Positions 1-64,000 of a stretch of 64,000 bases of DNA are shown piece after piece. The stretch's first letter is position 1, and the number at the start of each line of letters is the position of its first letter. Below the pieces are notes generated by a model. It saw only the letters and a program-made list of their open reading frames with translations, made no database searches and was not told the origin of the DNA. The translations under genes and the position numbers were made by a program. This DNA comes from Dietzia sp. B32 (lineage in GTDB: Bacteria; Actinomycetota; Actinomycetes; Mycobacteriales; Mycobacteriaceae), in NCBI RefSeq assembly GCF_024732245.1, contig NZ_CP093845.1, positions 1,860,001-1,924,000 of the forward strand. Reading direction: 5' to 3'.

Positions 1-141
1 GACGCGAAGTGGTATTTCGACCAGGCCGTGACCGGTGACGTCGTCGAGGTGAAGGGCACCGGCGGGCCGCAACTCGAGGTGTGGCAGAACGGTGACTGGT
101 CCGTTCCGTGGGAGGTCTGGCAGTCCGGCTCCGCCGACTGA
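1..141 (+). CDS. L,D-transpeptidase, C-terminal fragment (cut by window edge)
   Basis: Only the last 46 residues are present. They resemble the C-terminal end of actinobacterial L,D-transpeptidases of the LdtMt group: an AKWYFDQAVTGDVVEV stretch followed by a tryptophan-rich tail ending WQSGSAD. In that family the YkuD catalytic domain with its cysteine lies upstream and makes 3->3 peptidoglycan cross-links outside the membrane; none of it is visible here. The stop is followed within 10 bases by a 9-bp tandem repeat. The call depends on a short tail, so the paralogue cannot be named. Confidence 0.72.
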   Translation, partial: DAKWYFDQAVTGDVVEVKGTGGPQLEVWQNGDWSVPWEVWQSGSAD

Positions 142-150
142 CGTCCCCCC

Positions 151-204
151 ACGCGGCCCACGCGGCCCACGCATCCCACGCGGCCTACGAGGCCTACGCG
201 GCCT
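151..204. repeat. 9-bp tandem repeat, six copies
   Basis: Six consecutive 9-base units of the form ACGCGGCCY (variants ACGCATCCC and ACGAGGCCT) lie just after the stop codon of the L,D-transpeptidase. Nothing suggests that they are translated. This is one of several short tandem arrays in the window found at gene 3' ends. Confidence 0.85.
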
Positions 205-209
205 ACGAA

Positions 210-277
210 ATCCGCTATCCGGACTCCTGATCGGCGCTCCCGAATGGAGTAGCCGATCCGGAATCCGGATAGCGGAT
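210..277. repeat. Inverted repeat, 14-bp perfect arms, between convergent genes
   Basis: The left arm ATCCGCTATCCGGA at 210-223 is the exact reverse complement of the right arm at 264-277. A second, inner pair (GATCGGC / GCCGATC) lies in the 40-base spacer, so the transcript can fold as a nested hairpin from either strand. It sits between the convergent L,D-transpeptidase and POT transporter genes and could act as a bidirectional terminator, although there is no U-run. The core GATCCGCTAT recurs in the 55.5-kb intergenic region, suggesting a dispersed element family. Confidence 0.8.
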
Positions 278-307
278 CTTCTTGTCTCTTGTTATCTGGG
301 GGCTAGG

Positions 308-1783
308 TCAGCGAACGCCCATCATGTTCTTCCTGATCCATGGCGCGAGTGCGGCCACCACGGCCGCCACCACGATCGAGGCGATGCCCAGGATGAGGAA
401 GTAGGAGCGCTCGGCTCCGGCGTCGGTGGGGTCGTAGTACCCGGCGAGCACGCCGGACAGCGCGCTGCCGATCGAGACGGTGAGGAAGAACAGCGCGACC
501 ATCTGCGTCTTGAACGCCTCGGGCGCCAGCTTGGTGGCCAGGGACTGACCGACCGGCGACAGAAGCAGCTCGGCCATCGTGAACAGGAACAGGATGCCGA
601 CGATGCCCAGCAACGGGGTCGCGGCACTGCCCACGAAGAACAGGAAGACCAGGTAGGCCACGCCCATGATGAGGTTCGCCAGCGCGAACTTCATCGGGCT
701 GGACGGCTGACGGTCACCGAGCTTGACCCACATCGCCGCGAACACGGCCGCGAAGATGATGATGAACAGCGGGTTGATGGACTGCACCCAGCTCGCCGGC
801 ATCTCCCACCCGCCCAGATTGCGGTCCAGCCGCTGGTCCGAATAGATCGCGATCACCGTGAACTGCTGCTGGAACAGTGCCCAGAACGCCACCGACGCCA
901 CGAACATCGGGATGAAGGAGATCACCCGACGACGCTCGTCGGGCAGCGTCTTGGCGCTGCCGATGAGCAGCGCGAACAGTGCCACCGCGCCGATCGCTGC
1001 GACGGCGGTGACGATGTTGGCCAGCCACTCCAACGGGACCAACCCGGTGCCGAACGCCACTGCGACGGCCGCGACGACGACGAGGCCGATCACCAGGTAA
1101 CGCACGCGCTGCGGGCGCGGCAGCGGGTCGGGGGCGGTCGCACCGATGCCCCGGAGGGTGGAACCGCGCATGAGGACGTACTGGACGAGTCCGACGAACA
1201 TGCCCGCGGCCGCGGCACCGAAGCCCCAGTGGAAGCCCCGGGTGTCCCACAGGGCCCCGGTGACCAACGGGCCGGTCAGACCGCCGATGTTGACCGCCAT
1301 GTAGTAGATCGAGAACGCGGCGTCCCGCCGGTCGTCGGTCCGGCGGTACATGTCGCCGACCACCGTGGAGGTGGTGGCCTTGAGGGTGCCGGCGCCCACG
1401 CCGACGAAGATCAGGCCGACGCCCAGGCCGAACGGACCCGGGACGAGCGCCAGCGACAGGTGACCGAGCATGATCATCACGGCCGCCCCGAACAGCGTGC
1501 GTTCGGCACCGAAGAGGCGGTCGGAAACCCACCCGCCCAGGATGGCGGACGCGTAGACCAGACCGCCGTACGCGCCGACGATCGAGGTGGCGATCTGCTC
1601 GGAGTAGCCGAGTCCGCCGTCACCGACCGCGTAGTAGATGTAGTAGGCCAACAGGCCCTGCATGCCGTAGAAACTGAACCGCTCCCACAGTTCGATCCCC
1701 GACAGGTTCGCCAATCCGAGTGGGTGGCCGAAGAACCTGCGGTCCGAATCGGCGAGAGCCACCTCGGCATTCCGAGTTGTCAT
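308..1783 (-). CDS. POT/PTR2-family proton-coupled peptide transporter
   Basis: A 491-residue polytopic membrane protein. The N-terminal helix carries ELWERFSFYGM, the ExxER...YG proton-coupling signature of the POT (PTR2) family, which imports di- and tripeptides with protons. Length and roughly a dozen or more hydrophobic segments fit the family. The ATG at 1781-1783 was chosen because translation resembles the family from a few residues later and AAAGGAGGA lies 14-15 bases upstream; the open frame continues far upstream but has no similarity there. It is transcribed alone, convergent with the L,D-transpeptidase. Substrate specificity cannot be read from sequence. Confidence 0.88.
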   Translation of the reverse strand: MTTRNAEVALADSDRRFFGHPLGLANLSGIELWERFSFYGMQGLLAYYIYYAVGDGGLGYSEQIATSIVGAYGGLVYASAILGGWVSDRLFGAERTLFGAAVMIMLGHLSLALVPGPFGLGVGLIFVGVGAGTLKATTSTVVGDMYRRTDDRRDAAFSIYYMAVNIGGLTGPLVTGALWDTRGFHWGFGAAAAGMFVGLVQYVLMRGSTLRGIGATAPDPLPRPQRVRYLVIGLVVVAAVAVAFGTGLVPLEWLANIVTAVAAIGAVALFALLIGSAKTLPDERRRVISFIPMFVASVAFWALFQQQFTVIAIYSDQRLDRNLGGWEMPASWVQSINPLFIIIFAAVFAAMWVKLGDRQPSSPMKFALANLIMGVAYLVFLFFVGSAATPLLGIVGILFLFTMAELLLSPVGQSLATKLAPEAFKTQMVALFFLTVSIGSALSGVLAGYYDPTDAGAERSYFLILGIASIVVAAVVAALAPWIRKNMMGVR

Positions 1784-1980
1784 GTCAGTCAGTGATACTC
1801 CTCCTTTCCGGAGAGACAAAACCGTGCCGCCCGGGCCGCCCGCCAGGGGTGGGAGTCGACAACTGGCGCGGCGAGCGGGAGAATCGGAGAGATCAGCCCG
1901 GGCGACCGGCTCCGGGCATAATCGAGAAGCGCAGGAGCACCTCCAGTGAGCCGAGCCGACACCCCGGCCCGATCTATCAG

Positions 1981-1999
1981 CCCCCTTCATCGAAGGGGG
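1981..1999 (+). promoter_or_regulatory. Leader hairpin that sequesters the ribosome binding site
   Basis: An 8-bp perfect stem (CCCCCTTC / GAAGGGGG, 3-base loop) occupies the bases just before the CNNM/CBS start codon. Its right arm is the G-rich segment that would serve as Shine-Dalgarno sequence, eight bases from the ATG. If transcribed, the fold would mask the ribosome binding site. No known riboswitch class was recognised in the 224-base leader; control of translation is inference. Confidence 0.5.
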
Positions 2000-2007
2000 A
2001 ACACCGG

Positions 2008-3369
2008 ATGAGCATCGCGCTCTCACTCCTGGTCGGCGTCATCGTCGTCCTGGCCATCACCGCGCTCACGGGTTATTTCGTGGCGCAGGAATTCGCCTTC
2101 ATGGCCGTTGATCGTTCGCGGATGGGGGCTGCTGCGGAGAAGGGCGACCCCGTCGCCGACCGCGTCCTCGGGGTCACCAAACGGACCTCGTTCATGTTGT
2201 CCGGCGCGCAGCTGGGCATCACCGTCACCACCCTGATCGTCGGTTACGTCGCCGAGCCGCTCATCGGACGGGCACTGGGCGAGCTGCTCGGCCTGGCCTC
2301 GGTGCCCCAGGCCATCGGCGTGGGCGTCGGCACGGTCCTGGCCCTGCTGTTCTCGACCATTGTTCAGATGCTCTTCGGCGAGCTCGTGCCCAAGAACCTG
2401 GCGATCGCCAAGCCGGAGCCCGTCGCCCGCTGGCTGGCACGATCGACCACGGTCTACCTGGCCCTGTTCGGCTGGCTCATCGGCCTGTTCGACAAGGCGT
2501 CCGAGGCCCTGCTCCGGGCCGTCGGCATCGAACCGGTGCACGACAAGGAACACTCCGCCACCGCCCGCGACCTCGAGCACATCGTCCACGAGTCCAGCGA
2601 GACCGGCGAGCTCTCCCCCGAGCTCAGCCGCCTGTTGGACCGCATGCTCGACTTCCCCGGGCAGCCGGCCGAGCACGCGATGATCCCGCGCTCCCGTACC
2701 GACGTGGTGCGCGGCGAGGACTCCGTCCCGGACGTGCTGTCGAAGATGGCCACCGGCCACACCCGCTACCCCGTGGTCGGCGAGGACTCCGATGACGTCA
2801 TCGGGATCGTCGACCTGCACGACCTGCTGGTGATGTGCGACGACGATCGCGACACCTCCCTGACCCTGGTGTCGGAGGTCATGCGGGCCCCGATCGTCGT
2901 GCCCACGTCCCTGCCGCTGCCCGAGGTGGCCGCCCGGCTGAGCGAACAGAAGGCCGAGATGGCCGTGGTCGTCGACGAGTACGGCGGGTTCGCCGGGGTC
3001 GTGACCATGGAGGACATGGCCGAGGAGATCGTCGGGGAGATCGCCGACGAGCACGACCCGCAGGCCGCCGCCGACGTCCCGATCAGCGAGGGGCTGGGCT
3101 GGGTGCTGGGCGGCGACACCCACCTGGACGAGGTCGAGCGCCTGCTCGACATCACGCTCCCCGAGGTCGACGCCGAGACCCTCGGCGGATTGGTCGTCGA
3201 GACGCTCGGTGACCTGCCGGACGTCGGCGACCGGGTCGACATCCCGCTGCCGGACACCGACATCCTGGAGGAGGTCTCGGCCGACCGCATCCTGCGGACC
3301 GAGGTCCGCCGTGTCGAGCGCCGCGTCCCCGCCGAGCTGCACATCGTGGTCGAGGAGGCCACTCGATGA
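2008..3369 (+). CDS. CNNM/CBS membrane protein with CorC_HlyC domain, long partner
   Basis: A 453-residue protein of the hemolysin C/CorC-like family. The N-terminal CNNM (DUF21) membrane domain (about residues 1-190) has the family phrases LSGAQLGITVTTLIVG and GELVPKNLAIAKPE. A tandem CBS domain follows (about 210-345, including VVDEYGGFAGVVTMEDM and EEIVGEI), then a C-terminal CorC_HlyC domain. Relatives are implicated in Mg2+ or other divalent-cation efflux; the direct activity here is unproven. The ATG follows a G-rich site inside a leader hairpin. Its stop overlaps the next gene in ATGA, so the two are translationally coupled. Confidence 0.9.
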   Translation: MSIALSLLVGVIVVLAITALTGYFVAQEFAFMAVDRSRMGAAAEKGDPVADRVLGVTKRTSFMLSGAQLGITVTTLIVGYVAEPLIGRALGELLGLASVPQAIGVGVGTVLALLFSTIVQMLFGELVPKNLAIAKPEPVARWLARSTTVYLALFGWLIGLFDKASEALLRAVGIEPVHDKEHSATARDLEHIVHESSETGELSPELSRLLDRMLDFPGQPAEHAMIPRSRTDVVRGEDSVPDVLSKMATGHTRYPVVGEDSDDVIGIVDLHDLLVMCDDDRDTSLTLVSEVMRAPIVVPTSLPLPEVAARLSEQKAEMAVVVDEYGGFAGVVTMEDMAEEIVGEIADEHDPQAAADVPISEGLGWVLGGDTHLDEVERLLDITLPEVDAETLGGLVVETLGDLPDVGDRVDIPLPDTDILEEVSADRILRTEVRRVERRVPAELHIVVEEATR

Positions 3370-4469
3370 CCCCCACCACGACCCTGCTCGCCGCCGAGGC
3401 CCAGTCAGGACTCATGAGCAATCCCTGGGTGGTCCTGGCCGCGACCGTCCTGCTCATCGCCGCGTCCGCGTTCTTCGTGGCCGTCGAGTTCTCCCTCATC
3501 TCCGCGCGGCGCCACCGCCTGGAGGACGCCGCCGCCACCAGCAGGGCCGCCAGGGCGGCCCTGCGCAACGCCTCCGAACTCACCCTCCTGCTGGCAGGAG
3601 CGCAGCTGGGCATCACGCTCTGCGCGCTGGCGCTGGGTTCGATCACCAAGCCGGCCCTGCACCACTGGCTCACCCCGGTCTTCTCCGGCTGGGGCCTGCC
3701 GCTGTGGACCGCCGACGTCATCGCGTTCATCCTCGCGCTGATCATCGTGACGTTCCTGCACCTCGTGGTGGGCGAGATGGCCCCGAAGTCGTGGTCGATC
3801 ACGCATCCCGAGTACTCGGCCACCCTGTTGGCGCTGCCGATGCGGGCGTTCCTGTGGATCACCCGGCCGCTGCTGGTCGCCCTCAACGCCATGGCCAACT
3901 CCATCCTGCACCGGCTGGGGGTGGAGTCGCGGGACGAGGTCTCCGCAGGTCAGGACGCCGACTCGTTGCGCGAGCTCGTCCGACACTCCGGCGAGGCGGG
4001 GACCCTCGACGACACCCATCAGCGCCAGCTGCTCAGCGCTCTCGAGCTCCAGGAACTCACCGTGGGCGACCTGCTCGGGGAGCGCGGGGTCGACACGCCC
4101 GCCAGGCCGGAGGAGATGTCCTCGGTCGGCGTGGACGCCACCCCGGAGGAGATCCGCGACACCGCCCGCCGCACGGGCCACCTGCGGCTGCTGGTCCTCG
4201 AGAACGAGACCGCGGTCGGCGTGGTCCACGCGCGGGATGCCATCGACGTGGAGGGGCCGGCCACCGCCCGGGAACTCATGCGGTCGAGCCTGTCGCTCGA
4301 GCACGATCTGACGGTCGCCGAAGCGTTCCGCCGGATGCGCGATGCACGGGCCCACCTCGTCGTCGTCGAACAATCCGGCGGGCACCCGGGGACCCACGTC
4401 TCCGAGGTCCGCGGCGTCCTCACCCTGGACGACGTCGTCCGGCGCCTCCTGCCCGTCGCCTCGGGGTAG
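3366..4469 (+). CDS. CNNM/CBS membrane protein, short partner
   Basis: A 367-residue paralogue of the preceding gene. It keeps the CNNM membrane domain (LAGAQLGITLCALALG, GEMAPKSWSITHPE) and a divergent CBS pair ending LTLDDVVRRLLP, but stops there and lacks the C-terminal CorC_HlyC domain. The ATGA overlap with the longer paralogue implies coupled expression and perhaps a hetero-oligomer. The same long-plus-short arrangement recurs at 40.4-42.8 kb. The stop codon is directly followed by a 15-bp tandem repeat. Confidence 0.88.
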   Translation: MTPTTTLLAAEAQSGLMSNPWVVLAATVLLIAASAFFVAVEFSLISARRHRLEDAAATSRAARAALRNASELTLLLAGAQLGITLCALALGSITKPALHHWLTPVFSGWGLPLWTADVIAFILALIIVTFLHLVVGEMAPKSWSITHPEYSATLLALPMRAFLWITRPLLVALNAMANSILHRLGVESRDEVSAGQDADSLRELVRHSGEAGTLDDTHQRQLLSALELQELTVGDLLGERGVDTPARPEEMSSVGVDATPEEIRDTARRTGHLRLLVLENETAVGVVHARDAIDVEGPATARELMRSSLSLEHDLTVAEAFRRMRDARAHLVVVEQSGGHPGTHVSEVRGVLTLDDVVRRLLPVASG

Positions 4470-4514
4470 ATCGGCGCAGGGTGAATCGGCGCAGGGTAGA
4501 TCGGCGCAGGGCAG
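4470..4514. repeat. 15-bp tandem repeat, three copies
   Basis: Three units of ATCGGCGCAGGGTRR start at the base after the stop codon of the short CNNM protein. A degenerate fourth unit runs into the end of the convergent DUF4112 gene. Confidence 0.85.
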
Positions 4515-4526
4515 ATCAGGCGCGGG

Positions 4527-5030
4527 TCAGATCACTCCGATGAGCCGGATCAGGCCCCACAGCGCCAGGCCGGCCATTCCGAGCAGCATGAGGAGCATGA
4601 GTCCGACGGCGCCGACCGCCCGCAGCAGGTAACCGCGGGCGTCGGCGTCGACGCGCTTGCCGTCGGCGATGGTGCGGTCGACCAGCCGCAGGTTCTTGGA
4701 CGTGGCCTTGTGGGCGGCGTCGGCCACGTCCCCGACGAAGGGGATCAGCCCGAGCGCCGCGTCGACCAGGTAGTTCCAGCCCATCCGGAAGAGGATCCGC
4801 ACGGGCACCCTGTTGCGCACCGCCTCGGCGAACACGGCCGCCGCGAACACCGTGCCCACCGCGTCGCCGACCACCGGGACCAGCCCGATCACCGGGTCCA
4901 GACCCACGCGGTGGCGGGTGCCGGGGATGCGGACGAGGTCGTCGAGCACGCGCGCGAGCCCGGTGGTGATCGGCGACGCTCCCGTGCGTCCGGCGGGTAC
5001 CGGGGCGGGCCCGGGGCGGTCGGGTTTCAC
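4527..5030 (-). CDS. DUF4112 membrane protein
   Basis: A 167-residue protein with the DUF4112 pattern: RHRVGLDPVIGLVPVVGDAV followed by a second G-L-I-P-F-VGD motif and two hydrophobic segments, with a C-terminal helix at about residues 140-165. Biochemical function is unknown for the family. The GTG start is chosen because TAGGCT lies 7 bases upstream, the leaderless arrangement seen repeatedly here, and family similarity begins about 20 residues later. A much longer open frame runs upstream on this strand but is antisense to well-supported genes and is not coding. Confidence 0.82.
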   Translation of the reverse strand: MKPDRPGPAPVPAGRTGASPITTGLARVLDDLVRIPGTRHRVGLDPVIGLVPVVGDAVGTVFAAAVFAEAVRNRVPVRILFRMGWNYLVDAALGLIPFVGDVADAAHKATSKNLRLVDRTIADGKRVDADARGYLLRAVGAVGLMLLMLLGMAGLALWGLIRLIGVI

Positions 5031-5150
5031 GGCCCCGAGCCTACGGCCCGGGCGGGTCGTCGCCACCGTGACCGGGCCCGGGACAGTGCGTGTGGGCGGA
5101 CCCGGCGCGCTCCCTGTGCGCCCGGGCCAGGGATCTGGTTTCGTTGAGAG

Positions 5151-7064
5151 ATGACGCCCACGCCCCTCCGTCAGCCGTCTCCCCGCCCACCGCGGCCCCA
5201 CCGCGGGATCCGCACATCCCGGCGCCGGAATCGTCGCGCCGGAGGCCTCGTGGCGGCGGCCCTCGCCGTCGTCGTGGTGGGGTCGGGGTGCGCCGCCCTC
5301 ACCGGTGACACCGGTGCCGACGAGGTGGACCAGTTCCTGGCCGCACTCACCCGCGGCGACGTGGCGGGCGCGGCCGCGCTGACCACCGACCCGGCCGCCG
5401 CGGAGGAGACCATCATCGCGAGCGTCGAGGGGATGGGGCTGCCCGGGATCTCCGCGGCCACCACCGGCGACGACGGGCGTCCCGACCGCGACCCGGTGAC
5501 GGTGGAGATCACGTGGGACATGGGCACCGCCGGCGGCGACCGGGACGAGCCGGCCGACGCCGGGACCCGCAGCGTGACCACCCGCGGCGAGGTGCGGACG
5601 ACCGAGGTGGGCGACCAGTGGAAGGTGCAGTGGGCGCCGACGGTGCTCGACACCCGGCTGGCGGAGGGGGGCCGGCTCACGTTCGCCGAGGAACTCGACT
5701 GGGACACCGACATCCTCGACCGGACCGGCGAGCCGCTCATGCAGTGGACGCCCGTCACGGCGGTGACGCTCGCACCGGACGCGGTCGGCTCGGCGGATGC
5801 TGTCGCCGCACTGGTGAGCGGGGCCGCACCGACGATCACCGGGCAGACGATCCGAGACGGGATGGCCGAGGCCGGCGACCAGCCGTACCAGGTCGTGGCG
5901 CTGCGCCCGGCGGACGCCGACCCGATCCGCGACCAGCTCGCCGCGGTACCCGGTGTGAGCCTGCCCGAGCAGGGCCAGCTCATCCGCACCGACCGCGACC
6001 TGGACTCCCCCGCTCTCGACGGCCTGCCGAACGCCTGGACCGAGGCGCTGCAGGCGGAGGGTGGCTGGTCGGCGCAGATCGTCAACCCCGGCGCCGAGCC
6101 GATCGAGCTCGGCGGCGCCCCGGCCGGGGACGTCGACGACCTGGTCTCGACGGTCCAGATCTCGATGCAACGCGAGGCGCAGCGGGCCGTCGACGGCAGC
6201 GGGTTGGCCGCGTCGATCGTGGCGATCCAACCCTCGACCGGCGGCGTACTGGCGGTGGCCCAGAACTCCGCCGCCGACCGGCAGGGACCGGTGTCCCTCG
6301 AGGGCCGCTTCCCGCCGGGGTCCACGTTCAAGGTGGTCACCACCGCCGCCGCGCTCTCCGCCGGGGTCGTGGGCCCCGACGAGATCGTGCCGTGCCCGGC
6401 GTCGGTCACCGTCTCGGGCCGGACGATCCCCAACGACGACGACTTCGAGCTGGGCCCCGTCCCCATGGAGACGGCCTTCGCCCGCTCGTGCAACACCACC
6501 CAGGCCGTCATCAGCGACCGCCTGGAACCCGGGGCGATGAAGGACACCGCCGCCAGGCTGGGCCTCGGCGTCGGGTTCTTCACCCCGGGACTGAGCACCT
6601 ACACCGGTGAGGTGCCCGTCACCGAGCAGGGCCCGGGTCGAGTCGAGGCGTCGATCGGGCAGGGCGAGGTACTGGCCAGCCCGTTCGGCATGGCGGTGAT
6701 GACGGCCTCGCTCGCGAACGGAGGCCGGATGATCCTGCCGCAGCTCATCGACGGGATGCCCGCGGTCGCCGACGACTCCCCCGAGCCGCTCGACCCGGCC
6801 GTGGTCGACACCCTGCGCCGCTACATGGTGCAGACCGTGCAGTCGGGCACCGCGACGGCCGCGAGGTCCGTGCCCGGACTCGGCGGCAAGACCGGCACCG
6901 CCGAGGTGGGCAGCGGGCCATCGCACGGCTGGTTCGTGGGCTTCACAGGGGACATCGCGGTGGCGGTTCTCATCGAGGGCGCCGACTCCTCCGGCCCGGC
7001 GGTGGAGATGGCCGCCGACTTCCTCGGGGGTGTCGGACAACCGGCACCGCTGGCGGCTCGGTAG
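5151..7064 (+). CDS. Penicillin-binding lipoprotein (transpeptidase)
   Basis: A 637-residue exported transpeptidase. The N-terminus has an Arg-rich stretch, a hydrophobic segment and a lipobox VGSGC near residue 45, so it is probably a lipoprotein. An NTF2-like MecA_N-type domain (about 50-170) and a dimerisation region precede the transpeptidase domain, whose three motifs are intact: STFK (Ser391), SCN (Ser446) and KTG (Lys580). It should cross-link peptidoglycan outside the membrane and bind beta-lactams. Organisation matches the mycobacterial penicillin-binding lipoprotein Rv2864c (from memory). The next gene starts 10 bases after the stop. Confidence 0.9.
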   Translation: MTPTPLRQPSPRPPRPHRGIRTSRRRNRRAGGLVAAALAVVVVGSGCAALTGDTGADEVDQFLAALTRGDVAGAAALTTDPAAAEETIIASVEGMGLPGISAATTGDDGRPDRDPVTVEITWDMGTAGGDRDEPADAGTRSVTTRGEVRTTEVGDQWKVQWAPTVLDTRLAEGGRLTFAEELDWDTDILDRTGEPLMQWTPVTAVTLAPDAVGSADAVAALVSGAAPTITGQTIRDGMAEAGDQPYQVVALRPADADPIRDQLAAVPGVSLPEQGQLIRTDRDLDSPALDGLPNAWTEALQAEGGWSAQIVNPGAEPIELGGAPAGDVDDLVSTVQISMQREAQRAVDGSGLAASIVAIQPSTGGVLAVAQNSAADRQGPVSLEGRFPPGSTFKVVTTAAALSAGVVGPDEIVPCPASVTVSGRTIPNDDDFELGPVPMETAFARSCNTTQAVISDRLEPGAMKDTAARLGLGVGFFTPGLSTYTGEVPVTEQGPGRVEASIGQGEVLASPFGMAVMTASLANGGRMILPQLIDGMPAVADDSPEPLDPAVVDTLRRYMVQTVQSGTATAARSVPGLGGKTGTAEVGSGPSHGWFVGFTGDIAVAVLIEGADSSGPAVEMAADFLGGVGQPAPLAAR

Positions 7065-7073
7065 TTTCAGCAC

Positions 7074-7991
7074 ATGCGCCTGCCCAAGGTCACCCTGCCC
7101 GATCTCCCCCTGTCGGCCCTGCCGCTGCCCGGCCTGGACCGGCTGCCGTTCGCGTCGTCGTCGCCGTCCCCCGCCGACACCCACCGACGCGTCCTGGTCA
7201 CCGGAGGCGCCTCCGGCCTCGGCCTGGCCCTGGCGACGGCGTTCCTCGAGCGCGGTGACCGGGTGATCGTCGCCGACCTCGCCCCCACCGACGACCGCCC
7301 CGACTCCGTGCCCGCCGACGCCCACTACCTGCGGCTCGACGTGCGCTCGGAGGACGAGTGGCAGGCCGCCCGCGCCGAGGTCGAGAAGATCTGGGGCGGC
7401 CTGGACGTGCTGGTCAACAACGCCGGCATCGCCCAGGGCGGCCGCATCGAGATGCTCACCGAGGACGACTGGCGGCAGATCGTCGACATCAACCTGCTCG
7501 GCGTCGCCCGAGGATGCCGCACCTTCGTCCCGATGTTCAAGACGCAGGGCAGCGGGCACCTGGTGAACACCGCCTCGCTCGCCGGTCTCGTCCACCCGCC
7601 CACCATGTCCTCCTACACGGCGGTCAAGGCGGCGGTCGTGGCGATCTCCGAGAGCCTGCGGTGGGAACTCGAGCCGTTCGGCGTGGACGTGTCGGTGCTG
7701 TGCCCGTCCTTCTTCCGCACCAACCTCGCCTCGAGCCTCAACGCCTCCGACCCCGCCGCCAGCGGGTTCGCGAGCAAGCTCATCGATCGTTCCGAGCGGG
7801 GCGCCGACGAGATCGCCGCCGAGGTGATGACGGGCCTGGACGCCAAGCAGTTCCTCATCCTCCCCGACCCCGACGCCCGGAAGTCCTACCGCGCCAAGCG
7901 GTTCCTGCCCGCCGCCTACGCCAAGACCATGCTCGGGATGGGCCAGAAGTTCGCCCGCGCCACCGGCGGGACGGGCGCGACGGGCGCGTGA
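7074..7991 (+). CDS. Short-chain dehydrogenase/reductase
   Basis: A 305-residue classical SDR. A Pro/Leu-rich N-terminal extension of about 35 residues precedes the Rossmann motif TGGASGLGLA; NNAG follows, and the catalytic YTAVK (Tyr-x-x-x-Lys) is present. The acidic residue after beta-2 (VADLAP) favours NAD(H), which is inference. Substrate unknown. It starts 10 bases after the penicillin-binding protein and precedes an acyl-CoA dehydrogenase, so a role in acyl or lipid oxidation is possible. TAGTTT six bases before the ATG, overlapping the upstream stop, could be a promoter for a leaderless transcript. Confidence 0.85.
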   Translation: MRLPKVTLPDLPLSALPLPGLDRLPFASSSPSPADTHRRVLVTGGASGLGLALATAFLERGDRVIVADLAPTDDRPDSVPADAHYLRLDVRSEDEWQAARAEVEKIWGGLDVLVNNAGIAQGGRIEMLTEDDWRQIVDINLLGVARGCRTFVPMFKTQGSGHLVNTASLAGLVHPPTMSSYTAVKAAVVAISESLRWELEPFGVDVSVLCPSFFRTNLASSLNASDPAASGFASKLIDRSERGADEIAAEVMTGLDAKQFLILPDPDARKSYRAKRFLPAAYAKTMLGMGQKFARATGGTGATGA

Positions 7992-8027
7992 ACACCGGGA
8001 GCGGCGCGCGCTAGTACCCTGCGGGGC

Positions 8028-9839
8028 ATGACCCCCTCGCACCTGCTTTCCCGCGCCGACCTCGACTTCCTCCTGCACGACTGGCTCCGCGTGGCCGAAC
8101 TGTGCGACCGGGAGCGGTACGCGGAGCACTCGCGCGAGACGATCGACTCCGTGGTGGACCTGTCCGCCGAGCTGGCCGAGAAGTACTTCGCGCCCCACTT
8201 CCGCAAGGCCGACCTCACCGAGCCCCGGTTGGTCGGCGAGGAGGTGGAACTCATCCCCGAGATCGGCGAGGCGCTGGCGAAGTTCGCCGAGGCCGACCTC
8301 GTGGGCGCGGCGATGGACGAGCGGGTCGGCGGGATGCAGCTGCCCTACACCGCCTACCTGGCGTGCATGGCCTGGTTCTACGCCGCGAACATCTCCACCG
8401 CGGCCTACCCGCTGCTCACCACCGGCAACGCGAACCTGCTCATCGAACACGGCTCCGACGAGCAGATCGAGCGGTACGTCAAGCCGATGATCGAGGGCCG
8501 CTTCACCGGGACGATGTGCCTGTCCGAGCCGCAGGCCGGGTCCAACCTCGCCGACATCACCACCAGGGCCGAGCCGCAGCCCGACGGCACGTACCGACTG
8601 TTCGGACAGAAGATGTGGATCTCCGGCGGCGAGCACCAGATGGCCGAGAACATCGTGCACCTGGTCCTGGCGAAGGTCCCCGGGTCCCCCGCGGGCACCC
8701 GCGGCATCAGCCTGTTCGTGGTGCCGAAGTTCCTGGTCTCCGACGACGGCACGATCGGCGAGCGCAACGACATCGTCATCACCGGCCTCAACCACAAGAT
8801 GGGCTTCCGCGGCACGGTCAACACCATGCCCACGCTCGGCCAGGGCATGCACACGCCCGGCGGACGGGCGGGCGCAGTCGGGTACCTCGTCGGCGAGGAG
8901 AACACCGGCCTCAAGAAGATGTTCACCATGATGAACGAGGCCCGCCTCGGCGTGGGCCTCGGCGCGACCGCCATCGGCTACACCGGGTACCTCAAGTCGC
9001 TGGACTACGCCCGGAACCGGCCCCAGGGCCGGCAGGTCGGGGCGGACCCGTCGTCGCCACAGGTCATGCTCACCGGCCACGCGGACGTGCGCCGCATGCT
9101 GCTGGCGCAGAAATCGTACGTGGAGGGCGCCCTCGCCCTGGGGCTGTACTGCGCGCGACTGGTCGACGACGAGAAGACCGGATCCCCGGAGGAGTCGGCG
9201 GCCGCGAAGATGCTGCTCGACGTCCTCACCCCGATCGCCAAGTCGTGGCCCTCGCAGTGGTGCCTCAAGGCCAACGAGCTCGCGGTGCAGGTGCTCGGCG
9301 GGGCCGGGTACACCATCGACTACGACGTGGAACAGCACTACCGCGACAACCGTCTCAACCCGATCCACGAGGGCACGCACGGCATCCAGGGCCAGGACCT
9401 GCTGGGACGCAAGGTCATGGCCGGCGGCGGCGCCGGGCTGGCCGCGCTCACCGGACGCATCACTCAGGCGTGTGACCGGGCCGCCGCGGCGGGCGGGCCC
9501 GCCGCGGACATGGCCGCCGCACTACGTCCGCGTGTCACCCGCCTCATCGAGGTCACCACCATGCTCGCGGAGGTGGGCGCCACGGATCCGGTGGCGTTCC
9601 TCGCCGACGCGTCCGAATACCTCGAGGCCGCGGGGCACGTGGTGATCGCCTGGATCTGGGTCGAGCAGGTGATGGCACTGGGCGCGCGCACCGGTGACGA
9701 GGACGACGCCTTCGCCTCGGGCAAGCTCAAGACCGCGGAGTACTTCCTGCGCCGCGAACTGCCGATCGTGGACGCGAAGTTCGACCTGCTGGCCGCGGCG
9801 GACCGGACGACGCTGGACATGCGCGACCACTGGTTCTGA
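8028..9839 (+). CDS. Acyl-CoA dehydrogenase (FadE-like, large form)
   Basis: A 603-residue FAD-dependent acyl-CoA dehydrogenase. Family segments include MCLSEPQAGSNLADI and QKMWISGGEH in the flavin-binding middle domain, AVQVLGGAGY, and NPIHEGTHGIQGQDLLG near the C-terminal part, where the catalytic glutamate of many family members sits. At about 600 residues it belongs to the larger FadE5-like class with an extra C-terminal helical domain rather than the 380-residue type. It catalyses alpha-beta oxidation of acyl-CoA in beta-oxidation; chain-length preference is unknown. TACCCT seven bases before the ATG suggests a leaderless mRNA. Confidence 0.9.
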   Translation: MTPSHLLSRADLDFLLHDWLRVAELCDRERYAEHSRETIDSVVDLSAELAEKYFAPHFRKADLTEPRLVGEEVELIPEIGEALAKFAEADLVGAAMDERVGGMQLPYTAYLACMAWFYAANISTAAYPLLTTGNANLLIEHGSDEQIERYVKPMIEGRFTGTMCLSEPQAGSNLADITTRAEPQPDGTYRLFGQKMWISGGEHQMAENIVHLVLAKVPGSPAGTRGISLFVVPKFLVSDDGTIGERNDIVITGLNHKMGFRGTVNTMPTLGQGMHTPGGRAGAVGYLVGEENTGLKKMFTMMNEARLGVGLGATAIGYTGYLKSLDYARNRPQGRQVGADPSSPQVMLTGHADVRRMLLAQKSYVEGALALGLYCARLVDDEKTGSPEESAAAKMLLDVLTPIAKSWPSQWCLKANELAVQVLGGAGYTIDYDVEQHYRDNRLNPIHEGTHGIQGQDLLGRKVMAGGGAGLAALTGRITQACDRAAAAGGPAADMAAALRPRVTRLIEVTTMLAEVGATDPVAFLADASEYLEAAGHVVIAWIWVEQVMALGARTGDEDDAFASGKLKTAEYFLRRELPIVDAKFDLLAAADRTTLDMRDHWF

Positions 9840-9904
9840 CCCCGCGGCGGCCAGAACTCGCTGCGGCCCGGACGGGCAGCCCTCAAGGCCCGGGCCGCCA
9901 TACG

Positions 9905-9946
9905 ACGAGGCCCGGGCCGGCGCTCTCGCGTCGGCCCGGGCCTCGT
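9905..9946. terminator. Bidirectional hairpin terminator
   Basis: A perfect 15-bp stem (ACGAGGCCCGGGCCG and its complement) with a 12-base loop lies between the convergent acyl-CoA dehydrogenase and fasciclin genes. It is GC-rich with only scattered T residues after it, typical of actinobacterial terminators. Confidence 0.8.
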
Positions 9947-10011
9947 CTCGTCTCGTCGACCTCACCGGATGGGCGGGAGTTCAGGGCACCCGTCCGCGGC
10001 GATCGATCAGA

Positions 10012-10689
10012 TCACTCCTCGGGGATGAGGACCTGGTCGATGAGGTAGACGGTGGCGTTGGCGGTCTCGACGCCACCGCAGACCACGTTGGCACCGTTGA
10101 CCATGAGCTCGTCCCCGGAACCGGTCACGTCGACGTCAGCACCGTTGAGCGTGGTCTGCATCCCGGCGATCTCGTCGGGCGTGATCTGGCCCTCCACGAC
10201 GTGGTAGGTCAGGATGCCGGTGAGCAGGTCGGCGTCGGTCTTGAGCGCCTCCATGGTCGCGTCGTCGATCTGCGCGAACGCGTCATCGACGGGGGCGAAG
10301 ACGGTGTACTCGCCGTTGTTGAGGGTGTCGACGAGGTTGACGTCCGGGTTGACCCCGCCGGACACGGCGGCGGTGAGGGTCGTCAGGAGCGGGTTGTTGG
10401 AGGCGGCCGTGGCGACCGGCTCCATTGCCATGCCGTCGACCGAGCCCGGGCCCTCCGGGTTGGCCTCGGCGTAGTCCGCGCAACCGGGGCCGACGAGCAT
10501 GCCGGCCGGCTCGGCCGCCATGGACGAGGTCTCGGAGGAGGCGGTGGTGCTCATCATGGAGCTGGCGGTGCCCTCGGCGGTGGTCTCGGTGTCGCTTCCG
10601 TCATCGGTCGAGCAGCCGGCGAGGACGAGTCCGGAGACCGCGGCGGCTGCGGCGATCGAGGCGACGCGGCGGGAGATCGTGATGCCCAT
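10012..10689 (-). CDS. MPT83/MPT70-like fasciclin-domain lipoprotein
   Basis: A 225-residue surface protein with a signal peptide and lipobox LAGC near residue 25, a Ser/Thr-rich linker, and a FAS1 domain in the C-terminal two thirds ([46 protein letters not shown]). This is the architecture of mycobacterial MPT83 (lipoprotein) and MPT70, whose genes are transcribed by SigK. The ATG follows AAAGGA. Upstream on this strand are a 7-bp leader hairpin and a site resembling a SigK promoter; sigK-rskA lie about 2 kb away. The ligand is unknown; FAS1 domains usually mediate adhesion. Confidence 0.9.
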
Positions 10690-10749
10690 TGTGCTGTCCT
10701 TTCGGTGGAGCCCCTGTGGTGTGGGGCTCTGTGCGGTGGGTCACCAGTG

Positions 10750-10776
10750 CTTCGCCGCACCCCGCGATCCGGATGG
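10750..10776 (-). promoter_or_regulatory. Candidate SigK promoter of the fasciclin gene
   Basis: On the minus strand CCATCC (-35, 10771-10776) is followed after 15 bases by GCGAAG (-10, 10750-10755). The SigK consensus known from mycobacteria is CCATCC, 16-17 bases, CCGAAT. This gives a leader of about 55 bases carrying a GAGCCCC/GGGGCTC hairpin just before the ribosome binding site. The -35 is perfect, the -10 has CGAA only, and the spacer is one base short. Confidence 0.5.
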
Positions 10777-10880
10777 GTCCGGCCCGGAATTTTTTTCGAG
10801 CCGCCGGCCGCAGCCGTCTGCCGCCGCCCGTCACGATGGCGTCTCGCGGGCACAGATACTGACCGTGCAGACCCGCCGGG

Positions 10881-10907
10881 CCGTCCGATCGGGCACCGGC
10901 TCCGAAT
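10881..10907 (+). promoter_or_regulatory. Candidate SigK promoter of the molybdopterin oxidoreductase-sigK-rskA genes
   Basis: CCGTCC (10881-10886), a 15-base spacer and a perfect CCGAAT (10902-10907) lie 7 bases before the GTG of the oxidoreductase gene, a leaderless geometry. It pairs with the similar N15 site on the other strand of the same intergenic region, implying that SigK drives both divergent units and its own downstream gene. Confidence 0.6.
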
Positions 10908-10914
10908 CAAGGAC

Positions 10915-12483
10915 GTGAACACTCCACAACCCCGATCCCGCCACGCGGCCAGAGCCGGAGCGGGCCTTCTCGCGACCGGTCTCGCCGTCGCGGTGGGTCA
11001 TGCCGTCGCCGGAGTCGTGGCCCCCGGGTCGTCACCGTTCCTCGCGGTGGCCGACTCTGTGGTCGACCGCGCGCCGGCGGCCGTGCGCGAGGTGACCATC
11101 GACGCCCTCGGCACCGCTGACAAGCCCGCGCTCATGGCCGGGCTGGCCGCGATCCTCGTCGTGACGGGCGTGGTGGTGGGCCTCGTCGAGCGCCGGGGGC
11201 GTCCCGCCGGCACGATCGTGCTCGTCCTCTTCGGACTCATCGGGACCGTCGCGGCGGTGTCCCGGCCGACAGCGGGACCGCTGTGGGCGCTCCCGACGGT
11301 GGCCGGCACCGTCGTCGCCGTCCTCGCGCTGCGGGCGATGATCGGCGCCCTGTTCCCCGCGGCGGATGAGGACGCCGCCCGGGGGACGGGGACGCGGCGT
11401 GACCCCGACCGCCGACGCTTCCTCATCCTGGCCGGGTCCGCCGCTGCCGTCATGGTGGCGGCCGGGACCACGGGGATCGCCCTGACCCGCCGCGCCGCCG
11501 AGGCGGTGGCCGAGCGGACAGGGCTTCGCCTCCCCCGTGTCCTCGCCCGCAACGCGGCACCGGCCGTCCCGCCGGGAGTCGCTCCGGACGTGCCCGGCGT
11601 GACCCCGTTCCTCACCGACAACGACGAGTTCTACCGGATCGACACCGCGCTGCGTGTCCCCTCGCTGAGCACCTCCGACTGGCGGCTGCGCATCCACGGG
11701 ATGGTGGAGCGCGAGATCGAGCTCGACTGGCAGTCGCTGGTCGAGCGCGAGGCCCGGGAGCGGATCGTCACCATGACCTGCGTATCCAACGAGGTCGGGG
11801 GCGACCTGGTCGGTACCGCGAGCTGGACCGGCTTCTCCATCGCTGACCTGCTGGCCGAGGCCGGGCCGCTGCCCGGGGCCGACATGCTGCTGTCGACGTC
11901 GGTCGACGGTTGGACCGCCGGCACCCCTCTGGACGCCCTGACCGACGGGCGTGACGCCCTGTTGGCGGTGGGGATGAACGGCGAACCGCTGCCCTTCGAA
12001 CACGGGTACCCGGTCCGGCAGGTCGTCCCCGGGCTCTACGGGTACGTCTCGGCGACCAAGTGGGTCGTGGACTGGGAGGTCACCCGCTTCGACCGGGCCA
12101 GTGCGTACTGGACGGATCGTGGCTGGGCCGAGAAGGGCCCGATCCGGACGGCCAGCCGCATCGACCGCCCCGCGCCCCTGGCCGAGTTGTCTCCCGGGCC
12201 GGTCGTGGTGGCGGGCACCGCGTGGGCACAGCGTCGTGGCGTCGAGCGGGTCGAGGTCCGGGTCGACGACGGCCCGTGGCGCGATGCCCGTCTGGCAGAG
12301 GAGTACTCGGCCGACACCTGGCGGATGTGGTCGTGGACCTGGGACGCCGAACCCGGCCTGCACACCCTCCACGTCCGGGCGACGGACTCGACCGGCCGGG
12401 TGCAGCCCGAGGAACGCCGGGCCCCCGTCCCGAGCGGCGCCACCGGATGGCACAGCCGGACGTTCCGGGTGGTGGCGGCATGA
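10915..12483 (+). CDS. Membrane-anchored molybdopterin-dependent oxidoreductase (sulfite-oxidase fold)
   Basis: A 522-residue protein. Four hydrophobic segments occupy about residues 10-140; a further one follows DRRRFLILAGSAAAVMVAAG, a Tat-like Arg-Arg anchor. The rest is an Oxidored_molyb domain (about 220-395) with VTMTCVSNEVGG, where Cys289 is the expected molybdenum ligand, and a C-terminal Mo-co dimerisation-like domain. The catalytic part should lie outside the membrane; substrate unknown. The GTG lies 7 bases after a SigK-type -10 and has no good Shine-Dalgarno sequence. Its stop lies within an ATGA that could also serve as an upstream start for sigK. Confidence 0.87.
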   Translation: MNTPQPRSRHAARAGAGLLATGLAVAVGHAVAGVVAPGSSPFLAVADSVVDRAPAAVREVTIDALGTADKPALMAGLAAILVVTGVVVGLVERRGRPAGTIVLVLFGLIGTVAAVSRPTAGPLWALPTVAGTVVAVLALRAMIGALFPAADEDAARGTGTRRDPDRRRFLILAGSAAAVMVAAGTTGIALTRRAAEAVAERTGLRLPRVLARNAAPAVPPGVAPDVPGVTPFLTDNDEFYRIDTALRVPSLSTSDWRLRIHGMVEREIELDWQSLVEREARERIVTMTCVSNEVGGDLVGTASWTGFSIADLLAEAGPLPGADMLLSTSVDGWTAGTPLDALTDGRDALLAVGMNGEPLPFEHGYPVRQVVPGLYGYVSATKWVVDWEVTRFDRASAYWTDRGWAEKGPIRTASRIDRPAPLAELSPGPVVVAGTAWAQRRGVERVEVRVDDGPWRDARLAEEYSADTWRMWSWTWDAEPGLHTLHVRATDSTGRVQPEERRAPVPSGATGWHSRTFRVVAA

Positions 12484-12557
12484 CCCTCATGGACCTCCGC
12501 AGACCGGGGACACGACCGTCACGCGACCCGGAGCTGATTGGCCCTAGACTGGTGACC

Positions 12558-13139
12558 GTGTCCGAGCCAGTTGCCCCGCCACTGACCGACCCGGGGCGCC
12601 TGCTCGAGCTCGCCGCTTCCGGCGACCTCCAGGCCTTCGGTCGCTTCTACGACCTCATGTCCCCGCGCGTCTACGGCCTGGCCCTGCGAGTCCTGCGGGA
12701 CCCGGGCTACGCCGAGGAGACCGTGCAGGAGGTCTTTCTCCAGGTCTGGAAGCAGGCATCCGACTACCGGCCCAGCCTCGGATCGGTGCAGTCCTGGGTG
12801 CTGACCATCACGCACCGTCGGGCGGTGGACCGGGTCCGTTCGGAGACCTCCGCCGCCCGGCGGGACGAGGTCGACGCCGCGGCGGACATCACCCAGTCCG
12901 GCGACATCGCGGAGCAGGTCACCGAACAGATCTCCCGCGACGAGAACGCCGCGGAGGTCCGCAGATGCCTGGGAACCCTCACGGACAACCAGCGCGAATC
13001 CATCGAGATGGCCTATTTCTCCGGCCAGACCTACCGCGAGGTCGCCGACCAGCTCGGCACCGCGCTACCCACCATCAAATCGCGAATACGCGACGGACTC
13101 CGTCGCCTGAAGAACTGCCTGGGAGGTGAGCTGTCATGA
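12558..13139 (+). CDS. sigK: ECF RNA polymerase sigma factor SigK
   Basis: A 193-residue ECF sigma factor. Region 2 has FGRFYDLMSPRVYGLALRVL and YAEETVQEVFLQVW; region 4 has LTDNQRESIEMAYFSGQTY followed by the helix-turn-helix LPTIKSRIRDGLRRL. Similarity to M. tuberculosis SigK, the convergent tms genes, the fasciclin gene and the following rskA support SigK rather than a generic ECF factor. GTG 12558 is preferred: TAGACT lies 7 bases upstream, and the length then matches the roughly 190 residues of the family. The alternative ATG at 12480 overlaps the upstream stop and would add 26 residues. Activity is expected to be held by RskA. Confidence 0.88.
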   Translation: MSEPVAPPLTDPGRLLELAASGDLQAFGRFYDLMSPRVYGLALRVLRDPGYAEETVQEVFLQVWKQASDYRPSLGSVQSWVLTITHRRAVDRVRSETSAARRDEVDAAADITQSGDIAEQVTEQISRDENAAEVRRCLGTLTDNQRESIEMAYFSGQTYREVADQLGTALPTIKSRIRDGLRRLKNCLGGELS

Positions 13140-13993
13140 GCACTCGACACCACGATCACCCGTCGACCGACGACAGCGTCCGTCCCGAGGACCTCGACCT
13201 CTATGCCCTGGACGCCCTGACCGAGCACGAGGCCGAGGCCGTCGAGATGGCGCTGGTTGCCGCGTCGCCCGAGGACAAGTCGTCGATGCTGGCGCACATC
13301 GCGTCGACGCGCGAGGTCGTGGCGGGCATCGTCGCCGACGCCGGTCTCGACACGGCGCCCCCGCCACATCTGCGGGAACGCGTCCTCGAGCTGGCCGCGG
13401 CCGACAGCCAGGAGGCCCCCACCCCGCCCACCGGCACCGGCGACGCCGACCGGGGTGAACCACGCGGGGGCGCCGACGTCGTGGACCTCAGCCGCGAGCG
13501 CGAGCGGAGGCGGCCCGGCCCGCTGTCGTTCCTGGCGGCCGCGGCGGCTGCCGTGGTGCTGGTCGCCGGTGGCGTGACCATCGGCCGCATCACCGACGGC
13601 GCGGGGGCCGAGAACTCGGTGCCCGTCGCGGCCCCGCCGTCCATGCCCGGCAAGGTCACCTCGCTGCTGGCGGCCGAAGACCTCGCTGTGGTCCGCGGCC
13701 AGGTCGGTGGGGCCGGTACCGCCACCGTCCTGGCGTCCAAGACGGCGGACATGGCGGTCATCTCGATGACCGATCTGCCCGAGCCGGCCACGGGACGCGC
13801 CTATCAGCTGTGGCTGATGGGTGACCACGAGCCCATCTCGGCGGGGACGATGGAGGCTGGCCAGGTCGGCCCGTCGCCCTCGGCGCAGATCGCCGGCATC
13901 CGGAACTCGGAGCAGATCGGCATCACCGAGGAGCCCGCGGGAGGATCGCCGGCGCCGACCGGGCAGGTCCTGCTGGCCCTCGACATCGACTGA
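13136..13993 (+). CDS. rskA: Anti-sigma-K factor RskA
   Basis: A 285-residue single-pass membrane protein coupled to sigK by an ATGA overlap. The cytoplasmic N-terminal part (about 1-125) begins with the anti-sigma phrase DLDLYALDALTEHEAEAVE; one membrane helix lies at about 129-150 (LSFLAAAAAAVVLVAGGV); the extracytoplasmic RskA domain follows, with GRAYQLWLMGDHEPISAGTM near the end. In mycobacteria RskA binds SigK and is released by regulated proteolysis. The signal is not evident from sequence. No zinc-binding HxxxCxxC motif is seen, as usual for RskA. Confidence 0.93.
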   Translation: MSTRHHDHPSTDDSVRPEDLDLYALDALTEHEAEAVEMALVAASPEDKSSMLAHIASTREVVAGIVADAGLDTAPPPHLRERVLELAAADSQEAPTPPTGTGDADRGEPRGGADVVDLSRERERRRPGPLSFLAAAAAAVVLVAGGVTIGRITDGAGAENSVPVAAPPSMPGKVTSLLAAEDLAVVRGQVGGAGTATVLASKTADMAVISMTDLPEPATGRAYQLWLMGDHEPISAGTMEAGQVGPSPSAQIAGIRNSEQIGITEEPAGGSPAPTGQVLLALDID

Positions 13994-14029
13994 TCCGGCG
14001 GTCCGGCTGCGCAGGCGATGCCCGCGCGG

Positions 14030-14116
14030 GCGTCCTGTCTCGTCGAGAAGAGCGTTTCGCACATCGCCACTCGGTGGATGCGGGCGAAACGGTCTTATCG
14101 ACGAGTGCGTCCTGTC
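14030..14116. repeat. Imperfect 22-bp inverted repeat flanked by 10-bp direct repeats
   Basis: Arms at 14039-14060 and 14084-14105 match at 20 of 22 positions (core GTTTCGC / GCGAAAC, ends CTCGTCGA / TCGACGAG). Immediately outside are identical direct repeats GCGTCCTGTC at 14030-14039 and 14107-14116. It lies between the convergent rskA and tmsB genes. It could be a terminator; the direct repeats also give it the appearance of a small non-autonomous mobile element with a target duplication, but no transposase ends were recognised. Confidence 0.7.
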
Positions 14117-14118
14117 GC

Positions 14119-15441
14119 TCAGGCCTGCCACCACGGCCGCAGCGGCACGTCCCAGGTCATGGTGTCGCCCAGCCGAACGGCGAGGATCTGGTGCAGCTGG
14201 ATCTTGTTGTGCTCGAACCCGTATTGGCAGGCACCCATGTACAGCCCCCACAGCTTGGCCATGGGTTCGCCGACCTCCTCGACCGCCTCGTCCCAGTGCT
14301 CGACCAGGTTGGCGCACCAATCCCGCAGGGTGAACGCGTAGTGCTGGCGCAGGTTCTCCTCGTGCACCACTTCGAAGCCGGCGTTCTCGGCCTCCAGGTG
14401 CACGGTCCCGGCACCGGCGAGCTCACCGTCGGGGAAGATGTACCGGTCGATGAACTGCCCGGCCTTGACCGTCCGGGAGTTGTCCGGGCGGGTGATGCAG
14501 TGGTTGAGCAGACGTCCGCCGGGCCTGAGGTAGCCGTGCAGCCGGGTGAAGTAGTCGTGGTAGTTCTTGCGCCCGATGTGCTCGGTGATGCCGATGGAGC
14601 TGATGGCGTCGAAGTCGCGTTCGGGCACGTCCCGGTAGTCCTGCAGGCGGATCTGCGCCAGGTCGCCTAGCCCGTCGGCCTCGATGGCGGCCTGCCCCCA
14701 CTCGACCTGTTCCTTGGACAGGGTCACGCCGATCACGCGCACGCCCCGCGCGGCCGCGTAGCGGACCATGCCACCCCAGCCACATCCCACGTCGAGGAGC
14801 CGGTCGCCAGCCTCGAGACCCAGCTTGTCGAACACCAGGCGGTACTTGTTCTCCTGCGCCGTCTCCAGCGAGGCCCCGGCGTCCGGATAGCAGGCGCACG
14901 TGTACGTCATCGACGGGCCGAGGATCCACCGGTAGAAGCGGTTCGACACGTCGTAGTGGTAGCTGACGACCTCGGAGTCCCGCTCCTTGGAATGCCGGCG
15001 CATCCCCGACACAACCCGCTTCCACGCCGGCTTGACCTCCATGGGCGGAGTGGGCAGGAACCTGACGTTCTCCGTGCCCACCGCACGGGCGATACGGGCG
15101 AGGGTCCGCACGTCGGGGGTGCGGGTCATGTGCTTGCGGAACACCTCGAGCGCGCCGAACACGTCGTGGGGCGCCCCGGGGTGCACGCCGTCCATGACGA
15201 GGTCACCCATGAGGTAGGCGCGCGCCAGTCCGAGGTCGCCGGGGGCGGTGACGAAGTACTGGAGCGCACGCTCACTGGTCAGGCGGAGGACCAGCGCACT
15301 GTCGGCGGGGCCGATCGAGGAACCGTCGTACGCCTCGATCCGCAGGGGCGGTTCACCGGTGGCGAAGGCGCCGATGATCTCGCCGATCGTCATCCTGTCC
15401 GCGCCCGCGGGTCCAGCGGTTCCTGTGCTCTTCGTGGTCAC
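14119..15441 (-). CDS. tmsB: SAM-dependent fatty-acid C10 methyltransferase (TmsB/BfaA/UfaA1-like)
   Basis: A 440-residue member of the cyclopropane-fatty-acid synthase family. The C-terminal two thirds hold the SAM-binding motif LLDVGCGWGGMVRYAA, then VTLSKEQVEWGQ, SIGITEHIG and RPGGRLLNHCI, as in UfaA1. In TmsB/BfaA enzymes the oleoyl double bond is methylated at C10 to a 10-methylene intermediate. Coupling by a GTGA overlap to a TmsA-type flavoprotein distinguishes it from ordinary cyclopropane synthases. The product, 10-methylstearic (tuberculostearic) acid, is a known lipid marker of this lineage. It is convergent with rskA, echoing the M. tuberculosis sigK-ufaA1 neighbourhood. Confidence 0.85.
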   Translation of the reverse strand: MTTKSTGTAGPAGADRMTIGEIIGAFATGEPPLRIEAYDGSSIGPADSALVLRLTSERALQYFVTAPGDLGLARAYLMGDLVMDGVHPGAPHDVFGALEVFRKHMTRTPDVRTLARIARAVGTENVRFLPTPPMEVKPAWKRVVSGMRRHSKERDSEVVSYHYDVSNRFYRWILGPSMTYTCACYPDAGASLETAQENKYRLVFDKLGLEAGDRLLDVGCGWGGMVRYAAARGVRVIGVTLSKEQVEWGQAAIEADGLGDLAQIRLQDYRDVPERDFDAISSIGITEHIGRKNYHDYFTRLHGYLRPGGRLLNHCITRPDNSRTVKAGQFIDRYIFPDGELAGAGTVHLEAENAGFEVVHEENLRQHYAFTLRDWCANLVEHWDEAVEEVGEPMAKLWGLYMGACQYGFEHNKIQLHQILAVRLGDTMTWDVPLRPWWQA

Positions 15442-16910
15442 CGTGCACCCACCGCCTTGTCATAGAGGGTCGCGAACCGGCCCCCGGGATCGAATTCCGT
15501 CTTGAGCCTGCCCGCGTGGTCACCGCCGTAGAGCTGGGCGAACTCCTCGCGGGAGTAGAAGACCTCCGAGTACAGCGACTTGTGTCCACCGAGGCGGGAG
15601 ACCTCCTCCTCGATGCGTCGGTTCCACGCCCCCTCGGCCATGCCGGGTTCGACGGGCGCCGAGGACCAGAACCCGATGTTGACGTAGGTGGTCTCCGGGG
15701 CCAGCGGGTACAGCGGCCACGGCCGGTCGGAGCCGGGTCCGCCGCCCACGCCGGGCGAGGGGCTGGATTCGCGCAGCCGCAGCGGACAGATCCACAGCGG
15801 TTCGATGGGCACCTCGCGCAGGAACCACTCGAGGAACTCGGCGGTGTGGTCGATGGTGACCTCGACGTCCTGCACCACCCGCTCGCGTGGGCCCTCGCCC
15901 TTGAGCGCGCCGATCCTGTTGCCCAGGTCGTACTTGTGGTCCAGCCCGATGATCTTCCAGTAGGTCGAGGACCGCAACAGCTGCTGCGGCCAGAACCTGC
16001 GGATGCGCGGGTTCTGCACGCCGAACGCCCGCGAGCACCAGAACCAGTCGGTGTCCCATCGCCACAGGTAGTCGCGGATGGTCAGGCGGTCGCGCCGCAC
16101 CGAGCCGGCGGGACCTCCGTGCTGAATCGAGCGATAGAAGACAGCCTGCTTGTCGGCCACACCGGAGTAGTCCGAGACTGGCCCGGGTTCGTCGGACCGC
16201 CGCCCCAGACACAGGTACGACTCGTCGGCCGAGAACACGACCCCGTCGAGGAAATCGACATCCTCGTCGTCGTACCGCTTCTCCTCGCTGATCCGCGCCA
16301 ACGCCGACTCGAGCGCGGTGAGGGAGTCGAACCGCACGTGGCGCAGTTCCACGAAGCGCCCCACCGGTTCGAGCGCGATCCGCAGCCGTACCGCGTAGCC
16401 GAGCGAGCCGTACGAGTTGGGGAAACCACGGAAGAGCGCGCGCTGCCGCTCGGTGCCGTCGGGGCGGGCGGTGACGATCTCGCCGGTGCCGGTGAGCACG
16501 TCCATCTCGAGCACCGATTCGTGCGGTAGGCCGAGGCGGAACGAGGAGGACTCGATGCCCAGGCCGGTGACGGCGCCGCCGAGGGTGATGGTCTTGAGCT
16601 GCGGCACGACATACGGCATGAGCCCGTAGGCGAGGGTCGCATCGACCAGATCCTCGTAGGTGCACATGCCCTGGACGTCGGCGGTGCGGGCATCCGGGTC
16701 GACGGAGATGACGCGCGTGAGACCGGAGGTGTCGAGACCGGGCGACGACGACGAGGCGCGCGGCCGGAACAGGTTGGACGTGCGCTTGGCCAGCCGAACC
16801 GGCTCGCCTACGGGCACGGCCCGGAAGCTCTCCAGCAGGCGCCGCACGCCGTCGTCGTGCCGGGTGGCTCCCACGACGAGTGGGTCGGCGAGACGAACGG
16901 CGTTTCCCAT
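15438..16910 (-). CDS. tmsA: FAD-binding reductase for 10-methyl fatty acids (TmsA/BfaB-like)
   Basis: A 490-residue flavoprotein with an N-terminal FAD_binding_4 (PCMH-type) domain: VDATLAYGLMPYVVPQLKTI and TLGGAVTGLGIESSSFRLG at about residues 85-130. The remainder resembles DHCR24-like oxidoreductases (YWKIIGLDHKYDLGNRIG). With TmsB it would reduce the 10-methylene intermediate to a saturated 10-methyl chain using NADPH. ATG 16910 is chosen because TAGGGT lies 7 bases upstream; an in-frame GTG three codons earlier overlaps that promoter. It ends in a GTGA overlap with tmsB. A site weakly like SigK lies further upstream but is not convincing. Confidence 0.84.
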   Translation of the reverse strand: MGNAVRLADPLVVGATRHDDGVRRLLESFRAVPVGEPVRLAKRTSNLFRPRASSSSPGLDTSGLTRVISVDPDARTADVQGMCTYEDLVDATLAYGLMPYVVPQLKTITLGGAVTGLGIESSSFRLGLPHESVLEMDVLTGTGEIVTARPDGTERQRALFRGFPNSYGSLGYAVRLRIALEPVGRFVELRHVRFDSLTALESALARISEEKRYDDEDVDFLDGVVFSADESYLCLGRRSDEPGPVSDYSGVADKQAVFYRSIQHGGPAGSVRRDRLTIRDYLWRWDTDWFWCSRAFGVQNPRIRRFWPQQLLRSSTYWKIIGLDHKYDLGNRIGALKGEGPRERVVQDVEVTIDHTAEFLEWFLREVPIEPLWICPLRLRESSPSPGVGGGPGSDRPWPLYPLAPETTYVNIGFWSSAPVEPGMAEGAWNRRIEEEVSRLGGHKSLYSEVFYSREEFAQLYGGDHAGRLKTEFDPGGRFATLYDKAVGAR

Positions 16911-16920
16911 GCGCCCCACC

Positions 16921-17922
16921 CTAGTGCGGCCCGGGCACCCCCGCGGATGTTCCGGAGGCGGGCACCGCCGACGATGTTGACGCCGCCGTGCCCGCTCCCG
17001 CCACCGACGCTCCCGCCACCGATGCTCGTGCCACCGATGCTCCGGCCGTCGGCCTCCACCCCGGCGGGCCGAACGCGTACCCGAGCCGCTCGCGCCAGGT
17101 CGTCGCGTCGCGGACGTCCCGCCAGATGGCGACGTACTCGTGCAGCTGGAGCCAGAACGGGTTGTGCGAGTTCACCGGTGTGGTGAGCCCGTAGGTGGGC
17201 CGATGTGTCTCGGGACGGAAGGTGCCGAACAGGCGGTCCCAGATGATGAGGATCCCGCCGTAGTTCCGGTCGAGGTACTCGGAGTCGCTGCCGTGATGCA
17301 CGCGGTGGTGCGAGGGGGTGTTGAACAGGAACTCGATCGGCGCGGGGAGACGACCGACCCGCTCGGTGTGCACGAAGAACTGATAGATGAGCGAGACGGA
17401 GAAGCCGGTGAAGACCATCCACGGCGGCACCCCCAACAACGGCAGGGGGAGCCACGCGACGATCTCCCCGGAGTTGTTCCACTTCTGGCGCAGGGCGGTG
17501 GCGAAGTTGTAGTACTCGCTCGAATGGTGGGCCTGGTGCGTGGCCCAGACCACCCGGATCCGGTGGGCACCGCGGTGGTACCAGTAGTAGAGGAAGTCCG
17601 TCCCGACGATCGCGAGCACCCAGGTGTACCAGGCGTTCGACGGCAGGTGCCACGGCGCGAGATACACCCACACCGCCGCGTAGATCACCAGACCGATCAG
17701 TTTGCCGGCCAGCCAGAACAGCTGCGAACTCGCGCCCATGACGAGAGAGGTGACGGCGTCGCGGGGGTGGTAGCCGCCCGGTTCACGCGCCTCGAGCACC
17801 CGCGCCGAGACCCACTCGATGGCGACGAACGCGATGAAGACCGGGAACGCCAGCAGCACCGGCTCGTGCAACGGATCCGCCAGCGCCCCCAGTGCCCGCC
17901 CCAGCGACTCGCCGTACCCCAT
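16921..17922 (-). CDS. Sterol desaturase / fatty-acid hydroxylase family membrane protein
   Basis: A 333-residue membrane di-iron protein. The histidine clusters HRGAH, HQAHHS and HRVHH of the FA_hydroxylase superfamily are present between hydrophobic segments. Substrate unknown; relatives hydroxylate or desaturate sterols, carotenoids or fatty acids. It ends 10 bases before tmsA on the same strand. The last 40 or so residues are low-complexity Ala/Ser/Val/Gly, encoded by a 15-bp tandem repeat, and look like a recent C-terminal extension. ATG 17922 is used; GTG 17931 is an alternative. A perfect GlxR/CRP-type site lies just upstream. Confidence 0.85.
   Translation of the reverse strand: MGYGESLGRALGALADPLHEPVLLAFPVFIAFVAIEWVSARVLEAREPGGYHPRDAVTSLVMGASSQLFWLAGKLIGLVIYAAVWVYLAPWHLPSNAWYTWVLAIVGTDFLYYWYHRGAHRIRVVWATHQAHHSSEYYNFATALRQKWNNSGEIVAWLPLPLLGVPPWMVFTGFSVSLIYQFFVHTERVGRLPAPIEFLFNTPSHHRVHHGSDSEYLDRNYGGILIIWDRLFGTFRPETHRPTYGLTTPVNSHNPFWLQLHEYVAIWRDVRDATTWRERLGYAFGPPGWRPTAGASVARASVAGASVAGAGTAASTSSAVPASGTSAGVPGPH
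16994..17053. repeat. 15-bp tandem repeat inside the 3' end of the desaturase-family gene
   Basis: Four units of the type GCTCCCGCCACCGAC, the last one degenerate, encode the repeated A-S-V-A-G/R tail of the membrane protein on the minus strand. It is in frame because the unit length is divisible by three. Confidence 0.82.
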
Positions 17923-17939
17923 CTCGTCCACGTCTCGAT

Positions 17940-17955
17940 TGTGACACCACTCACA
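17940..17955. promoter_or_regulatory. GlxR/CRP-type cAMP-receptor site
   Basis: TGTGA-CACCAC-TCACA is a perfect match to the TGTGA-N6-TCACA consensus of corynebacterial GlxR and mycobacterial CRP. It lies in the divergent region between the desaturase-family gene (18 bases from its ATG) and the DUF732 lipoprotein gene. The position close to the minus-strand start suggests repression of that gene. Confidence 0.6.
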
Positions 17956-18064
17956 GACATTCCGGCAATCCCGCCCGAGGGGGCCTCGCCCGTGTCGTAC
18001 CCTCTCGGCATCACCGGCACCCGCGTGCAGGTGTCGCACAGCCGACGTCAGAGGAGGACCCGCC

Positions 18065-18607
18065 GTGGCCGTCACACCCCGGTCCGCACGCTCCACCCGT
18101 TCCCGCGCTCTCGCCGCCGCCTCCGGCCTCGCCGCCCTGGCGCTGACCCTGGGGGCCTGCGGCGAGGAGGGCAGTGCCGAGCAGGCGGTCGGAGAGGCCA
18201 CCAGCGCGGTGGGATCCGTCGCCGCCGAGGCCACGTCGGCGGTGGGCGACGCGACGAACAACGACGGCGAGGGTGGCGAGGGAGCCACGACCGGCAACGG
18301 CCCCCGGCCCGAGGCGTCCGAGGAGGGCCGGAGCGAGAGCCCGAACCCGGACGAGGAGTTCCTGAACGACATCCGGCGCGTGGGCGTCGATGTCCCGGAC
18401 GAGCAGGACTACCTCACCCGCGGCCGCGACGCGTGTGCCTCCCTCGATGGCGGCACCGGCTACGTCGACGTCCTCCGGCAGTACAACGACGCCCATCCCG
18501 ACGCCCCGGTCACCGAGGCGCCGGCCGTGGTGACGGCCGCGGTCAAGGCACTCTGCTCGCAGCACCTGCCGCTCGTCGGCGAGGACGCCGGGGGCGGCGG
18601 CGCCTAG
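18065..18607 (+). CDS. DUF732-type secreted lipoprotein
   Basis: A 180-residue exported protein. It has a hydrophobic signal segment ending in lipobox LGAC near residue 32, a long acidic Gly/Glu/Ala-rich linker, and a C-terminal domain with the DUF732 pattern (FLNDIRRVGVDVPDEQDYL, then GRDACASLDGG and a second cysteine ALCSQHLP). DUF732 proteins are small secreted actinobacterial proteins of unknown function; two cysteines probably form a disulfide. The GTG start follows AGGAGG at good spacing. Confidence 0.85.
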   Translation: MAVTPRSARSTRSRALAAASGLAALALTLGACGEEGSAEQAVGEATSAVGSVAAEATSAVGDATNNDGEGGEGATTGNGPRPEASEEGRSESPNPDEEFLNDIRRVGVDVPDEQDYLTRGRDACASLDGGTGYVDVLRQYNDAHPDAPVTEAPAVVTAAVKALCSQHLPLVGEDAGGGGA

Positions 18608-18652
18608 GCCCCGGCCCCGGTGGGTGCCGGCCGGGTCGGCTCTCCGCAGCGG

Positions 18653-19765
18653 TCAGACCCCCGCGCGGTCGAGGGCCTCCGCGGTGAGCCGGCGGCCGAG
18701 TTCGATGAGCTCGTCCGCGCGGTGGAAGTCGAACGTCGAGCACGCGTCCGAGGGCACCTCGACCAGGACGTCGGGGCGGTTTCCGGCCATGCGGTAGGCG
18801 GTGACGATGCTCTCCATCGCCTCGATGGTGTGGGTGACCACGTCGAAGATGCGCAGCGATCCGGGTAGGGCCTCCTCGCCGCCGTCCGCGGCGACCTCCT
18901 GTTCGCCCTCCTCGACGACCTCCTCCACCACGTCCGAGGGCTGGACCCGCACCCGCTCGTCGGAAGCGGCGTGGTCCGCGGCGTGGACGGCGTCCGGGGA
19001 GTCGTCGTCGGGGCCGTCCTGGTCCTGACCGAACCGCGCGGCGATCAGTCGCACCAGGTCGGCGTCCCGGACGTCGGCCGCGGCGGTCCGGATCCGGCCG
19101 GTCAGCCTGCCCCCCGGCTTCGCCCCGACCGGGGTGCCCCTGCGGGAGATCCTCGGCTCGGAGTCCGCGGACACCTCGTCCGGGTCCGAGCTCTCCTGGA
19201 ACGTCGACCCGCGGATCCCGGACCGGCGCCCCGTCAACGAGACCGCGAGCAGCAGATCGCTGCTGATCGGCGCCAGCGGTTCCAGCGGGACGGGGTTGGT
19301 GACGCCGCCGTCGACGATCAACCGCCCGCCCACCAGCGCCGGGGTGATGACGCTGGGGATCGCGAACGACGCCCGCACCGCCACATCCGCGGGGCCGCGG
19401 GTGAACCACACCTCCCGGCGGGCCCGCAGATCGGTGGCGACCGCGGTGAACGGGATCTCGAGGTCCTCGATGCGGACATCGTCCAGCATCGCGCCGATCA
19501 CCGCCATGATCCTGTTCGCCCGGATCGCGCCGCCGCCGGCGAAGGAGACGTCGAGGAGCCGCAGGACGGCGGGCTGGGTCAGGCCCCGCACCCATTCCTC
19601 GAAATCGTCGAGCTTGCCCGCCGCGTAGAGAGCGCCCACGACGGCACCCATCGACGCCCCGGAGACCCCGACCACCTCGTGGCCGCGGGCCTGCAGCTCG
19701 CGGATCACGCCGATGTGCGTGTACCCACGCGCTCCGCCCGAACCCAGTGCCAGCGTGACCCTCAT
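18653..19765 (-). CDS. Patatin-like phospholipase
   Basis: A 370-residue patatin-fold esterase. The oxyanion motif LGSGGARGYTHIGV is at the N-terminus, the nucleophile elbow is GASMG (about residue 40), and the catalytic Asp lies in IVDGGVTNPVPLEPL (about residue 170). No signal peptide, so probably cytoplasmic. A long acidic linker (about 200-300) precedes the C-terminal helical part. Expected to hydrolyse acyl esters of phospholipids or glycolipids. The ATG follows GGAGGGG. Convergent with the DUF732 gene. Confidence 0.87.
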   Translation of the reverse strand: MRVTLALGSGGARGYTHIGVIRELQARGHEVVGVSGASMGAVVGALYAAGKLDDFEEWVRGLTQPAVLRLLDVSFAGGGAIRANRIMAVIGAMLDDVRIEDLEIPFTAVATDLRARREVWFTRGPADVAVRASFAIPSVITPALVGGRLIVDGGVTNPVPLEPLAPISSDLLLAVSLTGRRSGIRGSTFQESSDPDEVSADSEPRISRRGTPVGAKPGGRLTGRIRTAAADVRDADLVRLIAARFGQDQDGPDDDSPDAVHAADHAASDERVRVQPSDVVEEVVEEGEQEVAADGGEEALPGSLRIFDVVTHTIEAMESIVTAYRMAGNRPDVLVEVPSDACSTFDFHRADELIELGRRLTAEALDRAGV

Positions 19766-19955
19766 CGGCGCCCCTCCCCGTCGAACCCGCCACGCGTCCC
19801 CCGCGCGGTCCGCACCCAGTGTGCACCCGGTCCGGCCGCCCACCGTGGGCCATGTCCGCCGTCCGTGTCGTAGGTGGGATCTACCGTCAGCACCGCATCG
19901 AGCACATGTTCGACGCCGGGCCGAGGGCCCGACACACGCACACAGAGGAGATCCC

Positions 19956-20444
19956 ATGTCCTACACCGCCATCCCGCTCCGCGCCGGTTCCGCGTCCGCC
20001 TCCGCCCTCGCGGTCGACCGCGACATGCTCCGGGTCGCGGCGGACCTCGACCGATACGGGATGCACGTCGTCCACGTCGGCGAGGGCTGCGACTGCGGTG
20101 ACTGCACCGCCACACCGCTCCCACCGGACCAGAGGTTCGGCTACACCATCGGTCTCACCGACCTGGGACACCCCGAACTGCTGGTCCGGGGCCTGACCGG
20201 CAGGGAGACCGCCGAACTGCTGGTCCGGTGGGGTGACACGGTCCTGGCCGGCCAGGTCTTCGACGCGGGCCACCTGCTGTGTGAGGGGTCCGGTGGGCCG
20301 ACCTGGGAGCTGGTCCCCGTACGGCGCCCGTCCCGAACGCTGCGCTGGGCCGGTAGGTACTACGGCACCAGCGGAACCGGGGGACTGTCCGCACTGGAGT
20401 TGATCCCCGCCCGCAGGCCGTGTCCCTGCGAGGGGTGTAGCTGA
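19956..20444 (+). CDS. DUF4262 protein
   Basis: A 162-residue protein with the DUF4262 hallmark FGYTIGLTDLGHPELLVRGL. Two Cys pairs flank the domain (CDCGDC near residue 50 and CPCEGC at the C-terminus), which may bind a metal; that pairing is an observation, not a known family trait. Function unknown. The ATG follows GAGGAG. Confidence 0.8.
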   Translation: MSYTAIPLRAGSASASALAVDRDMLRVAADLDRYGMHVVHVGEGCDCGDCTATPLPPDQRFGYTIGLTDLGHPELLVRGLTGRETAELLVRWGDTVLAGQVFDAGHLLCEGSGGPTWELVPVRRPSRTLRWAGRYYGTSGTGGLSALELIPARRPCPCEGCS

Positions 20445-20482
20445 CGGGCCGGGCCCGAGGGGGGTCGTCGTAGGGTCTAGCC

Positions 20483-21283
20483 ATGCCCCGTCATCAGTTG
20501 CGCCTGGATGCGCGTTCGCCGTCGATCATCGTGCCGATCACCGCGAGCGACCTCGCACAACTGGACCGGCAGGCGGCCGCCCTGGCCGGCGATCCCGTGG
20601 TCGACCTGGTCGAGTGGCGGGTGGACCTGTACGAACCGTCACCTACCGGGGCCGCGACGACCCCCGCCGGGACGGCCTCCGCCGGAGCCGCGGCATGGAA
20701 CGATCCGGCTCCGGCGGTGGCCGCGCTCGAGACGCTGGCCGACGCGCTGCCGGACACCCCGATCCTGGCGACGTTCAGGACCACGGCCGAGGGCGGCGGC
20801 GCGGAGATCGCCGACGATGCCTACGTCGCGTTGATCGACGCGCTCGCCGCGACCGGCCTGGCCGCCGCCGTGGACGTCGAATACCGACACCCGCGGGCTG
20901 CCGCGGCGATCGAGACCGCCCATGCCCGCGGAACCGCCGTGGTGGCGTCGAATCACGACTTCGGCGCGACCCCGGCGGCCGCGGAGATCGTCGCGCGACT
21001 CGAGGCCATGGAGGTCGCCGGGGCGGACGTGGCCAAGATCGCCGTCATGCCCCGCTCGGCCGCCGACGTGGTGACGCTCATCGCCGCCACCGAGACCCGC
21101 TACCGCGCCGCGGGGATCCCGCTGATCACCATGTCGATGGGCGCACTGGGAGCGGTCACCCGCATCGGTGGCGGCACCTTCGGCTCGGCGGCGACGTTCG
21201 CCACCGTGGGCGAGGCCTCGGCCCCGGGTCAGTTGCCGGCGATCGGGGTGCGGGCGGCGCTCGACCTCCTGGGTCAGCCGTAG
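20483..21283 (+). CDS. aroD: Type I 3-dehydroquinate dehydratase
   Basis: A 266-residue class I dehydroquinase that dehydrates 3-dehydroquinate to 3-dehydroshikimate through a Schiff base. Key residues are visible: Glu and Arg in VEWRVDLYEP, the catalytic His in VVASNHDF, and the Schiff-base Lys in DVAKIAVMP. Mycobacteria normally carry the unrelated type II enzyme (AroQ), so a type I gene here may be an isozyme or serve quinate use. TAGGGT lies 6 bases before the ATG. The end overlaps the convergent SRPBCC gene by 10 bases. Confidence 0.9.
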   Translation: MPRHQLRLDARSPSIIVPITASDLAQLDRQAAALAGDPVVDLVEWRVDLYEPSPTGAATTPAGTASAGAAAWNDPAPAVAALETLADALPDTPILATFRTTAEGGGAEIADDAYVALIDALAATGLAAAVDVEYRHPRAAAAIETAHARGTAVVASNHDFGATPAAAEIVARLEAMEVAGADVAKIAVMPRSAADVVTLIAATETRYRAAGIPLITMSMGALGAVTRIGGGTFGSAATFATVGEASAPGQLPAIGVRAALDLLGQP

Positions 21284-21714
21284 CGCCGGAGGACCTCGTC
21301 GCGCAGACCCGAGGTCGCCACGTCGGCGATGTGCTTCTGGGCTTTCTTGACCACCATGCCGGGGAGTCTGATCTTGAGGTCCACCTCGAGGTCGAAGACC
21401 ACCTCGGTGGTGCCGTCACCCTTGTCGGTCAGCACGTAGCGCGCGTTCTGCACGTTCTGGGTGCTGCTCTCGACGAGCGACCAGCTCACCTCGCCGTCGT
21501 ACCACTCGTACCGCACGACCATCTCGTCGGCGACGCCGTACTGCGAGATCTTCTCCCACACGACGATCGGCCATCCCTCGTCGTCGGCCTCGCGGATCTC
21601 GACCTCGCGGTGGGCATCCGACCAGTCGACGAGGGACTCGACGTCGGCTAGGACTTCCATGATCTCCGGGATGCCGGCCTCGATCGTGGTCACGGACTGC
21701 ACTGACACTGCCAT
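21274..21714 (-). CDS. SRPBCC (START-like) ligand-binding protein
   Basis: A 146-residue single-domain SRPBCC protein of the polyketide cyclase/dehydrase type common in mycolata: IPEIMEVLADVESLVDWSD near the N-terminus, central beta strands, and a C-terminal helix VKKAQKHIADVATSGLRDEV. No catalytic residue is recognisable; it probably binds a hydrophobic ligand. ATG 21714 is preferred because TAACTT lies 7 bases upstream and the additional upstream residues are not family-like. Confidence 0.82.
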   Translation of the reverse strand: MAVSVQSVTTIEAGIPEIMEVLADVESLVDWSDAHREVEIREADDEGWPIVVWEKISQYGVADEMVVRYEWYDGEVSWSLVESSTQNVQNARYVLTDKGDGTTEVVFDLEVDLKIRLPGMVVKKAQKHIADVATSGLRDEVLRRYG

Positions 21715-21763
21715 GGTCCGAAAGTTACCCTCGCGGGTCCGCCCGTGGTGCGAGGATCGGAAC

Positions 21764-22333
21764 ATGAACGCCACAGCCGGTCACGCCGGGACGAGCGGAG
21801 ATCGCAAGGTCGCGTTGCTGCGGGGAATCAACGTGGGCAGGTCGGCCAGGATCGCGATGGCGGACCTGCGTGCCTGCACCGAGGAAGCGGGATGCGGCGA
21901 GGTGAGGACCGTGCTGGCCACCGGGAACGTCGTGCTCACCGACCCGCGATCGGAGGACGAGCTGCGAACGGTGCTCGAGGCCGCCTACGCGGACAGATTC
22001 GGCTACCACGCGGTGGTGCAGGTCCTCCCCCGCGATGCCGTCCGGGATGCGGTGGCCCGGTACCCGTTCGAGTCCCTCGACGAGCATCACGACTACATCG
22101 TGTTCTCCGACGACCAGGCGGTGGCGGAGGCTGTCGCGGAGGCGATGGGAGCGGCGATCGAGCCGGAAGGCACCGAGGCGGTGACCGCGGGAGCGGGGTG
22201 CGTGTACTGGCGGGTCCCCAGGGGCGCGACCCTGAGCTCGGCTGCGGCCAGAGCTCCCGGGAACCGCGTGCACGAACGCCACCTGACCACCAGGAACCTC
22301 AGGACGCTGCACAAGATCCTCGCGGTGGGGTGA
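21764..22333 (+). CDS. DUF1697 protein
   Basis: A 189-residue protein with the DUF1697 signature KVALLRGINVGRS near the start, VRTVLATGNVVLTD, and HERHLTTRNLRTLHKIL at the C-terminus. The family is widespread but uncharacterised; a ferredoxin-like fold is reported. It is divergent from the SRPBCC gene with about 50 bases between starts. Confidence 0.87.
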   Translation: MNATAGHAGTSGDRKVALLRGINVGRSARIAMADLRACTEEAGCGEVRTVLATGNVVLTDPRSEDELRTVLEAAYADRFGYHAVVQVLPRDAVRDAVARYPFESLDEHHDYIVFSDDQAVAEAVAEAMGAAIEPEGTEAVTAGAGCVYWRVPRGATLSSAAARAPGNRVHERHLTTRNLRTLHKILAVG

Positions 22334-22366
22334 CCCCACCGAGGTGCGATCCGGCCGGGGCGAGCG

Positions 22367-22483
22367 TCAGGGTCCCTGGACGGACGCGCCGATCGTGTCG
22401 ACGAACGCGGCGAGGGGCCCGAAGACGGCGGGGAAGATCCCGTCCCACATGGCCTGGAGCTGGGAGAGGTCGAACGGGGGCAT
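22367..22483 (-). CDS. Small protein, 38 residues, strong ribosome binding site
   Basis: A short open frame encoding MPPFDLSQLQAMWDG..., ending DTIGASVQGP (38 residues). The ATG is preceded by AAGGAG at 8 bases, one of the best Shine-Dalgarno sequences in this part of the window. The translation is almost free of basic residues, with an amphipathic-hydrophobic middle (IFPAVFGPLAAFVDTIG). No homologue was recognised. In size, lack of signal peptide and amphipathic character it recalls the tiny corynebacterial porins PorA and PorH, but this is only a resemblance. It stands alone between convergent and divergent neighbours. Confidence 0.55.
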   Translation of the reverse strand: MPPFDLSQLQAMWDGIFPAVFGPLAAFVDTIGASVQGP

Positions 22484-22610
22484 CGGTCACGCTCCTTCTG
22501 CAGGAGGGGCGGCGTACGGGCTCTCCGTCGGCGCCGGGTTCCCTCCGCAGCACAGGATCCACCGAACGCGCGCTCGGGCGCAACCCCTCGGTCGTGGCAG
22601 ACTGCGGGCG

Positions 22611-23108
22611 ATGCCCCACCGCCCGCCCCCCGGAACCCCTGCCGCCGCCCTGGTCGTGGTGGTGGCCGCGGCGCTGGCGGCTGGCGCGTGTTCGCCCCGG
22701 GCGGAGGAACCGGCGCCCCGGACGGCCCGGGACGCCACGACGGAGCGGCCCGCGCCCACCCGGTCGCGCGAGGTCCCTGGGGATACCCGCACGCCGCCCG
22801 CGCCGCCGTTCATCGAGGCGGCGACCTGGGCCGACTCCGACTACGGGGTGACCCTCGAGGTGGCCCCGTCCACCGCCGGCCGCGGGGCGTCCGGGATCGA
22901 CGACTCGTACGCGGCCTGGCAGGAGGTGCTGCGACTCGTTCCCGAGGCCGACGCCCCGGGGATGTGGGAGCAGTTCGACTGCCACTGGACGTGGGCGCGG
23001 CTGCTCGAACCGGACAAGCCCACCTGGAACGTCGAACCGTGGCGGCCGGTGGTCTCTCCCGAGCGCATGCTGGCCGAGGGCTGCAACCCGGGAGGTCCGG
23101 AGGTATGA
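22611..23108 (+). CDS. DUF2599-type secreted lipoprotein
   Basis: A 165-residue protein with a signal peptide and lipobox AGAC near residue 26, a Pro/Thr/Arg-rich linker and a C-terminal domain with conserved aromatic pattern (WADSDYGVTLEVAPS, FDCHWTWARLLEPDKPTWN). This resembles DUF2599, a domain of unknown function found in actinobacterial secreted proteins. The last codons overlap the GNAT gene in ATGA. CAGACT seven bases before the ATG may be a -10 for a leaderless message. Confidence 0.72.
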   Translation: MPHRPPPGTPAAALVVVVAAALAAGACSPRAEEPAPRTARDATTERPAPTRSREVPGDTRTPPAPPFIEAATWADSDYGVTLEVAPSTAGRGASGIDDSYAAWQEVLRLVPEADAPGMWEQFDCHWTWARLLEPDKPTWNVEPWRPVVSPERMLAEGCNPGGPEV

Positions 23109-23620
23109 GCACGATCCGTCCGGCCACCGTCGCGGACGCCGCCGGATGTCGCGAGGTGTACGCGCCGTTCGTCCGCGACACGACGGTGACGTTCGAGGCC
23201 GAGGTGCCTCCGGTCGAGGAGTTCGAGCAGCGGATCTCCCGGGCGCTGGAGCGCTTCGACTGGCTGGTCGCCGAGCTCGACGGGCGGATCGTCGGATACG
23301 CCTACGCCGGACCGGTCAAGGAACGCGCGGCGTACCGCTGGTCCTGCGAGGTGAGCGTCTACGTGGCCGCTGACGCGCAGGGACACGGACTGGGGCGGAC
23401 GCTGTACCGGGAGCTGTTCGCCCGGTTGGACGCGGCCGGTTTCCGCCGACTTCTGGCGATCGTCGCCCTACCCAACGAGCCGAGCCTGGCGCTGCACTCG
23501 GCGATGGGTTTCCGTGAGGCGGGCCGGTTGGAGCGGATCGGGTTCAAGCACGGGCGGTGGCTCGACGTGGCGTGGCTGCAGGCCGACCTGGGGCCGGAGT
23601 CCGGGCCGCCGCCTCTCTGA
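23105..23620 (+). CDS. GNAT N-acetyltransferase, phosphinothricin-acetyltransferase type
   Basis: A 171-residue GNAT protein: IRPATVADAAGCREVYAPFV, YAYAGPVKERAAYRWSCEVS, acetyl-CoA loop AQGHGLGRTLYRELF, and NEPSLALHSAMGFREAGRL. This is the PAT/YncA subgroup, which acetylates methionine sulfone/sulfoximine or phosphinothricin-like amines. It is coupled to the lipoprotein gene upstream (ATGA), though no functional link is obvious. The 3' end overlaps the convergent condensation-domain gene by about 77 bases. Confidence 0.86.
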   Translation: MSTIRPATVADAAGCREVYAPFVRDTTVTFEAEVPPVEEFEQRISRALERFDWLVAELDGRIVGYAYAGPVKERAAYRWSCEVSVYVAADAQGHGLGRTLYRELFARLDAAGFRRLLAIVALPNEPSLALHSAMGFREAGRLERIGFKHGRWLDVAWLQADLGPESGPPPL

Positions 23621-25004
23621 CCTGCCCGCGTGGCCCGACCTCATCGGCCACCGACGTCGCGCGTCGGATCAGCCCCGTGCACAACTCGTCGAGCCAGCCG
23701 CCGACGGAGTCGCGGGCGGCGTCGGTACCCGGATAGCGGCACCGCACGTGCAGCCCCGAGGCGCTGACGACGAACCACACCATCACCCCGTCGGTGCGGA
23801 TCGCGGCCGACACGTGCTGCGGGTTCAGGCTCAGGTCCACGTCCACCGGCAGGCGGCGGTGGTCGAGCCACGAGATCGCGAACATCCCCGGGGTGTGGGG
23901 CATCCCGCCGTAGGGGGCGAGGATCGGCCCCAGCGCGTGCGAACCCAGGTCGACGGCCTCCCGCACCGCCGCCGCGCACACCGTCGGGTCGGGGTCATCG
24001 CATTCGATCACGGAGTTGGTGATGAACCATCCCACCGAGTCGTTCCAGCGGGAGGTGCGTACGTCGTGGCGGGAGTGCACCGGCAGCACCGCGCGCAGCC
24101 CCACCCCGGCGCGGCGCCGGAACACGTCAGTCATCTCGGCGATCGCGACCGAGATCATCCGCACCCCGTCGACGGCGGCCGCGTCCTCGAGCGCCGCGAC
24201 CCCGGCCGGATCGAGCACGTCACGTACCTCCACCACCTCCTCACGCGGGGAGGAGATGTCGCCCAGATCGAGGGGGAACACCGGCATCTCCCCGCCGCCG
24301 CGCGCGAGGATCTCCGCCCAGCGTCGGTGCACGTCGTCCGGCGCGGGCGGGCGGGCACCGAGCTCGGCGGTGTGCTCGGAGAACGGCGCCGCCGGAGACA
24401 GGCAGGTGCCGGGTTCGAGGCCGCAGGCCAGGTCGTCGAGGCAGGAGCAGAAGTCGCGCATCAACACCAGCAGCGACCAGGCGTCGACGTGGCTGTGGTC
24501 GAGCCCGATCACGACCACCGGACGCTCCTGCTCGTCTCGCGGCTCCACCAGGCACAGCGCGTGCGCCGGCTGGGCGAACGGGCAGCACGCCTCGTCGAAC
24601 ACCCGGCGCAGGACGGCCCTCGGATCCTCCCCCGGTTCCGCGGGCGGGGTCCGCCACCCGAGTGACTGCACGGTCACGGGCCGCAGGCGCAGCTCGTCGT
24701 CGTCGCGGTCGGGTCTTCCCTCGTGGTCGTCTCGGTCGTGCCCGCCTCCGGTGAGCACCGTGCGCAGCGTCCCGTGGCGCGCGATCACCGCCAGCCACGC
24801 GCGCGCGATGTGGTCGCGGTCGGCCGGGAACGGCAGCGCGAACGCGACGGCCATCCACGAGCCCGCGCGGGGACCGAGCGAGGCATGACGCGCCTGGTCG
24901 AACGAGGGCGGCCGATCACTTCCCTGAGCTGGGGTGACATCGGTCGCAAACCGGTGCACGACGCCGTCGGGGAGCGACATCCGCGTTACGGTGGTGAGCC
25001 TCAT
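23544..25004 (-). CDS. Condensation-domain acyltransferase-like protein
   Basis: A 486-residue stand-alone protein of the CoA-dependent acyltransferase / NRPS condensation superfamily. The active-site region is GLDHSHVDAWSLLVLM: the His and the Asp four residues later fit HHxxxDG, with Asp for the first His and Ala for Gly. The C-terminal half has DSVGWFITNSVI and FAISWLDHRRLP, as in PapA-type and trehalose-lipid acyltransferases. No NRPS or PKS gene is adjacent, so a glycolipid or wax-type ester is a guess. TACCGT lies 7 bases before the ATG. The Ala/Arg/Pro-rich last 25 residues overlap the GNAT gene and may be unconserved. Confidence 0.72.
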   Translation of the reverse strand: MRLTTVTRMSLPDGVVHRFATDVTPAQGSDRPPSFDQARHASLGPRAGSWMAVAFALPFPADRDHIARAWLAVIARHGTLRTVLTGGGHDRDDHEGRPDRDDDELRLRPVTVQSLGWRTPPAEPGEDPRAVLRRVFDEACCPFAQPAHALCLVEPRDEQERPVVVIGLDHSHVDAWSLLVLMRDFCSCLDDLACGLEPGTCLSPAAPFSEHTAELGARPPAPDDVHRRWAEILARGGGEMPVFPLDLGDISSPREEVVEVRDVLDPAGVAALEDAAAVDGVRMISVAIAEMTDVFRRRAGVGLRAVLPVHSRHDVRTSRWNDSVGWFITNSVIECDDPDPTVCAAAVREAVDLGSHALGPILAPYGGMPHTPGMFAISWLDHRRLPVDVDLSLNPQHVSAAIRTDGVMVWFVVSASGLHVRCRYPGTDAARDSVGGWLDELCTGLIRRATSVADEVGPRGQVREAAARTPAPGRPAATPRRATARA

Positions 25005-25049
25005 GGCCCGCACGGTAGGGGCGGCGTGTTACGGGGAAAGGCGCGAAGT

Positions 25050-25853
25050 GTGACGACGACGAGACGGCCGGACTCCCGGCCCGGCGGCACCGGGCCCGCG
25101 CTCGCCCGCGACGTGCGGGGCGACGGGCTGCCGGTGGTGCAGTTGCACGGGCTCAGCTCGAGCCGGCGCCGCGACGAGGTGTTCGGGCTCGATCTCACGG
25201 CGGGCCGCGGCGGTCTACGTGTGGTGCGCTACGACGCCCGCGGTCACGGACGGTCGCCGGGCACCACCGATCCGGACGACTACACATGGCCGGCGCTGGC
25301 CCGCGACCTCCTGGGCCTCCTGGACGAGGAGTTCCCCGGTCAGCGCGTGCACGGGGTGGGGCAGTCGATGGGGTCGGCGACCCTGATCACCGCGGCGGTG
25401 GCCGAGCCTGGGCGGTTCGCCTCGCTCACCCTGGGCATCCCGCCGACGGTGTGGCGGTGGCGGCGCGAGCAGTCGCGGCTGTACGACCTCGCCGCGCGGC
25501 AGGTGGAACGCTGGGGCGGGGCCCGCTGGTCCGAGCTGACCCGGCAGCCGCCCACCTCGCCGGCCATCGACCCCGACCGGCCCGTCACCGCCCCCGACGT
25601 GGCGGACGAGTGGCTCCCCGCCGCGTTCCGGGGCGCGGCCGCCACCGACCTGCCGTCGCCGGAGGAGATCGGTCGGCTGGGGATGCCGGTGCTGTTGCTC
25701 GCGTGGCCGCAGGACGCCTCCCACCCGCTGGAGGTGGCCGAGGAACTGCTCGACCTGCTGCCCCACGCCCGGCTCGAGGTGGCACGCACGCCCGCAGAGG
25801 TGGCCGCGTGGCCGCGGCTGGTGGGCGACTTCGTGCACGACTGCAGCGGGTAG
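25050..25853 (+). CDS. Alpha/beta hydrolase
   Basis: A 267-residue alpha/beta-hydrolase-fold protein: [15 protein letters not shown] (oxyanion HG), [12 protein letters not shown], nucleophile elbow GQSMGS, and an acidic residue in [11 protein letters not shown]. Substrate unknown. The GTG at 25050 follows GGGGAAAGG; GTG 25026 is an in-frame alternative. It is divergent from the condensation-domain gene with about 45 bases between starts, so the two may share control. Confidence 0.8.
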
Positions 25854-25890
25854 CGGTGGCATAGCGTCCCGGGCCTCGCACAATGGGGCC

Positions 25891-27291
25891 ATGCGCGAAC
25901 TACAGCGGACGATCATCGACACACTCGGGGTCAAGCCCGACATCGACCCCGCCACCGAGGTGGAACGTCGGGTCCGGTTCCTCGTCGACTACCTCGCCAC
26001 GAGTGGCGCCAAGGGCTACGTGCTGGGCATCTCCGGCGGCGTCGACTCCTCGCTGGCCGGGCGGTTGGCCCAGCTCGCGGTCGAGCGGATCCGCGCGGAC
26101 GGCGGTGACGCGGTGTTCGTGGGGATGCGTCTGCCCTACCGTGTGCAGCACGACGAGGCCGACGCCGCGGCCGCGGTGGAGTTCGTCGACGCCGACGAGA
26201 CCGTGACCGTGAACGTCGCTCCGGGGGTCGACGCGCTCAACGCCGCGATCCGGGAGGGCACGGGCGCCGAGCTCACCGACTTCACCAAGGGCAATGCCAA
26301 GGCACGTCATCGCATGGTGGCCCAGTACGCGCTGGCCGGGGACCGCGGGCTCCTGGTGATCGGTGCCGACCACGCCGCGGAGAACGTCACCGGGTTCTTC
26401 ACCAAGTTCGGGGACGGCGCCGCGGACGTATTGCCACTGGCGGGGCTGAACAAGCGGCAGGGCCGGGCCCTGCTCCGTCAACTGGGGGCGCCGCAGCAAC
26501 TGTGGGACAAGGTCCCCACCGCCGACCTCCTGGACGAGAAACAGGGTCAGACCGACGAGGACGAGCTCGGCCTGCGGTACGACGACATCGACGACTACCT
26601 CGAGGGCCGCGACGTCCCCGGGGAGGTCGCGGAGACGATCGAGTCGGTGTGGCACCGCAACCGGCACAAGCGCACCACCCCGGTGGAGATGGCCGACACG
26701 TGGTGGCGGCCGGGTGAACAGACGGCCCTGGTGGTGATCGACATGCAGAACTCGTACTTCGAGTTCCCCGCCCTGGCCGAGGTGCGTGACGAGCTGGTCC
26801 CGCAGGTCAACGAGCTGATCCACGCCGCCCACGACGCCGGCCGCCCAGTGATCCTCGTGCGCACCGAGCACGCCCGTGACAGGTCCACGTGGACGATCAA
26901 CATGTGCGAGGACGACCAGGGGTTCGCCTTCCCCGGCACCGAGCAGGCACGGTTCCTCGACGAGCTGGCCACCGGCGACCACGTGGAGGTGATCAAGACC
27001 CGCGACAGCGCCTTCTTCGAGACCGACCTCAAGGCCCGGCTCGACCAACTCGGTGTGGACCACCTGCTGCTGTGCGGGGTGTCGACGCACAGCTGCGTAG
27101 CGCAGACGGCGATCGACGGGTTCGCCGAGAACCTCCACGTGGCCGTCGCCCGCGGGGCCATCTCATCGGACAACTCGGCCCTCTCCGAGGCGCTGCTCGA
27201 CTTCTGCGCCGACCAGATGCGCCAGCCGATCATCGATCAGGAGGCGAGCCTGGCGTTGCTGCGGACGGGCGAGTGGCCCGACGCCGATTAG
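25891..27291 (+). CDS. nadE: NAD+ synthetase (ammonia-dependent) fused to an isochorismatase-fold cysteine hydrolase
   Basis: A 466-residue two-domain protein. Residues about 1-272 are a complete ammonia-dependent NAD synthetase: ATP-pyrophosphatase loop [45 protein letters not shown] and [19 protein letters not shown]. After a short linker, residues about 278-466 form an isochorismatase-like hydrolase with a D-K-C triad: Asp284 ([10 protein letters not shown]), Lys369 ([12 protein letters not shown]) and Cys402 ([11 protein letters not shown]). NadE amidates deamido-NAD with ammonia; the second fold includes nicotinamidases, which release ammonia. The DxH metal site of PncA nicotinamidases was not found, so its substrate is open. 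There is no glutaminase domain, unlike M. tuberculosis NadE. Confidence 0.9.
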
Positions 27292-28295
27292 CCCACCGGC
27301 CGCGTCAGGGTGCCGTCCGGGTAGCGGGCGAACCGGGTCTCGTCCCGTGCGTGGACGGGATCGTTCTGCGGCAGGTCCCAGGTGCCGAACACGCCGGCGC
27401 GATACTCCTGCATGGCGGTGACGATGTCCTCGCGGGTGTTGCCGACGAACGGCCCCTGCTGGACGACAGGGGCGCCGATCGGCCGGGCCTGCAGGACGAG
27501 GAACTCCGCGCCCTCGTCGCCGGCGGTCACGGCGACCGTCTCCGGGGCGAGGACAGCGGCGTCGTACCCCAGCTGCTGGTCGTCGACGGTCGCCGGGCCG
27601 CCGTAGTTGTAGAGCACCCGGTTCACGGAGGGGTCGGCGCCGGGCAGCTCCGTGGTCACGCCCGGGTCGACGGTGACGATCCAGATGGCCAGGTGGTTCT
27701 CCAGCCGTGCCGCCCAGGAGTGCGGCGGCGGGTCGAGGGCGCGCACGCCGTCGACCTCCCCGGCGATCACGCGGAACCGCGCGGCGGCGCCGTCGGCGCC
27801 GCGGACGACGACCGGGGTCTGCTCGGACCAGAACATGTCGAAGTGCGGCTCGGCGGACTTGTCCTCGGGGGCGAGGTTGAGCCAGATCTGGAACAGCTCC
27901 ATCGTGTTGGGCCCCTCGGTGTCCAGCAGCGGGAACATCTCCGAATGCGAGATGCCGGAGCCCGCGGTGAGCCACTGGGTGTCGCCGTGGCCGAAGCGTG
28001 CGGCGGCTCCGAGGGAATCAGCGTGGTCGACCACCCCGTCGAGCACCACGGTCACCGTCTCGAAGCCGCGGTGCGGATGCTGGGGGAACCCGGGGACGGT
28101 CTCCCCGTGGTACATCGACCAGCCGTCCTTGCCGGAGAAGTCCTGCCCCAGTGAGCGGCCCGCGAGCGAGGCGGCGGGGCGCATGGTCTCGCCGTCGGCC
28201 GGCGGGAACTCGTCGCGGTGGTGGACGGCGAACAGGAACGGGTCGAGGCCCGGCCACTGGCCTCCGAGCGGGACGACCTGACGGATGGCGGACAT
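27288..28295 (-). CDS. Pirin family cupin protein, long form
   Basis: A 335-residue bicupin. The metal site of the N-terminal pirin domain is intact: [15 protein letters not shown] and, later, [16 protein letters not shown]. The C-terminal pirin_C domain follows ([22 protein letters not shown]). Pirins bind iron and act as quercetinases or redox-linked regulators; function here is unknown. The ATG follows AGGAGG. The stop overlaps the end of the convergent nadE fusion by 4 bases. A shorter, YhhW-like pirin is encoded at 43.3 kb. Confidence 0.87.
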
Positions 28296-28352
28296 GGGTT
28301 CCTCCTGCGGGACGCGGGTGCGATGACGAGAGACGTTTTGCTGTCACATCAT

Positions 28353-28967
28353 TTACCCGCGCGTGGCGTCCCGGTGTTCCCGCCGCTCCTTCCGCTCCAG
28401 GTGGGCGCGCCGACCCAGGAACACCGCCACCAGCACCACGATGACCGCCACGACGGCGTTGGAGAACCATCCGGCCACGGACTCGATCCGGTGCCACTGG
28501 CCGCCCAGGAGGTAACCGCCCACCACGAACAGCGAGTTCCAGAGCAGACTGCCGGCGGTGGTGAGCAGCAGGAACAGCGCCGGGTTCATCCGCTCCACGC
28601 CCGCCGGGATCGAGATGAGGCTCCGCACCACGGGCACCATCCGACCGAAGAAGACCGCGCTGTTGCCGTGGCGGGAGAACCAGCCCTCGGCCTTGTCGAA
28701 GTCCTCGACCTGGATCAGCGGGACCCGGCGGAACAGCGTGCGAACCCGCTCGGCGCCGAGCCAAAACCCCAGGCCGTAGGCCAGGAGCGCGCCCAGCACG
28801 GACCCGAGGGTGGTCCAGAAGATCGCGCCGGCCAGGGTGAACGTGCCCTGCGCCGCACTGAACCCCGCCAGCGGCAGGATGACCTCGCTCGGGATGGGCG
28901 GGAAGACGTTCTCGAGGCCCACGATGATGGCCGCGCCGGGACCACCGAGGGCGTCCATGACCCCCAC
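28353..28967 (-). CDS. DedA-family membrane protein
   Basis: At least 204 residues, with the DedA hallmarks GLENVFPPIPSEVILPLAG near the start, GRMVPVVRSLISIPAG in the middle, and four or five hydrophobic segments. DedA proteins are thought to flip polyprenyl phosphate or phospholipids and depend on membrane potential. The GTG at 28967 is the first ordinary start codon, but family members usually begin some 10-20 residues earlier; the frame continues open upstream to a CTG at 29034-29036 that overlaps the preceding stop as CTGA. The true protein may therefore be 227 residues, starting at CTG. Confidence 0.83.
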   Translation of the reverse strand: MGVMDALGGPGAAIIVGLENVFPPIPSEVILPLAGFSAAQGTFTLAGAIFWTTLGSVLGALLAYGLGFWLGAERVRTLFRRVPLIQVEDFDKAEGWFSRHGNSAVFFGRMVPVVRSLISIPAGVERMNPALFLLLTTAGSLLWNSLFVVGGYLLGGQWHRIESVAGWFSNAVVAVIVVLVAVFLGRRAHLERKERREHRDATRG

Positions 28968-29032
28968 GGCCCAGCCGGCGATCCCGCCGAGGTCCCCCTC
29001 GGCGGCCAGTACGACGGGAGCAGCGACCTCGA

Positions 29033-29665
29033 TCAGCCCCGCGCCACGACGCCGGTGACCGGGATCCGGCCGTCCACGGCCTGGCGGAAGTTGAGCACCG
29101 CGCGCTTGACGTGGTCACCGGTGGTCACCACGACGGCGCCGGTGGTGCCGCGCTCGCGGAAGATCCGGTCGGTGAACTGGGCGTTCTGCACCGTGGAGGC
29201 GGAGTCCCCCTCCTCGGTGATCCGGTGCGCGGCGATCCCTGCGCCACGCAGCCAGTCGCCCATCGCGCGCGCCTCGGTGCGTCCGTTCTGCGGCACGCCG
29301 CCGGTGACGATGATGCGGGCGGTCGGGTACGCCTGCGCCAACCGGTAGCCCGTCCGCAGTCGCTCCTCGAGCACCGGGCGGATGCCGCCGTCGGGGAACA
29401 ACCCCGCGCCGAGGATGACGATGTCGGTGGTGAACGGGTTGACGGTGAGCACCGCGGGATCGTCCACGGTGGGGATCTCGAAGTCGCCACACAGGGCCAG
29501 CATGGACGGATCGATGTTCTGGCAGCCGAGCATCGTCAGCCCGCCGTAGAGCGCGACTCCGGACGGCATCTCGGCCGAGCCGGCGGAGGCGGTGCCCGCT
29601 CCGGCACCCAGCGCGAGAGCGGCGGCGGCCGCCACGGCGGCGAGACGCCTCTGAGTTCTACGCAC
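29033..29665 (-). CDS. Secreted YdcF/DUF218 family protein
   Basis: A 210-residue protein with an N-terminal signal peptide (RRLAAVAAAAALALGAG, cleavage near ASA) and a DUF218 domain: DIVILGAGLFPDGGIRPVLEERL, IIVTGGVPQNGRTEA, ENA-like STVQNAQF, and VVVTTGDHVKRA. The SanA/YdcF family is linked to envelope permeability and vancomycin exclusion; the biochemical activity is unsettled. Export suggests an envelope role. The GTG follows GAGAGGA. The downstream dedA frame touches its stop, so the two probably form an operon. Confidence 0.82.
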   Translation of the reverse strand: MRRTQRRLAAVAAAAALALGAGAGTASAGSAEMPSGVALYGGLTMLGCQNIDPSMLALCGDFEIPTVDDPAVLTVNPFTTDIVILGAGLFPDGGIRPVLEERLRTGYRLAQAYPTARIIVTGGVPQNGRTEARAMGDWLRGAGIAAHRITEEGDSASTVQNAQFTDRIFRERGTTGAVVVTTGDHVKRAVLNFRQAVDGRIPVTGVVARG

Positions 29666-29777
29666 GATAACGGTCCTCTCCCAAGCAGTGTCGTGACCAG
29701 ATGGTTATCGCATTGTGCGTGAAGGTCGTTACCCGAGGCACGGAGCGGTCACGAACGACCCGCGTACCCTTCACGTC

Positions 29778-30446
29778 ATGCCGGAAGGATACGACAAGGT
29801 CACGGCCGTGCGGTACCTCCACGGTGCCGACCCACACCTACGCGCGCACATCGACGCCGTGGGCCCGTGCACGCTCACCCCGGCGCCGGACACCGGGCCG
29901 CACACGCTCTTCGACCGGCTGGCCTCGTCGATCCTGTCCCAGCAGCTCTCGGTCAAGGCCGCCGCGACGATCGCGGGGCGGCTGCGCGGGCGGGCGTCGA
30001 GCCGGGCGCAACTCGACCCCGCGCTCGTGGCCGCGTTGTCCGACGAGGAACTGCGGGCGTGCGGGATCTCGCGCCCGAAGGTCGCGGCCCTGCGCGACCT
30101 GTCCGACGCGGTGCGTTCGGGTCGGATCCCGACGCTGACCGAACTGAGGGACTACGACGACGACGAGGTCATCACCTCCCTGACGACGGTCCGCGGGATC
30201 GGCCGATGGACCGTGGAGATGCTGTTGATCTTCCTGTTGGACAGACCCGACGTGTTCCCCGTGGCGGATGTCGGGGTGCGGCGGGGATTCGAACGGGTGC
30301 TGGGCCTGGACGACAAGGCCTCCCCCGCGATGATGCTCGACCACTCGGCCGGCTGGGCCCCGTACCGGTCGGTGGCGTCCTGGTACCTGTGGCGGGCGGT
30401 GGACCAGACGGGCGAGGCGGCCCCTGCGCCCGCCCCCGCGTCCTAG
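29778..30446 (+). CDS. DNA-3-methyladenine glycosylase II-like (AlkA, HhH-GPD)
   Basis: A 222-residue HhH-GPD base-excision glycosylase. It contains SSILSQQLSVKAAATIAGRL, the helix-hairpin-helix LTTVRGIGRWTVEMLLIF and the catalytic Asp in VFPVADVGVRRGF. This short form lacks the N-terminal TBP-like domain of E. coli AlkA, as in many actinobacteria. It should remove alkylated purines from DNA. TACCCT seven bases before the ATG marks a leaderless start. It precedes a cyclase gene by 12 bases. Confidence 0.87.
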   Translation: MPEGYDKVTAVRYLHGADPHLRAHIDAVGPCTLTPAPDTGPHTLFDRLASSILSQQLSVKAAATIAGRLRGRASSRAQLDPALVAALSDEELRACGISRPKVAALRDLSDAVRSGRIPTLTELRDYDDDEVITSLTTVRGIGRWTVEMLLIFLLDRPDVFPVADVGVRRGFERVLGLDDKASPAMMLDHSAGWAPYRSVASWYLWRAVDQTGEAAPAPAPAS

Positions 30447-30458
30447 GCTCTGCAGGCC

Positions 30459-31262
30459 ATGGCGAACCTCAACTGGGAGCGGGTGCGGGCGACGGCGGCC
30501 CGCGCCGCGGCGGGCGCGCGCGACGTCAACCGTCATCCCACATCGGTCGAGATGCTGCGGCGCGCCCGGCGGGCCCTGCCCGGTGACGCCGGATTCGGTG
30601 ACCCGCTCTCGGCCGCCGGCCGCGACAGCGCGGGAACCATCGCCCGCGTGGCCGGGCGACTGTTCGACGAGCAGCCCACCGCCTCCCGGGAGGTGACCCT
30701 CGGCGGATTGCAGGTGTGGCACGCGGTCCTCGAGCGGACGGGCCGGGCCGGCGGCGGGAGCGAGGTGACGATCGTGTTCACCGACATCGTCGGGTTCTCC
30801 GACTGGGCGATGCGCGCCGGAGACGAGGAGTCGCTGGCCCTCCTCCGCAGGGTCGCCGCGGCCACCGAGCCCGAGGTGCTCGCGCACCGGGGGACGGTCG
30901 TCAAGCGTCTCGGCGACGGACTCATGGCCGCCTTCCCGTCTCCGCAGTTGGCGCTGGACGCGGCGGTCGCCTGCCTGGACGGGGTCGCCGGCGTGGAAGT
31001 CGCGGGATGGCACCCGCGGCTGCGGGTCGGTGTCCACACCGGGCGCCCCCGCCGGATCGGGGACGACTACCTCGGCATGGACGTCAACATCGCCGCGCGG
31101 CTCGCGGAGAAGGCCGGCCCGGGCGAGATCCTCGTCAGCGAGACCACGCGCGCGGGACTCGACCCCGGCCGCGTGACGACCCGCCCCAAGCGGACGTTCC
31201 GGTGGGGTGGGGTCAAGGGCGTCCCCGACGGGCTCATGGTCCACGTGGCGACCCCGCGCTGA
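30459..31262 (+). CDS. Class III adenylate/guanylate cyclase
   Basis: A 267-residue protein with an N-terminal helical region of about 95 residues and one catalytic cyclase domain (about 100-265). Metal-binding Asp (VTIVFTDIVGFSDWA), the GDG loop VVKRLGDGLMAAFPS, a second Asp, and the transition-state Asn/Arg pair in MDVNIAARL are all present. It should make cAMP (or cGMP) as a homodimer. No membrane segment or HAMP domain. This is relevant because two GlxR/CRP-type sites occur in the window. Confidence 0.86.
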   Translation: MANLNWERVRATAARAAAGARDVNRHPTSVEMLRRARRALPGDAGFGDPLSAAGRDSAGTIARVAGRLFDEQPTASREVTLGGLQVWHAVLERTGRAGGGSEVTIVFTDIVGFSDWAMRAGDEESLALLRRVAAATEPEVLAHRGTVVKRLGDGLMAAFPSPQLALDAAVACLDGVAGVEVAGWHPRLRVGVHTGRPRRIGDDYLGMDVNIAARLAEKAGPGEILVSETTRAGLDPGRVTTRPKRTFRWGGVKGVPDGLMVHVATPR

Positions 31263-31329
31263 CCACATCCGGCCCACCCTCGCCGCGGCCGGGACGCCGC
31301 CGACCACCGGCGTCCGGTAGAACGGACAC

Positions 31330-31827
31330 ATGGCAACCACCAATTTCAAGGGCAATCCCGTCACCACGTCCGGCGAGCTCCCCGCCGTCGGATCGACCGC
31401 TCCGGCGTTCGACCTCGTGGGCACCGACCTGGCTCCCGTGACCTCCGAGTCGCTGGCCGGCAAGAAGCTCATCCTCAACATCTTCCCCAGCGTCGACACG
31501 GGCGTGTGCGCCCAGTCGGTGCGCACCTTCCACGAGAAGGCCTCCGGCCTGGAGAACACCGAGGTCGTCAACATCTCGGCCGATCTGCCGTTCGCGCACA
31601 AGCGCTTCTGCGCCGCCGAGGACATCGAGAACGCCACCGCCGGCTCGACCTTCCGCAGTGACTTCGCCGCCGACTACGGCGTCAAGATGACCGACGGCCC
31701 GATGGCGGGGCTCCTGGCCCGCTCGGTCGTCGTGGTCGACTCCGAGGGCAAGGTCGTCTACACCCAGCTCGTCGACGAGATCACCACCGAGCCGGATTAC
31801 GACGCCGCGCTCGCCGCCGCGAACTGA
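31330..31827 (+). CDS. tpx: Thiol peroxidase (Tpx-type peroxiredoxin)
   Basis: A 165-residue atypical 2-Cys peroxiredoxin of the Tpx subfamily. The peroxidatic Cys is in [16 protein letters not shown] (Cys60) and the resolving Cys is in [12 protein letters not shown] (about Cys94). It reduces alkyl hydroperoxides and H2O2 with thioredoxin in the cytoplasm. TAGAAC lies 6 bases before the ATG. A strong hairpin terminator follows 17 bases after the stop. Confidence 0.95.
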
Positions 31828-31843
31828 GCGCACCCGAGACGGC

Positions 31844-31882
31844 GACGAGGCCCGCCCCCGACGAACGGGGGCGGGCCTCGTC
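31844..31882. terminator. Bidirectional hairpin terminator
   Basis: A perfect 17-bp stem (GACGAGGCCCGCCCCCG and its complement) with the 5-base loop ACGAA, followed by ATTTCTCC on the plus strand. It separates convergent tpx and the FMN reductase gene. Confidence 0.88.
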
Positions 31883-31914
31883 ATTTCTCCGACTCAGGGC
31901 GCCGGCGCCGGGCG

Positions 31915-32478
31915 TCAGGCGTTCGCGACCGCCAGCGAGAAGCGGCGGGTGGCCTGCTCCAGCTGATCGAACAGGGTCGTCAGCTCGTCGGCGCGCCGTT
32001 CCGCCGGCTGCACGCCCTCGGGGCCGAACTCGGTGAACAGGCTCAGCGAGATCTGCTGACGCACGCCGTACATGTGGAAGTTGGCCACTATCTGCCGCCA
32101 GTGCTCCACGGCGCGCACACCACCCTCGGCCCCATAGGAGACGAACGCGACCGGCTTGTTCGCCCACTCGCTGCCGAGGGAGTCGAAGGCGTTCTTCAGG
32201 CCGCCCGGAACGCTGTGGTTGTACTCGGGGGTGACAAAGACGAACGCGTCGTAGGAGTCGATCGTCGAGCTCCACCGCTGCACACGCTCGTCGTCGTACT
32301 GCTTGTTCGCCGCGCCCGGCACCGTGGCCGAGGTCAGCAACGGGACGTCGAACGACTTGAGGTCGACCAGCTCGTAGGTGGCGTCCTGCCGCGCCTGCGA
32401 CTCCCGCGCGACCCACTCGGCCACGGACTGTCCCGAACGTTCCTCGCGGATGCTGCCCAGAATGATGCCGATCTTCAC
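31915..32478 (-). CDS. NADPH-dependent FMN reductase
   Basis: A 187-residue flavodoxin-fold quinone/FMN reductase. It has the phosphate-binding loop GSIREERSGQ at the N-terminus and the family motif TPEYNHSVPGGLKNAFDSL with SYGAEGGVRAVE. It probably reduces quinones, azo compounds or free flavin and helps in oxidative stress, which fits its place next to tpx. The GTG 32478 is preceded by GGGAG and begins exactly at the first beta strand (VKIGIILGS); the upstream ATG would add a non-family segment. Confidence 0.88.
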   Translation of the reverse strand: MKIGIILGSIREERSGQSVAEWVARESQARQDATYELVDLKSFDVPLLTSATVPGAANKQYDDERVQRWSSTIDSYDAFVFVTPEYNHSVPGGLKNAFDSLGSEWANKPVAFVSYGAEGGVRAVEHWRQIVANFHMYGVRQQISLSLFTEFGPEGVQPAERRADELTTLFDQLEQATRRFSLAVANA

Positions 32479-32547
32479 GGTCTGCTCCCTCTCGTCGTGC
32501 GGACTACTGTCGATCGCACCCACCCTACTAGATGACGTGACACCAAT

Positions 32548-33360
32548 CTAACGGCGGCCGTAGACCGTGACCGTCGCCACGGCGCAGACCCGTCCGCGCT
32601 CGTCCCTGGTGGTCACCTGCGCGATGCCCCAGCTCCGCCCGTCGTGCAGGACCTCGGCCCGGAGCAGCACCGGCTGCACGAGGGGGATCTGACGCACGTA
32701 CCGCACGTCGAGCGAGGACGAGCTGACCTCCCGCTCGTGCGGGAACACCACCGAGCCGGCGACCTCCGCAGCGGCCGCGAACACGCCGCCGTGCAGGTTG
32801 CCGAGCGGGTTGGCCAACGTGGGCTCCGGAGCGATCACGCCCTCCACCACGCGGCTGCCGCCCGGGCCGTCCTGCCGCTCATCCAGGGTCAGGCACAGGA
32901 CCTCGGCCAGCGTCCCCGGCACCAGCCTGGACGGCCACGGCGGCTCCTCGTCGTACCCGTCCGGGTCCACGGCTCCCGCGATCTCCATGGATTTGACCAG
33001 TCCAGAGGCGATCACCTCGCCGTCGTCGTCGACGACCTCGCCGCGCGTCGTGAGGCAGTGACCGTCGTCGCCCAGGTGGTCCGTGCGGATGCCCAGTCCC
33101 GTCGATCCCGCGCGCGGGCGCGCCAACAGGTCCATGCGCAGCTCGGTGGTGACCGTCCACATCCCCTCGGGGCGGCGGCGGTGGTTCTCCGAGCCCAGGC
33201 CGGAGTCGACCAGGACGGCGAGCCCGCCGGCGGCGAAGCGACCCGACGGGTCGACGAACTGGTCGGCGACCGGCTGGTGCCAGCTCACCGACCCGTCCTT
33301 GTTCGGGCTGAAGGTCAGGCCCAGGCGGGGCTCCGGGCCGTCGTGCTGAGATTCTCTCAC
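32548..33360 (-). CDS. Double-hotdog acyl-CoA thioesterase-like protein
   Basis: A 270-residue protein with two hotdog modules in tandem: the first around GRFAAGGLAVLVDSGLGSE, the second around NPLGNLHGGVFAAAAEVAGS. The second keeps the HGG motif typical of PaaI/4HBT thioesterases. It probably hydrolyses or binds an acyl- or aryl-CoA. TAGCGT lies 6 bases before the GTG, and no Shine-Dalgarno is seen, pointing to a leaderless message. It is divergent from the histidine kinase gene. Confidence 0.77.
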   Translation of the reverse strand: MRESQHDGPEPRLGLTFSPNKDGSVSWHQPVADQFVDPSGRFAAGGLAVLVDSGLGSENHRRRPEGMWTVTTELRMDLLARPRAGSTGLGIRTDHLGDDGHCLTTRGEVVDDDGEVIASGLVKSMEIAGAVDPDGYDEEPPWPSRLVPGTLAEVLCLTLDERQDGPGGSRVVEGVIAPEPTLANPLGNLHGGVFAAAAEVAGSVVFPHEREVSSSSLDVRYVRQIPLVQPVLLRAEVLHDGRSWGIAQVTTRDERGRVCAVATVTVYGRR

Positions 33361-33438
33361 CCGCCGACGCTAACACGTGTTCTCGTTCACATCCGTCGCC
33401 GTTCACCGCCGGAGCCGGTGCCCCCGCACAATGGAGAG

Positions 33439-34935
33439 GTGTCCCTGACCCACGAGGTCCTCACGACCCCCCGCCGCTGGCCCATCCGTGTCGCGACGAC
33501 CGTGATCGCCACCGCCATCGTCATCCTCGTGCTGGCCGCGGCGGCCGGCGGCGCGTGGCTGCTCCTGCGCTCGGCCGTGCACGGCGCGATCGACTCCGCC
33601 GACCGGGCCCGGGCGGTCGACGTCGCGGGAGGGCTGGCCGCCCAGGGCCCGCAGGCCTCGCTCGGGCTGGTCTCCGAGCCGCTGTCCGGGGTGGACATGG
33701 TGCGCGTCGTCGCGCCCGGAGGTCGGATCCTCGCCGGTCAGGTCACCCGCGGTCTCGAGGACGTCCCCGCACTGCCCGCGCCGGCACCCGGTCAGATCAT
33801 CAGGCGCGACCTCGACGCCCCGAACGGCGCCGATCTGCGGATGACGTCCGTCGGCGTGGAGGCCCGCGGGGTGACGCTGGCCGTGGACGTGGCCACCGAT
33901 ACGGGCCGCTACGACACCGTGCTCGTCACCGGCGCGGTGCTGTTCCTGTCGTTCGTCCCCGTCGCGGGCCTGGCCACGGCGGTGTTCGTCCACTACGCCA
34001 TGGGCCGGGTGCTGCGGCCCGTCGAGTCGATCCGCTCCCGCGTCGCGGAGATCTCCGCCTCCGGCCGCGGCGAGCGGGTCCCCGTACCCGAGGCCGAGGA
34101 CGAGATCTCCCGGCTGGCCCGCACCATGAACGCCATGTTGGCCCGCCTGGACGCCGCCCGCACCGCGCAGGTCGCCTTCGTCGGCGACGCCTCACACGAG
34201 CTGCGCAGCCCGCTGTCCACGCTGTCGACGATGCTCGAGCTGTCCTCCACCTCCGGCACCCCGGTGGACGTGGAGACCGTCGACGAGTTGCTCCTGCCCG
34301 AGGTGCAGCGGATGCGCACGATGGTCGAGGACCTGCTCCTGCTGGCCAAGAACGACGAGCGCGGCCGGCCGCTGCGCCGCGACGACGTGGACCTCGACGA
34401 CATCGTGCTCTCCGAGGCCGCCCGGCTCCGGGGTCTCGTGGGCGGGGTCGGCGGGGCGGGAGGCGCGGGTGCCCGCGGGGCGGGAGGCGCGGGTGCCGGC
34501 GGACTCGAGGTCGCGGCCTCCGTCGAACCCGCGCGCGTGGTCGGCGATCCCGAGGCCCTCCAACGCGTGGTGCGCAATCTCGTCGACAACGCCCGCCGCC
34601 ACGCACGCCACCGGATCGCGCTGCGACTCACCGTCGACCGGACCGACCCCGGGGCGCCGCGCGCGGTGATCCGTGTCGACGACGACGGCGAGGGCGTTCC
34701 CCCTGATCAACGGGATTCGGTGTTCGACCGCTTCGCCCGCCTGGACGCGGACCGCGCGCGGGGCACGGGCGGATCGGGCCTGGGTCTGGCGATCGTCGCC
34801 GAGATCACCCGCTCCCACGGCGGCTCGGTCCGGGTGGAGGATGCACCCGGCGGCGGCGCCGGGTTCGTGGTGGAGCTGCCGGTGGAGATCATGGACGACG
34901 CCGCAGACGACTTCCCCGACGGCGGGGCGGGGTGA
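33439..34935 (+). CDS. Sensor histidine kinase
   Basis: A 498-residue two-TM kinase. Membrane helices at about 15-40 and 155-180 enclose an extracytoplasmic sensor of about 115 residues. HAMP (about 180-235), HisKA with phospho-acceptor FVGDASHELRSPLSTL, and HATPase follow (N box NLVDNARRHA, G boxes DDDGEGVPP and GGSGLGLAIV). Between the H and N boxes lies a 20-residue Gly/Ala linker encoded by a 24-bp repeat. CACAAT six bases before the GTG suggests a leaderless start. The likely partner regulator is encoded tail to tail downstream, not in the same operon. Signal unknown. Confidence 0.9.
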   Translation: MSLTHEVLTTPRRWPIRVATTVIATAIVILVLAAAAGGAWLLLRSAVHGAIDSADRARAVDVAGGLAAQGPQASLGLVSEPLSGVDMVRVVAPGGRILAGQVTRGLEDVPALPAPAPGQIIRRDLDAPNGADLRMTSVGVEARGVTLAVDVATDTGRYDTVLVTGAVLFLSFVPVAGLATAVFVHYAMGRVLRPVESIRSRVAEISASGRGERVPVPEAEDEISRLARTMNAMLARLDAARTAQVAFVGDASHELRSPLSTLSTMLELSSTSGTPVDVETVDELLLPEVQRMRTMVEDLLLLAKNDERGRPLRRDDVDLDDIVLSEAARLRGLVGGVGGAGGAGARGAGGAGAGGLEVAASVEPARVVGDPEALQRVVRNLVDNARRHARHRIALRLTVDRTDPGAPRAVIRVDDDGEGVPPDQRDSVFDRFARLDADRARGTGGSGLGLAIVAEITRSHGGSVRVEDAPGGGAGFVVELPVEIMDDAADDFPDGGAG

Positions 34936-34977
34936 GGCGGGGAGGGGTGAGGCGTGGGCGCGGTGAGGCGTGGGCGG
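34931..34977. repeat. 15-16-bp tandem repeat across the kinase stop codon
   Basis: Three units beginning GGTGAGGCG, each 15-16 bases, start at the last codon of the histidine kinase and include its TGA. They fill most of the space before the convergent response regulator. Confidence 0.75.
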
Positions 34978-34990
34978 GATGGCGCCCGGA

Positions 34991-35677
34991 TCAGGGACGG
35001 GCCGCGACGCTGTCCACCAGCCGGTAGCCCTGCCCGCGGACGGTCTCGATGGCGCGGGCCCCGAACGGGGTGTCGATCTTGCGCCGCAGGTAGCCGACGT
35101 ACACCTCGACGATGTTGTCGTCCCCGTCGTACGCGGCGTCCCACACTGCGCGCATGATCTGGGCCTTGGAGACCACCTGATTGCGGTGCCGGACGAGGTA
35201 CTCGAGCACCGAGTACTCGCGGGCGGTCACGCTGATCCGCGTGTCCCCGCGGCGGACCTCGCGCGCCGCCGGGTCCACCACCAGGTCCCCGGCCTCGAAC
35301 GATGCCGGGCGCTCCGGTGCCCCCCGCCGCACGAGGGCCCGGAGCCGTGCCTCGAGGACGACGAACGAGAACGGTTTGACGAGGTAGTCGTCGGCACCCA
35401 GGTCGAAGGCGTCGGCCTCGTCGTACTCGCCGTCCTTGGCGGTGAGCATGAGCACCGGGGTCCAGACCTCACGGCGACGCATCTCGCGGACGACCTCGTA
35501 CCCGCTGAGGCGCGGCATCATGATGTCCAGCACGACCACGTCGAAGTCGTCGGCGCAGGCCATCTCGAGGCCCTTCTCGCCGTCCGCGGCGGTCTCCACG
35601 GACCACCCTCCCGCGACGAGCCCCCGGCGCAGGCTCTCCCGCAGCGCCGGCTCGTCGTCGACCACCAGGATCCGCAC
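34991..35677 (-). CDS. OmpR/PhoB-family response regulator
   Basis: A 228-residue regulator. The receiver domain (1-120) has the acidic pair in ILVVDDEPAL, phospho-acceptor Asp in VVLDIMMPRLSG (about residue 51), Thr in MLTAKDG and Lys in LVKPFSF. The C-terminal winged helix (about 130-225) has SVLEYLVRHRNQVVSKAQI and GYLRRKID...VRGQGYRL. It lies convergent to the histidine kinase, with 55 bases between the two stops, and 11 bases downstream of cysE on the same strand. The start is GTG. Confidence 0.93.
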   Translation of the reverse strand: MRILVVDDEPALRESLRRGLVAGGWSVETAADGEKGLEMACADDFDVVVLDIMMPRLSGYEVVREMRRREVWTPVLMLTAKDGEYDEADAFDLGADDYLVKPFSFVVLEARLRALVRRGAPERPASFEAGDLVVDPAAREVRRGDTRISVTAREYSVLEYLVRHRNQVVSKAQIMRAVWDAAYDGDDNIVEVYVGYLRRKIDTPFGARAIETVRGQGYRLVDSVAARP

Positions 35678-35688
35678 GGGGTGTCGCC

Positions 35689-36528
35689 CTACCGCTCGGG
35701 GTCGATCTCCTGGTCCATCCGCTCAGCGGGGACCAGCGAGTCCGCGTGACGGCGGACCACCTTCGCGGGGACCCCGGCCACGGTGGTGTGGGGCGGGACC
35801 TCGTGCAGGACCACCGATCCCGCGGCCACCTTGGAGCAGTCGCCCACGCGGACGTTGCCCAGCACGATCGACCCGGCCGACAGCAGGACACCCGAGCCGA
35901 TCTTGGGGTGACGGTCGCCGTCCTCGTTACCGGTTCCCCCGAGCGTGACGCCCTGCAGGATGGACACCCCGTCGCCGATCACGCACGTCTCCCCGACCAC
36001 GATCCCGGTGGCGTGGTCCACGAGGATGCCCGAACCGACCCGGGCGGCCGGGTGGACGTCCATGGCGAACACCTCCGAGATGCGGCTCTGCAGGAACGAC
36101 GCCGCCATGACGCGCCCGGAGTTCCACATCTCGTGGGCCACCCGGTGCACCTGCAGACCGAGGAAGCCCTTGGCGAAGAGGTAGGGCACCAGGTAGTTGG
36201 GGTACGCCGGGTTGCGCTCGTAGCTCACCACCAGGTCGGCCGCGACGGCCTCCAGGACGTGGGGATGCTCGACGAGCACCGCCCGGATCTCCTTCTCCAA
36301 CACGTGCCGACCGATCTCGGGGGTCGCGACCCGGGAGGCGGCGAGGCGGGCGAGGGATTCACCGAGGTCGTCGCAGCCGTCGATGAGGTCCAGGACCAGT
36401 CCTGCGATCAGCGGTTCGTTCCTGCTCGAGGTCGCGTCCTGCGACAGGCGGTCCCAGACCGCGCGAACGGAGGAGTCGGCCTCCGCCCGCGGGATGCACG
36501 GGTTCTCGATGCTCAGCTCGATGGTCAC
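35689..36528 (-). CDS. cysE: Serine O-acetyltransferase
   Basis: A 279-residue CysE: N-terminal SATase helical domain (LEKEIRAVLVEHPHVLEAVA), then left-handed hexapeptide repeats from about residue 160 (DVHPAARVGSGILVDHATGI, VIGDGVSILQGVTLGGTG) and the family ending VPPHTTVAGVPAKVV. It acetylates serine with acetyl-CoA, the first step of cysteine synthesis; no cysK is adjacent. GTG 36528 is chosen because TACGCT lies 7 bases upstream and the longer version adds an unrelated arginine-rich stretch. The response regulator follows in the same direction. Confidence 0.92.
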   Translation of the reverse strand: MTIELSIENPCIPRAEADSSVRAVWDRLSQDATSSRNEPLIAGLVLDLIDGCDDLGESLARLAASRVATPEIGRHVLEKEIRAVLVEHPHVLEAVAADLVVSYERNPAYPNYLVPYLFAKGFLGLQVHRVAHEMWNSGRVMAASFLQSRISEVFAMDVHPAARVGSGILVDHATGIVVGETCVIGDGVSILQGVTLGGTGNEDGDRHPKIGSGVLLSAGSIVLGNVRVGDCSKVAAGSVVLHEVPPHTTVAGVPAKVVRRHADSLVPAERMDQEIDPER

Positions 36529-36620
36529 CTGATACAGCGTAGGCCCGTCCCGTCGATCGGGGCGAGTCACACCGGTCCCGGCGGGTCGACGGCCCGCCCC
36601 GGGCGCGGCAGGATGGGGCC

Positions 36621-36944
36621 ATGATCCTCATCAACGTGCGTTTCGACGTCAAGCCCGAGTTTGCCGAGTCCTGGCTCGAGTTCACCCGCGAGTTCACCGA
36701 GGCCACTCGCGCGGAGCAGGGCAACCTCTTCTTCGACTGGTACCGGTCCCCGGAGTCCCCGAACACCTTCCTGCTGTGCGAGGCCTTCCGGGAGGGCGAC
36801 GCCCCCGCCGAGCACGTGAACTCCGAGCACTTCGTCGCGTTCACCGGCTCGGCCGCCCGGTACCTCGAGCGGACCCCGCGGATCATCAACACCACCGCCG
36901 AGGGCGAGGAGTGGGGGACGATGGGCGAGATCACGGTCGGGTAG
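36621..36944 (+). CDS. ABM-domain monooxygenase-like protein
   Basis: A 107-residue antibiotic-biosynthesis-monooxygenase (ABM) fold protein: ILINVRFDVKPEFAESWLEF, NLFFDWYRSPESPNTFLLCE, and HVNSEHFVAFTGSAARYL. Relatives include YgiN-type quinol monooxygenases and heme-degrading enzymes; no residue here decides between them. It is a single gene ending just before a long perfect hairpin. Confidence 0.82.
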   Translation: MILINVRFDVKPEFAESWLEFTREFTEATRAEQGNLFFDWYRSPESPNTFLLCEAFREGDAPAEHVNSEHFVAFTGSAARYLERTPRIINTTAEGEEWGTMGEITVG

Positions 36945-36979
36945 GCGCGGGCCGGACCCGCACGACCCACCTCACCACG

Positions 36980-37047
36980 CAGCCGCGCGCTCCAGAGTCA
37001 TCCGCACGGGATATATCGCATGCGGATGACTCTGGAGCGCGCGGCTG
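36980..37047. terminator. Very long perfect hairpin between convergent genes
   Basis: Two 27-base arms (36980-37006 and 37021-37047) are exact reverse complements around a 14-base A/T-containing loop; outside them CGACCCACC and GGTGGGTCG add a further interrupted pairing. Arms this long with no mismatch are unusual for a terminator. It lies between the convergent ABM and DUF1906 genes and has no T-run, so it may be a recently acquired or gene-converted palindromic element that also terminates both transcripts. Confidence 0.75.
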
Positions 37048-37059
37048 TGGTGGGTCGGG

Positions 37060-37878
37060 TCAGATGGAGCTGCCGAGCGCCGACTGCGCGAGGGCGATCG
37101 GATCGATCGGCCACCACTGGCCGTAGTCGAGCGCGTAGACGCGGTTGAGGTCGGACACGACACCACCGACGGTCACCTGCTGGCGGACCGGCAGCTGGTG
37201 GATGGTGGCGAACGGGTTCAGTCGCCCGCCGGAGCCCCAGTCGTGCTGCCAGAAGTACTGCCCGAGACCGCGCTGGCGGCACCAGTCGATGGTGGGGGCG
37301 TTGGCGTACACGCCGAGCTTCATCCCCGCACGCTGCAGCTGAGAGCGCCAGCGCTCGAGGTAGGGCGCGATCTGGTTGTCGAACTGCCACCGGGTGGGGT
37401 TGTCGTCGATCGCCACGTACATCGGCACACCCGAGGGACCGCCGGCGGAGCGGTGGATACCGATGCCGATCGGAGCGTGGCGGTCGCCACCCGCGGCCCC
37501 TTCCTTCCAGTCGGCGGTCTCGGCACGCCCGAACTGGTAGCAGGAGACCATGTTGAGGCCGTGGGCGCGGAAGTCGTCGACCTCGCGGCGTAGCAGCGGC
37601 TTGCCGGTCATCCACCCGGCGTCGGGACGACGGTTGGAGCAGTAGCGCACGGCGCCCATGTGGCCGGCCGCGCGGATCGACGCCGCCGACGGCGGGCCGG
37701 AGGCGTAGTCGAGCAGGGTGCCGATCGGGACCCCGGCGCCGGCGCCCGGAAGTGCACCGATCTCGGCGGGGAGGGAGGACTGTGCACCCACGGAGGGCGT
37801 GATGCCCGCGGCGAGGGCGCCCGCCCCGGCAGCACCGAGGCCGGCGCGGCGGAGGAAGGTTCGGCGGTCGAACGTCAT
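37060..37878 (-). CDS. Tat-exported DUF1906 (glycoside-hydrolase-like) protein
   Basis: A 272-residue protein with a twin-arginine signal (FDRRTFLRRAGLGAAGAGAL) and a DUF1906 domain with a TIM-barrel-like glycoside hydrolase pattern: IGTLLDYASGPPS, MVSCYQFGRAE, VPMYVAIDDNP, KLGVYANAPTIDW and YFWQHDWGSGG. This is the M. tuberculosis Rv2525c family, exported by Tat and linked to the cell wall; enzymatic activity is unproven. A GGAG lies about 10 bases before the ATG. An inverted repeat TGTGACAC/GTGTCACA occurs upstream. Confidence 0.87.
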   Translation of the reverse strand: MTFDRRTFLRRAGLGAAGAGALAAGITPSVGAQSSLPAEIGALPGAGAGVPIGTLLDYASGPPSAASIRAAGHMGAVRYCSNRRPDAGWMTGKPLLRREVDDFRAHGLNMVSCYQFGRAETADWKEGAAGGDRHAPIGIGIHRSAGGPSGVPMYVAIDDNPTRWQFDNQIAPYLERWRSQLQRAGMKLGVYANAPTIDWCRQRGLGQYFWQHDWGSGGRLNPFATIHQLPVRQQVTVGGVVSDLNRVYALDYGQWWPIDPIALAQSALGSSI

Positions 37879-37921
37879 GGAGCTACTCCGGGATCTCGAG
37901 GAAGGGGCACGCGGGGGCACG

Positions 37922-37962
37922 TGTGACACGTGGGACTCGCGCACCCCGACGAGTGTGTCACA
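37922..37962. promoter_or_regulatory. Possible operator, widely spaced inverted repeat
   Basis: TGTGACAC (37922-37929) and GTGTCACA (37955-37962) are perfect inverted half-sites with 33 bases between centres, about three helical turns. The first half-site is embedded in CACGTG-TGA-CACGTG. The region lies between the divergent DUF1906 and SDR genes. No cognate regulator is evident. Confidence 0.35.
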
Positions 37963-38041
37963 AGAAGATCGCGGATGATATCCCGGCGTTACCACACGGG
38001 TGGACCACCGTAGAGCAGGCGCGGCTGGTTCACTGATGTTC

Positions 38042-38956
38042 ATGACTCGATCGCACAGATGGTCCGCCGCCGACATCCCCGACCAGACGGGCCGGACCTT
38101 CGTGGTCACCGGCGCCAACGGTGGTATCGGCCTGGCGACCACGGCGGCGCTCACAGCCAGGGGCGGCCGGGTCATCATGGCCTGCAGGAACGAGGAGAAG
38201 GCGGAGGAGGCGCGCGCGACGCTCCCCACCGGAGCGCGGGAGCTCGCGCAGGTGCGCCTGCTCGACATGGCGGACCTGGACTCGGTCGACGGGTTCGTGG
38301 CGGCCACGACGGAGGCGGGCACACCGATCGACGTGCTCATCAACAACGCCGGCCTCATGAACATCCCCCACGCCCGCACCGCGCAGGGGCACGAGATGCA
38401 GTTCGGCGTGAACGTGCTGGCCCACCACGCGCTCACCCGGGGGCTGGAGCCGATGGTGACGGACCGGGTCGTCTGGCTGGGTTCGCTCGCCCACCTGCGC
38501 GGACGACTCGATACCGACGACCTCGGCATGGACCTGCGCGGATACCGTCCCATGGCGGCGTACGCGAACTCCAAACTGGCCTGCATCATGCTGGCCTACG
38601 AGTGGCAGCGTCACTTCGAGCGGACCGGCAGTGGGCTCTCCTCCGTCGCCGCGCACCCCGGTTACACCGCGACCGACCTCATCCGCCAGAGCGGCAACCC
38701 GCTGGCGGACCGCTTCTTCGAGCTCGGCAACTCCATCACGTGGGCGGGCCTGACACCGGAGATGGGCGCGCTGTCCGTCCTGTACGCCGCGACGATGCCG
38801 GATGTCACGGGCGGCGCGTTCGTGGGTCCCGATCGCCTGGGGGGCCTGCGCGGGCACCCGAAGCTCACCAGGTCGAGTCGCCGTTCGTACGACCGGGCCA
38901 CGGCCGCCGCGCTGTGGCGACGGTGCACGGAGATGGCCGCGTTCCAGCGGGCGTAG
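38042..38956 (+). CDS. Short-chain dehydrogenase, retinol-dehydrogenase type
   Basis: A 304-residue SDR: cofactor loop TGANGGIGLATTAAL, Arg after beta-2 (MACRNEEKAEEA, favouring NADP), NNAGLMN, LGSLAH and the catalytic YANSK. It falls in the group annotated as retinol-dehydrogenase-like or light-dependent protochlorophyllide-reductase-like oxidoreductases; substrate unknown. ATG 38042 is used because TTCACT lies 7 bases upstream; ATG 38036 would add two residues. Confidence 0.83.
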   Translation: MTRSHRWSAADIPDQTGRTFVVTGANGGIGLATTAALTARGGRVIMACRNEEKAEEARATLPTGARELAQVRLLDMADLDSVDGFVAATTEAGTPIDVLINNAGLMNIPHARTAQGHEMQFGVNVLAHHALTRGLEPMVTDRVVWLGSLAHLRGRLDTDDLGMDLRGYRPMAAYANSKLACIMLAYEWQRHFERTGSGLSSVAAHPGYTATDLIRQSGNPLADRFFELGNSITWAGLTPEMGALSVLYAATMPDVTGGAFVGPDRLGGLRGHPKLTRSSRRSYDRATAAALWRRCTEMAAFQRA

Positions 38957-39048
38957 CGGCGCCGACGTCAGCCCCGACGACGATCCCCGACGACGACGAG
39001 GTCATCCCCTCCCGGGTGGGACCGTGGTCGGTCGGTGGCCGGGATGGG

Positions 39049-39936
39049 TCAGCCGAGCCCGGCCGCCGCCAGGCCGTCGCGCAACCTGGTCAGGTGCTCG
39101 GGCGGGCCCTGTAGGAGGGGCATGCGCAGGCGGTCCGAGCCGATGAGACCGGCCGTCTTCAGCGCGGCCTTGACCTGGATGGCGCCCTGCGAGGTGTGCA
39201 TGATCGCGTCCACGGCCGGGATGAGGCGGGTGTGGATCTCGCGGGCCCGGGGCAGGTCGCCGGCGTCGACGGCGTCGATCATCGCGCGGTAGTCATCCCC
39301 GGCGACATGGCCCACCACGGAGACGACGCCGGTCGCGCCGAGAGCCAGGAACGCCAGGTTGAGCACGTCGTCGCCGGAGTACCAGAGCAGGTCCGTCTCG
39401 GCCATGAGCCGGCTCGCCTCGAACAGGTCGCCCTTGGCGTCCTTCACCGCACGCACCTGGGGGATCTGCGCCAGCCGCCGGATCGTGTCCGTGGCCAGGG
39501 CCGTGCCGGTGCGGCCCGGGATGTCGTAGGCCATGATCGGACGGTCGGTGGCCTCGCCGATCATCCGGAAGTGCTCGACGATCCCGTGCTGGGTGGGCTT
39601 GTTGTAGTACGGGGTCACCACGAGCAGCGAATCCGCGCCGCGCGCGACCATCTCGCGGGCCGCGCGGATCGAGTGGGCCGTGTCGTTGGTACCGCACCCC
39701 GCCATGACCTTCACCCGGTCGCCGACCGCCTCGACGACGGCGGCCACGCTGTCGTAGTCCTCGTCATCCGTGGTCGTTGCCGACTCGCCGGTCGTGCCGT
39801 TGACCAGCAGACCGTCGTGACCGTGGTCGGCGAGGTGGACCGCGAGCCGCTGCAGGCCGTCGAAATCGATCGAGCCGTCGTCATGCATGGGGGTCACCAT
39901 CGCGGTGATGACCCGACCGAAGGGATTGTCCGACAT
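39049..39936 (-). CDS. dapA: 4-hydroxy-tetrahydrodipicolinate synthase
   Basis: A 295-residue class I aldolase-fold enzyme of lysine/diaminopimelate synthesis. Visible are the pyruvate-binding LLVNGTTGESATTT, the Tyr in VVTPYYNKPTQHG, and the Schiff-base Lys in VRAVKDAKGDL, with GRTGTALATDT. It condenses pyruvate with aspartate semialdehyde. TAGTGT lies 7 bases before ATG 39936. dapB is not beside it, so it stands alone; a paralogue with another substrate cannot be excluded, but the residues fit DapA. Confidence 0.9.
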   Translation of the reverse strand: MSDNPFGRVITAMVTPMHDDGSIDFDGLQRLAVHLADHGHDGLLVNGTTGESATTTDDEDYDSVAAVVEAVGDRVKVMAGCGTNDTAHSIRAAREMVARGADSLLVVTPYYNKPTQHGIVEHFRMIGEATDRPIMAYDIPGRTGTALATDTIRRLAQIPQVRAVKDAKGDLFEASRLMAETDLLWYSGDDVLNLAFLALGATGVVSVVGHVAGDDYRAMIDAVDAGDLPRAREIHTRLIPAVDAIMHTSQGAIQVKAALKTAGLIGSDRLRMPLLQGPPEHLTRLRDGLAAAGLG

Positions 39937-40088
39937 GCGCACCACACTAAGCCACGACGATGCCGTGGCGAGAGCCCGCTGGCCGCGCGGGCGCAGGATC
40001 CCGACGGGCGCGCGCTCACGCGACTAGGGTCGTCATCACCTCGGCGACGGGTGACCGGCGCCGACCCACGAGACCACCGGAGGCGACC

Positions 40089-40406
40089 GTGACCGACTCG
40101 ACCCGACCCGAGGACAGCGCACGCATCCCCGAGGAATCGCCCGAGGAACTCGGCAACACCGTCGACGGGTCCGGTGCCGGCGACGGGAGCACCACCCGCG
40201 GCGCGGACGAGGCGGACTCCGCCGCCGGACCCGGCCGGGACGCCGGCAGCGCCGGTGGCCACGGCGAGGCGGCGGGCTCCGGCGCGACCTCCGGGACGGC
40301 CGGGGACGGCGCCGCCCGACGCGACGAGCAGAAGAAGGTGTACCAGACCCCTGACCAGCCGGATCACGCCGTCGGCGGCTCGGACGGCACCGCCGACGGT
40401 CAATAA
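40089..40406 (+). CDS. Small acidic disordered protein, unknown function
   Basis: A 105-residue hydrophilic protein rich in Gly, Ala, Asp, Glu and Ser, with no predicted membrane segment or recognisable domain; likely intrinsically disordered. The C-terminal third is more distinctive (RRDEQKKVYQTPDQPDHAVG). The GTG follows GGAGG at six bases, which supports translation. It ends 11 bases before the second CNNM/CBS pair and so probably belongs to that operon. Confidence 0.6.
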   Translation: MTDSTRPEDSARIPEESPEELGNTVDGSGAGDGSTTRGADEADSAAGPGRDAGSAGGHGEAAGSGATSGTAGDGAARRDEQKKVYQTPDQPDHAVGGSDGTADGQ

Positions 40407-40417
40407 CCGGGCCTGAC

Positions 40418-41791
40418 GTGGCACTCGCGCTCGCGCTCACGCTGGCGCTCGTCCTGCTCATCGGTGCCAACGCCCTGTTCGTGGCGGTCGAGTTCGGGTT
40501 CCTCACCGTCAACCGGGACGAGGTGCGCGCGGCCGGATCGGAGGGCGACCGGATCGCCAGGGCCCTCGACGGGTCGCTCGCCAGGACGTCGACCAACCTG
40601 TCGGGCGCCCAGCTGGGGATCACGGTCAGCAGCCTCGTCGCGGGGTACCTCACCGGCCCCTCCGTGGGGGAGCTGCTCACCGGCGCCCTCGGCCTGTCGG
40701 GCATGCCCGAGCCGGCGGCCCGCGGTATCGCGATGACCGCGGCCTTCGTCGTCGTCACGTTCCTCCAGATGGTCCTCGGCGAACTCGTCCCCAAGAACTG
40801 GGCCATCGCCGCGCCGATGCGGGTCGCGCGGCTGGTCGTAATCCCCCAGAAGATCTTCATGGCGGGGTTCGGCTGGCTGGTCACGGGGCTGAACTCCACC
40901 GCCAACGTCGTGTTGCGGCTGCTCGGGTTCACCCCGCAGGAGGAACCCGGTGGGGCGCACTCCCCCGAGGAACTGCGGGCGTCCGCGGCGCGGTCGGGCC
41001 GTGAGGGCGCCATGGACCCGCACACGGCCGAGCTGGTGACCCGCTCGATCTCGTTCGGTGAACACCGCGCGGCGGACGCGATGGTGCCCCGCCCCCTGGT
41101 GACGTTCCTGCGGGACCACACCGCGCAGGATCTCCTCGACACCGTGGCGGCCACCGGCCGGTCGCGGTTCCCCGTCCTCGGCGCGACCGTCGACGAGGTG
41201 GTGGGCGTCGTCCACTACCGGCAGGCGTTGGCCGTGCCTGTCGACGAGCGCGCCCGGACGCCGGTGCGGGAGATCGCCACCGAGCCCACCGTGGTGTCGG
41301 CGGTGATGACCCTCGACCCGCTCATGCGCCTGCTCCGGCAGACCGACCTGCAGATGGCGGTCGTCGTGGACGAGTTCGGCGGGACCGCGGGGATCGTCAC
41401 CCTGGAGGACCTGGTCGAGGAGATCGTCGGGGAGATCGACGACGAACAGGACCGGGCGTCACGCACCCACGAGTGGGTCGACGACGACACGGTTCTCGTG
41501 GACGGGATGATGCGGCCCGACGAGCTGGGGACCGTCCTGCGGCTGGAGATCCCGCCGCCCGGGGCCGTGTCCACGCTGTCCGGACTGCTGTCCGAGGCCG
41601 TGGACCGACTGCCCGAGGTCGACGACGAGACCGAACTGGACGCGCACGACCATGAGAACCGCGACCGCGACGACCTGCCCACACGGGCGCGGGTGCGGTT
41701 GCGGGTGGAATCGCTGCGCGGACACCGGGCCGGGCGTGTCCGGGCCACCGTCGTGCGGGACGTTCCCGGGGCGGAGGACCCGGATGAGTGA
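40418..41791 (+). CDS. CNNM/CBS membrane protein with CorC_HlyC domain, long partner (second locus)
   Basis: A 457-residue paralogue of the gene at 2.0 kb. CNNM membrane domain (LSGAQLGITVSSLVAG, GELVPKNWAIAAPM), CBS pair (about 215-345, with VVDEFGGTAGIVTLEDLVEE), then the CorC_HlyC domain (DTVLVDGMMRPDELG). The C-terminus carries a His/Asp/Glu/Arg-rich stretch (LDAHDHENRDRDD) absent from the other copy. The gene overlaps the short partner by 8 bases. Likely divalent-cation transport, by family. Confidence 0.89.
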   Translation: MALALALTLALVLLIGANALFVAVEFGFLTVNRDEVRAAGSEGDRIARALDGSLARTSTNLSGAQLGITVSSLVAGYLTGPSVGELLTGALGLSGMPEPAARGIAMTAAFVVVTFLQMVLGELVPKNWAIAAPMRVARLVVIPQKIFMAGFGWLVTGLNSTANVVLRLLGFTPQEEPGGAHSPEELRASAARSGREGAMDPHTAELVTRSISFGEHRAADAMVPRPLVTFLRDHTAQDLLDTVAATGRSRFPVLGATVDEVVGVVHYRQALAVPVDERARTPVREIATEPTVVSAVMTLDPLMRLLRQTDLQMAVVVDEFGGTAGIVTLEDLVEEIVGEIDDEQDRASRTHEWVDDDTVLVDGMMRPDELGTVLRLEIPPPGAVSTLSGLLSEAVDRLPEVDDETELDAHDHENRDRDDLPTRARVRLRVESLRGHRAGRVRATVVRDVPGAEDPDE

Positions 41792-42845
41792 CGGCGTCGC
41801 ACTGCTGATCCTGGTGGCCCTCCTGCTCGGCAACGGGTTCTTCGTCGCCGCGGAGTTCGCCATGGTCTCCGCGCGGCGCGACACCCTGGAACCGCACGCC
41901 GCCGGGGGCAGCACCCGCGCACTGTGGTCACTGCGAGGTGTGGAGAACGTATCGCTCTCGCTGGCTGCCACCCAGCTCGGGATCACGGTCTGCTCACTTC
42001 TCATCGGCGCGGTCGGCGAGCCCGCCATCGCCCACCTCATCGAGCAGCCACTGGCATGGCTGGGGGTGTCCACCGGGTTCGCGCACCCGATCGCGCTGGT
42101 GATCTCGCTGCTCATCGTCACGTTCCTGCACATGGTGCTCGGCGAGATGGTGCCCAAGAACATGGCGATCGCCCGGCCGGCGGCGGCCGCGCTCCTCCTC
42201 GGCCCGGTGCTGCGGGTCTTCGTGCTGGTGTTCCTGCCCGCGATCTGGCTGATGAACAAGTCCGCCGACGCCGTGGTGCGGTACGTGTTGCGGGAGGAAC
42301 CGCGCTCCGAGGTGGAGACCACCTTCACGGTGGACCAGATGCACGGGATGGTCGCCGCCGCCGGGGAATCGGGATTCCTCGACGAGGACGAGACGCTGCT
42401 ACTCGAAGGGGCGCTGGCGTTCGACCACATCAGCGCGGCCGACGTGCTCCGTCCGATCGAGGAGGTGGACTCGATCGACGAGGACCGGACCACCGGCGAG
42501 GTGCAGGACCTGTGCGTGCGGACCGGCCACTCGAGGTTCCCGGTGCGGCGCGGCGACACCTACATCGGCTACGTCCACGTCAAGGACATCCTGGCCGATG
42601 ACCCGTCCCGACCGCTGCGCCGCGAGCGGATCCGCGAACTGGGGGTCGTGCCGTCCGGGACGCCGCTCGACGACGTCCTGTCGGCGATGCAGCGGGCGCG
42701 TGCCCACCTGGCGATCGTCGATGACCGGGACGCGGGGGCGTCCGGCCCGCGGGGGCTACTGGTCCTCGAGGACGTCCTGTCCAGGCTCGTCGGAGAGGTC
42801 AGGGACGCCACGCCCGGAACCGAGCAGGCGTCGCCCGGGGCCTGA
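41784..42845 (+). CDS. CNNM/CBS membrane protein, short partner (second locus)
   Basis: A 353-residue protein with CNNM domain (LAATQLGITVCSLLIG, GEMVPKNMAIARPA) and a CBS pair, ending without the CorC_HlyC domain like the 3.4-kb copy. GGAGG lies before its ATG inside the upstream gene, and the eight-base overlap implies coupling. The repeated long/short pairing at two loci suggests two subunits of one complex. Confidence 0.88.
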   Translation: MSDGVALLILVALLLGNGFFVAAEFAMVSARRDTLEPHAAGGSTRALWSLRGVENVSLSLAATQLGITVCSLLIGAVGEPAIAHLIEQPLAWLGVSTGFAHPIALVISLLIVTFLHMVLGEMVPKNMAIARPAAAALLLGPVLRVFVLVFLPAIWLMNKSADAVVRYVLREEPRSEVETTFTVDQMHGMVAAAGESGFLDEDETLLLEGALAFDHISAADVLRPIEEVDSIDEDRTTGEVQDLCVRTGHSRFPVRRGDTYIGYVHVKDILADDPSRPLRRERIRELGVVPSGTPLDDVLSAMQRARAHLAIVDDRDAGASGPRGLLVLEDVLSRLVGEVRDATPGTEQASPGA

Positions 42846-42886
42846 TGTGTTCCGGCCGCCGTCCGGCGGGGGCTGGCGGACCCGGT

Positions 42887-42920
42887 CAGCGGACGTTCTC
42901 AGCGGACGTTCTCAGCGGAC
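42887..42920. repeat. 13-bp tandem repeat, 2.6 copies
   Basis: Units CAGCGGACGTTCT at 42887-42899 and 42900-42912, plus a partial third, cover the stop codon of the small minus-strand gene and part of its 3' flank. Confidence 0.75.
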
Positions 42921-43037
42921 TTTGTCGGGGTTGGTATCGAGAACCCGGCCGAGCGTGTTGTCCACGACGATCTGCGCCACCCCGCTGTACGTGGCCACAC
43001 CCACCCGCACCGTGGTGGCCAGCGCGTTCTGCAACAT
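42912..43037 (-). CDS. Small protein, 41 residues, strong ribosome binding site
   Basis: A 41-codon frame encoding MLQNALATTVRVGVATYSG... and ending DTNPDKVR. The ATG is preceded by GCAGGAGG seven bases upstream, and a near-perfect GlxR/CRP site lies a further 15 bases away. Codon third positions are mostly G/C, like real genes here. It is moderately hydrophobic (VGVATYSGVAQIVVDNTLG) without an obvious signal peptide. No homologue was recognised. It stands alone between the CNNM operon (convergent) and the pirin gene (divergent). Confidence 0.55.
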   Translation of the reverse strand: MLQNALATTVRVGVATYSGVAQIVVDNTLGRVLDTNPDKVR

Positions 43038-43059
43038 CGTGGAACCTCCTGCTAGTCGG

Positions 43060-43075
43060 TGTGACACCCGTCACT
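43060..43075. promoter_or_regulatory. GlxR/CRP-type site upstream of the 41-residue gene
   Basis: TGTGA-CACCCG-TCACT matches nine of ten defined positions of TGTGA-N6-TCACA. It lies 22 bases before the start codon of the small minus-strand gene, where binding would block or adjust transcription, and about 200 bases from the pirin start. Confidence 0.5.
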
Positions 43076-43229
43076 CTACGCTCGTCGGCGGCGTGCCGCT
43101 GACAGATAAACAAACTTTCTGGACAGCTGTTCTGGACGCCTGCCCGAGCGGCCGTTCCGGACATTAATGCACCACCTCACACCCCGCCACCGTTCGCGCT
43201 GGCCCGGCCTCCGCCCATCCGCCCGATGG

Positions 43230-43252
43230 TATAGTTGATACATCATCGACTA
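43230..43252 (+). promoter_or_regulatory. Pirin promoter with MarR-like operator
   Basis: TATAGT (43230-43235) is a good -10 hexamer. Overlapping it is an imperfect palindrome TAGT-N-GAT-N5-ATC-N-ACTA (43232-43252), a form typical of MarR-family operators. Occupancy would block polymerase. No marR gene lies in the window next to it. Confidence 0.45.
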
Positions 43253-43274
43253 CTGACGAAGGGCAGCGACGCAC

Positions 43275-44057
43275 ATGTCCGAGATCCGAATCCACCGGTC
43301 CCGCGCCCGCTCGCACGACGCCGGAGGGTGGCTGGACTCCCGGCACTCGTTCTCGTTCGGCCGGTACCAGGACCCGATGAACACCCACTTCGGGCGCCTG
43401 TTGGTGAACAACGACGACCGCATCGCCGCCGGCTCCGGGTTCGACACGCACGGCCACCGCGACATGGAGATCGTCACCTGGGTCCTCTCCGGCTCGCTCG
43501 TACACCAGGACTCCGAGGGACACAGCGGCGTCATCTACCCCGGACTCGCACAGCGGATGAGCGCGGGCTCGGGCATCCTGCACTCCGAACGCAACGATGG
43601 CTGGCGCGACGGCTCGGTCCGCAGTGAGCATGCCCCCGTGGACCCGGTCCACCTCGTCCAGATGTGGGTCGTCCCGGACACCGCCGGCGGGGAGCCCGGG
43701 TACGAACAGCTGGAGATCGAATCACCGGAGCTCGAGAACCAGCTCGCCGTCGTCGCCGGAGGGCTACCCACCTACTCGGACCGCGCCGCCATCCGGATCC
43801 GCAACCGCGCGTCCGCGCTCCTCGCGGCGCGACTGGACCCCGGCCGGTCCGTCCAGCTCCCCGACGCCCCCTACCTCCACCTCTACGTGCCGCTGGGCTC
43901 GGTGGCGCTGGAGGGCGAGGGCGTGCTGGACACCGGCGACGCCGCCCGCATGACCGCCTCGGGCGGGCGGCGCGTCACCGCCGGTGACCACGGGGCCGAG
44001 ATCCTCGTGTGGGAGATGCACGCGGGCATGACGATGCTCGACGTGCGCGGGCACTAG
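43275..44057 (+). CDS. Pirin family protein, YhhW-like
   Basis: A 260-residue bicupin: HSFSFGRYQDP, the metal-binding HGHRDMEIVTWVLSGSL, and MSAGSGILHSERN; the C-terminal part is the YhhW-type second cupin. E. coli YhhW has quercetinase activity and binds metal; a role in quinone or flavonoid stress fits the MarR-like operator overlapping its promoter. The stop overlaps the convergent BCCT gene by 4 bases. Confidence 0.88.
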   Translation: MSEIRIHRSRARSHDAGGWLDSRHSFSFGRYQDPMNTHFGRLLVNNDDRIAAGSGFDTHGHRDMEIVTWVLSGSLVHQDSEGHSGVIYPGLAQRMSAGSGILHSERNDGWRDGSVRSEHAPVDPVHLVQMWVVPDTAGGEPGYEQLEIESPELENQLAVVAGGLPTYSDRAAIRIRNRASALLAARLDPGRSVQLPDAPYLHLYVPLGSVALEGEGVLDTGDAARMTASGGRRVTAGDHGAEILVWEMHAGMTMLDVRGH

Positions 44058-45787
44058 TCCTTCTCGGCCGTCGCCTCCGCGCCGTCGGCGACCGTCACCG
44101 GGGCGCCGTCGTCCTGCTCGCCCTCGTCCGGGATGTGGTACAGCGGGTGCACCGGCTCGGGTGAGGGCGCCTCCTCGTGCTTCTCGAGCTCCTCGGCCGA
44201 GTACGCGCGGCGCCACTGCCGGGTGACCGTGGGGGGCCGCTCCCCCATGTCGCTGCTGATCCCGCGGACCAGGCTGTACATCATGACGAAGCCCATGATG
44301 AAGAACGGCAGTCCGATGACGGTGATGACCTCCTGCAGCGCGGTGAGCCCACCCTCGCCGGTACCGGCGAGGATCGTCGCACCGACCGCGCCCATGAGCA
44401 CACCCCAGATGACGCGCTGGTGGGTCGGCGAGGCCTGGACCTCGTCGTCCTTACCGGAGGCGATCATGTCCACGACCATCGATGCGGAGTCGACCGACGT
44501 GGTGAAGAAGATGACGACGAGGACCACTGCCAGCCCGGAGATGAAGGTCGCCAGCGGGTAGTTCGACAGGAACGCGAACAACGCACCCGGGATGTCGCCG
44601 TCGTCGACCACGGCCTCGACCAGACCACCGGAGCCGAAGAGCTCGATATGGAACGAGGCCATGCCGAAGATCCCGAACCACAGCACCGAGAACGCCACCG
44701 GCAGGCCGAGTACGCCGAAGACGAACTGACGAATGGTGCGGCCACGACTGATCCGGGCGATGAAGATGCCGACGAAGGGCGACCACGTGATGGTCCAGGC
44801 CCAGTAGAAGACGGTCCAGGTGTTCTGCCACGACGCCAGGTCGTCGGAGGCCGGGAAGACGTTGTTCCACAGCGCCAGCTCCGGCAGGGTCGAGAGGTAG
44901 ACGCCCAGCGACTCGACCGTGCCCTTGAGCAGGAACAGTGTGGGGCCGGTGACCAGGACGAAGATGAGCAGCGCGACGGCCATCGCGATGTTGAGATTGG
45001 ACAGGCGCTTGATGCCCTTCTCCAGGCCCAGGGCCACGGAGATGCAGGCGACGGTGGTGACCACCGCGATGATGAGCACCTGCACGACCGGTGACATCGC
45101 GATCCCGAACAGTTCGTTCAGACCCGCGTTGATCTGCAGCGTCCCCAGACCGACCGACGTCGCCACGCCGAACACGGTGCCGACCAGTGCCACGATGTCG
45201 ATCGTCTTGCCGAGCGGGCCGAAGATCTTGTCCCCGAGCAGCGGGGCGAAGATCGAGCTCACCCGCGGCGGCATCTTGCGCTTGTAGATGAAGTACGCGA
45301 AGGCGAGTGCGGGCAACGCGAAGATCGTCCAGGTGTGCAGGCCGAAGTGGTACAGCGTGAACGCCATCGCCTCGCTCGCGGCGTCCGTGCTGCCCGGTTC
45401 GACGCTCCCACGGGGCGGGGTGGCGAAGTGCGAGATCGGCTCCGCCACGCCCCAGAACATGAGGATCGTGCCGATGCCCGCGGCGAACAGCATCCCGAAC
45501 CAGCTCAGCGTGGAGTGCTCGGGGAGCTCGTCGTCCCCACCGAGACGGACGTGGCCGAATCGGCTCAGGGCGATCCAGATGAGGAAGCCGAGGAACGCGG
45601 TGACACCGAAGATGTAGAACCAACCGAGGTTGGTCATGATCCACCCGGAGGCGGAACCGAAGACGCTGCCCACCCACTCGCCGGCGAAGAACGTCACGAC
45701 GACGAAGAGCAGGATGACCCCGACGGTCGTGAAGAACACCCCCGGATCGGTCTTGAGCCTCAGCGCTCGCAGAATCCGTTCGGACAT
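44054..45787 (-). CDS. BCCT-family transporter (betaine/choline/carnitine type)
   Basis: A 577-residue 12-TM transporter. BCCT signatures are GMLFAAGIGTILMFWGVAEP and, further on, FYWAWTITWSPFVGIFIARI followed by SRGRTIRQFVFG. The Gly-x-Gly-like GIGTILMF segment in helix 3 is typical of Na+- or H+-coupled compatible-solute importers such as BetP and EctP. The C-terminal cytoplasmic tail is acidic (about 60 residues, EKHEEAPSPEP), unlike the basic osmosensory tail of BetP, so osmotic activation may differ. Substrate not determinable by eye. Confidence 0.9.
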   Translation of the reverse strand: MSERILRALRLKTDPGVFFTTVGVILLFVVVTFFAGEWVGSVFGSASGWIMTNLGWFYIFGVTAFLGFLIWIALSRFGHVRLGGDDELPEHSTLSWFGMLFAAGIGTILMFWGVAEPISHFATPPRGSVEPGSTDAASEAMAFTLYHFGLHTWTIFALPALAFAYFIYKRKMPPRVSSIFAPLLGDKIFGPLGKTIDIVALVGTVFGVATSVGLGTLQINAGLNELFGIAMSPVVQVLIIAVVTTVACISVALGLEKGIKRLSNLNIAMAVALLIFVLVTGPTLFLLKGTVESLGVYLSTLPELALWNNVFPASDDLASWQNTWTVFYWAWTITWSPFVGIFIARISRGRTIRQFVFGVLGLPVAFSVLWFGIFGMASFHIELFGSGGLVEAVVDDGDIPGALFAFLSNYPLATFISGLAVVLVVIFFTTSVDSASMVVDMIASGKDDEVQASPTHQRVIWGVLMGAVGATILAGTGEGGLTALQEVITVIGLPFFIMGFVMMYSLVRGISSDMGERPPTVTRQWRRAYSAEELEKHEEAPSPEPVHPLYHIPDEGEQDDGAPVTVADGAEATAEKD

Positions 45788-45857
45788 GTTCCCCCCGTCG
45801 TCTCGGCGCTACGAGAGCGCCGCTGCCGGACCGTGTGGCTCAGTCAGAGTTGGTGTG

Positions 45858-46478
45858 TCAGTACGCGAAATTGTGTACCACGAAAACTTTGCCGCCGCGC
45901 GAGTAGGCGATCCCCATGCCGGCCGACCGGTACCCCGGATCGAGGAGGTTCTCGTTGTGGCCCGGCGAGTTTTTCCACAGGTCGACCAGGCAGACCGCAC
46001 CGCAGTGGGTCCCGGCGGCGACGATGTTCTCCCCGTATCCGCGGCCGATCAACGCGGTGTTGTGGACCACCTCATCGCGGGCGGCCAGACGGTCGGCCCA
46101 CGCCTGGGCCTCGCGGTCGAGGTCGGGGTTGGGAGCCAACGCCCCACGCTTGTGCGCCACGCGGTACGCGTCGATCTCGCGGACGATGCCCTCGCGCAAC
46201 CCGCCGCCGACGGCCAGGGCGGAGATGTCCTGGTAGGCCATCTCGCTGGAGCCGACCGCAGCCCACGCCTCGGGGGGCAGTGCGGCTCGCACCTGGGAAA
46301 CGAGACCGTCCACCTGGGGGACCAGGTGGGCCGGGATCAGGTGCTGTGGGATGAAGGACGGCAATCGGGGCGGAGCCGTCTGGGCAGAAGCCGTCGCGGC
46401 GCCACCCAGGAGGGTGGCGGAGGTGACGGCGATCGTCGCGAGTGACGCGGTAAGCCTGGTGCGCATGGTGGTGATCAT
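45858..46478 (-). CDS. Secreted CAP-domain protein (SCP/YkwD type)
   Basis: A 206-residue exported protein: signal peptide (SLATIAVTSATLLGGAATAS, cleavage near ASA), a spacer, and a C-terminal CAP domain with IDAYRVAHKRGALAPNPDL, GENIVAAG and the CAP motif NSPGHNENLLDP. Two Cys near HCGAVCL may form a disulfide. Actinobacterial CAP proteins are secreted and of unknown function. ATG 46478 has no strong ribosome binding site; a second ATG four codons in is possible. A palindrome lies upstream. Confidence 0.86.
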   Translation of the reverse strand: MITTMRTRLTASLATIAVTSATLLGGAATASAQTAPPRLPSFIPQHLIPAHLVPQVDGLVSQVRAALPPEAWAAVGSSEMAYQDISALAVGGGLREGIVREIDAYRVAHKRGALAPNPDLDREAQAWADRLAARDEVVHNTALIGRGYGENIVAAGTHCGAVCLVDLWKNSPGHNENLLDPGYRSAGMGIAYSRGGKVFVVHNFAY

Positions 46479-46500
46479 GCCGTCTCGGCGTGCCTGAAGC

Positions 46501-46523
46501 TAACCGATTGGCCAATGAGGTAA
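46501..46523. promoter_or_regulatory. Palindrome upstream of the CAP gene
   Basis: A perfect 10-bp palindrome ATTGGCCAAT is flanked by TAACC on one side and GGTAA on the other, about 25 bases before the CAP-protein start on the minus strand. The surroundings are unusually AT-rich. It could be an operator for an unidentified regulator. Confidence 0.35.
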
Positions 46524-46584
46524 CAGCCCGGCCCCGGTTCGGTTGCAATGCTGTGACCAGCGAATATCAATGGTGCTGGTGTGA

Positions 46585-47526
46585 CTAATGGGGCGCGCGG
46601 GGGACCAGGAATCGACCCGCCCCGGGAAGCACCTCGACGGTCACCGGAAGGGGCGCCACGGCGTCCCCGTCGGCGAACGCCTCGACGTCGGAGGCCTCGA
46701 GGCGGACCGTCCGACACCTCCGGGTGGTCACGCCCCGCAGACCCACGTGGGACCCGGAGTAGATCTTGGGGAAGTGGCGCACGAAGCGAAGTTTGGAGAT
46801 CCTCTCGACGTAGCAGACGTCGAACAGCCCGTCGCCGCGATCCGCGTCGGGCGCGATCCTCATGTCCCCGCCGTAGCTGCGGGTGATCGCGAACGCACTG
46901 AGGAGCACCTCGGTCTCGACGGTGTCCTCGGTGGGCAGGCCCGCGTCGAAGACCATCCGGAAGCGCCGGGGTCGGTAGGTCGGGAACTCGATCATCGCGG
47001 CGAATACGTAGCGCAGGGGCCCGCGGAGCATCCGCATCTCGTTCACCCGCCTGTTGACCGCGGAGTCCAGCCCCGCACACAGTACCGACGCGAACACCTG
47101 CGGCTCCCCGCCGTCCGGGGTGGCCAGACCGAGGTCGACCCACTCGACACGGCCACCGGCGACGATGTCCGCGGCCGCCTCGGGATCGCCCACCGGGACG
47201 CCGTACTCGCGGGCCAGGTCGTTGCCGGTGCCCGCCGGGATGATGCCCACCGGCACGTCGGTGGACACCTGCGCCTGTACGGCGATCGAGACCATCCCGT
47301 CACCGCCGCACACCACCAGGGCGTCGGTACCGTCCGTGATCGCCTGCCGGGCCAACGCGAGGGACTCCCCCGCCCCGGAACCGGCCAACCGGGTGACCTC
47401 GAGCCCGTGGGCGCGCAGCCGGCCGGCGGCCCGGTCCGCCACCTTCTCGCCTCGCCCGCCGCCCGCGGCCGGATTGACCAGCAGGGTGACCGCCCGGATC
47501 CGGCGGTCCGACAGATGCGCGCTCAT
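46585..47526 (-). CDS. Diacylglycerol/lipid kinase (DagK-type)
   Basis: A 313-residue lipid kinase. N-terminal DAGK catalytic domain: LLVNPAAGGGRGEKV, the nucleotide motif VVCGGDGMVSIA and IIPAGTGNDLAREYG; the C-terminal beta domain includes AITRSYGGDMRIAP and DGLFDVCYV. It should phosphorylate diacylglycerol or a related lipid. It is coupled by ATGA to the AGPS-like flavoprotein, as in M. tuberculosis Rv2251-Rv2252 (from memory), where Rv2252 is a diacylglycerol kinase tied to phosphatidylinositol mannoside levels. Confidence 0.9.
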   Translation of the reverse strand: MSAHLSDRRIRAVTLLVNPAAGGGRGEKVADRAAGRLRAHGLEVTRLAGSGAGESLALARQAITDGTDALVVCGGDGMVSIAVQAQVSTDVPVGIIPAGTGNDLAREYGVPVGDPEAAADIVAGGRVEWVDLGLATPDGGEPQVFASVLCAGLDSAVNRRVNEMRMLRGPLRYVFAAMIEFPTYRPRRFRMVFDAGLPTEDTVETEVLLSAFAITRSYGGDMRIAPDADRGDGLFDVCYVERISKLRFVRHFPKIYSGSHVGLRGVTTRRCRTVRLEASDVEAFADGDAVAPLPVTVEVLPGAGRFLVPRAPH

Positions 47527-49187
47527 GGGATGAGTGTCCCCGGGTTGCACACGCCCCGGGGGTCGACGGCGCTCTTCACCGCGCGCAGCATCCGGACGCC
47601 CACCTCGCCGATCTCCGACTCCAGGTACGGGCGGTGGTCCACGCCCACGGCGTGGTGGTGGGTGATGGTGCCACCGGCGGCGACGATCGCCTCCGAGGCC
47701 GCGCGCTTGGCCTCGGCCCACTGGGCGACGGGGTCCGCTCCGCGTTGGCCGGCCACGACGGTGAAGTACAGGGACGCCCCCGTGGGGTAGACGTGGCTGA
47801 TGTGGCACATGACCAACGCCGGGGTGCCGCTGGCCTCGAGCGAGGAGGTCAGCGCCTCCGCGACCGCGGCCCGGAGCCCCGGCAGGCGAGACCAGTCGGT
47901 GGCGGTCTCCAGGGTCTCGACCAGGGCCCCGTTGTCCAGCAGGGCGTCACGCAGGACCGGGGCGCCGAAGCGGCCGTGCTCCCACGACCGCGCGGGGCCC
48001 GGGCCCAGCGAGGTGCCACCGTGGGCGAGCAGGACCTCCCGTGTTTCGGCGTGCCGTGATTCGGCGTGGGCGGCCGTGCCCTCGAACAGGCAGAGGCACA
48101 GGCACCCACCCGTCCCGGAGTCGGAGTCGGGTCCTGCGCCGGTCTCGCCGATCGAGTCGGTCGCGGTGGCGAGGTTCACCATCGTCTCGGTCTCGTCGGA
48201 CAGGCGGATGACCGTGGGGCCGGTCCCCTGCTGCTCGACCGCGCGCAACGCGGCGGCGCCCGTGGCGAAGTCGGGGAACCGGAACGCCTCGTGCCGTACG
48301 ACCTCCGGCACCGGATGGATCCGCACCCGCACCCGGGTGCACACCCCGAACGCACCCTCCGACCCCAGGAGCCACTGCCGCAGGTCCGGGCCCGCGGCCG
48401 ACGCCGGGGCCCGGCCCGCCTCGATCACGCCGACCGGGGTGACCACCGTCAGCCCGCTGACCATCTCGTCGAAGCGCCCGTATCCGGCGGAGCTCTGTCC
48501 CGAGGACCGCGTCATGGCGTAGCCGCCCAGCGTGGCGTAGGGGAAGGACTGCGGGAAGTGGCCGAGCGAGAACCCGTGCGCGGCCAGCAACTCCTCGGCC
48601 CTCGGGCCGGTCACGCCCGCCCCGAGGACCGCCTCGCCCGACTCCGGGTCGATCGACTCGAGACCGTTGAAATGCGCCAGGTCGACGCTCACCACGGCCC
48701 TGTTCGTCCCGGCGCCCGGGGTGAGGCCTCCGACGACGGAGGTGCCACCGCCGAAGGGGACCACCGCGACCTTTTCGGTGGTGCACCAGTTCAGGAGGGC
48801 GGCCACCTCGTCGTCGTCCCCCGGGGCCACGACCGCGTCAGGGCAGTCCACCACCGGCCTGGTCCGCCACGCCAGCAGGTCGGGCGTCGACTTGCCGCGG
48901 GCGCGCGGCAGGCGCTGGGCGTCGTCGGCGGAGACGTTGCCGGCGCCCACGATTCCGGCCAGCGCGGCGAGGTCGTCGTCGGTCAGTCGCGACGGCGACG
49001 CGGTCACCGCGGTCGGATCGAACCTCCGCCCGGTCTCCGCGGTCACGCCGAGCACGTCGCGGAGGAGGGTGCGGATGCTCTCGCTCAGGTCCCTGGCCTC
49101 GGCGTCCGTTCCCCAGCGGGACAGGGACATTGGCGGCAGTGGCAGGTGACCCGATCGGTGCTTGTCAGCGGGGTTCATCTCGCTCAT
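47523..49187 (-). CDS. FAD-binding oxidase, alkyl-DHAP-synthase-like
   Basis: A 554-residue flavoprotein of the FAD_binding_4 family, closest by pattern to alkyldihydroxyacetonephosphate synthase: RPVVDCPDAVVAPGDDDEVA, VPFGGGTSVVGGL, LGHFPQSFPYATLGGYAMTR and SSGQSSAGYGRFDEMV, with the C-terminal VDHRPYLESEIG and DPRGVCNPGTLIP. Eukaryotic homologues form ether lipids; the bacterial reaction is unproven. TAGTGT six bases before the ATG gives a leaderless start. It is divergent from tetR, with GGAACA/TGTTCC half-sites between them. Confidence 0.86.
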   Translation of the reverse strand: MSEMNPADKHRSGHLPLPPMSLSRWGTDAEARDLSESIRTLLRDVLGVTAETGRRFDPTAVTASPSRLTDDDLAALAGIVGAGNVSADDAQRLPRARGKSTPDLLAWRTRPVVDCPDAVVAPGDDDEVAALLNWCTTEKVAVVPFGGGTSVVGGLTPGAGTNRAVVSVDLAHFNGLESIDPESGEAVLGAGVTGPRAEELLAAHGFSLGHFPQSFPYATLGGYAMTRSSGQSSAGYGRFDEMVSGLTVVTPVGVIEAGRAPASAAGPDLRQWLLGSEGAFGVCTRVRVRIHPVPEVVRHEAFRFPDFATGAAALRAVEQQGTGPTVIRLSDETETMVNLATATDSIGETGAGPDSDSGTGGCLCLCLFEGTAAHAESRHAETREVLLAHGGTSLGPGPARSWEHGRFGAPVLRDALLDNGALVETLETATDWSRLPGLRAAVAEALTSSLEASGTPALVMCHISHVYPTGASLYFTVVAGQRGADPVAQWAEAKRAASEAIVAAGGTITHHHAVGVDHRPYLESEIGEVGVRMLRAVKSAVDPRGVCNPGTLIP

Positions 49188-49190
49188 ACT

Positions 49191-49215
49191 GGAACACTAG
49201 AGCACAATCTGTTCC
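49191..49215. promoter_or_regulatory. Candidate TetR operator
   Basis: GGAACA (49191-49196) and TGTTCC (49210-49215) form an inverted repeat with a 13-base spacer. It begins 4 bases upstream of the flavoprotein start and so overlaps its leaderless promoter, and lies 72 bases before tetR. This is the expected place for autoregulation by the adjacent repressor. Confidence 0.5.
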
Positions 49216-49286
49216 GTTCGAGGGCTTTCGGTCGCGCGTTCCGGCACCGGCCCGCACCCCGGCGGACCCGTTGCGAAGGAGGCCCG

Positions 49287-49883
49287 GTGACCGTCTCCGC
49301 CCCGCCACGCCACACCACCCGGGACCGCGCGCTCGCCGCCGCCCACGCCTCGATCCTCGAGAACGGCCCCGGCCGCACCACGATGGTCGAGGTCTCGCGC
49401 CGCTCCGGCGTCGGCCGCACGACCCTCTACCGGCACTGGCCGGACATCACCGCACTGTTCGCCGACCTGCTCACCCGCGAACTCACCGCCGTGGTCGGGC
49501 GCGTCGGCCCGGATCTGCTCGACGGCGCGGTCCACGACGCCGCCGAACTCGCGCGCCTGCTCTGCGCGATGGCCGACGAGGTGCGCACCGACCCCCTGCT
49601 GGACGCGCTGCGGCGCCACGAGAGCGGCCTGCTCGCCGAGTACGTCTTCCACCGTCTCGGCACGTCCCAACGCCGACTCATCGAGTTCCTCCGTGGCCTC
49701 CTCGCCCGTGCCATCGCCGCCGACGACCGCCTCGGCGGCCGCGACCCCGACCACATGGCCACGATGCTCTACCTCGCACTCCAGGGCGCCGTCCTGTCCG
49801 CGCCGCTCGCCGACCCGCCGCTCGACGCGGACTCGTGGCGCTCCGAGCTGCACCTGCTCGTCACCGGGTATCTGGGCCTGTGA
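49287..49883 (+). CDS. TetR-family transcriptional regulator
   Basis: A 198-residue repressor. The N-terminal DNA-binding domain has TRDRALAAAHASILENGPG and the helix-turn-helix SRRSGVGRTTLYRHW; the C-terminal domain (about 70-198) is the ligand-binding/dimer part, with no recognisable ligand. The GTG follows AAGGAGG. The gene ends in a GTGA overlap with glpD and diverges from the flavoprotein-kinase pair, so all four genes may be controlled together, perhaps by a glycerolipid-derived ligand. The M. tuberculosis counterpart by position is Rv2250c. Confidence 0.9.
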   Translation: MTVSAPPRHTTRDRALAAAHASILENGPGRTTMVEVSRRSGVGRTTLYRHWPDITALFADLLTRELTAVVGRVGPDLLDGAVHDAAELARLLCAMADEVRTDPLLDALRRHESGLLAEYVFHRLGTSQRRLIEFLRGLLARAIAADDRLGGRDPDHMATMLYLALQGAVLSAPLADPPLDADSWRSELHLLVTGYLGL

Positions 49884-51526
49884 CCGGCCACGCGGAGACG
49901 GACCCCGGACGCCCCGCCGGCACTGCCCCTCCAGCAGCCCCGTCCACCGCCCTGTCGGCCGATCGCCGCGCGCGCGAGCTCGCCGACCTGCGCGAACGCT
50001 CCACTCCCGTGGACCTCATCGTGATCGGTGGTGGCATCACCGGCGCGGGGATCGCGCTCGACGCCGCCTCCCGCGGGCTCGAGACCGTGCTCCTGGAGGC
50101 CCACGACCTGGCCTTCGGCACGAGCCGCTGGTCCTCCAAGCTCGCCCACGGCGGACTTCGGTACCTGGCGACCGGCAACGTCGGCATCGCGCGCCGCTCG
50201 GCGGTCGAGCGCGGCATCCTCCTCGAGCGGACCGCCCCGCACCTCGTGCGACCGCTCGCGCAGGTGGTGCCCGTCTTCCGCGACACCCCGCCGGTGGGGA
50301 CCGTGCTGCCCGGGCTCGGGTTCGTCGCCGGCACCGTCCTCTCCCGGATGGCCGGAACCCATGCCGACCGCCTACCGGGCGCGCGGGTGCTGGGCCCGCG
50401 CCGGGTCGCCGAGTACGTCTCGGGCGTGCGCCGCGACGGCCTGCGGTTCGGCCACCTCAACTGGGACTGCCAGCTCGTCGACGACGCCCGCCTGGTCACC
50501 GCCGTCGCGCGCACCGCGGCCGGACACGGGGCGCGGGTGATCACGCGCGCGCGGGTGATCGAGGCGAGCGGCACGCAGGTCACCGTCCGCGACGAACTCG
50601 GTGCGAGCGGGGCGGTGGCGGCCGGCGCGGCGCGGAGCGACGACGACGACGAGTTCACCCTCTCCGCGCGAGCCGTCATCTCGGCGACCGGAGTGTGGGC
50701 CGGCCAGACCACTCCCGGGGTGCGCGTGCGCCCCTCGCGTGGCACCCACCTGGTCCTCGACGCGGCCACGTTGGGCCATCCCGTCGGCGCCCTCACCGTG
50801 CCGGTGCCGGGCGAGACCAACCGTTTCTGCTTTGCCATCCCGGCCGAGTTCGGGCGCCTCCACGTGGGGTTGACCGACGTCGACGCCCCCGGCCCGGTGC
50901 CGGATGTGCCGGAGTCGACCGAGGAGGAGGTCGACTTCCTGCTGGACGTGGTCAACCGGGCACTCGAGGTGCGCCTGACCCGCGACGACGTGCTGGGCAC
51001 CTTCGCGGGCCTGCGCCCCCTGGTGGACTCCGGCGACGGTGACACCGCCGACCTCTCCCGGGATCACGCGTTGCTGACCTCGGACAACGGCCTGGTCACG
51101 ATCACCGGTGGAAAGCTCACGGAGTACCGGCTCATGGCCGAGCAGGCTGTGGACCTCGTCGTGCGGCGCGCCGGGCTCCCCGCCGGACCGTGTCGCACCA
51201 CCGACCTGCCGCTCGTCGGTGCGCCGGGACATCCTGTGGCCACCACCTCCTCCGGATTCCTGCCCGCCTCACTGGTCGCGCGCTACGGACAGGAGGCCGG
51301 CGCCGTGATCGCGGCCAGCCTGCTGGACCGGCCGCTCGAGGCGGTGGCCGAGGACCTCGACGTCACCCGAGCCGAGTTCTCCTACGCCGTCACCCACGAG
51401 GGGGCACTCACCGTCGACGACGTGCTGGACCGCCGCAGCCGGGTCGGCCTCGTGCCCGCAGACCGGGCCGCTGCCGAACCCGCAGCCCGCGAGGCCCTCG
51501 GAGCGGTCGATCGCCAGAAACGGTGA
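49880..51526 (+). CDS. glpD: FAD-dependent glycerol-3-phosphate dehydrogenase
   Basis: A 548-residue GlpD: N-terminal FAD-binding VDLIVIGGGITGAGIALDAA, substrate-site TSRWSSKLAHGGLRYLATGN, the long flavin domain, FAGLRPLVDSGDG, DNGLVTITGGKLTEYRLM, and a C-terminal cap domain. It oxidises sn-glycerol 3-phosphate to DHAP and feeds electrons to quinone at the membrane. About 30 disordered residues precede the FAD motif. Coupled to tetR by a GTGA overlap; the divergent flavoprotein would use a DHAP-type substrate, which makes a linked glycerolipid pathway plausible. Confidence 0.93.
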   Translation: MTGHAETDPGRPAGTAPPAAPSTALSADRRARELADLRERSTPVDLIVIGGGITGAGIALDAASRGLETVLLEAHDLAFGTSRWSSKLAHGGLRYLATGNVGIARRSAVERGILLERTAPHLVRPLAQVVPVFRDTPPVGTVLPGLGFVAGTVLSRMAGTHADRLPGARVLGPRRVAEYVSGVRRDGLRFGHLNWDCQLVDDARLVTAVARTAAGHGARVITRARVIEASGTQVTVRDELGASGAVAAGAARSDDDDEFTLSARAVISATGVWAGQTTPGVRVRPSRGTHLVLDAATLGHPVGALTVPVPGETNRFCFAIPAEFGRLHVGLTDVDAPGPVPDVPESTEEEVDFLLDVVNRALEVRLTRDDVLGTFAGLRPLVDSGDGDTADLSRDHALLTSDNGLVTITGGKLTEYRLMAEQAVDLVVRRAGLPAGPCRTTDLPLVGAPGHPVATTSSGFLPASLVARYGQEAGAVIAASLLDRPLEAVAEDLDVTRAEFSYAVTHEGALTVDDVLDRRSRVGLVPADRAAAEPAAREALGAVDRQKR

Positions 51527-51560
51527 AGGGTCCGCGGGCGGGCGGTCACCCGATCCGTCG

Positions 51561-52337
51561 TCAGCCGATCGGGGCGGGCGCCCGGAACTCGGCCACGAAC
51601 TTGCCGTAGGAGAAGGTGGCGAGGGCACGGGCGCGGTGGAGCCCGAGTTCACGCACGGCCCCGGCGAACCGCGCGACATCGGCGTCGCCCTCGTCGGCTC
51701 CCGGGGCGATCGTCACGCGGGCGCCGCTCAGCGGACGCATCCGCCCGCCGCTGGCCGTGGCCTCGGCCGTGACCACCACGGGCTGTCCGTCGAGGACCTG
51801 CACGCAGTTCATGGCGAGCGACTGACTACCCGGGACCGGGACACCGATCCGGGTGTCCAGTTTGAGGTCGACCCCGCCCGTTCCCGTCGAGCCGACCGCC
51901 CCGAGTCGGGCGTCGTCGAGGGCCCCGCCGGCCGTACCGACCATGTCGGCCTTCCACTTGGGAAAGCCCCACAGCTCGTTGCCCGCAGCCAGGGTGAAGT
52001 CCTGGTCGACAGGCAGTTCGTGGATGTGCACCAGCGTCCCGTGACCCGGCACCTTGAGCTGGAATGCCAGTCCCATCTCGTGGTAAGCGCCCAGCACGTT
52101 CCCGGGCACATCGTGGTACCGGACGTGGATCATGATCGCGGGGGTCCGGCCGCCGGGAAGAGCGACCGGCTCGGCACCCCCGGCGTCGAGGAGTGCGGAC
52201 TGGGGGCCACCGGCGATGAGCCTGCGGACGACTGCCGCCCGGGTGAGGAAGGCCGCGCCGGAGACCGAGGCGGACACGACGGGGACCGGAAAGGTGATCT
52301 CGCGCCCTGCGACGACACGGGATGTGGGAGAGGTCAT
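51561..52337 (-). CDS. Acetoacetate decarboxylase family protein
   Basis: A 258-residue protein of the ADC fold: MIHVRYHDVPGNVLGAYHEM, LAAGNELWGFPKWKADM and RALATFSYGKFVAEF. The GFPK motif keeps the Schiff-base Lys of acetoacetate decarboxylase, but the second Lys of the KK pair that lowers its pKa is Trp here, so it may not decarboxylate acetoacetate. No CoA-transferase is adjacent. TACCGT lies 6 bases before the ATG. Confidence 0.78.
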   Translation of the reverse strand: MTSPTSRVVAGREITFPVPVVSASVSGAAFLTRAAVVRRLIAGGPQSALLDAGGAEPVALPGGRTPAIMIHVRYHDVPGNVLGAYHEMGLAFQLKVPGHGTLVHIHELPVDQDFTLAAGNELWGFPKWKADMVGTAGGALDDARLGAVGSTGTGGVDLKLDTRIGVPVPGSQSLAMNCVQVLDGQPVVVTAEATASGGRMRPLSGARVTIAPGADEGDADVARFAGAVRELGLHRARALATFSYGKFVAEFRAPAPIG

Positions 52338-52414
52338 AGGGAGACGGTAGCGGTCGGGCGCTCCGTCTTCACCCGCTTGGATGGCTAACTACCCTGCCCT
52401 GCCTCGCCTCGTTT

Positions 52415-52433
52415 CCGCCACAGCCCGTGGCGG
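52415..52433 (-). terminator. Possible terminator after aspA
   Basis: A 7-bp stem (CCGCCAC / GTGGCGG) with a 5-base loop lies 6 bases after the aspA stop. It is followed on that strand by AAACG rather than a T-run, so termination is uncertain. Confidence 0.4.
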
Positions 52434-52438
52434 CCGCC

Positions 52439-53902
52439 TCAGCCCGTCGGGCCGGTCACGTCCTGCCCGGGCTGGGCCACGGCGGAGTTGGCCGCGCGGC
52501 CCTTGTACTTGGGTCGGAGCAGGTTGGACGGCGACAGGATGTCGTCGAGCTCCTCCGCCGACAGCAGGCCCATCTCCAGCACCACCTCGCGGACCCCGCG
52601 GCCCGACCGGGCGCACTCGCGGCCCACCTGGTCGCCGTTGTGGTGACCGATGATCGGGTTGAGATAGGTGACGATCCCGATCGAGTTCATCACGTTCTGT
52701 CTGGCCACCTCGACGTTGGCGGTGATCCCCACGACGCACTTTTCGGTCAGCGTCTCGATGGCCCTGGTCAGTAGCGAGATCGACTCGAACATCGCCTGGG
52801 CGATCACCGGTTCCATGACGTTGAGCTGCAGCTGACCGGCTTCGGCCGCCATGGTCACCGCGACGTCGTTGCCGATCACCTTGAAGCACACCTGGTTGAC
52901 GACCTCGGGGATCACCGGGTTGACCTTGGCCGGCATGATCGACGACCCGGCCTGCAGCTCCGGCAGGTTGATCTCGTTGAGACCGGCGCGCGGCCCCGAG
53001 GACAGCAACCGCAGGTCGTTGCAGATCTTGGAGACCTTGACCGCGGTCCGCTTGAGGGCGGCGTGGACGTTGACGTAGTCACCGGTATCGCTGGTGGCCT
53101 CGATGAGGTTCATCGCGCCGGTGACCGGCAACCCGGTGACGGCCCGCAGATGCTTGATCACGGCGCGGCGGTAATCGGGCGGGGTGTTGACGCCGGTGCC
53201 GATCGCGGTGGCACCGAGGTTGACGTCGAGGAGCATCCGGGCGGCCGCGCCGAGGACGTGGAGTTCCTCGTCGAGCGTCACGGCGAAGCCGCCGAACTCC
53301 TGGCCCATCGACATGGGGACCGCGTCCTGCAGCTGGGTGCGGCCCATCTTGAGGACCTCGCGGAACTCCTCCGACTTGTCGTAGCAGGCCTCCCGCAGCG
53401 CGACGATCGCCGGCTCCAGCCGCTCGAGCGCGTGCCACAGTGCGATCCGGAATCCGGTCGGGTAGGCGTCGTTCGTGGACTGCGAACGGTTGACATCGTC
53501 GTTGGGGCTGATGATGTCGTAGGCGCCCCTGGGGTGGCCGAGTCGTTCGAGGGCGAGGTTGGCCACGACCTCGTTGGTGTTCATGTTCACCGAGGTGCCG
53601 GCGCCGCCCTGGTACTGGCAGGACGGGAACTGGTCCATGCAGCGGCCGTCGACCAGGATCTCGTCGCAGGCCCCGACGATCGCGTCCGCCACCGTCTCGT
53701 CCAGGACGCCCATCTCGAGATTCGCCAGCGCTGCGGCCTTCTTGACCATGACCATTCCGCGCACGAAGTCGGGGATGTCGCTGATGGTGGAGGTGGCGAT
53801 CGGGAAGTTCTCGACGGCCCGGACCGTGTGGATCCCGTAATAGGCCTCCGCCGGGACCTCCTTGGTGCCGAGCAGGTCTTGTTCCACACGGGTGTGACTC
53901 AT
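52439..53902 (-). CDS. aspA: Aspartate ammonia-lyase
   Basis: A 487-residue aspartase of the fumarase/aspartase superfamily, converting aspartate to fumarate and ammonia. The superfamily signature is [15 protein letters not shown]; other markers are [30 protein letters not shown] and [16 protein letters not shown], all in aspartase rather than fumarase form. About 15-20 C-terminal residues after NLLRPKYKG are Ala/Gly-rich. The ATG follows GGAGG at three to four bases. Divergent from the PAP2 gene. Confidence 0.93.
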
Positions 53903-54009
53903 TCGTCCTCCGCCTCTCGGGTCGCCTGCGGCCCACCCTAACCGGGCGGCCGGAGTGCTCGCCGCGATCCGCGGGCGAGAAGGCCACCGCACTGCCTAGT
54001 GTGGGGGGC

Positions 54010-54831
54010 ATGTCCCGCACGACGCTGTCCCGTCGCACCCGAGTGCTGAACTCTGCGCGGGACATCCTGCGACAGCTGCACCCGTCGGACGGGGTGCTGG
54101 GCAGCATCGTCGACCGTCGCGAGATGCCGCTGCCGCGGGGGACGTGGCCGATATTCGGGGTGGCGTTCGTCGGGTTCGCGACCCCGGTGATCGGGTTCGT
54201 CGAACTGGCCGAGCGCATCCGTGGGGACGCGGGACTGCCCTTCGACCGCCCCGTCATGTTGTGGCTCCAGCGCCGGCACTCTCCCCGCAACACCCGCATC
54301 GTCCGCGCCGTCACCGAGCTCGGCGGTGTCACGGCGGTGCCCTTGTTCGCGCTCGCCACCTCCGCCTACCTGGTCTCCGTCCGGGGCAGCCGACGGCCGG
54401 CAGCACTGCTGACGGTGTCCCTGGTGGGGTCGACGATCATCAACTCCGTCCTCAAGGCCCTGTACCGCCGGGGGCGCCCCACGTTCTTCACCCACATCGT
54501 GGAGGAGAAGAGCTACTCGTTCCCGAGCGGGCACGCCATGGCGAGCGCGGCGTTGGCCGGGTGTGCCTGCGTCCTGGCGTGGCCGACACCGTGGCGGTAT
54601 CCGGTGATCGCCGGGTCGGCGGCGTACGTCCCGGCCATCGGCGTCACCCGCATGTACCTGGGCGTGCACTTCCCCAGCGACATCCTGGCCGGCTGGTGCG
54701 TGAGCCTGGCGTGGGTGGGTGAGGTGGCCACCATCATGTGGTTGATGGACCGCCTCGACGACTCCCCCACCCCGATGATCACGCGCCGCAGGACACCCCG
54801 CGAGGCCGTCACCCGCGAGGTCTCGGCGTGA
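54010..54831 (+). CDS. PAP2-superfamily phosphatase
   Basis: A 273-residue membrane phosphatase with all three PAP2 motifs: KALYRRGRP, SFPSGHAM and TRMYLGVHFPSDILAG. Five or six hydrophobic segments; active site on the outer face, by family. Probably dephosphorylates phosphatidic acid or polyprenyl diphosphate. TAGTGT lies 7 bases before ATG 54010. The stop overlaps the macro-domain gene as GTGA. Confidence 0.88.
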   Translation: MSRTTLSRRTRVLNSARDILRQLHPSDGVLGSIVDRREMPLPRGTWPIFGVAFVGFATPVIGFVELAERIRGDAGLPFDRPVMLWLQRRHSPRNTRIVRAVTELGGVTAVPLFALATSAYLVSVRGSRRPAALLTVSLVGSTIINSVLKALYRRGRPTFFTHIVEEKSYSFPSGHAMASAALAGCACVLAWPTPWRYPVIAGSAAYVPAIGVTRMYLGVHFPSDILAGWCVSLAWVGEVATIMWLMDRLDDSPTPMITRRRTPREAVTREVSA

Positions 54832-55520
54832 CGACGACGAGGCGCGCCCGGATCGAACTGGGCCATGGCGACATCACCCGGATCGCCGTGGACGCGGTCG
54901 TCAACGCGGCCAACAGTTCGCTGCTCGGGGGCGGCGGCGTGGACGGGGCGATCCACCGCGCGGGCGGGCCGACGATCCTGGCCGAATGCCGGGAGCTGAG
55001 GGCGGGTCGTCTGCGCGGCGGGCTGCCCACCGGGCAGGCCGTGGCGACCGGCGCCGGGGACCTGCCCGCCCGCTGGGTCATCCACACCGTGGGGCCGGTC
55101 TACGGGCGGGACGGTGGCGCGGACGGCGGAGCGGACGGCACCGGCAGGTCGCTCCTGGTCGACTGCTACCGCAACTCCCTGGCCGTGGCCGATGACCTCG
55201 GGGCCCGCTCCGTCGCGTTCCCGTTGATCTCCGCCGGGGCCTACGGGTGGCCGCGCGAGGACGCGGTCCGCACCGCCCTCCGGACGCTGGTCGAGACCGA
55301 GACCGAGGTGGAGGCTGCGACGCTCATGCTGTTCGACGCGACACTCTCGGCCTGGCCGAGCAGTGCCTCGCCGAGATCCTGCCCCGCTGACCACGCCGCC
55401 CCCGCCCGCATCCCGCACTCCGCCCCCGCCCGCATCCCACACTCCGCCCCCGCCCACGTCCCGCACTCCGCCCCCGCCCGCATCCCGCCGGATCCGCTAC
55501 CCTCCCTCCGGATCTGCTAG
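54828..55520 (+). CDS. Macro-domain protein with probable C-terminal frameshift
   Basis: A macro (ADP-ribose-binding) domain starting at the GTG of a GTGA overlap: IELGHGDITRIAVDAVVNAA, NSSLLGGGGVDGAIHRAGG, GQAVATGAGDLPARWVIHTV and FPLISAGAYGWPRED. The family hydrolyses ADP-ribose esters or O-acetyl-ADP-ribose. After LMLFDA (55340) the frame gives TLSAWPSS..., but the -1 frame gives DTLGLAEQCLAEILPR and a stop at 55390 if one G is restored after GACGCG. The intact ancestral protein would be about 187 residues. As read, the frame continues through a 24-bp repeat array into APARIPHS repeats and ends IRIC-like at 230 residues. The catalytic region is unaffected. Confidence 0.82.
   Translation: MTTTRRARIELGHGDITRIAVDAVVNAANSSLLGGGGVDGAIHRAGGPTILAECRELRAGRLRGGLPTGQAVATGAGDLPARWVIHTVGPVYGRDGGADGGADGTGRSLLVDCYRNSLAVADDLGARSVAFPLISAGAYGWPREDAVRTALRTLVETETEVEAATLMLFDATLSAWPSSASPRSCPADHAAPARIPHSAPARIPHSAPAHVPHSAPARIPPDPLPSLRIC
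55397..55492. repeat. 24-bp tandem repeat, four copies
   Basis: Four 24-base units beginning CGCCCCCGCCC. The first starts 7 bases after the stop codon that the unshifted macro-domain frame would use. In the shifted frame the array encodes four copies of APARIPHS. The ancestral array was therefore probably intergenic. Confidence 0.88.
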
Positions 55521-55560
55521 TCCAAACCGACCAGCGGATCCAGATTTGGCATAGCGGATC
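55491..55560. repeat. Nested inverted repeats with GATCCGCTA core
   Basis: Outer half-sites GATCCGCTA (55491-55499) and TAGCGGATC (55552-55560) are perfect complements; an inner pair, GGATCTGCT (55510-55518) and AGCGGATCC (55533-55541), matches at eight of nine. The same core forms the 14-bp arms of the 210-277 repeat, so these are probably copies of one dispersed intergenic element. Confidence 0.68.
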
Positions 55561-55573
55561 TCTGTGAAGGGGG

Positions 55574-56227
55574 ATGGCGGAGGGCATGACGGTCGAGAGC
55601 GGTGGACCAACGCGTGGCGCGGTCGCGGCGGATAGGCCGACGCGTGGCGCGGTGCCGGCGGCCGCACTGACGGAGATCTGCGCCCCGTGGGTGATGCTCA
55701 CGGTCGGGTCGGTGCATCTCGGCCGGGCGGTGGGGTCGACCGGGTGGGGCGTCGCGACCGCCGCGGGCCTGGGCCTGGTGCCGCAGGCGGCGATCACCTG
55801 GCGGGTCCGCCGGAAGGCACTGTCGGACCATCACGTCACCAGGCGGGAGGACCGCCCCCTGGTGATCGCCGGCATCGCCGGGTCCGTGGCGGCACTGCTG
55901 GCGGCCCAGCAGACGCGCGGCGCCCCCGATGAGTTGCGTCGCATGAGCCGGGCCGCGCTGGTGGCGTTGGGCGTGGCCGGCACCGCGACCCTGAAGGTCA
56001 AGGTCTCTTTCCACACCGCCGTGCTCTCCGGGGTGGTGGCGGTCCTCGCCCGGGAACTCTCACCCCGCTACTGGCGACTGCTGGGGCTCGTGCCGACGGT
56101 GGCCTGGGCGCGCGTGCGGATCAGCCACCACACCCCGACCGAGACCGCGCTCGGCGCGATGATCGGACTGGCCTGCGGATCCCTCGGCACCGGCCGCGTC
56201 AGCACCGGCCGCGTCGGCCGCGTCTGA
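55574..56227 (+). CDS. PAP2-like membrane protein, possibly inactive
   Basis: A 217-residue protein with about five hydrophobic segments from residue 32 onward. The order and spacing, with VSFHTAVLSGVVAVLAREL and ARVRISHHTPTETALGAMIG, recall the second and third PAP2 motifs (SxH / R-x5-H-x3-D), but the Lys/Arg-rich first motif and the final Asp are not clear, so activity is doubtful. The start is ATG 55574 after AAGGGGG; ATG 55586 is also possible. The first 30 residues have a repeated PTRGAV. A 15-bp repeat runs across the stop and gives the GRVSTGRVGRV tail. Confidence 0.62.
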   Translation: MAEGMTVESGGPTRGAVAADRPTRGAVPAAALTEICAPWVMLTVGSVHLGRAVGSTGWGVATAAGLGLVPQAAITWRVRRKALSDHHVTRREDRPLVIAGIAGSVAALLAAQQTRGAPDELRRMSRAALVALGVAGTATLKVKVSFHTAVLSGVVAVLARELSPRYWRLLGLVPTVAWARVRISHHTPTETALGAMIGLACGSLGTGRVSTGRVGRV

Positions 56228-56280
56228 GCCGGCCGCGTCTGCGCCGGCCGCGTCGGCACCGGCCGCGTCGGTGCCGGCCG
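56189..56280. repeat. 15-bp tandem repeat spanning a stop codon
   Basis: About six units of the type ACCGGCCGCGTCGGC, one truncated to 9 bases, run from the last 13 codons of the membrane-protein gene through its TGA (56225-56227) and on for 50 bases. Copy-number change in the first part would alter protein length in steps of five residues. Confidence 0.85.
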
Positions 56281-56289
56281 GAGAACGCC

Positions 56290-56332
56290 CGCCGCCCCGC
56301 GGGAGCCCTGAGAGGGGTCCGGCGGGGCGGCG
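56290..56332. terminator. GC-rich hairpin between convergent genes
   Basis: An 11-bp stem (CGCCGCCCCGC and its complement) with a 21-base loop separates the membrane-protein gene and htpG. No T-run follows. Confidence 0.6.
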
Positions 56333-56365
56333 GGGCCAGCGGCGCGATCGGCCGATGGACCGGCG

Positions 56366-58417
56366 TCAGATGCGGTCGACCAGCAACTTGGCGAACGCGG
56401 CCGGATCGGCGAGCGTGCCACCCTCCGCGAGGACGGCCGCGCCCGAGAGCAGCCGGGCGGTGTCGCCCAGGCCGGGCGCCGACGGGTCCTCGGCGTGCTG
56501 GGCGCGCAGACGCTCCACGAGCGGGTGACCGGGGTTGAGCTCGAGGATCCGCTTGCTCGTGGGCAACTCCATGCCGGAGGCGCGGTACATGGCCTCGAGC
56601 TGCGGCGTCATGTCGAACTCGTCACCGACCATGCAGGCCGCCGACTCGGTGAGACGATGCGACAGGCGGACCTGCTTGACCTCGTCCGACAGCTCCTGGC
56701 CCAGCCAGGTGAGCAGATCCGCGAACTCGGCCGCGTCGGGCTCGTCCTTCTTCTCCTCACCCTCCGAGCCGATGCCGGACAGGTCCACGTCGCCCTTGGC
56801 CACCGACCGCAGGCGCTTGCCGTCGACCTCGCCGACCGCGTCCACCCACACCTCGTCGACGGGGTCGGTGAGGATGAGGACCTCGACGCCACGGGCCCGG
56901 AATGCCTCCAGGTGCGGGGAGTTCTCCACCGCCGCGCGGGAGGTGCCGGTGAGGTAGTAGATCTCCTCCTGCCCGTCGGCCATCCGGGAGATGTACTCGG
57001 CGATGGTGGTGCCCACCTCGTCGTCGTTCCCGGTCGACGTCTCGTCGCCCTCCGACGCGCTCTCCGGGGCCTTCTCCGACACGGGCCGGGTGGACGCGAA
57101 CGTGCTCACGGCCAGCAGCTGCTCGCGGGAGTCGACGTCGGAGATCAGGCCCTCCTTGAGGACAGCACCGAAGTTGGCCCAGAAGCTGCGGAACTCCTCC
57201 GGGCGGTCGGTCCTGATCTGCTCGATCGTCTGCAGCACCCGCTTGACCAGGCGCTTGCGGATCGCCCGGATCTGGCGGTCCTGCTGGAGGATCTCGCGGG
57301 AGACGTTGAGCGACAGGTCCTGGGCGTCGACGATGCCCTTGACGAAGCGCAGGAATGGCGGGACCAGCTCCTCGCAGTCGTCCATGATGAACACCCGCCG
57401 CACGTACAGCTGCACCCCGCGCTTGGTGTCCGGGGAGAACAGGTCGAACGGGACCTGCGTGGGCAGGAAGAGCAGCGCCTGGTACTCGAACGTGCCCTCC
57501 GCCTTGAGGGTGATGGTCTCCAGCGGCTCGTCCCACGCGTGCGAGACGTGGCGGTAGAACTCGGCGTACTCCTCGTCGGTGACCTCGGAGCGGGGCCGCG
57601 TCCACAACGCCTTCTGGGAGTTGAGCGTCTCCGTCTCGGTAACCGTGCCACCGGCCTCGGACGGGTCGGCGTCCCCGGTGGTGTCGGCGTCCCCGTCACC
57701 CGGCTCGGGCGACGGCGCCGGTCGCTCGACGTCCATACGGATCGGCCAGGCGATGAAGTCCGAGTAGGTGCGCACGACCCGGCGCAGCGTGTGCTCCTCG
57801 GCGTAGTCGGGGAGCGCCGCATCCCCGCCGGCCGGCTTGAGGTGCAGGATCACCGAGGTGCCCTGCGGGGCGTCCGGGGCCTCCTCGATCGTGTACGTGT
57901 CCTCGCCGCTCGAGGTCCAGCGCGTCCCTACGTCCTCGCCCGCCTTGCGGGTGACCAGGGTGACCGTGTCGGCGACCATGAACGTCGAGTAGAAGCCGAT
58001 GCCGAACTGGCCGATGAGGTCCGCGGTCGCCTGCTCGGAGATCTCTCCCGACTCCTGCGCCGCCCGCGCGGCGGAGAGCGCCTCCCGCATCTGTCCGGTG
58101 CCGGACCTGGCGAGGGTTCCGATGAGGTCCACCACCTCGTCGCGGGACATGCCGATGCCGTTGTCGCGGATCGTCAGCGTCCGGGTGGCGGCATCCGGGA
58201 TCAGCTCGATGTGCAGATCCGAGGTGTCCACGCCCAGCGAGGAGTCCTGCAGCGCGGCCAGCCGGAGCTTGTCCAGCGCGTCGGACGAGTTGGAGATGAC
58301 CTCGCGCAGGAAGGTGTCCGGATTCGAATAGATCGAGTGGATCATCAGATCCAACAGCTGCCGGGTCTCGGCCTGGAACTCCCGGGTCTCGGCTGCACCG
58401 GAGGTCTGCGGGCTCAT
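56366..58417 (-). CDS. htpG: Hsp90-family chaperone HtpG
   Basis: A 683-residue Hsp90. GHKL ATPase motifs are intact: YSNPDTFLREVISNSSDALD, DNGIGMSRDEVVDLIGT and GQFGIGFYSTFMVAD; the middle domain has RRVFIMDDCEELVPPFL and the C-terminal domain MTPQLEAMYRASG. It is longer than E. coli HtpG (624) because of two acidic insertions, at about residues 232-258 (PEPGDGDADTTGDADPSEAG) and 444-468, the first at the N-middle junction where eukaryotic Hsp90 has its charged linker. The ATG is preceded by AAAGGA, about 12 bases away. Confidence 0.95.
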   Translation of the reverse strand: MSPQTSGAAETREFQAETRQLLDLMIHSIYSNPDTFLREVISNSSDALDKLRLAALQDSSLGVDTSDLHIELIPDAATRTLTIRDNGIGMSRDEVVDLIGTLARSGTGQMREALSAARAAQESGEISEQATADLIGQFGIGFYSTFMVADTVTLVTRKAGEDVGTRWTSSGEDTYTIEEAPDAPQGTSVILHLKPAGGDAALPDYAEEHTLRRVVRTYSDFIAWPIRMDVERPAPSPEPGDGDADTTGDADPSEAGGTVTETETLNSQKALWTRPRSEVTDEEYAEFYRHVSHAWDEPLETITLKAEGTFEYQALLFLPTQVPFDLFSPDTKRGVQLYVRRVFIMDDCEELVPPFLRFVKGIVDAQDLSLNVSREILQQDRQIRAIRKRLVKRVLQTIEQIRTDRPEEFRSFWANFGAVLKEGLISDVDSREQLLAVSTFASTRPVSEKAPESASEGDETSTGNDDEVGTTIAEYISRMADGQEEIYYLTGTSRAAVENSPHLEAFRARGVEVLILTDPVDEVWVDAVGEVDGKRLRSVAKGDVDLSGIGSEGEEKKDEPDAAEFADLLTWLGQELSDEVKQVRLSHRLTESAACMVGDEFDMTPQLEAMYRASGMELPTSKRILELNPGHPLVERLRAQHAEDPSAPGLGDTARLLSGAAVLAEGGTLADPAAFAKLLVDRI

Positions 58418-58525
58418 GGCGGGTATCGGTCCTTTCTCGTCACACTCGGAAGGCGTGACCGGTCTGTGCACGCCGTCTCGATCAACCTAATGTGGGGCTC
58501 AGACATTCCTTCAGGTGAGGTGCCC

Positions 58526-59098
58526 GTGACCGCTACCCCGCTCAGCCCGGAGGACCTCGCGGTCCTCGACCGGGCCACCACCTTGTTCGGCCGGGCGCTC
58601 GCCGGTGGGCTCGACGGTGACTGCGCGGCCTGCCCGGGCTGGACCCGCCGGGACTGTGCCAACCACGTCCTCGGCGGCGGGCTGCGCTATGCCGCGTACT
58701 TCCCGCGGCTCCCGGAGTCGGAGATCGCGTGGACCCGCACCGCCGACCACGCCGGGGAGAAACCGGTCCCCGCCCTGCACCGCACCTCCGCCGGCCTGCG
58801 TAGAGAGCTGGCGCGGGCCCGGGACGCCGATGCCCTCGTGCAGCACCGCCTGGCGGAGATCCCGGTCCGCGATCTCCTCGCCCTGAGGGTCTTCGAGCTA
58901 CTCGTCCACGCACACGATCTCGCACCGGAGACGTGGGAGTCGGAGGACACCGAGGAGCTCGCCGAGTGGACCCTCGCGCACGCGCGGAACGTGGTGGAGC
59001 TGATGCGGACCTTCGACGTGTTCGCCGACGCGGTACCGGTCCCGATCGGGGCCGATGCCCGCTCCCGGCTCCTCGCACTGTCCGGCCGCCGGATTTAA
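58526..59098 (+). CDS. DinB-like / mycothiol-dependent maleylpyruvate-isomerase family protein (TIGR03086 type)
   Basis: A 190-residue protein with the N-terminal pattern of the TIGR03086 group, ACPGWTRRDCANHVLGGGLR, and a helical bundle ending RDLLALRVFELLVHAHDLA. The histidines in NHV and VHAHD are in the positions used for metal by DinB-fold enzymes. Family members act as mycothiol-dependent transferases or isomerases; substrate unknown. GTG 58526 follows GAGGTG; ATG 58490 is an in-frame alternative. Divergent from htpG. Confidence 0.76.
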   Translation: MTATPLSPEDLAVLDRATTLFGRALAGGLDGDCAACPGWTRRDCANHVLGGGLRYAAYFPRLPESEIAWTRTADHAGEKPVPALHRTSAGLRRELARARDADALVQHRLAEIPVRDLLALRVFELLVHAHDLAPETWESEDTEELAEWTLAHARNVVELMRTFDVFADAVPVPIGADARSRLLALSGRRI

Positions 59099-59184
59099 CG
59101 TGACTCGGACCACACTGCGGGACTAGCGTTACCCGTACCGGGCGGCATCGGATGGCGGGCGCCCACGACGAGAGACCGCGTCAG

Positions 59185-59613
59185 ATGGCCATGACATGCA
59201 GCCCGTACATCTCCTTCCCGGGCAACGCCGGGGAGGCGTTCCCGTACTACCGCGAGCTCTTCGGCGGGGAACTCAGCCTGATGACATACGACCAGTTCCC
59301 GTCGACGGACGACTTCCCGTTCGACCCTCCACACGGCTCGGTCGCGCACGCGACCCTCGAAGCGCCGGGAATCACCCTCACCGGCGGTGACGCCATGGGA
59401 GAGTCTCTCCCCGAGACGAGAAGCGACGTCTACTCGTTCCTCCTCGGATTCGACGCGGAGGACGACGCCCGCGCATTCCTCGCCAAGGTCACCGACAGCG
59501 GGGGCCAGATGGCGATGCCGTTCGAGGTCGCGCCGTGGGGCGACCGGTACGGCCAGGTCCACGACCGGTTCGGCGTCCGCTGGGACGTGGTGGTCCCGGG
59601 GACCGGCGAATAG
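59185..59613 (+). CDS. VOC-superfamily PhnB-like protein
   Basis: A 142-residue glyoxalase/VOC-fold protein of the PhnB (3-demethylubiquinone-methyltransferase-like) type: SPYISFPGNAGEAFPYYREL, FGGELSLMTYDQFP, and the C-terminal APWGDRYGQVHDRFGVRWDV. Function unknown; members bind small molecules or metals. ATG 59185 follows GAGAG; an ATG 11 codons upstream would add a stretch without similarity. Confidence 0.82.
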   Translation: MAMTCSPYISFPGNAGEAFPYYRELFGGELSLMTYDQFPSTDDFPFDPPHGSVAHATLEAPGITLTGGDAMGESLPETRSDVYSFLLGFDAEDDARAFLAKVTDSGGQMAMPFEVAPWGDRYGQVHDRFGVRWDVVVPGTGE

Positions 59614-59710
59614 CCGGCAGCCCGGCGGAACCCGGGACCCAGGGGCCATCTGGCGTCGAGACTGGCGGAAGCCACCCATATCCATCGCCCGTGCTTGTTA
59701 ACGTTCAGGC

Positions 59711-60487
59711 ATGGAAATTTCTGGAGCAAGTGCCATCGTCACGGGCGGTGCGTCGGGAATCGGCGCCGCCGTCGTCCGTCAGCTCGCCGCCAAGGGCGCC
59801 AAGGTGGTCGTCGCCGACCTCAACGCCGAGAAGGGTGAGGCCCTGGCGAACGAGGTCGGGGGCGTGTTCGTCTCCGTCGACGTGACCAAGACCGACCAGA
59901 ACGAGAAGGCCGTCGCCGCCGCCCTCGAGCTGGGCCCGCTGCGCTACCTCGTCAACTCGGCCGGCATCGGCTGGGCGCAGCGCACGATCGGTCGCGACGG
60001 CGAGTACTCGTCGGCGTTCGACATCGATTCGTTCCGCAAGGTCATCGACATCAACCTGATCGGCTCGTTCGACATGCTGCGGCTCGCCGCCACCAAGATG
60101 AGCACCCAGGAAGCGGACGAGGACGGACAGAAGGGCGCCATCGTCAACATGGCGTCCGTCGCCGCGTTCGACGGCCAGATCGGCCAGGCCGCGTACTCCG
60201 CGTCCAAGGGCGGAATCGTGGGCCTCACCCTGCCCGTCGCGCGTGACCTCTCGGCCGCCGGCATCCGCCTCAACACGGTGGCCCCCGGCCTCATCGACAC
60301 CCCGATCTACGGCGAGGGCCCGGACTCGGAGGCGTTCAAGGCCAACCTCGGCTCGAACGTCCTGTTCCCGAAGCGTCTCGGTTCGGGCGACGAGCTGGCG
60401 TCCATGGTCATGGAGCTGCTCACCAACCCGTACATGAACGCCGAGACCATCCGCGTCGACGGTGGCATCCGGATGCCACCGAAGTGA
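59711..60487 (+). CDS. 3-hydroxyacyl-CoA dehydrogenase-type SDR (HSD10-like)
   Basis: A 258-residue SDR: TGGASGIGAAVVRQLAAKG, VVADLNAEKGE (acidic residue favouring NAD), catalytic Ser in NMASVAAFDG and YSASKGGIVG, and the ending NAETIRVDGGIRMPPK. The pattern LIDTPIYGEGPDSEAFKANL fits the HSD10 / 2-methyl-3-hydroxybutyryl-CoA dehydrogenase group, active in beta-oxidation and isoleucine breakdown. TAACGT lies 6 bases before the ATG. Followed by a strong terminator. Confidence 0.87.
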   Translation: MEISGASAIVTGGASGIGAAVVRQLAAKGAKVVVADLNAEKGEALANEVGGVFVSVDVTKTDQNEKAVAAALELGPLRYLVNSAGIGWAQRTIGRDGEYSSAFDIDSFRKVIDINLIGSFDMLRLAATKMSTQEADEDGQKGAIVNMASVAAFDGQIGQAAYSASKGGIVGLTLPVARDLSAAGIRLNTVAPGLIDTPIYGEGPDSEAFKANLGSNVLFPKRLGSGDELASMVMELLTNPYMNAETIRVDGGIRMPPK

Positions 60488-60511
60488 ACTGATCCCGCCC
60501 CATCCAACGAG

Positions 60512-60561
60512 AAGGACGTTCCGCGCACTCCCCTCTCGGGCGATGTGCGCGGAACGTCCTT
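60512..60561. terminator. Rho-independent terminator between convergent genes
   Basis: A perfect 17-bp stem (AAGGACGTTCCGCGCAC and its complement) with a 16-base loop, followed by TTTCC on the plus strand and preceded by TCTCGTTGG on the other. It lies between the SDR and gluD. Confidence 0.9.
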
Positions 60562-60566
60562 TTCCA

Positions 60567-60608
60567 CGTGCGGGCTTCGACGTGCGGGCTTCGACGTGCG
60601 GACTTCGG
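60567..60608. repeat. 14-bp tandem repeat, three copies
   Basis: Three contiguous units of CGTGCGGGCTTCGA (third copy CGTGCGGACTTCGG) lie just after the 3' end of gluD, between the terminator and the gene. Confidence 0.88.
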
Positions 60609-60616
60609 CGGGGCGG

Positions 60617-61447
60617 TCAGGCCTTGGCGCGGCGCTTCTTCATCCGGCCCTCCAGGTAGACGGCGAACTTGGTGAGCGAGTAGTTGATGATGATGAACAG
60701 GATGCCCGCAACGATGTACGCGGGAACGGTGTTCGCGTACGCCGACCCCAGGGTCTTGGACCAGTTGAGCAGCTCGAGGTAGGTGATCCCGTAGCCGAGC
60801 GCGGAGTCCTTGAGGACGACGACGAGCTGGCCGACGAGGGCCGGGAGCATCGCCGTGAGCGCCTGGGGGAGCTGGATCGAGCGCAGCACCTGCCCGGGGG
60901 TCAGCCCGACCGCCAGTCCCGCCTCGGACTGCCCCTTGGGCAGTCCGTGGACACCCGAGCGGACGAGCTCGGCGATGACCGCGCCGTTGTAGAGGGTCAG
61001 CGCGGTGACGACGGCGGCGAGCGGCGCGTGCTGGTTGGGCACGATGTTGGAGGTGGCGAAGTAGCCGAAGTAGGCGAAGACCATCATCAGCAGCACGGGA
61101 ACGGCGCGGAAGAACTCCACGATCACGCTGCAGAACCAGCGCAACGGGGCGAACGGCGAGAGCCGGCCCATGCCGAAGAGCAGACCGAAGATCACGGCGA
61201 GCACGATGGAGATCGCCGCCGCGGTGAACGTCCCCCGCAGACCGGGTATGAGGTAGGACGTCCACACCTCGGGGTCGGTGACGAACGGCTCCCACATGAA
61301 CAGCTTGAGCTGCCCGGCCTTCTCGAACTGCAGGTAGATGAAGTAGATGAGGCCGATCGCGAGGATCGCGCCGACCACCGTGAGGAGCTTGTGGCGCAGC
61401 CGGGCCTTGGGGCCGGGTGCATCGAACAGGACGGCCTGGGTGCTCAT
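60617..61447 (-). CDS. gluD: Glutamate-type amino-acid ABC transporter permease GluD
   Basis: A 276-residue permease of the HisMQ family. Hydrophobic segments start at about residue 25; the EAA loop for contact with the ATPase is QSEAGLAVGLTPGQVLRSIQ LPQAL (two adjoining stretches), and FRAVPVLLMMVFAYFG is the conserved third-helix segment. It is the last gene of gluABCD, coupled to gluC by ATGA. The system imports glutamate in Corynebacterium; here the substrate is inferred from order and family. Confidence 0.88.
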   Translation of the reverse strand: MSTQAVLFDAPGPKARLRHKLLTVVGAILAIGLIYFIYLQFEKAGQLKLFMWEPFVTDPEVWTSYLIPGLRGTFTAAAISIVLAVIFGLLFGMGRLSPFAPLRWFCSVIVEFFRAVPVLLMMVFAYFGYFATSNIVPNQHAPLAAVVTALTLYNGAVIAELVRSGVHGLPKGQSEAGLAVGLTPGQVLRSIQLPQALTAMLPALVGQLVVVLKDSALGYGITYLELLNWSKTLGSAYANTVPAYIVAGILFIIINYSLTKFAVYLEGRMKKRRAKA

Positions 61448-62106
61448 CGCTTCACCGACAGCTTCCGGGAGAGGGAGGTGGTCCACAGCCCGATCGGGAG
61501 GGTGAGGACCACGAAGACCATGGCGAAGAAGAAGAACGTCGGGAGGCTGGCGCCCTCGTTCTCCGTGATGACCTGGAGCAGACCGGCGGAGTCCCCGACG
61601 CCGATGACCGCGGCCACCGTCGAGTTCTTGATCAGCGCGATGATCACCGACCCGAGCGGCGCGATGGCGCCGCGGAACGCCTGGGGGAGGATCACCTCAC
61701 GCAGCGACTGGCCGAAACCCAGACCGATCGAGCGCGCGGCCTCCGCCTGCCCCACCGGCACCGTGTTGACACCCGAGCGCAGGGCCTCGCAGATGTAGGC
61801 CGCGTGGTAGATCGCCAGCATGATCGCCGCCCACCAGAAGGCGTTGCGGGCGAAGTCGTCCGACACCGAAAGCTGGAGGATGAAGGACAGTCCCAGGATG
61901 GAGAAGACCATCAGCAGGGTGAGCGGCATGTTCCGGAACGTGTTGACGTAGGAGGTCCCCAGTAGACGCAGGACGGCCACCGGGGATACGCGGAGGACGG
62001 CGATGATCGTCCCCAGGACCATTGCCCCGATGGTGCCGAGGACCGAGAGCTGGATCGTCACCCAGACCGCCCCGAGGACGTCGTAGTCGGCGAAGATGTC
62101 GCCCAT
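61444..62106 (-). CDS. gluC: Glutamate-type amino-acid ABC transporter permease GluC
   Basis: A 220-residue HisMQ-family permease, partner of GluD. Conserved segments are TFRNMPLTLLMVFSILG and the EAA loop QAEAARSIGLGFGQSLREVI followed by LPQAFRGAIAPLG. Five membrane helices expected. GGAAGGTGG precedes the ATG. A long hairpin separates it from gluB upstream. Confidence 0.9.
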   Translation of the reverse strand: MGDIFADYDVLGAVWVTIQLSVLGTIGAMVLGTIIAVLRVSPVAVLRLLGTSYVNTFRNMPLTLLMVFSILGLSFILQLSVSDDFARNAFWWAAIMLAIYHAAYICEALRSGVNTVPVGQAEAARSIGLGFGQSLREVILPQAFRGAIAPLGSVIIALIKNSTVAAVIGVGDSAGLLQVITENEGASLPTFFFFAMVFVVLTLPIGLWTTSLSRKLSVKR

Positions 62107-62136
62107 GGTCCACCTTCCGTGTGGGGGTGCCCGCCT

Positions 62137-62170
62137 CCCTCCGCGCTCCGACTGGTCGGGGCGCGGAGGG
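62137..62170 (-). other. Intercistronic hairpin between gluB and gluC
   Basis: A 10-bp perfect stem (CCCTCCGCGC / GCGCGGAGGG) closes an inner 5-bp stem (CCGAC / GTCGG). Immediately beyond are two copies of GGGTCGGATCAGGT (62180-62193 and 62206-62219), the second touching the gluB stop. In such operons a hairpin after the binding-protein gene often stabilises its mRNA or partly terminates transcription, giving more binding protein than permease. Confidence 0.6.
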
Positions 62171-62218
62171 TGCGGCGGTGGGTCGGATCAGGTGCTGAGC
62201 CGACCGGGTCGGATCAGG

Positions 62219-63034
62219 TCAGGAGCAGGCGTCCGGCTCGGGCGGGTTGCCCTCGCCCGGGGTGAAGCCCGCGGCGCCGAGGTTCTCCTCGACCGCGGTG
62301 TCCCAGCTGCCGTCGGAGACCATCTCGCGGATGGCCTCGTTGATCTGCTCGCACTTTTCCATGTCGCCCTTGGCGATGCCGATGCCGTACCGCTCCTCGG
62401 TGAACGGCGAGCCGACCACCTTGAGCTGGCCCTGGTACTGGTCCTGGGAGGCGTAGCCAGCCAGGATCGTGTCATCGGTGGTCAGGGCGTCGACCGCGTT
62501 GGACACCAGAGCGGAGACACACTCGGAGTACGTGCCGAACTCCTGCAGGTTCACGCCCGGGACCTGCTCCTTGACCGTCTGGGCCGAGGTCGAGCCGGTG
62601 ACCGAGCAGAGGCGCTTGCCGTCGAGGGAGTCCGGCCCGGTGATCGAGTCGTCGTCGGCGCGGACCAGCAGGTCCTGACCGGCGATGAAGTACGGACCGG
62701 CGAAGCCGACCTTCTCCTTGCGGGAGTCGGTGATGGAGTAGGTGGCCACGATCATGTCGACCTGGCCGGTCTCCAGCAGCGTCTCGCGCTGGGCGCTGGG
62801 CGCCTGCACCCACTGGATGTCGTCCGCGGAGGTGCCGAGCTTCTCGGCGACGTAGCGCGCCACGTCGACATCGAACCCGGTGTAGTCGTTGCCCTCCTTC
62901 AGACCGAGACCCGGCTGGTCGAACTTGATGCCGACCTTGAGCTCGTTCCCGCCGCCGTCATCACTGCTGCACGCGCCCAGGCCCAGGGCCAGGGCGACGG
63001 CCGCCGTGGCGGCTCCGATCCGTCGGATATTCAT
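62219..63034 (-). CDS. gluB: Glutamate-type ABC transporter substrate-binding lipoprotein GluB
   Basis: A 271-residue SBP_bac_3 family lipoprotein: signal peptide with lipobox LGAC near residue 22, then VGIKFDQPGLGLKEGNDYTG, GFDVDVARYVAEKLG, VDMIVATYSITDSRKEKVGF and GPYFIAGQDLLV. Two Cys (LCSVTGS, YSECVSAL) may pair. It delivers the amino acid to GluC/GluD at the outer membrane face. The ATG follows GAGGAG. Confidence 0.92.
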   Translation of the reverse strand: MNIRRIGAATAAVALALGLGACSSDDGGGNELKVGIKFDQPGLGLKEGNDYTGFDVDVARYVAEKLGTSADDIQWVQAPSAQRETLLETGQVDMIVATYSITDSRKEKVGFAGPYFIAGQDLLVRADDDSITGPDSLDGKRLCSVTGSTSAQTVKEQVPGVNLQEFGTYSECVSALVSNAVDALTTDDTILAGYASQDQYQGQLKVVGSPFTEERYGIGIAKGDMEKCEQINEAIREMVSDGSWDTAVEENLGAAGFTPGEGNPPEPDACS

Positions 63035-63093
63035 GGGTTCTCCTCGTGGGATGGGTGGATGGGTCTCGTACGGGTCCGCGGACGGTCCCTGGG

Positions 63094-63828
63094 TCAGTTG
63101 GTGAGGATCTTGGACAGGAAGTCCTTGGCGCGGGAGCTCTGCGGGTTGGTGAAGAACTCCTCGGGGGTGGCCTGTTCGACCAACTCCCCGTCCGCCATGA
63201 AGATCACACGGTCGGCCGCCTTCCGGGCGAAGCCCATCTCGTGGGTCACCACGACCATGGTCATCCCGGTCTTGGCGAGCCCCGTCATCACGTCGAGGAC
63301 CTCGTTGATCATCTCCGGGTCCAGGGCCGACGTCGGCTCGTCGAACAGCATGACCTTGGGATCCATGGCCAGCGACCGGGCGATCGCCACACGCTGCTGC
63401 TGCCCTCCGGACAGCTGAGCCGGGTACTTGTCGGCCTGCTGCTGGACCCCGACCCGTTCCAGCAGTTCCATCGCCCGCTTCTCCGCCTCGGCCTTCGACT
63501 GCTTGCGGACCTTGATGGGCCCGAGCGTCACGTTCTCGAGGATCGTCTTGTGCGCGAAGAGATTGAACGACTGGAACACCATCCCGACGTCGGCACGCAG
63601 CTTCGCCAGCGCCTTGCCCTCCTCGGGCAGGTGGTTGCCGTCGATGGTGATGGAGCCGGACTCGAAGGTTTCCAGCCTGTTGATCGTGCGGCACAACGTC
63701 GACTTCCCGGACCCCGAGGGTCCGATCACCACGACGACCTCCCCCTGCTCGATGGACAGGTTGATGTCCTTGAGCGCGTGGAAGTCACCGAAGTGCTTAT
63801 TGACGCCTGAGATCTCGACGAGAGCCAT
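63094..63828 (-). CDS. gluA: Glutamate-type ABC transporter ATP-binding protein GluA
   Basis: A 244-residue polar-amino-acid ABC ATPase: Walker [14 protein letters not shown]-loop [13 protein letters not shown], signature [16 protein letters not shown], Walker [15 protein letters not shown] and the switch His in [11 protein letters not shown]. First gene of gluABCD. TATGAT lies 6 bases before the ATG with no Shine-Dalgarno sequence, indicating a leaderless operon mRNA. Divergent from the desaturase gene. Confidence 0.95.
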
Positions 63829-63940
63829 AGTGGGATCATAAAGGTCGGGTGAACGGTTGCGTCCCAACTCGGCCGGACCAGTCCACCGCCGCGAGGACTT
63901 TGCGGTCGACACGACCCACGACGCTGCGTACCGTCATGCC

Positions 63941-64000
63941 ATGGCGATATCTGATGTTAGGGAATACGCCCATCTCTCCGCCGAGGACGTCGATGCCATC
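63941..64000 (+). CDS. Fatty-acid desaturase (DesA3-like), N-terminal fragment
   Basis: The first 20 codons only, MAISDVREYAHLSAEDVDAI, cut by the window edge. They resemble the N-terminus of mycobacterial stearoyl-CoA delta-9 desaturase DesA3, which makes oleoyl-CoA, the precursor of 10-methylstearate made by TmsA/TmsB. TACCGT lies 6 bases before the ATG, matching other leaderless starts here. The histidine boxes are outside the window, so the call is provisional. Confidence 0.55.
   Translation, partial: MAISDVREYAHLSAEDVDAI

Follow-up and report, generated by a model that had tools for sequence, protein, structure and literature searches.

Glutamine-dependent NAD synthetases, of the two-domain type F or of the two-subunit type C in PMC3376133, consist of a synthetase joined to, or lying beside, an amide-hydrolysing cysteine enzyme, in their case a nitrilase-type glutaminase. 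That paper proposes that glutamine use arose via the clustering, and then the fusion, of a nitrilase homologue, and gives an alpha18 helix and an extended C-terminal loop as marks of the two-component enzymes. It also asks where single-domain NadE obtains its nitrogen, reports that no gene stood out as a plausible non-orthologous glutaminase subunit, and argues for direct use of ammonia. Among open-access papers we found nothing on a fusion of NadE with an isochorismatase and, in the literature from 2013 on, no candidate for the nitrogen source of single-domain NadE.

A protein encoded in the window (the whole stretch of Dietzia DNA that was analysed, 64,000 nucleotides) likewise joins a synthetase to a cysteine enzyme that may hydrolyse an amide, but here the partner is a C-terminal domain of the isochorismatase fold; clustering before fusion, as proposed in PMC3376133, would have been the route of this pair too, with another fold. 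From residue 4 to residue 273, the whole NadE domain aligns to solved NH3-dependent NAD synthetases (family NF001979; PDB 2pz8, 1ee1), without gaps in the two best matches; unlike the Dietzia fusion, these are single-domain proteins. The gap-free alignment would fit an absence of the alpha18 helix and of the extended loop. The hydrolase half has its fold and D-K-C triad in common with PncA, RutB, biuret and triuret hydrolase, N-carbamoylsarcosine amidase and maleamate amidase, and shows about 16-28% identity to isochorismatase-like hydrolases in structural alignment; the triad is also described for TrtA in PMC7948467.

The fused gene and its conservation in Dietzia

The window comes from a genome of 3.73 Mb in a single contig. 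In a genome-contig scan (best 80 of 82 loci), its nearest relatives with a name belong to Dietzia, with D. maris first at 92%. The features considered here are the following:

25104..25853, + strand: alpha/beta hydrolase frame, which stops 37 nt upstream of the fused gene
25891..27291, + strand: fused gene, NH3-type NAD synthetase and isochorismatase-like cysteine hydrolase, 466 aa (Pfam, NCBIfam)
25891..26706, + strand: NadE domain, aa 1-272, with P-loop SGGVDSS (Pfam, NCBIfam, alignment to structures)
26707..26721, + strand: linker, aa 273-277, RPGEQ
26722..27288, + strand: cysteine hydrolase domain, aa 278-466, with triad D284, K369, C402 (Pfam, alignment)

The fused frame runs uninterrupted from ATG to TGA. 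Its first half scores 379 bits against the NCBIfam NAD(+) synthase model NF001979 (cut-off 250), carries the SGGxDS P-loop of NH3-dependent NAD synthetases and is covered from residue 24 to 264 by Pfam NAD_synthase (E of 6.3e-65, far above the cut-off). The second half matches Pfam Isochorismatase (PF00857) at residues 278-440 with an E of 1e-34 and 120.5 bits against a cut-off of 27, and has the D-K-C triad of the isochorismatase-like cysteine hydrolase superfamily. At E up to 0.001 Pfam found nothing beyond these two domains, and no nitrilase-like glutaminase domain of the kind present in type F enzymes. The frame, Pfam, NCBIfam and the alignments therefore all confirm what the original prediction had read from the letters, that is a single frame joining a complete NadE to a hydrolase with Asp284, Lys369 and Cys402.

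The junction between the two domains is less constant. The linker is up to 8 aa longer among 14 aligned fused proteins, which were picked from 38 partly redundant sources, and longer still in loci L157 and L169. An out-of-frame TGA at 26715-26717 could be taken for the scar of a former stop, but we do not claim it as such since the same letters can also be aligned to the hydrolase's own Gly-Glu codons. In the predicted full-length monomer model (pLDDT 81) neither an inter-domain interface nor a channel is visible, because its pTM is only 0.59.

Among the 23 Dietzia genomes, the fused frame is open in 15, broken by frameshifts in one (G170) and absent from seven, of which four (G034, G055, G150 and G160) are at least 99% complete. 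D284, K369, C402 and the P-loop are identical in all 14 aligned fused proteins. Given this recurrence of open frames and this invariance, neither a chance joining nor a sequencing error accounts for the fusion. Pairwise dN/dS in the same 14 proteins had a median of 0.19 for NadE and 0.26 for the hydrolase (90 of 91 pairs), and both fused domains are under purifying selection; judged by sequence, both are complete and conserved. A stand-alone NadE is present in Dietzia besides the fused one.

The original prediction had come with a proposal to look for the two-domain architecture across Actinobacteria, and among the matches listed every fused form came from Dietzia. None came up among the matches listed for the 185 non-Dietzia genomes of a family sample (201 in total, 16 of them Dietzia) or for the other genomes of a phylum sample of 396, these matches being sorted so that any fusion would rank near the top, and none was found in 198 genomes of a Propionibacteriaceae-like family. 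In the genome-contig scan (best 80 of 82 loci) the full-length matches were those of Dietzia and that of locus L035, in which the two parts are unfused.

Two different fused copies, on contigs C165 and C10 and 79-81% identical to the query, occur in one Dietzia genome (G200; 98% complete, 3% contamination), which is possibly a mixed assembly. The broken copy of Candidatus Dietzia intestinipullorum (G170; L033, L015, L182) is frameshifted near the junction and inside the hydrolase, in a genome that contains a PncA-like gene (L179) as well. The alpha/beta hydrolase upstream of the fusion is conserved in Dietzia, but as it does not always adjoin the fusion it was left out of the system. A conserved operon was likewise rejected, since a frame resembling an acyl-CoA ligase (judged by eye) lies between the alpha/beta hydrolase and the fusion in L024 and L028.

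Overlapping gene pairs in relatives and the probable origin of the fusion

In L035, on a contig labelled Propionibacterium sp., nadE and the hydrolase are separate genes that overlap by 4 nt (GTGA). By defining a close hydrolase as a match at E up to 1e-40, we found one in 8 of the 198 Propionibacteriaceae-like genomes, and in four of these eight it immediately follows nadE in the same orientation. The stop/start overlap of 4 nt recurs in G668 and G655 (GTGA) and in G623 (ATGA), so that all four linked pairs overlap, three with GTGA and one with ATGA. The other four close hydrolases are unlinked to nadE: about 50 kb off in G639, where the neighbour is a short-chain dehydrogenase gene, 19 kb off in G988, on another contig in G989, and in G969, which has no NH3-type NadE at that cut-off. 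Sugar-uptake-like genes (judged by eye) are also among the surroundings of the unlinked hydrolases. NH3-type NadE is present in seven of the eight hydrolase genomes vs 29 of the 190 others (Fisher 2.7e-5, uncorrected for kinship). Put the other way round, 29 of the 36 genomes of this family with an NH3-type NadE have no close hydrolase, and NadE therefore does not require the hydrolase.

A tree of NadE with 56 rows places the fused proteins with three of the four paired and two unpaired Propionibacteriaceae-like NadEs (98/97; sister to the pair of G623, 95/86), and the stand-alone NadE of Dietzia in a clade separate from the fused one. Three Gordonia NadEs without hydrolase nest inside the fused clade (92/82, not a strong placement). 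At the Gordonia loci L032 (6001-8896), L013 and L014, an NH3-type NadE close to the Dietzia fusion is followed directly by a frame resembling glutamine-dependent NAD synthetases at their start, and in L032 NCBIfam identifies this frame as such an enzyme (679 aa, 1024 vs 473 bits). The hydrolase tree, built from 27 of 28 intended rows with L209 left out, is weakly resolved and does not show the fused rows nested within the paired ones. Finally, the long-linker fusion of L157 keeps the letters QPTGETAL, which the unfused hydrolase of L035 has close to its start and that of G623 has in nearly identical form.

Because the fused NadE groups with the Propionibacteriaceae-like family and not with the stand-alone NadE of Dietzia, we infer from sequence both a direction of transfer and an order of events, pair first and fusion second, in which a coupled pair was probably transferred into Dietzia and fused afterwards.

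Possible ammonia supply and competing readings

Ammonia is what NH3-type NadE consumes, and cysteine hydrolases of the isochorismatase fold commonly act on amides or ureides. Our tentative reading, which falls somewhat short of probable, is that of a bifunctional enzyme in which a candidate amide-cutting hydrolase would supply ammonia to the NadE half, the amide likely being other than nicotinamide. The N-terminal half would amidate deamido-NAD to NAD with nitrogen from ammonia, the C-terminal D-K-C cysteine hydrolase would most likely cut an amide different from nicotinamide, and the ammonia released beside the synthetase would be a tethered source for the NadE half. As such, the hydrolase would correspond to the glutaminase domain in glutamine-dependent NadE, but independently of it and without being a nitrilase. 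Here we infer that the hydrolase acts as an amidase, that the two halves have ammonia in common and that they are coupled in some way.

Several observations favour ammonia supply. First, the triad is invariant and the hydrolase domain is under purifying selection. Second, half of the close hydrolases lie directly behind nadE, all with the 4-nt overlap. Third, NH3-type NadE is found in most hydrolase genomes and in far fewer of the others. Fourth, the close Gordonia NadEs without hydrolase precede frames that resemble glutamine-dependent NAD synthetases. The grouping of the fused NadE with paired and some unpaired Propionibacteriaceae-like NadEs, apart from the second NadE of Dietzia, also counts in its favour. 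In addition, a search with PF02540 gave, in the four paired genomes and in the window's genome, weak extra matches of 20-29 bits and nothing of the 83-92 bits that glutamine-type NadEs reach in G117 and, going by frame length, in G639 and G843; this absence also favours ammonia supply, but is suggestive only. G639, with its unlinked hydrolase, has a PF02540 match of glutamine-type strength, and G843 combines a hydrolase with what is apparently only a glutamine-type NadE (by frame length).

Almost as likely, if also below an even chance, is an operon fusion without coupling, in which the stop between two overlapping genes was lost and the loss tolerated, so that an independent small-molecule amidohydrolase and NadE share only their expression. 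The reason is that in half of the cases a close hydrolase is not linked to nadE, G843 apparently has only the other type of NadE, and 29 of the 36 NH3-type NadE genomes do without the hydrolase, all of which was also counted against ammonia supply, as were the stand-alone NadE of Dietzia, the four near-complete Dietzia genomes without the fusion, the varying linker and the low pTM. A tolerated fusion without coupling would fit the variety of neighbours around the unlinked hydrolases, the more distant relatives beside kynureninase (G843) or urease (G208), a close NadE retained without hydrolase in Gordonia, and a linker and domain packing that are not fixed by length or by the model; it sits less well with the overlapping adjacency in four out of four linked pairs, and with a fusion kept open in most Dietzia under purifying selection on both domains. 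Ammonia supply, which the original prediction had put forward as a possible role of the second domain, may thus still hold, and has gained from the overlapping gene pair in relatives.

If ammonia supply is taken further, the protein could be a second, independently evolved kind of NAD synthetase with two components, one of them, the committed nitrogen-releasing one, being a cysteine hydrolase of the isochorismatase fold that was at first a translationally coupled partner and then fused; this we regard as doubtful. Such a component would be what PMC3376133 sought beside single-domain NadE without finding it. In either case, a single small protein offers a test of an overlapping and then fused candidate nitrogen source: if the coupling is real, it would be a new way of feeding ammonia to an amidating enzyme, and if not, a clear evolutionary case of an overlapping gene pair becoming a fusion.

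We take the metal ligands of the nicotinamidase PncA to be Asp, His and His (DxH...H). In an alignment with P. horikoshii PncA, the hydrolase half has Thr at the ligand Asp, keeps one His and has Phe at the second, two of the three ligands thus being absent. The Thr at the DxH Asp position is invariant in 22 aligned sequences, as is the D-K-C triad, so the original caution that the DxH of PncA is not evident was right. The PncA model NF008623 gives 27.6 bits against a cut-off of 174, a cut-off that three canonical PncAs of related genomes also miss (96-109). Moreover, each of the five partner genomes that were checked (the eight other than G969, G988 and G989) carries a canonical PncA in addition. 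Because of the missing metal site and these separate PncAs, nicotinamide appears unlikely as substrate, and the original prediction is only partly supported: ammonia feeding is kept as a possible role, while coupling to nicotinamide salvage is disfavoured.

That the hydrolase is nonetheless a nicotinamidase is improbable. It would suit a genome in which the fusion is the sole PF00857 match (E up to 0.001) and PncB is present (C1, about 3148848-3150155; L191 3849-5156), but G034, which has PncB, lacks the fusion as well as any PF00857 match. A PncA-like gene was seen in two of the 23 Dietzia genomes (G150 and G170), neither with an intact fusion; PncA and the fusion possibly exclude each other in Dietzia, two genomes being too few for more. 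Pfam PF04095 misses the PncB of the window's genome and was dropped as a PncB test for its insensitivity, giving four weak matches in 23 genomes though the window's own genome, G034 and G150 have PncB.

As to other substrates, the hydrolase half misses the equivalog cut-off of each NCBIfam family that it matches, for instance with 24.2 and 38.4 bits against 370 and 378 for biuret hydrolase and RutB. Its structural matches to maleamate amidase, nicotinamidases, N-carbamoylsarcosine amidase, RutB and biuret hydrolase score about alike, and with so many families tied an assignment from the fold search was rejected. A hydrolase relative of 61% identity has an alpha/beta hydrolase and a convergent kynureninase (255 vs 246 bits) as neighbours in G843 (L145 3952-6540), and one of 46% is flanked by a LacI-type regulator and by urease genes in G208 (L146 4593-9094), the urease context being absent in the Arthrobacter relative L210. 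Neither context was repeated in the loci tested, and assignment from neighbours was rejected as well. Removal of another pyridine or tryptophan-kynurenine metabolite, such as a maleamate-like amide, is the least probable reading, as the kynureninase context on which it draws was seen once and maleamate amidase, though among the best structural matches, is equalled by the other families.

A search with PADLOC gave no match. A search of a plasmid collection gave a single relative of the hydrolase half (46.6%), from Arthrobacter. Elsewhere in the window, a tandem repeat of four 24-bp units with 90% matches occupies positions 55392-55488.
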